Positions 1 to 23,509 of a stretch of DNA of 23,509 nt are shown here, piece after piece (positions within the stretch are counted from its first letter, which is position 1; every line of letters begins with the position of its first letter). Under the pieces are notes generated by a model, which was not told where the DNA came from, searched no databases, and saw nothing but the letters and a program-made list of their open reading frames with translations. Location: positions 1 through 23,509 of the IMG/VR virus record IMGVR_UViG_3300034012_000620; one strand, given 5' to 3'. Made by a program: the position numbers and the translations under genes. Source of the DNA: a virus.

Positions 1-2
1 CG

Positions 3-1871
3 CTGACCAATGCAACAGGCCTCCCAATAAGCACGGGTGTGTCAGGACTAGGTTCTGGCGTTGCAACAGCGTTAGGTATCACGACAGGATTGACCGGTAG
101 TGTTGTCACCTATAACGGTAACGCAGGAACACCTTCCTCGATAGGGTTAGCAAATGGTACGGGTCTGCCGCTATCAACAGGGGTTACGGGTACGCTCAGT
201 TATAGCAACGGCGGTACGGGCTTAACGGCGCTTGGAACGGCAAATCAATATATACGTGTTAATAGTTCGGCCACGGGGTTGGAGTACGCAACACTGGCGG
301 CTGGTGGTGACGTTACTGGCCCGGCAAGTTCAACAGATAATGCTATTGCCAGGTTTGATAGCACAACTGGAAAGGTTATACAGAACTCATCCGCGACTAT
401 TACGGATACGGGGCAGGCTGCTTTTGTAGGCTACGTACAGGTAGCGCCAAACACAGGTTCTGGAACTAGCGGCTACTTAGAGTTACAGTCAAACGATGCC
501 GGATCTGGAAGTAAGACGCTGCGTTTTCAGCCAAGCAATACGGCATCAACATCAACACAAACGTATACGTTCCCCGGTAATTACGGTACATCGGGTCAGT
601 TCTTATCAACGGACGGCACTGGTAATCTAACTTGGACAACTGGTGGCGGCGGTGGCGCAAGTACGCCGTATGCAACATTTACGTTTACGGGCGACGGAAC
701 AACGACGACGTTTAACACAAGCCTTTCTTGGATAAACGTAAACAATGTCCTGGTGCTTGAGAATGGTGTTGCTCAGACTCCAACTACTGATTACACCGTT
801 TCAACGACCAATGTTGTTTTCAACACTGCACCTGCGAGCGGTGTGAATATCCAGATTCGTGCGCTTGCTGGCGGTGGTAGTGGTGATGTTGTTGGCCCTG
901 TATCTGCGACGGACGGGCAGATTACTCTTTTTGATGGCGCATCAGGTGAACTAGTTAAGGCGGCGACTACGACGGGTTTACTGAAAGCAACTACTGGAGT
1001 GCTTTCGGCTGCGACGGCAGGGACGGACTATCAGGCGCCTATTACGCTTACCACCACAGGAACATCGGGCGCAGCAACTTTAATTGGTAATACCTTAAAC
1101 ATTCCCCAATACTCAGGTGGCGGCGGATCGGGTACGGTTACTTCAGTAGCGCAGACCTTTACAGGTGGGATTGTTAGTGTAGCAGGCTCCCCAATTACAA
1201 CATCGGGAACTTTAGCGTTAACAGTTGCTGGTACGTCAGGCGGTATCCCCTATTTTTCAAGCGGCACAACTTGGGCAAGCTCTAGTGCATTAACAGCAAA
1301 TGCGCTGATGGTTGGTGGCGGAGCGGGTGCTGCGCCAAGTACTGTAACAACAGGAACGGGCGTTGTCACAGCGTTAGGTGTAAACACTGGATCCGCGGGT
1401 GCTTTTGTTGTTAATGGTGGGGCGCTAGGAACGCCAAGTTCAGCCACATTAACAAACGCCACGGGGCTTCCACTATCTACTGGCGTGACTGGCAACTTGC
1501 CAGTTACTAACCTTAACTCAGGAACATCGGCCTCATCGACGACATTCTGGCGGGGCGATGGAACTTGGGCAACGCCAACAGCCGCGGCTACTATTCCAGT
1601 TAGTGATGAAGGTACGCAAATTACAGCCGCCGTATCATCATTCAACTTTACCGGTGCTGGCGTAACAGCCACGGCTGTCGGATCAGCAGTAACCGTGAAT
1701 GTTTCTGGCGGCGGTGGTGGTGCAGCAACTATACTTGAAAGCGCGATCACAATTTCAAGCAACTACAGTCTTTCAGCTGGCTATAACGGCTCAAGTGTTG
1801 GCCCTGTCACGATCAATACAGGTGTTGCGGTGACTGTTGGTACAGACCAGCGTTGGTTAATTTTTGGTTAA
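3..1871 (+). CDS. Tail fibre / structural repeat protein, 5'-truncated
   Basis: The frame is open to the left edge, so the gene begins outside the window; a GTG at 39 is not a convincing start because the coding repeat runs straight through it. The 623 visible residues are rich in Gly, Thr, Ser, Ala and Val and almost free of charge and Cys, as in trimeric beta-structured phage fibres. Two 45-residue repeats end in [11 protein letters not shown], and the window begins with the tail of another. Two copies of a block of type GDVxGPxSxTDxxIxxFD are present, a pattern I know from tail-fibre-like proteins of environmental phages. A motif [13 protein letters not shown] lies near the C-terminus. It heads a tail-gene run and probably contributes to host-surface contact. 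No enzymatic or peptidase domain is visible. The role is inferred from composition and position. Confidence 0.75.
57..191 (+). repeat. 45-residue fibre repeat, copy A
   Basis: In-frame repeat of 45 codons beginning GVATALG and ending STGVTG. It aligns without gaps to copy B at 1359-1493. The window's first codons (from 3) encode [15 protein letters not shown], the end of a further unit directly upstream, so at least two units are in tandem here. The similarity is clear in protein and looser in DNA. Confidence 0.7.
1359..1493 (+). repeat. 45-residue fibre repeat, copy B
   Basis: Same length and register as copy A (GVVTALG to STGVTG), about 1.3 kb downstream in the same frame. Separated paralogous units of this kind are usual in phage fibres and allow exchange of the segment between them by homologous recombination. 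Confidence 0.7.
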
Positions 1872-1880
1872 GGATTTGAC

Positions 1881-2330
1881 ATGAGCAATCTTAAAGTTCA
1901 GGGTAATGCTTCTGGCGCTGGTACGACCACGCTACAAAGCCCAAACACCTCCGTATCAGCAACCATTACGCTACCTGATTCAACGTCAGCAGACACACTT
2001 GGCTACCTAAACGCGCCGATCAATGAGCAGTCTGCCGCTTACACGGCGGTTGCTGCTGATGCGGGGAAGGTTATCTTCCATCCCTCGACCGACGCTAACG
2101 CAAGAACGTTCACGATCCCTGCTAATGCTTCGGTGGCTTATGCAACGGGTACGGTGTTGACGTTTATCAACATGACTTCGCAGGTTGTCACGATTGCAAT
2201 CACGAGCGATACCATGTATCTCGCAGGCACAGGATCTACAGGGTCACGAAGCCTTGCTCAATACGGTATCGCAACGGCCATCAAGATGACTTCAACGACT
2301 TGGTTGATCTCTGGTAACGGCTTGACCTAA
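1881..2330 (+). CDS. Small tail-fibre-like structural protein (149 aa)
   Basis: ATG start nine bases after the preceding stop, with AGGA upstream as ribosome site. The protein is Thr/Ser/Ala-rich and nearly all beta in character. It opens with MSNLKVQGNASGAGTTTLQS and closes with TTWLISGNGLT, a Trp-Leu-Ile-Gly ending I associate with small phage tail or capsid decoration proteins. There is no signal peptide or membrane segment. It shares composition with the fibre gene upstream and lies directly before the LamG gene, so a role at the fibre tip or as a fibre partner is likely. I do not recognise a named family. Confidence 0.6.
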   Translation: MSNLKVQGNASGAGTTTLQSPNTSVSATITLPDSTSADTLGYLNAPINEQSAAYTAVAADAGKVIFHPSTDANARTFTIPANASVAYATGTVLTFINMTSQVVTIAITSDTMYLAGTGSTGSRSLAQYGIATAIKMTSTTWLISGNGLT

Positions 2331-2339
2331 GGGGTTGTT

Positions 2340-4376
2340 ATGACAGGCATACTCAACGCCCTTATTGCGGGTGTCTCTGGCGCAGTCAAGGACACCTATT
2401 TCAACCTTGTGTCCTTGCTCCTTCCTGGCAACGGAACTAACGGCGCTCAGAACAATACCTTCCTAGACAGCAGTACCAATAACTTCACCATCACCCGCAA
2501 CGGCAACACAACGCAGGGTACGTTCTCACCGTTTTCACAGACTGGGTGGGGGAATTATTTTGCTGGAAGTCAATCAATTTCAATTGCTGCAACAGCATCA
2601 CTTCAGTATAGCGGCGACTTCACAATTGAGTTTTGGTTTTATAAACTAGCAACAGGAGATGCCTCTACCTTCGTTCAACAAAGCACAAATTATTTTGCAC
2701 TTAATGTAAATCCAGGAACAGGCATTAGCATCTATTTAAACTCTGCTTCAGCAAATTTTGTAATCACTGATAGGGTTCCGCAAGCAAATACATGGCATCA
2801 CATAGCTTTGGTTCGCAGCGGAAGTGGAAGTGGAAATATTAAATGTTATTTAGATGGTGTGGCGTCATCTACGACAGCCACAAATACATCAACACTTGGG
2901 TATAACGCTATTGGGTATCTTGGTGCTATAGGAACTTCAGCCACTGGTAGTTTTGTTGGGTATATTTCAAACTTTCGCATAGCTTCTGGAAGGGCTGTAT
3001 ATACATCAAACTTCACTCCTCCAGCATTGCCCTTGACACGCACAACAGGAGGAACTAACCCGCCTCAAGGTTCGGAGACTATTTGGTTAACCGCACAGTC
3101 AAACAGGTTCTTGGATAGCAATGGTGTTAACACACCAGCGTCAAGCCCGTTAACTATTACAGCCAACGGCTCACCAACCGTAGTCGCCTTCTCTCCCTTC
3201 GCCCCTACAGCAGTCTATACAACCACCGCAGTGGGTGGGTCAGGGTATTTTGATGGGAATACGGATTATTTGACAGCGGCTAGTAATGCCGCGTACAACT
3301 TTAGCGGCGACTTCACGATAGAGGCGTGGGTTTATCTTTTATCGTTTTCGCAGAACAACACGATTATTGACACTAGAAACGGCGATATTTTAGGAGCGTA
3401 CGTTTTTGGTGTTAACACTAACCAAAAATTAGATTTTTTGTTTGCTTCGTCTGGGACAACAAGAATAACGTCAACCAATAATGTTTCACTTAATACGTGG
3501 ACACACGTTGTTGTGTCAAGAGCAAGCGGGACTTTGAGATTATTTATTAACGGAAATCAAGAAGCGTCAACAACAACTTCAGCAGCAATCAATGCTTTGT
3601 CATTCCCTTCGATTGGTGGAGGCAGGGCTGGCGGAACCGATGTTGTCAATGGATATTACTTAAACGGCTACATAAATGGGCTGCGGGTATTAAATGGAAC
3701 AGGGTACTCAACCATAACCGTCCCCACAGCACCTCTCACTGCAATCTCAGGCACCTCCCTCCTACTCAACTTCACCAACGCTGGTATCTACGATGCCACA
3801 AGCAAGAATGATCTGGAGACGCTAGACAACACGGTTAACGGTGTACGGATTAGCACTACTCAGTTTAAATTTGGTGGTAGCAGTATTTATTTTGACGGGA
3901 CTGGGACTGACTATCTTTGGATACAAGCAGACCAACCTATTCAAAGATTTGGCACTGCTCCGTTCACAATTGAAATGTGGATTAGGCTTGCCGCTTTGGG
4001 ATCGGCTAGAGGTCTGGTTGCCAAAGGTACATCAACAACGGGCTGGCTTGTTTCTTTGAATACTAGCAATCAAGTTGTGTTTACTTATGGGACAAGCACG
4101 ATTACTTCCACAGGAACCATCTCGCAAGATGTGTGGACTTACATTGCTGTAGTCAGAGAAGGCACAAGCACCAATCAAACCAAGATTTACATTGGTGGCG
4201 TTAACGATGGAACCGGAACGGTTAGCACTGACTTTACGCAGACAAGTTCCATGTACATAGGCGCAAACCGGACAGGCGGTGATTTGTATAGTGGCTACAT
4301 ACAAGATGTCCGCATCACAAACGGATACGCTAGAACGGTTACAACTGTACCGACATCAGCCTTCCCAACACTGTGA
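2340..4376 (+). CDS. Tail protein with three LamG / concanavalin A-like lectin domains
   Basis: The N-terminal 70 residues contain LLLPGNGTNGAQNNTFLDSS, a lead-in I associate with LamG-bearing phage tail proteins. Three jelly-roll modules follow at about residues 72-225, 302-455 and 515-665. Each carries the hallmark FTIE(F/A/M)W near its start (residues 94-99, 325-330, 542-547), a central WxHhalvR-type strand (152-159, 387-394, with WTYIAVVRE in the third) and a final GYI..(F/L/V)R(I/V) strand. Such domains bind glycans or act as adhesins, so this is a good candidate for the receptor-binding tail protein. It follows two fibre-like genes. Modules 1 and 2 are visibly more A/T-rich than the linkers, consistent with module exchange. 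The catalytic residues of a glycosidase are not evident. Confidence 0.8.
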   Translation: MTGILNALIAGVSGAVKDTYFNLVSLLLPGNGTNGAQNNTFLDSSTNNFTITRNGNTTQGTFSPFSQTGWGNYFAGSQSISIAATASLQYSGDFTIEFWFYKLATGDASTFVQQSTNYFALNVNPGTGISIYLNSASANFVITDRVPQANTWHHIALVRSGSGSGNIKCYLDGVASSTTATNTSTLGYNAIGYLGAIGTSATGSFVGYISNFRIASGRAVYTSNFTPPALPLTRTTGGTNPPQGSETIWLTAQSNRFLDSNGVNTPASSPLTITANGSPTVVAFSPFAPTAVYTTTAVGGSGYFDGNTDYLTAASNAAYNFSGDFTIEAWVYLLSFSQNNTIIDTRNGDILGAYVFGVNTNQKLDFLFASSGTTRITSTNNVSLNTWTHVVVSRASGTLRLFINGNQEASTTTSAAINALSFPSIGGGRAGGTDVVNGYYLNGYINGLRVLNGTGYSTITVPTAPLTAISGTSLLLNFTNAGIYDATSKNDLETLDNTVNGVRISTTQFKFGGSSIYFDGTGTDYLWIQADQPIQRFGTAPFTIEMWIRLAALGSARGLVAKGTSTTGWLVSLNTSNQVVFTYGTSTITSTGTISQDVWTYIAVVREGTSTNQTKIYIGGVNDGTGTVSTDFTQTSSMYIGANRTGGDLYSGYIQDVRITNGYARTVTTVPTSAFPTL

Positions 4377-4384
4377 GGCTAACC

Positions 4385-4693
4385 ATGCAATACTGGACTA
4401 AATACGGAAGCGTACCAACTACTGAGCCAGACGAGACTGAAGGCTGGCAAGAGGTTCCACCACCACCGACAGACATTCCTGAAGGCAAGAATCTTGTATG
4501 GCTAAACTGGGAATGGATCATCAGAGATCCTAAGCCACAAGACAGGGCAGGTTATCAGTGGAATTGGCAGCACGAGAGCAGGACTTGGGTAGAGAGTGCT
4601 TGGCAGACTATGCCGGAAACTTTGCCAGAATTGCCAGTTTTGGCAGAATTGACAACTAGCCAAGTTATTAACTTAACGACCTCTCAGCTATGA
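4385..4693 (+). CDS. Trp-rich small protein at end of tail cluster
   Basis: I chose ATG at 4385 (MQYWTKYGS) over an in-frame GTG at 4373, because the latter overlaps the previous stop and encodes an unconvincing MRLT extension. The 102-residue protein holds eight Trp, with segments such as LNWEWIIRDPKP and GYQWNWQHESRTW, and a low-complexity C-terminus of Leu, Pro and Thr. Its last codons overlap the next gene as ATGA, indicating translational coupling. Size and position after the adhesin resemble tail-fibre assembly chaperones, but I see no clear Tfa signature, so function stays unknown. Confidence 0.6.
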   Translation: MQYWTKYGSVPTTEPDETEGWQEVPPPPTDIPEGKNLVWLNWEWIIRDPKPQDRAGYQWNWQHESRTWVESAWQTMPETLPELPVLAELTTSQVINLTTSQL

Positions 4694-4908
4694 CACCCGA
4701 ACAGAAGTCAGACGTACTCGTAGAAGCAGCAAAGGCTGCTCCTCCTGTAGCAATCACAACAGCCGTGACTGTTGGCGGTCTGACTCTGAATGAATGGGTG
4801 GCAGTTGCAACCTTGCTCTACATTGTGTTACAGTCAGGCTGGCTTGTCTGGAAATGGTTCCATGCCATAAAAGATAAGAAGAATGAAGCACAATCTTCCG
4901 ATAGTTAA
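4690..4908 (+). CDS. Holin-like small membrane protein
   Basis: A 72-residue protein with a charged, soluble N-terminus (MTPEQKSDVLVEAAK), a hydrophobic stretch from about residue 16 to 31 and a second from 34 to 54 (WVAVATLLYIVLQSGWLVWKW), then a strongly charged tail (IKDKKNEAQSSDS). This matches small class II-type holins, which permeabilise the inner membrane and time lysis. It begins in the ATGA overlap with the Trp-rich gene and lies 1.1 kb upstream of a SAR endolysin, which fits a pinholin-like role that depolarises the membrane. A membrane anchor of other function cannot be excluded. Confidence 0.65.
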   Translation: MTPEQKSDVLVEAAKAAPPVAITTAVTVGGLTLNEWVAVATLLYIVLQSGWLVWKWFHAIKDKKNEAQSSDS

Positions 4909-5149
4909 AGTAGTTTGGGAAGATGCCTGCCACGACACTCTTGGGTGGGGTGATAGCCCAGAGAAAGCTAAGGACTTTCAAGTCCCGCTTGTTGTCTCTA
5001 TAGGCTTTTTATTAGCAGAGACCAAGCAGGGCGTGAAAATTTGTCAGTCATTGACTGACGACGCAATTGCTCAGTCTTTGGTGATTCCCAGGAAGATGAT
5101 CCAGAGCATAGAGCGCGGAGCTTGGAGTGAGAAAAAAGGCAGAAGATGA
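4883..5149 (+). CDS. Phage protein of unknown function (88 aa)
   Basis: ATG start 26 bases inside the end of the holin-like gene. The soluble protein has a first strand of type PIVKVVWEDAC, a middle segment VPLVVSIGFLLAETKQGVKIC and an ending SLVIPRKMIQSIERG. The order 'W-D, then hxxVGxLL, then IPxxhIxxI' is one I recall in short uncharacterised phage proteins near packaging or lysis genes. No metal site, signal or membrane segment is evident. Its last 23 bases overlap the phosphoesterase gene, so the two are probably translated together. Confidence 0.55.
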   Translation: MKHNLPIVKVVWEDACHDTLGWGDSPEKAKDFQVPLVVSIGFLLAETKQGVKICQSLTDDAIAQSLVIPRKMIQSIERGAWSEKKGRR

Positions 5150-6062
5150 AGAGTTCATCAGAGTCTGGAAAGAACTAGGAAGCCCAACTAAGATTTCAGA
5201 CCGTATCGGTCTTACTCTTCGCAATGTGTACGAGCGACGAAGGGCAATCGAGAAGAAATACAACATCCTTCTTCCTACAAAAGACGCTCGTTTTACCTTA
5301 CCCGAAAATCGTAGACGAGCGACGCTAGAAACTGAAGGCTATGTGATCGTATTCTCTGACGCTCACTTCATGCCTGGAGAACCTTCCGCGGGGTTCAATG
5401 CTCTCCTAAAACTCATCAAGACCCTAAAGCCCAAAGCGATTATCGCAAACGGAGATATTCTCGACGGGGGAACTATCTCCAAGTATGGCCCTATGGACTG
5501 GGAGCCAGTCACAAGCCTACGCGATGAACTTGAAGCAGTTCAGTGGCATATGGATCAGATCGTCAAGGCCTGTAAAGGTCTAGGTACTTTCTTGCATCGA
5601 ACCACAGGCAACCACGACATACGGTTTGACAAAAGATTGGCTGGATCTGTTCCTGAGTACAAAGGTATCCAAGGAACGACACTTAAAGATCATCTACCTG
5701 AGTGGTCTGTCAGTTGGTCAGTGATGGTCAATGACATCTGCATGATTAAGCATAGACTTCAACATTCAGGTATCCACTCCGGTTACAACAACACCTTGAA
5801 AGCAGGTATTTCTACGGTCTCAGGGCATACCCATCTTTTAGAAGTTAAAGGATGGGGTGACTATCGAGGGCGTAGATACGGCGTATCTACAGGGATGCTC
5901 GCTGATCCTGATGGTGGTCAGTTTTCTTACATCGAGGACAATCCCGTTCCCTGGTGTTCAGGCTTTGCTGTCTTGTGTTTCCGAGATGGTCTACTCTTGC
6001 CTCCTGAACTCGTTGAGGTTATCGAGGGAACAGCGTACTTTAGGGGTCAAGCCGTTGCGTAG
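5127..6062 (+). CDS. Calcineurin-like metallophosphoesterase with N-terminal HTH
   Basis: GTG start inside the upstream gene. Residues 1-50 read as a helix-turn-helix segment (LGSPTKISDRIGLTLRNVYERRRAIE). Residues 70-300 form a calcineurin-like phosphoesterase with all metal-site motifs visible: FSDAH (77-80, D-x-H), NGDILDGG (108-115), GNHD (161-164), a His around 209-213, and GHTH (233-236). The family hydrolyses phosphomono- or diesters using two metal ions. The HTH suggests a nucleic acid substrate or tethering to DNA. It sits inside the lysis block, between holin and endolysin, although it has no obvious lytic role. Its end overlaps the endolysin start by eight bases. The exact substrate cannot be read from sequence. 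Confidence 0.85.
   Translation: MRKKAEDEEFIRVWKELGSPTKISDRIGLTLRNVYERRRAIEKKYNILLPTKDARFTLPENRRRATLETEGYVIVFSDAHFMPGEPSAGFNALLKLIKTLKPKAIIANGDILDGGTISKYGPMDWEPVTSLRDELEAVQWHMDQIVKACKGLGTFLHRTTGNHDIRFDKRLAGSVPEYKGIQGTTLKDHLPEWSVSWSVMVNDICMIKHRLQHSGIHSGYNNTLKAGISTVSGHTHLLEVKGWGDYRGRRYGVSTGMLADPDGGQFSYIEDNPVPWCSGFAVLCFRDGLLLPPELVEVIEGTAYFRGQAVA
6042..6046 (+). promoter_or_regulatory. Shine-Dalgarno fixing a TTG start of the endolysin
   Basis: AGGGG lies eight bases before TTG at 6055. The open frame extends upstream to 5857, but that stretch is the shadow of the phosphoesterase. The SAR signal begins exactly at this TTG, so the rare start is well supported. Confidence 0.65.
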
Positions 6063-6516
6063 AGCCATTGCAACACTATCACTAAGTGCAGCGGCCCTCA
6101 TCGGTATTGCTGTTCATGAAGGCTACTCCGACCGTCCGATCATCCCTGTCAAAGGCGACCGGCTAACCATCGGATTCGGTGACGCTACTAACGTCAAGCC
6201 CACAGACAAGACCGATCCGGTTAGGGCATTGATTAGGCTTGGTGAGCATGTAAGCCGGTTTGAATCAGAGATGAAGGCTTGCATCGGTGACGTACCATTG
6301 CACCAGCACGAATGGGAGGCCTATATCTCATGGGCCTACAACGTAGGATCAGGTGCTGCTTGCAAATCAACGCTGGTAAAGAAGCTAAAGGCCAGGGATT
6401 ACGCTGGAGCCTGTAAAGAATTACTGAAATGGGACAAGTTCCAAGGTAAGACGCTTGCAGGGCTCACCAAGCGCAGGCAAGACGAATATCGACAGTGCAT
6501 AGGGATGAAAGCATGA
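6055..6516 (+). CDS. SAR endolysin, GH24 (T4-type) lysozyme
   Basis: Starting at TTG 6055 gives a 153-residue muramidase that cleaves the MurNAc-GlcNAc bond of peptidoglycan. Residues 2-20 form a weakly hydrophobic Ala/Ser/Gly-rich signal-anchor-release segment behind two Arg (RRAIATLSLSAAALIGIAV). It is followed at once by the catalytic HEGY (Glu22) and then LTIGFGDAT (Thr38), the GH24 core. The Asp expected about nine residues after Glu22 is replaced in the segment PIIPVKGD; Asp35 sits four residues later. The C-terminal part has AYNVGSGAACKSTLVKKL, typical of the family. Four Cys lie in the periplasmic domain. SAR endolysins are exported by Sec, held in the membrane and released on depolarisation, which fits the holin-like gene upstream. 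The stop overlaps Rz as ATGA. Confidence 0.85.
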   Translation: MRRAIATLSLSAAALIGIAVHEGYSDRPIIPVKGDRLTIGFGDATNVKPTDKTDPVRALIRLGEHVSRFESEMKACIGDVPLHQHEWEAYISWAYNVGSGAACKSTLVKKLKARDYAGACKELLKWDKFQGKTLAGLTKRRQDEYRQCIGMKA

Positions 6517-6971
6517 CTGATTGGCGGCTCGTTGCTTTTATCGTTACGCTCGTTCTCACACACGGCACTGCCGCCTGGATGGGTCGCAGTATAGGCAAGT
6601 CTGCTCTAGATAAAGCCATGATTGAGCAGCAAAACCAAATCATCGAGCTAGAGCAGCAAGCTAGAGAGACCGAACAACGTCTTGTCGCAGAGAAACACCA
6701 AGCAGAGGTCAAATATGCACAGTCGAAACGTGAAGTTGCTAGGATTGCTACTGATAACCTGTCTGAGCTTGAGCAGTTGCGCCACGCGATTGCCAGTAGT
6801 TCAGCAGCCTCCAAAAATACCGCCTCCGGCACCGGAACTTATGGAACCACAGAGCGCGAACTTTTCCGAGCGTGTGCAGAAACTCTTACAGGAATGGCGG
6901 CAGAAGCTGACCAAGTAGCTGTCAAATTTAACGCTTTGCAGGCTTACGCAAATCTTTGTGCTGCGAAGTAA
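6513..6971 (+). CDS. Rz: Rz-like inner-membrane spanin
   Basis: ATG at 6513, in an ATGA overlap with the endolysin stop, gives 152 residues. One N-terminal membrane segment (about 5-24, LVAFIVTLVLTHGTAAWMG) is followed by a long coiled-coil rich in Gln, Glu and Lys (about 34-95). The C-terminal domain carries Cys residues (ELFRACAETLTGMAAEA). This is the classical i-spanin layout: the protein spans the periplasm and pairs with the outer-membrane lipoprotein Rz1 to fuse inner and outer membranes at the end of lysis. The decisive support is the embedded Rz1 gene in the +1 frame. Its 3' end overlaps the oppositely oriented 82-aa gene by 44 bases. Confidence 0.88.
   Translation: MTDWRLVAFIVTLVLTHGTAAWMGRSIGKSALDKAMIEQQNQIIELEQQARETEQRLVAEKHQAEVKYAQSKREVARIATDNLSELEQLRHAIASSSAASKNTASGTGTYGTTERELFRACAETLTGMAAEADQVAVKFNALQAYANLCAAK
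6715..6918 (+). CDS. Rz1: Rz1-like outer-membrane spanin lipoprotein, nested in Rz
   Basis: The frame is open from 6682, but ATG 6715 is preceded by AGAGG (6704-6708) at a six-base spacing and places the signal peptide correctly. The 67-residue product has a basic N-terminus, a hydrophobic core LLGLLLITCLSL and a lipobox LSSC with lipidation at Cys22. The mature 46-residue part is proline-rich (VVQQPPKIPPPAPELMEP), as in Rz1 proteins. It lies wholly within the Rz gene in another frame, the lambda arrangement. The protein is anchored in the outer membrane and binds the Rz C-terminus. Confidence 0.9.
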   Translation: MHSRNVKLLGLLLITCLSLSSCATRLPVVQQPPKIPPPAPELMEPQSANFSERVQKLLQEWRQKLTK

Positions 6972-7176
6972 CTTCGTCTCGCACCATCTGGCCGATCTTG
7001 TCACCGTGTATTCTGTCAATCTTCTCGATGATCGGAAGTCGTTTGCTTTTAGCTAACTTTAAGATCATCTTTGCCCAGTCCTGAACGACAAACGGCAACG
7101 CTTGGTTATACGCTGCCGTTATCTCCTCAACATCAGACGACTTAACTTGTTTGATAAGGTTGATCCACGATGCCAC
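6928..7176 (-). CDS. Unknown small protein, last gene of leftward operon
   Basis: An 82-residue soluble protein, basic and predicted helical, beginning MASWINLIKQVKSSDVEEIT and including a Lys-rich middle (AKMILKLAKSKRLPIIEKID). The start overlaps the end of the preceding leftward gene by 35 bases. Its 3' end runs 44 bases into the convergent Rz gene. No motif known to me. Leftward coding is favoured by continuity with the operon and a sensible composition. Confidence 0.5.
   Translation of the reverse strand: MASWINLIKQVKSSDVEEITAAYNQALPFVVQDWAKMILKLAKSKRLPIIEKIDRIHGDKIGQMVRDEVTSQHKDLRKPAKR
6958..6984. other. Imperfect hairpin at convergent gene ends
   Basis: Outer GTGC/GCAC and inner CGAAG-TAA-CTTCG pair around the Rz stop codon, with mismatches between. 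The leftward and rightward transcripts meet here. There is no T-run on either side, so it is not a standard terminator; it could slow converging transcription or protect a 3' end. Confidence 0.25.
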
Positions 7177-7330
7177 GGATCGACCACTCCTTAAACGCTT
7201 TGTGCTTTGCCATTGTGTCTGGGCACTCTGTTGATGGTGGAATCCAGCCGCGTTCCCTCCAGATTTCCTCTACGGGTCTGAAGCGATCTTTCATCGTCTG
7301 ATTCGTTATTAACTCTTTCCAGTTGCTCAT
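7142..7330 (-). CDS. Unknown small protein (62 aa)
   Basis: I start this at ATG 7330 (MSNWKELITNQTMKDRFRPV) because it forms an ATGA overlap with the stop of the preceding gene. The longer frame to 7435 only adds residues shadowing that gene. The sequence continues VEEIWRERGWIPPSTECPDT and MAKHKAFKEWSIRG, with several Trp and a mixed charge. No membrane segment, signal or motif is recognised. It belongs to the leftward early operon, where such small proteins commonly act on host functions, but no role can be assigned. Confidence 0.55.
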   Translation of the reverse strand: MSNWKELITNQTMKDRFRPVEEIWRERGWIPPSTECPDTMAKHKAFKEWSIRGIVDQPYQTS

Positions 7331-7557
7331 AATAAGCCTTTCGGGAACGGATAGACCGCATCCTCGTGAGGAGTTCCTGGCCGTGGTGCATTGAAGAACC
7401 TCCGTTTTTCCAACTCTGAAGGCTTCCAGAAACACTCAGGAGCCTCAGACTTAATGATGTGAATGACCCTCTCTAAGACCGGAGAGTCATCGGAAATGTT
7501 TGCAGGACGCTTTGCAAACGCTTTTTTCAACATGGTTTGGTGATGAACGCTTAACAT
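7327..7557 (-). CDS. Unknown small protein (76 aa)
   Basis: The start codon shares its A with the upstream stop (TAATG), and the stop overlaps the next start (ATGA), so it is coupled on both sides. The sequence opens MLSVHHQTMLKKAFAKRPAN, has a helix-forming VLERVIHIIKSEAPECFW, and ends FNAPRPGTPHEDAVYPFPKG. It is basic, His-rich and soluble. I recognise no family. The double coupling is the main evidence that it is real. Confidence 0.55.
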   Translation of the reverse strand: MLSVHHQTMLKKAFAKRPANISDDSPVLERVIHIIKSEAPECFWKPSELEKRRFFNAPRPGTPHEDAVYPFPKGLL

Positions 7558-7778
7558 TAGAATGGCACATCCTCGTCATTGTTAGTCTTAGCGGGTCTAG
7601 CTTCCCCGTCTTTCTGCTGGAACTTTAAGCCCAGATACTTTCCGTCGGAACCCTCGTTAACCCATCCTGAGATCCAGTATTCAACCCCGCCAATCATTGC
7701 TGAACCTCGGTAGTCTGGGTGAACATCCTTTTCTTTCTTCTTGTTCTTGCTGATACTTCCTGTTAGTTCTTTTGGCAT
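7557..7778 (-). CDS. Small OB-fold-like / SSB-like phage protein
   Basis: A 73-residue protein with a lysine-rich start (MPKELTGSISKNKKKEKDV), a middle DYRGSAMIGGVEYWISGWVNE followed by KYLGLKFQQKD, and an acidic tail ending DEDVPF. The pattern 'DYRG...YW.SGW...G.KYL.L.F' resembles short beta-barrel phage proteins, with a distant likeness to DUF736. The acidic tail ending in Asp-Val-Pro-Phe imitates the C-terminus of single-stranded DNA-binding proteins, which docks repair and replication partners. It directly follows the exonuclease gene (16-base overlap), so a role with single-stranded DNA in recombination is a reasonable inference, not shown. Confidence 0.5.
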   Translation of the reverse strand: MPKELTGSISKNKKKEKDVHPDYRGSAMIGGVEYWISGWVNEGSDGKYLGLKFQQKDGEARPAKTNNDEDVPF

Positions 7779-8359
7779 AGCGATAACTCCATTTGATTAA
7801 CTTCGTTGAGAAAGGCAACTAGATCAGCCTCGATCTTGGTTAGCTCTTCCTGTTTTGGCTCGTAACGAACGACGAATAACTGTAGATGTTCAGGAAGCCT
7901 TGGGTCGAACGACACAAAGTCGCACCAAGTTCTACCTGTCACGAGCATTTGAGTGAGCATTTGTGGCTTGTATTTAGTGGGAACCTCCTTAGCTAAAAGA
8001 TAGTCAACGTGAGTGTTTGAGTTGGGGCACTTGATCTCAATCAAACCAGACCCTGCAAACCCATCAGGACTCGCTCCAAGCCACTTTATCGACTTGTGGG
8101 TATGAAACCCTGTCTGCTCGACAAAATGGCCTGTATGGACTTCGTAGGCTGCTCTGGCAACAGGTTCCTGTTCAGTGCCCCATTGCATAGCTGCATTCGT
8201 GAATGAATCGCCCTGTAAGCCTGTCAGACGCTCTGTAACGAGTTGAATCTGATAGTTACGGCGCGTAGCCGTACCTTGTTTCGCAAGCGCGTCTGAGGCC
8301 CGTGAAGCGGTTAGGTGGCCTAGTCTTGCTTTGTACCAATCATCAGTTCTTTGTTCCAT
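7763..8359 (-). CDS. YqaJ / lambda-type recombination exonuclease
   Basis: A 198-residue PD-(D/E)XK nuclease of the YqaJ viral recombinase family. It starts MEQRTDDWYKARLGHLTASR, the family's 'R..eW...R.g.iTAS' opening. Then come WGTEQEPVARAAYE, the acidic residue in LGASPDGF, the EXK pair in GLIEIKCPNS, and the helical YKPQMLTQMLVTGRTWCDFV with the expected Gln residues. Such enzymes digest the 5' strand of duplex ends, leaving a 3' tail for an annealing protein. The DUF1071 protein 1.7 kb upstream in the same operon is the natural partner. All catalytic motifs appear intact and the length is normal. Confidence 0.88.
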   Translation of the reverse strand: MEQRTDDWYKARLGHLTASRASDALAKQGTATRRNYQIQLVTERLTGLQGDSFTNAAMQWGTEQEPVARAAYEVHTGHFVEQTGFHTHKSIKWLGASPDGFAGSGLIEIKCPNSNTHVDYLLAKEVPTKYKPQMLTQMLVTGRTWCDFVSFDPRLPEHLQLFVVRYEPKQEELTKIEADLVAFLNEVNQMELSLCQKN

Positions 8360-8636
8360 GTTGCACCTTTAGTATCCCTCGTTCGATCATTGCTTGCATC
8401 GTGTTTATGTACGCTTGGTTCCAGAAGTCTCGACGTTCTTCACGAGACATTTCTTTTCCCTGGTCTAAGTATGAGTGACACTTAAAACAAAGAGATGCTA
8501 CTAAAGCATCAGATACTTTGATGCCCATACCTTTGCCTTGGTTCCTATGAGCAGCGACTACAGTTCCATCTTCACAGAAACAAGATCCGCAAGGCAAATG
8601 CCTGCAAGCCTCAAGCAACTTTTTGTTTGAGTACAT
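8343..8636 (-). CDS. YbcO-like (DUF1364) HNH-type nuclease
   Basis: A 97-residue protein with paired zinc-binding residues (CRHLPCGSCFC), an Ala-His motif VVAAHRNQGKGMGIKVSD, and CFKCHSYLDQG. The tail RRDFWNQAYINTMQAMIERG is the helix that follows in YbcO. This order matches the DUF1364/YbcO family of small phage nucleases related to the lambdoid nin region. They are thought to help process recombination intermediates. It lies between NinB-like and exonuclease genes with overlaps of 26 and 17 bases, which strengthens the assignment. Confidence 0.75.
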   Translation of the reverse strand: MYSNKKLLEACRHLPCGSCFCEDGTVVAAHRNQGKGMGIKVSDALVASLCFKCHSYLDQGKEMSREERRDFWNQAYINTMQAMIERGILKVQHGTKN

Positions 8637-9030
8637 TGATCTTCCTTAAGTCAAGTTCAGCATCCTTCATCTCGTCAGTCCAGACTAAGCCCTTCTCGAT
8701 TGCGTACTGAAGGAGCTGCTCTACGAGATCAGAAAACTCAGACACGGTAAGCGAAGCAGTCGAAGGCTCGATCTCTTTTACTTGGCCTCCAGGAAGCTCA
8801 ACAACACGAGAGGGAAGAAACCTTGTCTTAGCCCACTCGTGCCAGATGTCTTGAGTGTATTGCTGGCCCATTAGTTGTTCAGCACAGGCAGTCAAGATCG
8901 ACCAATAAAACCGATTCTGAGCCGCTGTTCGAGGTGGTTTGGTAATAGTTACCATGTAGCCTAGTTCAACGGCTTCTATGGCCTCTATGACCCTCCTACG
9001 GTCAGTCTCAGTCGTTAGGATTGATCTCAT
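8611..9030 (-). CDS. ninB: NinB-like recombination protein
   Basis: A 139-residue protein with the NinB/Orf pattern: a first half with VTITKPPRTAAQNRFYWSIL (the 'R...QN..fW..L' core), a middle DIWHEWAKTRFLPSRVVEL, and a C-terminal region STASLTVSEFSDLVEQLLQY followed by IEKGLVWTD. Lambda NinB (Orf) binds single-stranded DNA and can substitute for host RecFOR in phage recombination. The start overlaps the upstream gene by 23 bases. Neighbouring exonuclease, YbcO-like and annealing genes form one recombination module. Confidence 0.75.
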   Translation of the reverse strand: MRSILTTETDRRRVIEAIEAVELGYMVTITKPPRTAAQNRFYWSILTACAEQLMGQQYTQDIWHEWAKTRFLPSRVVELPGGQVKEIEPSTASLTVSEFSDLVEQLLQYAIEKGLVWTDEMKDAELDLRKINVLKQKVA

Positions 9031-9361
9031 TTCTCAAATACCAGTTGTAGTTAGCTCGGAAGGCTCGTCTCTCGAAGTCGGTGAACTTATCGTGACGCTC
9101 TGAGAACATGGCATTGACCATGCGTCTCTTGAATTCTTTGCTATCAACGTCAAGCCACATCAGATAATTGTCGAGCCCAGACTCGTGTAGGTCTCCGAAT
9201 AGGAACCTAAGAGCGGTTATCGTGTCGTCTGTCGGTCTCGTTTTGTAGGGTGCTTTGCAAGCATCATCGACTGCCAGTTGAATCACAGACCAGAGCAGTT
9301 TCTTGCATCGCTCTGTCTGGATCGAGTCAAGCAGTCCTTCTTCAAATGTGTTTAGGTTCAT
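9008..9361 (-). CDS. Unknown phage protein (117 aa)
   Basis: It opens MNLNTFEEGLLDSIQTERCK and appears mostly helical, with RPTDDTITALRFLFGDLHES and DFERRAFRANYNWYLRNEIN. There is no transmembrane segment, zinc site or HTH that I can define. It is the leftward gene just before ninB, overlapping it by 23 bases, and starts ten bases after the preceding gene with a weak ribosome site. I know similar short proteins in phage recombination operons only as hypotheticals. Confidence 0.6.
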   Translation of the reverse strand: MNLNTFEEGLLDSIQTERCKKLLWSVIQLAVDDACKAPYKTRPTDDTITALRFLFGDLHESGLDNYLMWLDVDSKEFKRRMVNAMFSERHDKFTDFERRAFRANYNWYLRNEINPND

Positions 9362-9370
9362 TATTTTCGA

Positions 9371-9721
9371 TCATAAGCAACGGAGAATTTGGACGCTTGA
9401 TCCAACGACACAAGTTGTGTAAGAGCCTTTGCCCCACGTTGCTGTTGCCCAGCTTGTAATTGCACCTTGCAACGATTTTGTTGTGAACTCACCTGACTCA
9501 ATGGCAACAACATCGCCTATTTTCATATCCTCGATTAAAGGGTGGTAATACCGAAACATTGTTCCCGGCGGATGCACATAGTTTTTGTTTGTCTTTTTAG
9601 GGCTGGAAGTAGTCAACGTACCAAACTCATTTCCGTCCTGATCAATAATTTTGTACTTAACGCCTGACGCATCAAGCAATTTGATGGCTTGTTGAATCGT
9701 GCGTTTTACGATTTCTTGCAT
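9371..9721 (-). CDS. Unknown small protein (116 aa)
   Basis: I use ATG at 9721 (MQEIVKRTIQQAIKLLDASG); the open frame upstream to 9835 is a shadow of the next gene. After a basic helix the protein is mainly beta: YKIIDQDGNEFGTL, then GTMFRYYHPLIEDMKIGDVV and LQGAITSWATATWGKGSYTT. The last part, with small polar residues and Trp, looks like a compact beta domain. It overlaps the HTH gene upstream by 16 bases. Function is unknown. Confidence 0.5.
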   Translation of the reverse strand: MQEIVKRTIQQAIKLLDASGVKYKIIDQDGNEFGTLTTSSPKKTNKNYVHPPGTMFRYYHPLIEDMKIGDVVAIESGEFTTKSLQGAITSWATATWGKGSYTTCVVGSSVQILRCL

Positions 9722-10023
9722 GATTGATTTCTCTTGTAGTAGTAAGCCCAGGATTTCCTGTAGAGTTTTTCTTTCGTAACCAACTTGCGAACCTCCAGAG
9801 CACGAATCATCTTCAGGGCATTTTGTGGTGTGCAACCAAACTTGTTAGCCAGATCGTTGAGTGACATCCAGTCGTCAAGCTCTCTTAGATAAGCCATCTG
9901 CGTGTTTGTTAGAGGTTTAGGGATAAACGATTTAGCAAACTTGTCTAATGCTCTCAGGAACTCATCTCGGTTAGAGATGAGAACTCCTGAGCGTTTGGCA
10001 GCATCAAGAATCTGTTTGTTCAT
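9706..10023 (-). CDS. Winged-helix-like DNA-binding protein
   Basis: A 105-residue basic protein. Residues around 45-85 read as a helix-turn-helix: ELDDWMSLNDLANKFGCTPQ, then NALKMIRALEVRKLVTKEKL, with the usual 'recognition helix plus wing' tail KLYRKSWAYYYKRN. The N-terminal part (MNKQILDAAKRSGVLISNRD) is helical. It may regulate early genes or bind replication DNA. The start overlaps the stop of the annealing gene as ATGA, so the two are coupled. Confidence 0.6.
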   Translation of the reverse strand: MNKQILDAAKRSGVLISNRDEFLRALDKFAKSFIPKPLTNTQMAYLRELDDWMSLNDLANKFGCTPQNALKMIRALEVRKLVTKEKLYRKSWAYYYKRNQSCKKS

Positions 10024-10550
10024 TTGATTTCTGTTAGCTCTTTCTTGCGTTGTTCTTTGGCTGCGTCAAGTTGTTTGATAGCTTCAGGATTGTTCTTCAG
10101 AGCCTTATAAGCTGTCGTAAAGGCTTGCTTCAGATCTTCCATGTTCTCAGCCTCGCTCACGATTTTGAGGTAGTCTGTCGGATCTTCTTTTGCTTCTTCT
10201 GGCAGATCCTCCCCAGCGTAGATGTAAAGACCTATACCGTGGAGCGAGATAGCTTTAGCTAGACACCTTTGCATAGCAGTGTTGACTGCAAACGCATCAG
10301 GGTTCGAGATCGCTTTGTTGCGGTGATCCATAACCGGAAGTTGTGCAGTGCGAGAGACTCCAAATGCTTTGACCTCGCAGAACACCATAACCGTGTCATT
10401 CCACGTCTGGTGAGGTTTGTACTCCCAGGTGGCGTTTGGATCGTGTTGCAACAATGTATCCACGGCCCAGGCCCAGGACAGGTAAGAAAGGCCGTTTTTC
10501 TTCTCGACCTTCTCGGTTACGTTGATCTTTCTAAGTTCGTTGAATTTCAT
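10020..10550 (-). CDS. DUF1071 (Sak3-type) single-strand annealing protein
   Basis: ATG 10550 is chosen because GGAG lies seven bases upstream and the conserved N-terminus MKFNELRKINVTEKVEKKNG starts there. The extension to 10616 lacks similarity. Hallmarks of DUF1071 are LSYLSWAWAVDTLLQHDPNA near residue 21, a beta middle (VMVFCEVKAFGVSRTAQLPV) and FAVNTAMQRCLAKAISLHGI followed by GLYIYAGEDLP. This family, including Sak3 of lactococcal phages, anneals complementary single strands and works with a lambda-type exonuclease, encoded in this operon at 7763-8359. The C-terminal 50 residues are a charged helical tail. At 176 residues it is at the short end for the family. Confidence 0.85.
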   Translation of the reverse strand: MKFNELRKINVTEKVEKKNGLSYLSWAWAVDTLLQHDPNATWEYKPHQTWNDTVMVFCEVKAFGVSRTAQLPVMDHRNKAISNPDAFAVNTAMQRCLAKAISLHGIGLYIYAGEDLPEEAKEDPTDYLKIVSEAENMEDLKQAFTTAYKALKNNPEAIKQLDAAKEQRKKELTEIK

Positions 10551-10625
10551 GTTTGGCTCCGTTACTTTATGAACAGGAAGAGCAGTGTTCCGTAGCAAAT
10601 CCCTAATGCTGTGCATAAGATCCAG

Positions 10626-10760
10626 TCACTCCTCGTCGGCTTGTATTTCGTCAAGTTCGTACTCCTGTTGTTCCAACTGTTGTTGGTAGTCATTTTGTTC
10701 CCTCTCGCGGTCGTATTCGTAAAGTTTTCTGTCTAGCCAAGCATCGTAGTCAACGCTCAT
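10626..10760 (-). CDS. Small acidic protein (44 aa)
   Basis: A short gene with a clear ribosome site: GGAGG (10765-10769) four bases before ATG 10760, and an ATGA overlap with the gene before it. The 44 residues are highly charged and Gln-rich (MSVDYDAWLDRKLYEYDRER, then a QQQLEQQEYELDEIQ stretch), probably one amphipathic helix with net negative charge. The role is unknown; acidic early peptides in phages sometimes mimic DNA or bind host proteins, but nothing here shows that. Confidence 0.6.
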   Translation of the reverse strand: MSVDYDAWLDRKLYEYDREREQNDYQQQLEQQEYELDEIQADEE

Positions 10761-10927
10761 GCAGCCTCCAGATATTTGTTAAGTTCGTCTCTAAGTTGCG
10801 TTACTTGCTCTTTGTTGAGATGTAGAGATGCGTGAGCTTTCATATGCCAGATAGAAATCCAAATATCTTGCTCGTAGTCACTGATACATAACTTTTCGTA
10901 ATCTGTTGTTGCGATCTGTACGTCCAT
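10757..10927 (-). CDS. First gene of leftward operon, unknown (56 aa)
   Basis: ATG 10927 preceded by AGGAG. The 56-residue protein begins MDVQIATTDYEKLCISDYEQ, continues DIWISIWHMKAHASLHLNKE, and ends in a charged helix LRDELNKYLEAA. It is coupled by ATGA to the 44-aa gene. No family recognised. As the promoter-proximal leftward gene it would be expressed first in infection. Confidence 0.6.
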   Translation of the reverse strand: MDVQIATTDYEKLCISDYEQDIWISIWHMKAHASLHLNKEQVTQLRDELNKYLEAA

Positions 10928-10986
10928 GTTGGCTCCTTGTTGTGATGGAGTAATCTTAGGCTTATCAACCCCATAAGACTGTCATC
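10928..10986. promoter_or_regulatory. Divergent early promoter/operator spacer
   Basis: Fifty-nine bases separate the leftward and rightward operons, so both early promoters should lie in or near it. TTGTGA at about 10939 and TATCAA 17 bases later give a weak rightward match. The same bases read in reverse give TTGATA, 17 bases, TCACAA: a dyad-like arrangement that could place both promoters back to back or form an operator. The ribosome site of the leftward gene is at its left edge. The matches are too poor to fix transcription starts. Confidence 0.4.
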
Positions 10987-11340
10987 GTGACGACAATCTC
11001 TGCCGCTGATACCAAAAAGAAACGCCGTTCGTCGGTAAGTCCTACTCAGAGGTCCTTAGCTGCGCTTCGTGAGCGTGGCTACTTGTGTCAGATCGTCGAG
11101 CACTGGAACCCTTGGGCTAGGATCAGACAGGACTTGTTTGGCATAGGTGACATCCTTTGTCTTAAGGACGAGGAGACGCTCTTAGTACAGACGACCTCAA
11201 GAGGTAATGTTTCGGCTCGGTTAAAGAAGATTGCAGAGAGTGAGCACTTACCGGCTATCTTGAGAGCAGGCTGGAAGATAGAGGTTCACGGATGGGGTAA
11301 GTTGAAAGAAGGGTGGACTTGCAAGGTTGTGGAGATCTGA
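10987..11340 (+). CDS. VRR-NUC / restriction-endonuclease-fold-like protein
   Basis: GTG start, no strong ribosome site. The 117-residue basic protein has a Lys/Arg-rich N-terminus (KKKRRSSVSPTQRSL), then LRERGYLCQIVEHWNPWARI, RQDLFGIGDILCL, TLLVQTTSRGNVSARLKKI and a final GWKIEVHGWGKLKEGW. The order 'helix, Asp in GIGD, short strand, QTTS, helix, R.GW.IEVHGW' follows small PD-(D/E)XK (VRR-type) nucleases, except that the usual E-x-K is replaced by Q-x-T, so catalytic activity is doubtful. I recall many phage hypotheticals with the WNP..RIRQDLFG block. It is the first rightward gene. Confidence 0.5.
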   Translation: MTTISAADTKKKRRSSVSPTQRSLAALRERGYLCQIVEHWNPWARIRQDLFGIGDILCLKDEETLLVQTTSRGNVSARLKKIAESEHLPAILRAGWKIEVHGWGKLKEGWTCKVVEI

Positions 11341-11453
11341 TTTAGACTCTTATTTGTTTCACCGCATTGGCTAGGGTAGCTCCCGAAAAGCAGCCTCATC
11401 ACCTGCCTGCCAAATGCTTCTTCAGTGATGGCAACCTTTGATGAAAGGTACAA
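11341..11453. other. 113-base spacer before the replication gene
   Basis: No supported gene. The right end holds AAAGG (11444-11448), a good ribosome site for ATG 11454. A 26-codon open frame at 11428 lacks a ribosome site and overlaps the replication gene in another frame. No hairpin with a T-run and no clear promoter is seen; leader RNA or a weak promoter is possible. Confidence 0.4.
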
Positions 11454-12200
11454 ATGCACTACTACCAACACCACATTGGTGACTTCATTAAGGACACATC
11501 GTTCTTAACCAACGAAGAAGTTGGCATCTACATGAAGTTGCTTTGGCTTTACTACGACACAGAAAAGCCGCTTCCAAACTCACTGCACGAACTTTCAATG
11601 AAGGTCAATGGCCGCGATAAGGAGCAAGCCATATCGGGGCTTTTAGGCATGTTCTTCACACTAGAGGAAGGAAGCTGGCATCACAAACGATGCGATAGGG
11701 AGATAGCCCACTATCACCAGCAATTGGAAGCCGCTTCTAAGGCTGGAAAAGCATCAGCCGCTAAACGAGCGTTGAACAAGCGTTCAACGGACGTTCAACA
11801 GCCGTTCAACGACCGTTCAACGACCGTGCAACCAACCAATAACCAACAACCAATAACCAATAACCAACAACCAAATATAAAACAACGCTCGGCAAGCTCG
11901 CTTCGCCCTAGTGACGTTAGCGAATCTGTTTGGGATGACTTTCTTGCTATCAGAAAGGCTAAGAAGTCACCGCTTACCGAAACTGCGCTGAAAGGTATTA
12001 GGCGAGAGGCTGGACTTGCAAACTTAACGCTTGAGAAGGCTTTGCAGATGTGCTGCGCTAGGGGTTGGCAAGGGTTCAAGGCTGATTGGGTTACAGACGA
12101 TCTTAAGAAGGAAGATCACTACAAGCAGTCCTTAGACATTATCTTTGGCAGAAACAGGCATGAGAAGGACATCACGCCTAACAATCTACTGGAGGGCTAA
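11454..12200 (+). CDS. DUF1376-type replication initiator (O-like)
   Basis: A 248-residue protein. Residues 1-90 are DUF1376: MHYYQHHIGDFIKDTSFLTN, EEVGIYMKLLWLYYDTEKPL, then PNSLHELSMKVNG and WHHKRCDREIAHY. Residues 108-145 are a disordered Asn/Gln/Thr/Pro linker. Residues 155-215 are a helical C-terminal domain (SVWDDFLAIRKAKKSPLTET, ending ARGWQGFKADWV) common in phage initiators. DUF1376 proteins of the YdaU kind sit where lambda has O. The linker DNA contains six 11-bp iterons and six 7-bp repeats plus an A/T-rich stretch, the lambda ori-in-O arrangement. The P-like gene follows after three bases. Together they should melt the origin and recruit host helicase. Confidence 0.78.
   Translation: MHYYQHHIGDFIKDTSFLTNEEVGIYMKLLWLYYDTEKPLPNSLHELSMKVNGRDKEQAISGLLGMFFTLEEGSWHHKRCDREIAHYHQQLEAASKAGKASAAKRALNKRSTDVQQPFNDRSTTVQPTNNQQPITNNQQPNIKQRSASSLRPSDVSESVWDDFLAIRKAKKSPLTETALKGIRREAGLANLTLEKALQMCCARGWQGFKADWVTDDLKKEDHYKQSLDIIFGRNRHEKDITPNNLLEG
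11770..11835 (+). repeat. Six 11-bp iterons inside the initiator gene
   Basis: Units start at 11770, 11781, 11792, 11803, 11814 and 11825, exactly 11 bp apart. The core CGTTCAAC is perfect in four, CGTTGAAC in the first and CGTGCAAC in the last, with CGTTCAACGAC twice in succession. Eleven is not a multiple of three, so the encoded peptide is not repetitive: conservation is of DNA, on one helix face. This is the expected form of an initiator-binding array. Confidence 0.8.
11836..11877 (+). repeat. Six 7-bp repeats CCAAYAA
   Basis: Units begin at 11836, 11843, 11850, 11857, 11864 and 11871: CCAATAA or CCAACAA five times and CCAAATA last. The array abuts the 11-bp iterons with no gap. Three units equal seven codons, producing the NNQQPIT/NNQQPN peptide. 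One strand is purine-free apart from A, giving strong strand asymmetry suited to melting. Confidence 0.75.
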
Positions 12201-12203
12201 GGC

Positions 12204-12545
12204 ATGGACATACAAGTTATTGAGGCGATCTTTAAGAAACTTTCCATGACCTACGGAAAGGCTTTTCTCGACCAGTATCGAGACATGAACATTCAAGAGG
12301 TTATGGAGAACTGGGCGCACGAATTATCTGGATTCTCTACAAGCCCTCATGCCGTGTCTTATGCGATGGAATGCTTACCATCAGATAAACCTCCTAACGT
12401 GCTGCAGTTTCGGTCTTTGTGTAGGCAGGCTCCTCCTCCGTTTTATCAGCGACTAGAAATGACAATAGATAAGACTAAAGGACTAGAGCAGGTTGCAAAA
12501 CTCAAGCAAATAATTAGACCTCGCAATTTAGAAGGGGAATTTTGA
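12204..12545 (+). CDS. Replication protein P-like helicase loader
   Basis: A 113-residue protein just three bases after the initiator, with GGAGGG at 12191-12196 (eight bases before ATG 12204) as ribosome site. Features are FKKLSMTYGKAFLDQYRDMN, VMENWAHELSGFSTSPHAVS, then YAMECLPSDKPPNVLQFRSL followed by CRQAPPP. The pattern 'L...YG..F...W...W...L.gf....I..AL..lp...PPn...Fr..cr' is one I associate with short phage P-like proteins that load host DnaB. Lambda P is about twice as long, so this is either a minimal version or a distinct family occupying the same place. It ends in TGATG with the next gene. Confidence 0.62.
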   Translation: MDIQVIEAIFKKLSMTYGKAFLDQYRDMNIQEVMENWAHELSGFSTSPHAVSYAMECLPSDKPPNVLQFRSLCRQAPPPFYQRLEMTIDKTKGLEQVAKLKQIIRPRNLEGEF

Positions 12546-12730
12546 TGACAGACAAAGAAAAAGCCTACGCACTGCTGAGAAAGCTAGCAGACGAAACAAC
12601 GTATGTAATGGTGCATCCCAACGAGTTAAGAATTCTTCTTGACGATCTTGACTACATGAGGCTTAGGGTAAGGATCGCTAGAGAAGAACTTAGCGATGCT
12701 TGGCAACTTTATAGAGGGGATATGGCGTGA
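12545..12730 (+). CDS. Unknown small protein (61 aa)
   Basis: ATG at 12545 shares its A with the preceding TGA; a TTG one codon earlier is less likely. The sequence MTDKEKAYALLRKLADETTY, then VMVHPNELRILLDDLDYMRL and ARCHITECTURE of two charged helices ending in SDAWQLYRGDMA, suggests an all-helical, acidic protein. There is no recognised motif. Start and stop are both coupled to neighbours (TGATG, GTGA). Confidence 0.55.
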   Translation: MTDKEKAYALLRKLADETTYVMVHPNELRILLDDLDYMRLRVRIAREELSDAWQLYRGDMA

Positions 12731-12921
12731 GAAAAAATAGACCATTTACTGTTCGCTGGTTGAAGCCAGGAGATATGTTTATTTTGATTAGGACTGGCGA
12801 AAAATATCAATATGTACAGAAAGACATAAATACGCCAGGTGGCATCAAACACTGGGTTAGGAGGTTGCTAGAAAAAGAACACAGAACCCTGCACCACTCC
12901 TGCCATGTAGAACTTATTTAG
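12727..12921 (+). CDS. Unknown basic protein (64 aa)
   Basis: GTG start in a GTGA overlap with the previous stop; AGAGGGG at 12714-12720 gives the ribosome site. The protein is basic and aromatic (RKNRPFTVRWLKPGDMFILI, then RTGEKYQYVQKD and GGIKHWVRRLLEKEHRTLHH). The strand pattern 'W.kpGd.f.l..tgekY.y' looks like a small beta barrel. No family is recognised. Confidence 0.55.
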   Translation: MRKNRPFTVRWLKPGDMFILIRTGEKYQYVQKDINTPGGIKHWVRRLLEKEHRTLHHSCHVELI

Positions 12922-12929
12922 GGTTAGCC

Positions 12930-13235
12930 ATGAACAGAAAAGACGATTTGGCAAAGGTTGGTGAGGTTGGCGTATGGGGCGAAGTCAATCCAGTGGCGCA
13001 TGTTTATTTATTTGATAAGGCCGGTAGACCGCTGGTTGCGTGGGATAACGCTAAAGACATAAAGCTAGGCGACAGGCTTTACGTTGCGCCAAAGCAATGG
13101 GTTGGGCTGACTGATGAAGAGATACAGGACTTGAGTTATTTATCTCAAAAAATTGATGCAAGCAATTCGGAGTGGTTTGATAGATGGGGATTCGCACGAG
13201 CAATCGAAGCCAAGCTAAAGGAGAAGAACACATGA
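12930..13235 (+). CDS. Unknown early protein with WVGLTDEEI and EAKLKEKN modules
   Basis: A 101-residue protein behind AGGGTTAGCC. The N-terminal part is beta-like (VGEVGVWGEVNPVAHVYLFD, RLYVAPKQ). The C-terminal half has WVGLTDEEIQDL and a last helix AIEAKLKEKN. Both C-terminal elements recur in the gene at 13419-13709 (WVGLTADEIW, SIEAKLKEKN) in the same order, and the tail recurs in the gene between. Such modular early proteins with WVGLT-type segments are frequent in phages, function unknown. It ends in ATGA with the next gene. Confidence 0.55.
   Translation: MNRKDDLAKVGEVGVWGEVNPVAHVYLFDKAGRPLVAWDNAKDIKLGDRLYVAPKQWVGLTDEEIQDLSYLSQKIDASNSEWFDRWGFARAIEAKLKEKNT
13203..13230 (+). repeat. 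28-bp gene-end/RBS repeat, copy 1
   Basis: Identical over 28 bases to 13674-13701. It encodes the end of one gene and carries the AAAGGAGAAGAA ribosome site of the next, whose ATG begins two bases after the repeat. The 17-base core AAGCTAAAGGAGAAGAA occurs a third time at 13400-13416. Confidence 0.8.
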
Positions 13236-13426
13236 TTAGCTGGCTATCGAAAAAAACTTGTGATTGGTTTCATGCTGGCGGCGACATCAAACGTGATCCC
13301 TATGACCGAATTAACTGGCAATGCAGAACCTGTGGGCGATGGGGCATTCCCGTTGATAAACAAACAGAACGGCTGATAACAGAGGCTGCAATTCGATCAA
13401 AGCTAAAGGAGAAGAATCATGGATAG
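13232..13426 (+). CDS. Small zinc-ribbon-like protein (64 aa)
   Basis: ATG 13232 in an ATGA overlap; the frame upstream to 13184 is a shadow. The sequence MISWLSKKTCDWFHAGGDIK, DRINWQCRTCGRWGIPVDKQ shows one Cys-x-x-Cys knuckle (QCRTCG) and an earlier Cys/His pair (TCDWFH), enough for one zinc. The ending AAIRSKLKEKNHG is the shared cassette tail. It may bind nucleic acid or protein; no function can be named. Confidence 0.55.
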   Translation: MISWLSKKTCDWFHAGGDIKRDPYDRINWQCRTCGRWGIPVDKQTERLITEAAIRSKLKEKNHG

Positions 13427-13709
13427 AGAAGCTATGCAGATGGCGCTAGAGGCTTTGGTGGAAATCAACAAGTTGAGTATTGGTGAAAACGCCATCTGCC
13501 TGCCAGCGGAGATCGATGGTGCAATGGACGCCCTGCGCCAAGCACTGGAGACAAAGCGTGAATGGGTGGGGCTGACGGCAGATGAAATCTGGAAATGCAA
13601 CAAAGCGAGTGGCAGTGCTGTGGAGTTTCACATTTGCTGTGCACATCAGAACGTGTTGGATTTTGCGGAATCTATCGAAGCCAAGCTAAAGGAGAAGAAC
13701 AAGTGGTAA
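13419..13709 (+). CDS. Unknown early protein, paralogous C-terminus (96 aa)
   Basis: ATG 13419 follows the third copy of the AAGGAGAAGAA ribosome site and overlaps the upstream stop by eight bases. The N-terminal part MDREAMQMALEALVEINKLS and DGAMDALRQALETKREW is a helical repeat of type 'm..AleaL', common in phage early proteins. Then come WVGLTADEIW, a Cys/His-rich stretch EFHICCAHQ, and a C-terminal SIEAKLKEKNKW matching the gene at 12930. Confidence 0.58.
   Translation: MDREAMQMALEALVEINKLSIGENAICLPAEIDGAMDALRQALETKREWVGLTADEIWKCNKASGSAVEFHICCAHQNVLDFAESIEAKLKEKNKW
13674..13701 (+). repeat. 28-bp gene-end/RBS repeat, copy 2
   Basis: Second exact copy of the 13203-13230 repeat. A GTG stands at exactly the same distance downstream (13703) as the ATG does after copy 1, opening a frame of only 14 codons. 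Confidence 0.8.
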
Positions 13710-13747
13710 ATATCGTAACAGGACTACGACTGAAAGAATCAAGTTAA
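13703..13747 (+). CDS. Possible 14-codon mini-gene or cassette remnant
   Basis: GTG at the homologous spacing to the repeat's ribosome site encodes VVNIVTGLRLKESS and then stops. It overlaps the preceding gene's end by seven bases. It may be a translated leader peptide, or the start of a gene whose remainder was deleted. Length alone makes it uncertain. Confidence 0.2.
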   Translation: MVNIVTGLRLKESS

Positions 13748-13760
13748 AGGGGCGCGATCA

Positions 13761-14138
13761 ATGAGTGGCGATCACAACATGAAAGAAAGAGACCCTAAAG
13801 GCTTGGATCAACACGCTCCAGGGGCAAAACTAGACGCAGAAAAACAAAGGCCATCATTAGTGTTTGAAGATATGTTTAGGGCTTTGAATGCAGTGATAGC
13901 CGTCGGCGAATATGGGGCCAGGAAGTATTCTTATGGTGGCTGGCTGTCTGTAGAGCATGGTGAACAACGTTACACCAACGCTATGTACAGGCACATACTT
14001 GCAGAAAACGAAGATGGTTACGACAGAGATACACAATTGCTACACGCTGCACACGTTGCATGGAACGCAATGGCGAGGCTTGAATTGATGCTTCGCAGCG
14101 GAGAATGGTCACTAAGATACGGGGATGATAATGACTGA
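13761..14138 (+). CDS. dATP/dGTP diphosphohydrolase-like protein (DUF5664-type)
   Basis: AAAGGGG lies eight bases before ATG 13761. After a polar lead the protein has KLDAEKQRPSLVFEDMFRAL, VIAVGEYGARKYSYGGWLSV, RYTNAMYRHILAENEDGYDR and HAAHVAWNAMARLELMLRSG. The 'KlDagK.rp.l........A...va..G..KY...nW......Y..A..RH......ge..D.etg..hlaH...n' pattern is that of DUF5664, an all-alpha MazG-like group annotated as dATP/dGTP pyrophosphohydrolase. Candidate metal ligands are the Glu/Asp and His residues of ENEDGYDRDTQLLHAAH. Such enzymes adjust the nucleotide pool. It overlaps the next gene by eight bases. Confidence 0.68.
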   Translation: MSGDHNMKERDPKGLDQHAPGAKLDAEKQRPSLVFEDMFRALNAVIAVGEYGARKYSYGGWLSVEHGEQRYTNAMYRHILAENEDGYDRDTQLLHAAHVAWNAMARLELMLRSGEWSLRYGDDND

Positions 14139-14460
14139 CGAGCAAAAGAAGATTCTTACTTACCTGAAAAAGCGTAAGACACCTGCTGACTTAAAGTCAG
14201 TGAGGCTACAGACAAAGATCGACAAGCAAACGACTGTGAATTCCCTAAACGCTCTGCTAAAGAAAGGTTGTATAAAGACATCGTTTAGGATAGACCCGTT
14301 TACCAAGGAACGTGTTTGGGAGTGGGTAAAGGACGAATACGAGGCCAAGAAGGTATCCAGGCCAAAGAAGAAGTTCAAGCCTGTCTTATCGAAACCTAAG
14401 CAGGAAGAAGGCGTAGACATCAGTTTCTTTAATAATCCGTTCAATCTGAGGGTCGCGTGA
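14131..14460 (+). CDS. Winged-helix-like DNA-binding protein (109 aa)
   Basis: I prefer ATG 14131 because GGGG stands six bases upstream; ATG 14125 would also fit. The N-terminal 60 residues, MTDEQKKILTYLKKRKTPAD and LKSVRLQTKIDKQTTVNSLN followed by ALLKKGCIKTSF, form a typical winged helix-turn-helix. The rest is a very basic linker (KKVSRPKKKFKPVLSKPKQE) ending in a short hydrophobic piece ISFFNNPFNLRVA. A regulator of late transcription is possible given its place near the end of the early operon. The stop overlaps the methyltransferase start (GTGA). Confidence 0.6.
   Translation: MTDEQKKILTYLKKRKTPADLKSVRLQTKIDKQTTVNSLNALLKKGCIKTSFRIDPFTKERVWEWVKDEYEAKKVSRPKKKFKPVLSKPKQEEGVDISFFNNPFNLRVA
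14448..14452 (+). promoter_or_regulatory. Shine-Dalgarno serving two overlapping frames
   Basis: GAGGG stands four bases before GTG 14457 (methyltransferase) and eight before ATG 14461 (+1 frame). The spacing to the ATG is the more favourable. Both starts could load ribosomes from the same site. Confidence 0.6.
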
Positions 14461-15200
14461 ATGAGTTGGCTCTTTTCGCGGGCGCTGGTGGAGGAATACT
14501 CGGAGGACATTTGCTCGGATGGCGAACCGTCTGTGCAGTCGAATGGGAGCCCTACGCCGCAAGCGTACTTGTGCAACGACAAAATGATGGGATTCTCCCG
14601 TCTTTCCCGATTTGGGATGACGTTCAGACTTTTGACGGCAAACCGTGGCGAGGCATTGTTGATGTCGTATCTGGAGGGTTTCCCTGTCAGGACATTTCAG
14701 CAGCAGGAAAAGGCGCAGGAATTGACGGAGAACGATCAGGCATGTGGCGAGAAATGGCAAGGATCATTTGCGAAGTACGACCCCGATACGCATTCATTGA
14801 GAACTCCCCAATGCTCACTACTAGAGGACTTGACCGAGTCCTGTCAGACCTTGCCAGCATGGGGTTTGATGCGCGATGGGGAGTGTTGGGAGCAGCCGAC
14901 GTTGGAGCTCCGCATCAGAGAGACCGGATCTGGATTGTGGCCCACTCCCGTGAAATCGGACTCGGCAGCCAGAAGGCCAAGCAAGGGATGGAAAGGGGAT
15001 TCAGACCTTCCATCGGTTGTGTGGACAAGAAGTGGTGGCACAGAGAACCCGAGCAAACCTCCCGCGAGATTGAACCAGGAATGGGTAGCGTGGTTGATGG
15101 GATGGCCTCTCGGATGGACGAGCTTGCGGCCCTTGGAAATGGCCAAGTTCCAGCAGTGGCAGCAACAGCATGGAAATTGTTAACAGAGGAGATGCAATGA
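14457..15200 (+). CDS. C5-cytosine DNA methyltransferase, short form
   Basis: GTG start in a GTGA overlap. The 247-residue enzyme shows motif I LFAGAGGGILGGHLLGW (residues 6-22), motif IV GGFPCQDIS with catalytic Cys77, motif VI IENSP (Glu115), motif VIII HQRDRIWIV (153-161) and motif X GNGQVPAVAATAW (227-239). It transfers a methyl group from S-adenosylmethionine to cytosine C5, probably shielding phage DNA from host restriction. The variable target-recognition segment between VIII and X is only about 60 residues, so the protein is shorter than bacterial Dcm. The ENV of motif VI is ENS. A second long frame overlaps it almost completely. It ends in ATGA with the 62-aa gene. Confidence 0.9.
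   Translation: MNELALFAGAGGGILGGHLLGWRTVCAVEWEPYAASVLVQRQNDGILPSFPIWDDVQTFDGKPWRGIVDVVSGGFPCQDISAAGKGAGIDGERSGMWREMARIICEVRPRYAFIENSPMLTTRGLDRVLSDLASMGFDARWGVLGAADVGAPHQRDRIWIVAHSREIGLGSQKAKQGMERGFRPSIGCVDKKWWHREPEQTSREIEPGMGSVVDGMASRMDELAALGNGQVPAVAATAWKLLTEEMQ
14461..15183 (+). CDS. Candidate overlapping gene in +1 frame of the methyltransferase (240 aa)
   Basis: ATG 14461 lies four bases after the methyltransferase GTG and behind the same GAGGG. The frame stays open for 240 codons and stops 17 bases before the methyltransferase does. The product looks like a real soluble protein: MSWLFSRALVEEYSEDICSD, CGEKWQGSFAKYDPDTHSLR, LPAWGLMRDGECWE, SGLWPTPVKSD and LNQEWVAWLMGWPLGWTSLR. I recall phage and metagenome hypotheticals with the same W-G-x-M-R-x-G, W-P-T-P and N-x-x-W-V-x-W-L-M-G-W-P-x-G-W-T blocks, often beside Dcm. 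No catalytic motif is recognised; 11 Trp and a basic C-terminus suggest nucleic acid contact. A conserved but untranslated shadow remains possible. Confidence 0.5.
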   Translation: MSWLFSRALVEEYSEDICSDGEPSVQSNGSPTPQAYLCNDKMMGFSRLSRFGMTFRLLTANRGEALLMSYLEGFPVRTFQQQEKAQELTENDQACGEKWQGSFAKYDPDTHSLRTPQCSLLEDLTESCQTLPAWGLMRDGECWEQPTLELRIRETGSGLWPTPVKSDSAARRPSKGWKGDSDLPSVVWTRSGGTENPSKPPARLNQEWVAWLMGWPLGWTSLRPLEMAKFQQWQQQHGNC

Positions 15201-15385
15201 ATCTAAACGAAGTAGCAGCTATGAGTGCAGCACAGGACATCATCGAGCAGGCACAGTCAACAAGTGCGCTTGAGCAGCGAGCCTTAGCAATCGTCGATCT
15301 GTCTGTAGAGCTACACAGGAAAGCAATAGACCTAAGACTGCAAGCAGAAGAGATTCTCAAAGAAATAAGGTATGGGTTAAAATGA
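15197..15385 (+). CDS. Unknown helical protein (62 aa)
   Basis: ATG 15197 is in an ATGA overlap with the methyltransferase stop and follows AGAGGAG (15185-15191). The protein MNLNEVAAMSAAQDIIEQAQ continues STSALEQRALAIVDLSVELH and HRKAIDLRLQAEEILKEIRY. It is entirely helical with a likely coiled-coil, acidic at first and basic at the end. It is the last gene before a strong terminator. Function unknown. Confidence 0.6.
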   Translation: MNLNEVAAMSAAQDIIEQAQSTSALEQRALAIVDLSVELHRKAIDLRLQAEEILKEIRYGLK

Positions 15386-15408
15386 AAGTTGGCTCCTTCC
15401 CCTCCTTT

Positions 15409-15435
15409 GCCCGACGCGATGTTGGGCGTTTTTTT
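15409..15435 (+). terminator. Rho-independent terminator closing the early operon
   Basis: A seven-pair stem GCCCGAC/GTTGGGC (one G-U pair) with loop GCGAT is followed by G and seven T (15429-15435). It sits 23 bases after the last early stop. Only two bases separate the T-run from the next ATG (15438), so it may also control readthrough into the glycosyltransferase genes. Confidence 0.88.
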
Positions 15436-15437
15436 GT

Positions 15438-16139
15438 ATGAAAGCGGCGGTCTACACGGCGATCTTTGGCAACTATGACCCGTTGCGCTACGCGGTCAAA
15501 CAAAGCGTTCCTACGGCCTTTTACGCGATCCTGGATAGTGCTAAAGAGCCGCAGGGATGGCAGCAGGTCATTACAAGTAGACGCTTCTCAGATACGCGCA
15601 TGGATGCTAAGTGGTTCAAGGTGTTTCCAGACAAGCTGGAGTTCGCCGAGGATTATGTGATTTGGATAGACGGGTCGATAAGGATCACAAGTCAAGAGTT
15701 TGTGGCCTACATGATCGACCAAGCCGGAGATACGATGGCGGCATTCCAGCATCCCTGGAGGACTTGTATCTACCAAGAAGCTGGAGAGTGTTGGAACATG
15801 GTCAAGTATCAAGACCAACCTATCTTGGCTCAAGTCGAGCACTATAGGGATCAGGGGTGGCCGCAGGACGCAGGTCTTATTGCTGGCGGGGTTCTATGTT
15901 GGAAGCGGAGTTACATCAATCCTCAAGCAAATCAAGATTGGTGGATTGAGATGATGAAGTGGACGCTCCAGGATCAGCTGTCGTTTCCGATCATCGCAGA
16001 CAGAAACGGGTTAGAGGTCAATGTGTGTACAGAAAACCTCATGAATAACAAATACTTTCAGGTGGTAGCCCACCATAGGATGGCGGAGTATGAAAAAAGT
16101 TCCGATACTCATTTGTACGGTAGGGAGTCCAAGTCTTGA
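15438..16139 (+). CDS. DUF616-type glycosyltransferase-like protein
   Basis: A 233-residue protein starting MKAAVYTAIFGNYDPLRYAV, the typical first strand of DUF616 (TOD1/MUCI70-like) proteins. Further blocks are RRFSDTRMDAKWFKVFPDKL, YVIWIDGSIRITSQEFV with an acidic D-x-S site, AAFQHPWRTCIYQEAGECWN, and DAGLIAGGVLCWKR, then WTLQDQLSFPIIADRNG. This arrangement is a GT-A-like fold with a metal and nucleotide-sugar site around DGS. It could glycosylate phage DNA, virion protein or host envelope. No ribosome site is visible because the terminator's T-run touches the start. The next glycosyltransferase starts 50 bases before its end. Confidence 0.75.
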   Translation: MKAAVYTAIFGNYDPLRYAVKQSVPTAFYAILDSAKEPQGWQQVITSRRFSDTRMDAKWFKVFPDKLEFAEDYVIWIDGSIRITSQEFVAYMIDQAGDTMAAFQHPWRTCIYQEAGECWNMVKYQDQPILAQVEHYRDQGWPQDAGLIAGGVLCWKRSYINPQANQDWWIEMMKWTLQDQLSFPIIADRNGLEVNVCTENLMNNKYFQVVAHHRMAEYEKSSDTHLYGRESKS

Positions 16140-16782
16140 AATCACGTTGTCGAGCATCCGTCTATACGCCAAAGAAACGCCTATTTATTTGTCGAGCAGA
16201 ACCGAGACAATGGACGAGCGAATTTACAAATGGGTACTCAACTCGTCGGGTAACTTTGGGGATGCCTACAACAGGATCATGGACGACGCATTCCAATACC
16301 ACGATGCAGTCATCATTGCCAACGACGACATCTGTCTGACTCCAGACTCTTATAGACTCATTCTTGAGGATGCCGAGCATCTACAGAAAGCAGGGCATAA
16401 GATCGGTGTTTTAGGTGCGAGGTCTGACAATATCCTGGAAGCCCAGAACATCCGGTTCGAGGGTGGGGCTAGAAATGGGTTGAAATGGGCCGAAGAACAG
16501 ACGATCAAAGAAACGAGCGTCATTGCGCCGATCTTTGCTTACATCACAAAGGAAGCCTTCCAATCGGTCAGGTTTCCTCCCATCAACTGGTTTTCAGATA
16601 ACGTCTTTTGTCATACACTTACGGTATGTGACTTTAAGCATTTTGTTTCAAGGAGTTACGTCCACCACGCAGGCAGTCAGACGGTGGGTAAGGACGACTC
16701 TAAGAACATCAAGGAGGCAGCATTATGGATGTGGGCAAACGAACCAGGGATAGCAAAGCACTACCGTCTCCCTACCGAATGA
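16090..16782 (+). CDS. GT-A-fold glycosyltransferase (GT2-like)
   Basis: A 230-residue protein beginning MKKVPILICTVGSPSLEITL, the first strand and nucleotide-binding turn of GT-A enzymes. Then come SSGNFGDAYNRIMDDAF, the acidic metal motif VIIANDDICLTPDS (NDD at residues 78-80) and a C-terminal part FPPINWFSDNVFCHTLTVCD, then SYVHHAGSQTVGKDD. The His-His near the end fits the distal acceptor or metal site of this fold. It overlaps the DUF616 gene by 50 bases, so the pair is probably co-translated and may act in sequence on one acceptor. The donor sugar is not deducible. Confidence 0.75.
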   Translation: MKKVPILICTVGSPSLEITLSSIRLYAKETPIYLSSRTETMDERIYKWVLNSSGNFGDAYNRIMDDAFQYHDAVIIANDDICLTPDSYRLILEDAEHLQKAGHKIGVLGARSDNILEAQNIRFEGGARNGLKWAEEQTIKETSVIAPIFAYITKEAFQSVRFPPINWFSDNVFCHTLTVCDFKHFVSRSYVHHAGSQTVGKDDSKNIKEAALWMWANEPGIAKHYRLPTE

Positions 16783-16856
16783 AAGTGCCTCCTGTACCCA
16801 TCAGGTATGACAGGAAAGTAGGCATTCCTTTACAACCACAAAAGGCTAAAAAATGA
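16779..16856 (+). CDS. 25-residue peptide gene with ATGA overlaps at both ends
   Basis: ATG 16779 overlaps the glycosyltransferase stop as ATGA, and its own TGA overlaps the next ATG the same way. The peptide MKVPPVPIRYDRKVGIPLQP ends QKAKK. It is basic and proline-rich without any hydrophobic segment. It bridges exactly the space between two genes, so either it is a real coupled mini-gene or a device carrying ribosomes forward. Too short for family recognition. Confidence 0.6.
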   Translation: MKVPPVPIRYDRKVGIPLQPQKAKK

Positions 16857-17251
16857 AAGGCTTGCTTTCCCCAAAGGTAATGATCGTTATTAAAGGCGAT
16901 GAAGATGACGAGAGTTGTCCGCTTCCAACGCAAGACGAGGCTTTGAACGAAGAGAACAAGGCAATTGCAAAAGAGAAAGCAATGTATGGCCCTGAACGAG
17001 AGGGCGATACTCAGTTCTGGAGAGACTTAGGCGCAAAGTGGCGTATCTCTGCGAGTCAGGCCAAGGAAAGACGTTGCGGTAATTGCGAATACTTTGACAT
17101 GGACATGGAGGATTGCCTGCCAGAGGGTGCGGGTTACTGTCATCAGTGGAACTTTATGTGTGCGCCGGACAAGTCTTGCGCTTCTTGGGAGATGGGCGAT
17201 GAAGAAGGCGATATGGGAGAAGGCGAGGCCGAAGAAACTGGGGAAGAGTGA
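16853..17251 (+). CDS. Cys-rich acidic protein, probable metal binder (132 aa)
   Basis: The N-terminal 70 residues are charged and flexible (KGDEDDESCPLPTQDEALNE). Residues 73-112 hold six Cys in the order RRCGNCEYFD, DCLPEGAGYC, HQWNFMCAPDKSCASWE, enough for a zinc site or an Fe-S cluster; spacing recalls a high-potential iron-sulfur protein only loosely. The last 20 residues are almost only Glu, Asp and Gly. I recall similar 'RRCGNCEYF' proteins in environmental phages near packaging genes, always unnamed. It starts in ATGA with the 25-aa gene and overlaps the next gene by 53 bases. Confidence 0.6.
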   Translation: MKGLLSPKVMIVIKGDEDDESCPLPTQDEALNEENKAIAKEKAMYGPEREGDTQFWRDLGAKWRISASQAKERRCGNCEYFDMDMEDCLPEGAGYCHQWNFMCAPDKSCASWEMGDEEGDMGEGEAEETGEE

Positions 17252-17357
17252 GCCTCTTTCCAAGTCTGAGAAGAAGTCCGCTAAGGCTATGGCCGCATCT
17301 GCTGGCAGACCCTACCCGAATCTTGTGGATAACATGAGAGCAGCGAGGAAGAAATGA
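17199..17357 (+). CDS. Small Lys-rich protein (52 aa)
   Basis: I choose ATG 17199 (MKKAIWEKARPKKLGKSEPL); the frame upstream shadows the Cys-rich gene. The protein continues SKSEKKSAKAMAASAGRPYP and ends NLVDNMRAARKK. It is strongly basic and likely unfolded when free, with a conserved-looking GRPYPNLVDNMRAA end that I have seen in small phage proteins. DNA or virion interior association is a plausible inference. The stop overlaps the next start as ATGA. Confidence 0.6.
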   Translation: MKKAIWEKARPKKLGKSEPLSKSEKKSAKAMAASAGRPYPNLVDNMRAARKK

Positions 17358-17509
17358 AAAAGACCAAGGCTGAGAAGAAGATCAGTAAGGTTTACAACGA
17401 GTTCAAGGCTGGCAAGCTACATTCAGGCAAAGGTGGCCCGATTGTAAAAAGCCCTGCCCAGGCTCGTGCGATTGCACTTTCTGAAGCCGGTGTAAAGAGA
17501 AAGAAATGA
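17354..17509 (+). CDS. DUF6496-like small basic protein (51 aa)
   Basis: ATG and TGA are both in ATGA overlaps. The sequence MKKTKAEKKISKVYNEFKAG continues KLHSGKGGPIVKSPAQARAI and ALSEAGVKRKK. The block 'K.V..EFK.G.LhSG..g..VK...QA.AIaLSEA' matches DUF6496, short basic proteins of unknown role found in phages and bacteria. It looks like a nucleic-acid-binding peptide by charge only. Confidence 0.7.
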   Translation: MKKTKAEKKISKVYNEFKAGKLHSGKGGPIVKSPAQARAIALSEAGVKRKK

Positions 17510-17802
17510 CTGCCGCCTGGACTCGCAAAGAGGGTAAGAACGCTAAGGGTGGCCTGAATGAAAAGGGCCGGAAGTCTTACGAGGCTGCAAACCCTGGCTC
17601 TAACTTGAAGGCTCCGGTCAAGAGCGGAGATAACCCGCGTAGAGCGAGTTTCTTAGCGAGAATGGGTAACATGCTAGGGCCAGAGCGTAAACCTGATGGT
17701 AGCCCTACTAGACTCTTACTCAGTCTAAAGGCATGGGGTGCAAGTAGTAAGGAAGATGCAAGGTCAAAAGCAAAGGCAATCTCGGCGAGGAACAAGAAGT
17801 GA
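17506..17802 (+). CDS. DUF6321-like basic protein (98 aa)
   Basis: Starts MTAAWTRKEGKNAKGGLNEK and continues GRKSYEAANPGSNLKAPVKS, then NPRRASFLARMGNMLGPERK, GSPTRLLLSLKAWGAS and a Lys/Ala-rich tail. The WTRKEGKN.KGGLNEKGR.SYE..NPGS.LKAPV pattern is that of DUF6321. Charge is strongly positive. Function is unknown; the constant company of DUF6496-like proteins in phages hints at a shared role. It is linked by ATGA upstream and GTGA downstream. Confidence 0.72.
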   Translation: MTAAWTRKEGKNAKGGLNEKGRKSYEAANPGSNLKAPVKSGDNPRRASFLARMGNMLGPERKPDGSPTRLLLSLKAWGASSKEDARSKAKAISARNKK

Positions 17803-19223
17803 AGCGCAGAAAGGGTCTGCTGGACGAAGAGAAGTTCTTGCCTCCGCTGCCGGAACAGTTGCCGCGCGGGGCTAGTTCTTTGCTTGGCTACGGTCAAGGC
17901 CAAGGTATGCAAGTATTCCAAGAGGCTGCCGACGTAGGAAGAGGTTTGTTTGGAGCGGCCCCAATTATCGAGGGCGGCGAGGGTTACAGAACCGGCCAGG
18001 CACTAGCGAACATTCCTCCGATTGCTGCCGGACTTGGTGTTATCAAGGCTCCAGGCAAAGCAGGTCAATTTATAAGTGCTGTTTCGCCAAAAGTTAATTT
18101 GCAAATGGCGGCAGAGGCTGCTGAAAAAATAGGTCAAAGCGCAAACCCATACACAAGGTCATTGCAACAAGGGTTTGAGCATGGTTGGTATCACGGCACT
18201 ACGGGTGACATAACATCGTTTAGGAAAGATTTGCTTGGAGAGTCGACTGGGGCGCAAAGTGCTAGAAAGGGATTTTTCTTCGCAAGAGATCCGCAAAACC
18301 CTCCTCAGGAAATGCTTGCAAAGTCTCCTGCTGACTCTAAGACCGTTGATATGTTGAAAAGACTTGGGATACCTGAAGAGCAAATTGCCAAGTTGAATAC
18401 CGTTTCTATGGAAGGTCATGGCGCAGAAACTGCCTCTGGTTACGCAAAAATGGGTGGCTCAAGGCAATATAAAGAGGCTATGAGAAAAGCCAGCGCCGCA
18501 GAAAAAAAACAAAATTGGGATGAGTACGAAAAACAAATGACCATTGCCGAAGATGTAGAAATATCAAGGCAGCAGGAAATGCAAGGGCTCGTTGCGAAAT
18601 ATGGTGATGCACGAGATGAAATGCTTAGTAGCATCCAAAATGCTATTTATTCAAAGCAACTCCCTCAACAAGAGGCTGAAAGGTTAGATCAAACCGTCAA
18701 GTCTTTGATGCCTTATGGTTGGTACAACAGTTATTCGCCGGAGCAATTCTCTGGTCTTAAAAAAGAGATAGTTGGTTTGGTTGGAGAAAAAGCAGCTTCT
18801 CCGGCCTTAAAAAAGATTGACGATTTTTTGTCTATCAAAAACGAAAGGGCTCTTGCGGAACATACGTCTGAAGGTGGCAATGTTATGCCTGTTGCTCTTT
18901 CATATAAAAACCCGCTTTATTATGATTTCCAGGGCAATACTTATCGAGACCAGACTTATGCTGACTTGTTAGACCAAGCTATAAGGCAAGGTAATGACGC
19001 TGTAATTCTGAAGAATACTTATGACCCAGGGGCTGGGCCAGCAAAACTAATTGACGTTGGGGTTGTTTTTAACCCTAATCAAGTTAGAAGTAAGTTTGCC
19101 GCATTTGATCCAACAAGATCAAAAGAGTCGGATTTGCTAGCAGGAATAGGTACAGTAGGAGCCGGTTTACTTAGTCCTGCTGTCTTAGAGTATCTTCGTC
19201 GCAGAGATGAAGAAGGCATGTAA
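17799..19223 (+). CDS. ADP-ribosyltransferase-like polyvalent protein
   Basis: GTG start in a GTGA overlap. Residues 1-125 are Gly/Ala/Pro-rich with weakly hydrophobic stretches (NIPPIAAGLGVIKAPGKAGQ). From residue 129 come signs of an ADP-ribosyltransferase: GWYHGTTGDITSFRKDLLGE (His132) and STGAQSARKGFFFARDP. A helical Glu/Lys-rich insertion (about 165-355) follows, then DAVILKNTYDPG, and DVGVVFNPNQVRSKFAAFDP. This split layout occurs in toxin-like ART domains of phage polyvalent proteins, which may be injected with the DNA and modify host proteins. The final residues ESDLLAGIGTVGAGLLSPAV are hydrophobic. The DNA of residues about 90-440 is more A/T-rich than both ends, as if the central domain had been replaced. 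Confidence 0.65.
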   Translation: MKRRKGLLDEEKFLPPLPEQLPRGASSLLGYGQGQGMQVFQEAADVGRGLFGAAPIIEGGEGYRTGQALANIPPIAAGLGVIKAPGKAGQFISAVSPKVNLQMAAEAAEKIGQSANPYTRSLQQGFEHGWYHGTTGDITSFRKDLLGESTGAQSARKGFFFARDPQNPPQEMLAKSPADSKTVDMLKRLGIPEEQIAKLNTVSMEGHGAETASGYAKMGGSRQYKEAMRKASAAEKKQNWDEYEKQMTIAEDVEISRQQEMQGLVAKYGDARDEMLSSIQNAIYSKQLPQQEAERLDQTVKSLMPYGWYNSYSPEQFSGLKKEIVGLVGEKAASPALKKIDDFLSIKNERALAEHTSEGGNVMPVALSYKNPLYYDFQGNTYRDQTYADLLDQAIRQGNDAVILKNTYDPGAGPAKLIDVGVVFNPNQVRSKFAAFDPTRSKESDLLAGIGTVGAGLLSPAVLEYLRRRDEEGM

Positions 19224-19261
19224 AGCGTTGCTAACAAACAACAATGGAGTAGTAAAATACA

Positions 19262-19546
19262 GTGGAAAACAAATGGATTCCTCCAAACGCAGGAATGGGC
19301 AGACCGAAGGGTGCGCCTAACAAATCTACTGCGGCAGTACGGGAAGCCATTGCAAAGATGGCAGAACTAAACGCACCTCGTTTTGCTTTGTGGCTAGATG
19401 AGGTAGCGCAGAAGAGCCCAGAAAAGGCTTGCGATATTTACTTGAGGGCTATCGAGTACCACATACCCAAGTTAGCAAGGACAGAGGTAACAGGCCAGGA
19501 CGGGCAACCAGTTGCTTTACAAGTGACATGGGCGCAACCAGAATAG
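19262..19546 (+). CDS. Terminase small subunit-like protein
   Basis: GTG start, weakly supported by a GGAG rather far upstream (12-base spacing). The 94 residues read MENKWIPPNAGMGRPKGAPN, KSTAAVREAIAKMAELNAPR, FALWLDEVAQKSPEKACDIY and end with PKLARTEVTGQDGQPVAL. GRPKGxPNKST plus a helical body and a final PKLARxE is a known form of the small DNA-recognition subunit in environmental phages. The small subunit binds the packaging site and regulates the large subunit, encoded next with a 19-base overlap. Confidence 0.72.
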   Translation: MENKWIPPNAGMGRPKGAPNKSTAAVREAIAKMAELNAPRFALWLDEVAQKSPEKACDIYLRAIEYHIPKLARTEVTGQDGQPVALQVTWAQPE

Positions 19547-20784
19547 TCATTCCGTATGCACCGCGAGCGCAACAGCTACAGATCCACCATGCGCTTGCAG
19601 ACAAGCGGTTCGGAGTCGTTGTTGCTCACCGGAGATGCGGAAAATCGGTTTCTGCTGTCAACCACATCATCAAGTCCGCAATAGAGAATCAAAGGGAGGC
19701 TCCAAGATATGCGTTTATCGGGCCTACCTACTCTCAGACCAAGCGAGTCATCTGGGATTACCTGCTCAAGTTTACCGAGCCCCTTAACGGCGTTGCCAAT
19801 ATTGCAGAACTTAGGGTTGATTTCTGGGGCAGACGCATCCAGCTTGCGGGGTCTGATAACCCAGACTCTCTTAGAGGACAGTATTTTGACGGGGTTGTAT
19901 TCGACGAATTTGGAGACCAGAACCCTAAAATTTGGTCGGAAGTGGTTCGTCCGGCCTTATCGGACAGAATGGGATGGGCGTTATTCCTCGGAACCCCAAA
20001 GGGAAACAACCACTTCAAGACCTTAAGAGACCATGCAGAGCAGCATAACGATTGGGCACTGCTTGAGTTCCGAGCGTCCGAAACTGGTCTTATCCCTCAG
20101 ACTGAACTCGATGCAGCCAAGTCCGAGATGGGGGACGACAAGTATCTACAGGAGTTTGAGTGTTCCTTTGACTCAGCAATCGAAGGAAGTTACTACGGAC
20201 AGCTTCTTAATGAGCTACCGTCTGAGCGATTCCACGACATCCCTGTCGATGGTTTAGCTAAGACTTACTGTGCCTGGGATCTAGGCATAGGCGACTCCAC
20301 TGCAATCTGGGTCTGTCAAAGAGTGGGATTAGAAACGAGGCTCATTGACTTTGTAGAGAACCACGGCCAAGGACTTGACTGGTATGTGAACTGGCTGAGA
20401 ACAAATCATTACGAACTAGCCGAGCAGTTACTGCCTCACGATGTGCAAGTAAGGGAGTTAGGCTCAGGAAGATCTAGGCTGGAACTCCTACAAGAAGCAG
20501 GGCTAAACATCACAATTGTGCCGAGAATGGGTGTTGACGATGGGATACAAGCCGTGAGAAGGCTGATTCCCTTTTGTTGGTTCGACTCTAAGACTAAGCG
20601 TGGAGTGGACGCGCTACGCAATTATCGGAGACAATACGACGATAAGCGTCAAGTTTACTGGGATAAGCCTCTTCACGATTGGGCATCTCATGCTTCTGAC
20701 GCATTTCGGTATTTAGCAGTTGGTATGTCCGAGACAACATCTTGGTCTAAGCCGCTGAAACCTAACGTATCTTGGGTGGTCTAA
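19528..20784 (+). CDS. terL: Terminase large subunit (packaging ATPase-nuclease)
   Basis: ATG 19528 gives 418 residues; the upstream extension to 19429 shadows the small subunit. ATPase motifs are VVAHRRCGKSVSA (Walker A, 32-43), VVFDEFGD (Walker B, 123-130) and FLGTPKGNNHF (coupling motif, 153-163). The RNase H-like nuclease shows YCAWDLGIGDSTAI (Asp251), a middle acidic region around PRMGVDDGI, and HDWASHASDAFRYLA near the C-terminus. It cuts concatemeric DNA and drives it into the procapsid through the portal, encoded directly after it (TAA then ATG with no gap). Length and motif spacing are normal for the family. Confidence 0.92.
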   Translation: MGATRIVIPYAPRAQQLQIHHALADKRFGVVVAHRRCGKSVSAVNHIIKSAIENQREAPRYAFIGPTYSQTKRVIWDYLLKFTEPLNGVANIAELRVDFWGRRIQLAGSDNPDSLRGQYFDGVVFDEFGDQNPKIWSEVVRPALSDRMGWALFLGTPKGNNHFKTLRDHAEQHNDWALLEFRASETGLIPQTELDAAKSEMGDDKYLQEFECSFDSAIEGSYYGQLLNELPSERFHDIPVDGLAKTYCAWDLGIGDSTAIWVCQRVGLETRLIDFVENHGQGLDWYVNWLRTNHYELAEQLLPHDVQVRELGSGRSRLELLQEAGLNITIVPRMGVDDGIQAVRRLIPFCWFDSKTKRGVDALRNYRRQYDDKRQVYWDKPLHDWASHASDAFRYLAVGMSETTSWSKPLKPNVSWVV

Positions 20785-22752
20785 ATGGATGACGGACGAT
20801 TAAAGGCGATTCTCCAAGGTGAGATTGATAACGCGATAGGTTTCTTGGAGACCGAGACGGTCGAGCAGCGTAAGAATGCGCTTACTGCCTACATGCGTGA
20901 TCCCTACGGGAACGAGGTAGAGGGTCGCAGCCAGATCGTTACGGGTGAGGTTGCAGAAGCGGTAGACGGGATGCTCCCGCCTCTCATGCGTCTCTTTACT
21001 TCTGCTGATGAGATTGGTGTGTTCGAGCCTGTAGGCCCAGGCGATGAGCCTTTGGCCCAACAAGCAACCGAGTACACAAACTGGGTGCTCATGAAGCAGA
21101 ACCCAGGGATTGCGATCATGCACGACTGGTTCAAGGACGCAATCCTTCAGAAGGTCGGTGTCATTAAAGCCTACTGGGACGATTCGATAAGCGTCACTAA
21201 GGAACAGTACGCGAACCTGACAGACGACGAGCTAGCCATGCTTATGTCAGACGGGACGATGGAGATTGCAGCACAAGAGACGATTGAGCAGGATATTGAC
21301 GGTCAAGTCATGCGTGTCCATAACGTCGCGCTGATGAAGAAAACCAAAGCCGGAAAGATCAAGGTTGAGAACGTGCCTCCCGAAGAGTTCTTGATCTCTA
21401 AGGCAGGAAAAACCGTTCGAGATACGCCCTTTGTCGCGCACAGGAAACTCATTACGAGGTCGGATCTTGTCTCGATGGGGTTTGATCCTGAGATCGTGAT
21501 GAACCTTCCGGTTTACAACGACCTTGAATTTTCTGTTGAGTACATAGCTCGATACAACCGAGACGAACAACCTTACATGGAGCCGAGTCTCGATAAATCC
21601 ATGCAGACGGTTGAAGTGTTTGAGTGTTACCTAAAGACTGACTACGACGGAGACGGGATTGCAGAACTTAGACGGGTTCACTTTTCTGGGAATGAGATCC
21701 TAAGTAACGAAGAGACCGACTATGTGCCGTTTTACACCCTCTGTCCTATTCCGATACCTCATCGCTTCTTTGGGGATTGCCCTGCTGATCGTACAGTCGA
21801 TCTCCAACTTATCAAGACTACTCTAACGAGGCAGATGCTTGATAACCTGTACCTACAGAACAATACCAGGATGGGGGCTGTAGAAGGTCAGGTTAATCTC
21901 GATGATCTTATGTCGGTGACTCCTGGTGGCGTGGTGAGAATGAAAAATCCCGCCGCACTTGTACCAATTACAGTTAATCCTGTTGCACAGCAGGTATTTC
22001 CTTTCATGGAGTACTTGGATTCGATCCAAGCTAAGCGTACTGGAGTCACAGAGGCTTCCCAAGGGTTAGATCCAAACATCCTACAGAACGTGACTGCTGC
22101 GGCCATAGCAGCCCTTACGCAAGCCTCGCAAGGCAAGATCGAGCTTATTGCTAGAGTCTTTAGTGAAACGGGCGTAAAAGACTTATTCAAAGGGTTATTA
22201 CATCTTTTATGCAAGTACCAGGACAAGTCAGTCATCATTCGGATGCGCGGCCAGTATGTTCAGTACGACCCGCGAGAGTGGTCGAACCAGTACGATTGCA
22301 CAGTGAATGTCGGACTTGGTACGGGGAATATCGAGCAAAAGATGGCGATGCTCTCGATGGTTCTCGCAAAACAAGAGCAGATCATTCAAGCGTACGGGCC
22401 GAGCAATCCTTTAGTGTCTGTCTCGCAATATCGTGCGACGCTCGGAAAGCTGATTGAGGCGGCTGGTTTTGCGGACTCGGCTGAGTTCTTCAAGCCTGTG
22501 ACACCAGAGATTGATGCCGCTCTTGCACAACCTCAACAACAAGGCCCAGATCCGGCGGTGCAAATGATGATGGCGCAGGCTCAAGCGGATATCGAGATCA
22601 AGCGTCAAAAGGCTATGGCCGATATTCAGCTTGCAAGAGAGAAGGCTTTAGCCGAACTGGAACTCAAGCGCATGGAGTTCGAGGCAGAAGCGCAAATGAA
22701 GGCTATGAAGGTTGGTGCTGGCATTACGTCTAATATTGAGATACCAGGGTAA
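20785..22752 (+). CDS. Portal protein (podovirus head-tail connector)
   Basis: A 655-residue protein immediately after terL. The N-terminal part has GFLETETVEQRKNALTAYMR and SQIVTGEVAEAVDGMLPPLM, and the middle VENVPPEEFLISKAGKTVRD, then RRVHFSGNEILSNEETDYVP and FFGDCPADRTVDLQLIKTTL. All fit the large P22-like portal group. The region GVTEASQGLDPN followed by VTAAAIAALTQASQGKIELI is its stem or channel area. Residues about 585-640 form a coiled-coil rich in Ala, Lys, Met and Glu (ADIEIKRQKAMADIQLAREK), like the C-terminal barrel helix of P22 portal. Twelve copies form the DNA entry ring. Confidence 0.88.
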   Translation: MDDGRLKAILQGEIDNAIGFLETETVEQRKNALTAYMRDPYGNEVEGRSQIVTGEVAEAVDGMLPPLMRLFTSADEIGVFEPVGPGDEPLAQQATEYTNWVLMKQNPGIAIMHDWFKDAILQKVGVIKAYWDDSISVTKEQYANLTDDELAMLMSDGTMEIAAQETIEQDIDGQVMRVHNVALMKKTKAGKIKVENVPPEEFLISKAGKTVRDTPFVAHRKLITRSDLVSMGFDPEIVMNLPVYNDLEFSVEYIARYNRDEQPYMEPSLDKSMQTVEVFECYLKTDYDGDGIAELRRVHFSGNEILSNEETDYVPFYTLCPIPIPHRFFGDCPADRTVDLQLIKTTLTRQMLDNLYLQNNTRMGAVEGQVNLDDLMSVTPGGVVRMKNPAALVPITVNPVAQQVFPFMEYLDSIQAKRTGVTEASQGLDPNILQNVTAAAIAALTQASQGKIELIARVFSETGVKDLFKGLLHLLCKYQDKSVIIRMRGQYVQYDPREWSNQYDCTVNVGLGTGNIEQKMAMLSMVLAKQEQIIQAYGPSNPLVSVSQYRATLGKLIEAAGFADSAEFFKPVTPEIDAALAQPQQQGPDPAVQMMMAQAQADIEIKRQKAMADIQLAREKALAELELKRMEFEAEAQMKAMKVGAGITSNIEIPG

Positions 22753-22754
22753 TC

Positions 22755-23509
22755 ATGGATTTAAGCGCATTTGGTAGTCCAGAAGATTTTAAGTGGGGCA
22801 TAGCCAATGTTCCAGGGTTCTTGGATATGGCTGCGTCATACGGTATTTCTTATTCAGACATCCTGAACTACATTGGTGCTTCTGAGCCTGTACAGCCTAC
22901 GCCAGAACCTACGCCACCTCCTCCACCTCCTCCACCTCCTCCTGTTTACGAACCTCCTGTTGTAACTCCACCAGTTTATGAGCCTCCAGTTTATCAACCT
23001 CCGGTTTACGAACCTCCGGTTTACGAGCAGCCAGTTTACGAACCACCACAAAGACAGCCTTACAACGGGTACGATTTCAATTCGGTTGTAAACCAAACCC
23101 AGGTTCGTGCTAACGAAGGCTTTGCCCTACAAGACCTCTACAACTATGCAGTTAACGTATTGGGGTTTACAGACCAAGAAGCTCAAAACACGCTTGCAAG
23201 CGTCAACTTCCCTATTGTGCAGCCTGTTGCGCCACCTCCTGCGCCACCACCTCCTCCACCGCCTCCTGAGCCAGTAGCACCGCCACCACCAGCATTACCA
23301 CCACCACCGCCAGAACCACCGCAGAGACAGGCTTATAACGGGCTTAATTTCAATGATATTGTTAGCCAAACGCAGGCTAGGGCTAACCAAGGATTCTCGC
23401 TTTCACAGCTTTACGAGTACGCAACAAACACGCTTGGGTTTACTCCAGAAGAAACTAACAATGTTTTGGCTAGCGTATCGTTTCCACCTCCGGTTGTTAC
23501 ACCTCCACC
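22755..23509 (+). CDS. Proline-rich beads-on-a-string protein, 3'-truncated
   Basis: ATG 22755 is two bases after the portal stop, and the frame stays open for 251 codons to the window edge. Three folded segments alternate with proline linkers: MDLSAFGSPEDFKWGIANVP to DILNYIGAS, then a 57-residue unit PPQRQPYNGYDFNSVVNQTQ...TLASVNFP, then its clear copy PPQRQAYNGLNFNDIVSQTQ...VLASVSFP. Linkers are runs of up to ten Pro and five-residue VYEPP repeats. The fold of the units looks helical with a conserved LGFT(D/P)(Q/E)E turn. In this place phages usually have scaffold, head-completion or internal proteins; none of those families is recognisable, so the function is open. Confidence 0.7.
   Translation, partial: MDLSAFGSPEDFKWGIANVPGFLDMAASYGISYSDILNYIGASEPVQPTPEPTPPPPPPPPPPVYEPPVVTPPVYEPPVYQPPVYEPPVYEQPVYEPPQRQPYNGYDFNSVVNQTQVRANEGFALQDLYNYAVNVLGFTDQEAQNTLASVNFPIVQPVAPPPAPPPPPPPPEPVAPPPPALPPPPPEPPQRQAYNGLNFNDIVSQTQARANQGFSLSQLYEYATNTLGFTPEETNNVLASVSFPPPVVTPP
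22944..23048 (+). repeat. VYEPP pentapeptide linker repeats
   Basis: In-frame 15-bp periodic repeat encoding VYEPP, VYQPP and VYEQP variants, interrupted once by VVTPP. Third codon positions differ between units (tac/tat, gaa/gag, cct/cca/ccg), so the peptide, not the DNA, is under selection. Extended Pro-Tyr-Glu spacers keep the folded units apart. Confidence 0.75.
23043..23213 (+). repeat. 57-residue unit, copy 2
   Basis: Unit from PPQRQPYNG to SVNFP. It aligns gap-free with 23316-23486 at a period of 273 bp. Residues kept in both include YNG, FN, QTQ, RAN, GF, LY, LGFT and LASV. Confidence 0.78.
23316..23486 (+). repeat. 57-residue unit, copy 3
   Basis: Unit from PPQRQAYNG to SVSFP, same length as copy 2. 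A further proline linker begins after it (VVTPP) at the window edge, so more units probably follow. Confidence 0.78.

Follow-up and report, generated by a model that had tools for sequence, protein, structure and literature searches.

A probable phage-borne two-polypeptide C5-cytosine methyltransferase encoded in overprinted frames

C5-cytosine methyltransferases made of two polypeptides have a precedent in M.EcoHK31I and M.EaeI, enzymes of this type that act on YGGCCR. M.EcoHK31I consists of an alpha chain of about 309 amino acids and a beta chain of about 176 amino acids, and both are needed for activity. The small chain is reportedly encoded inside the large one in a different reading frame, a finding said to go back to Lee, Kam and Shaw in 1995. 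The conserved motifs of such enzymes are divided in different ways: the large polypeptide of M.EcoHK31I carries motifs I-VIII and X together with the predicted recognition domain, and the small one carries motif IX, while in M.AquI the break falls in the variable region and motifs IX and X lie together in the small subunit (PMC3404938).

Here we describe a gene from a 23.5-kb virus record that also holds portal, terminase, tail, lysozyme and recombination genes; the whole stretch analysed, 23,509 nucleotides long, is referred to as the window. The comparisons below indicate that this gene is very probably an overprinted two-polypeptide C5-cytosine methyltransferase of the M.EcoHK31I sort, borne by a phage and with both starts on one ribosome-binding site. 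From the same sequences we infer that beta, the product of the second frame, would be translated, that it would form with alpha an active heterodimer with a target of its own, and that the enzyme would have a protective role. The locus resembles M.EcoHK31I in its described motif layout, in that motifs I-VIII and X belong to the larger of two predicted chains and motif IX to the smaller, and this layout suggests that it would work like that enzyme. As is said of M.EcoHK31I, the small chain is nested here within the gene of the large one and read in a different frame. However, beta is longer here (240 amino acids) and starts 4 nt after alpha. M.EcoHK31I is also a restriction-modification enzyme, whereas here the gene belongs to a phage and no restriction endonuclease was recognised among the neighbouring genes of the window by Pfam, PHROGs or PADLOC, several small neighbours matching nothing; this makes protection of the phage DNA from host restriction the likely use. 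M.AquI is likewise a two-chain enzyme, but at this locus motif X stays with alpha. Given the two-chain precedent, what is new is the phage setting, the near-complete nesting with co-located starts, the wide spread, the exclusive partition of motif IX and the missed annotation. No account of a methyltransferase pair nested in this way in a phage turned up in our search of the open-licence literature.

Layout of the locus and division of the motifs

Alpha (14457..15200, plus strand) is a C5-cytosine DNA methyltransferase of 247 amino acids plus stop that starts on GTG. It matches PF00145 (1.4e-33) and phrog_363 (3.6e-67), and scores 86.4 against TIGR00675, below the cut-off of 100.65. All the C5-methyltransferase motifs I, IV (PCQ), VI (ENV/ENS), VIII (QxRxR) and X (GNxVxP) are present on the plus strand, namely motif I at 14466-14495, motif IV (PCQ) at 14673-14693, motif VI (ENS) at 14781-14807, motif VIII (QRDR) at 14913-14942 and motif X (LGNGQVP) at 15132-15152. 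Alignment to M.HhaI covers only residues 16-181, that is motifs I-VIII, and motif X is kept at the end of alpha. Thus alpha shares motifs I-VIII and X with the canonical monomeric enzymes of the M.HhaI and Dcm type (PF00145, TIGR00675) but is without an in-frame motif IX.

Beta (14461..15183, plus strand) is an open +1 frame of 240 amino acids nested in alpha, from ATG 14461 to a stop at 15181-15183. The first-pass annotation had described this 240-codon stop-free frame within the methyltransferase gene and a single GAGGG spaced 4 nt before the GTG and 8 nt before the ATG, and both statements proved right when re-read from the sequence. The GAGGG, at 14448..14452 on the plus strand, is the ribosome-binding site common to alpha and beta, and the GTGAATG that follows at 14457..14463 (plus strand) combines the GTG start of alpha, the TGA stop of an upstream open reading frame (14125-14460) and the ATG start of beta. 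Along its plus-strand course beta contains the conserved blocks SFAKYDPDTHSLRT (14764-14805), WGLMRDGECWE (14860-14892) and SGLWPTP (14929-14949), and a motif-IX-like block detected by profile, ARLNQEWVAWLMGWPLGW (also given as LNQEWVAWLMGWPLGW; 15064..15117, plus strand), whose DNA lies directly 5' of alpha motif X.

The location of motif IX was examined with a profile built from canonical methyltransferases, with the 99% level of shuffled sequences as threshold. No motif IX was found in the alpha frame of the window, where the best in-frame score was -2.7, whereas the +1 frame scored 4.7 against a shuffled 99th percentile of 2.6. In 36 canonical genes motif IX lies in frame, with scores of 13.7-55.3, and the +1 scores fall below zero. 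For 20 distinct genes without an in-frame motif IX, the best match was always the same +1 block, LNPxWVEWLMGWPxGW, just before alpha motif X. Fifteen of these 20 genes scored higher than the shuffled 99% level. Eleven of the 20 are the window itself or come from genomes chosen for holding beta, and of the remaining nine genes eight exceed that level. In the five genes that fall below it (L416, L417, L420, L421 and L433), the same block can be recognised by eye. The in-frame and the +1 locations of motif IX are mutually exclusive in the sampled bacterial genomes. Read along the DNA, motifs I-VIII come in frame 0, then the variable or recognition region and motif IX in the +1 frame, then motif X in frame 0 again, so that the order across both frames is collinear with that of a canonical enzyme.

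These patterns suggest that beta most likely supplies the motif IX and the target-recognition region that alpha lacks, unlike M.EcoHK31I, whose predicted recognition domain is placed in the large subunit (PMC3404938). The part of beta that lies between WPTP and LNP is highly variable, both in length and in sequence, which would be expected of a recognition region. An earlier suggestion that the variability of one frame may be bought by the other fits this arrangement, as alpha codons ~163-192, opposite the variable stretch of beta, form an unconserved linker. In the mechanism we propose, ribosomes loaded at the single Shine-Dalgarno site would have two starting points to use, the GTG and, 4 nt later, the ATG, so that one message would yield both subunits. 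Alpha, with motifs I-VIII for AdoMet binding and catalysis and motif X at its C-terminal end, would bind AdoMet and the flipped cytosine, while beta would bring motif IX and contact the target DNA. The assembled chains would then methylate the phage genome, probably against host restriction.

Several neighbouring genes in the window deserve mention. Two genes upstream, the product of 13761-14138 has a dATP/dGTP diphosphohydrolase N-terminal domain (PF18909) and may act on nucleotide pools or in base modification. Shortly 3' of the methyltransferase, 15438-16139 encodes a glycosyltransferase-like protein (PF04765, TOD1/MUCI70), and 17799-19223 encodes a protein of 474 amino acids that has no PHROG and whose sole match, to PF18760 (ART-PolyVal), is below threshold.

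Start site of beta and its pairing with alpha

Of 90 relatives, 89 retain the ATG of beta, which overlaps alpha codon 2, and a Shine-Dalgarno-like site precedes it by 5-12 nt, most commonly 8, in 71 of these 89. In 18 relatives that keep this ATG, alpha must begin a few codons further upstream, since the codon aligned to its start (TTA, CTT or similar) cannot serve as one. A variant of the two-subunit reading holds that beta starts instead at an internal ATG of its frame (Met68; 14662..14664, plus strand), the functional form being about 173 amino acids and the long 5' frame incidental. This shorter form is favored by a GAGG upstream of that ATG and by the alignments of distant relatives, including mycobacteriophage SG4 and Stenotrophomonas phages such as SOVA965, which match beta only from residue 66 or later. 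We nevertheless consider it unlikely, since a methionine at the Met68 column is found in only 42 of the 90 members of the window's clade, against 89 of 90 for the ATG at alpha codon 2, and since codons 1-66 are stop-free with reduced synonymous change. Selection on the +1 frame before Met68 implies a beta of about 240 amino acids in the window's clade, and the late start of the match in distant relatives suggests that the 5' extension seems to be peculiar to this clade.

Beta is closely tied to alpha wherever it was found. In all 80 bacterial contigs retrieved by the beta profile, beta lies in the +1 frame of alpha; a few of these alphas contain a stop and may have decayed. About 594 sampled genomes from two phyla gave 38 matches to the C-terminal part of beta. 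They represent 36 distinct loci, of which two lie in centre genomes chosen beforehand for beta, and all are in the +1 frame of an alpha, 37 of these overlaps being called by profile and that of L505 on reading. Beta without an overlapping alpha was found neither among the 80 contigs nor among the 36 distinct loci. The first-pass annotation had pictured the partner as a neighbour of Dcm, an idea that has to be revised, for in all relatives examined it sits inside the same kind of gene. In six bacterial genomes (L178, L189, L191, L192, L197 and L211) alpha carries an internal stop and beta is still open in most of them; these alphas may be decaying prophage copies or sequencing errors.

A fused form of the two proteins also exists. 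Large plasmids of Vibrio, Aliivibrio and Alteromonas encode a single "DNA cytosine methyltransferase" whose motifs I-VIII and X precede a beta-like domain in the same frame; this domain was detected in 31 plasmid records of these genera. The Vibrio plasmid fusion matched beta in hhalign with a probability of 96.3% (E 1.5e-9), and hmmsearch against this one protein, run with a model from which it had been left out, gave 5e-11. The joining of two proteins into one chain is a classical sign that they act together. The plasmid protein (WP_240306742.1 type) resembles the present pair in its alpha-like catalytic part and its beta-like C-terminal domain, but differs in having one frame, one chain and the motif order I-VIII, X, IX. 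One example, from Vibrio campbellii plasmid pIFL1_1 (L475:3207-4451), shows this naturally permuted order in a single chain, motif IX being C-terminal in the beta-like domain. A search for viral relatives of the Vibrio fusion found none.

The fusion bears on the possibility that beta, though a real protein, has a separate task, for example in anti-restriction or regulation, and is simply overprinted on a methyltransferase. The first 66 residues of beta are without a known relative, and three of the four PHROGs matched by the beta of the window at E <= 0.001 are of unknown function. An AlphaFold2 model of beta alone, made from 90 relatives, reached a pLDDT of only 49, and this poor model had no match in the PDB, so that it lends no support to a recognition-domain fold. 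All these features would suit an independent protein. We regard such a protein as decidedly improbable, however, because motif IX is missing from alpha exactly where beta has one, because beta was not found without alpha and because of the one-chain fusion on Vibrio plasmids. The collinear order of the motifs would also suit a single chain, if translation passed from alpha into beta downstream of motif VIII through a programmed ribosomal frameshift. This explanation is very unlikely to hold, as codons 1-66 are also selected in the +1 frame, which would be needless for such a product, and as the ATG of beta and its 8-nt spacing are conserved.

Selection on the two frames

Taken alone, the open frame of the window is suggestive only. 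Synonymous permutation of this one gene gave a mean of 4.2 stops in the +1 frame and a probability of 0.0075 for a longest +1 run of at least 240 codons, which is moderately unlikely. The family-wide evidence is decisive, and shows that the +1 frame is open far beyond chance. In 80 of 80 IMG/VR loci picked by the alpha protein alone no stop interrupts it from codon 1 until close to its end, and the open frame is also conserved across 99 aligned loci. A set of 90 non-redundant alphas, mutually less than 90% identical, served as the base for the stop and codon counts; these sequences are related and the counts are not independent events. One internal +1 stop was observed in this set where about 467 were expected, with none against 60 expected in codons 1-66 and one against 407 expected in the body. 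Codons for Leu, Val or Ile ending in TA were used at 0 of 2628 places where a +1 stop would form, and made up 28-29% before safe bases. Codons ending in TG were used at 1 of 458 such places, against 15-30% in safe contexts, which brings the pooled count of stop-making codons to 1 of 3086, against the same 15-30%. The same pattern of an open +1 frame extends to plasmids, bacteria and one archaeon, and canonical methyltransferases have 3-33 stops in this frame. The scattered +1 stops in homologous loci that had been named beforehand as the sign against a second coding frame are absent from all 80 loci.

Synonymous sites point in the same direction. At 85-90% protein identity, 66% of the four-fold degenerate sites of alpha are identical in codons 3-66, 69% in codons 68-165 and 87% in codons 193-236. 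Pairs of canonical methyltransferases that are 85-88% identical reach 44-60%; six genes from the sampled genomes made up this control, because canonical relatives on viral contigs were too diverse to match. At 90-93% identity the corresponding values for the 5', middle and C-terminal parts of alpha are 71, 75 and 88%, against 52% for the portal gene. The excess of synonymous constraint that the first-pass annotation had proposed looking for at methyltransferase loci is thus found over both controls. Codon choice in alpha also tracks the position and not the residue. Asn2 is AAT in 88 of 88 sequences, which makes the ATG of beta, but Asn116 is AAC in 90 of 90; similarly, Phe59 is TTT in 89 of 90 but Phe7 is TTC in 87 of 90, and Asp221 is GAC in 89 of 89 but Asp54 is GAT in 86 of 88. 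In codons 209-226, which encode EWLMGWPLGWTDLKPLE in beta, beta is more conserved than alpha, and in codons 163-212 variability is greatest at the first position of alpha, which is the third position of beta. Both frames are under selection.

That the +1 frame is an untranslated shadow of the methyltransferase, open through chance and codon bias, has a negligible probability, for although the single open frame is just moderately unlikely and conserved alpha Trp codons by themselves yield conserved +1 Gly, this reading is opposed by the family-wide loss of stops, the context-dependent avoidance of stop-making codons, the excess synonymous constraint, the superior conservation of beta in codons 209-226, the in-frame fusion elsewhere and the stops in canonical +1 frames. 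The original proposal of two proteins from one locus, an enzyme and a partner, gains support from the stop-free +1 frame, the synonymous constraint and the codon avoidance, and the pair would probably be the two subunits of one methyltransferase.

Distribution, annotation and implications of the nested gene

Both frames are widely distributed, and beta was recovered in full-length tblastn matches. They occur in phages of Pseudomonas, Salmonella, Acinetobacter, Klebsiella, Vibrio, Microcystis, Stenotrophomonas, Mycobacterium and Bacteroides, on plasmids of Leptospira, Acinetobacter, Bacteroides, Nostoc and the archaeon Methanomethylovorans, and in bacterial genomes from Pseudomonadota to Akkermansia, prophages included. 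More distant alphas that also have a +1 beta are found in three sampled Pseudomonadota genomes (L488, L490 and L493), which suggests that the split gene seems to be older than the window's clade. The alpha of L488 has an N-terminal YYNENNPAMAAWLRALI extension and its beta ends in LNPEHTRWLMGFPPGW.

None of 15 inspected records annotates both complete frames. Most of them deposit alpha, and in Pseudomonas phage phPA-G and Stenotrophomonas phage SOVA965 the deposited frame is beta. The beta frame matches phrog_1008, phrog_26627 and phrog_35493, which are labelled "DNA methyltransferase" or unknown and in no case as a nested partner; the label "DNA methyltransferase" of phrog_1008 hides a match to the nested partner and not to the catalytic chain. 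No family for beta was returned from Pfam or NCBIfam. In Mycobacterium phage Llama, genes 74 and 75 (L172:1805-2564) are both annotated as DNA methyltransferases. Alpha and beta are each broken there by a frameshift near 2170, which makes the two annotated genes pieces of one shifted dual-coding gene. Both frames are open in SG4, a relative of Llama.

We think it reasonably likely that these genes form an old and widespread mobile-element lineage of C5-methyltransferases that exists as a dual-coding gene, in which specificity would evolve in the +1 frame at the cost of just an unconstrained linker in the catalytic subunit, and that the window's clade has extended beta in the 5' direction until the two starts share one ribosome-binding site. 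If this is true, a pair sharing one site would be inseparable by recombination, and the supply of the two subunits would be tied together. Long same-strand overlaps that are conserved across phyla are rare in prokaryotes, and in this gene some 240 codons serve two frames, between which a single function is plausibly divided. Since gene finders retain one frame, the recognition subunit of many phage and prophage "DNA cytosine methyltransferases" would be absent from databases or listed as "hypothetical", and recoding the annotated frame for expression would destroy the other half of the enzyme. The gene may also provide a clean system in which to measure how overprinting constrains evolution.
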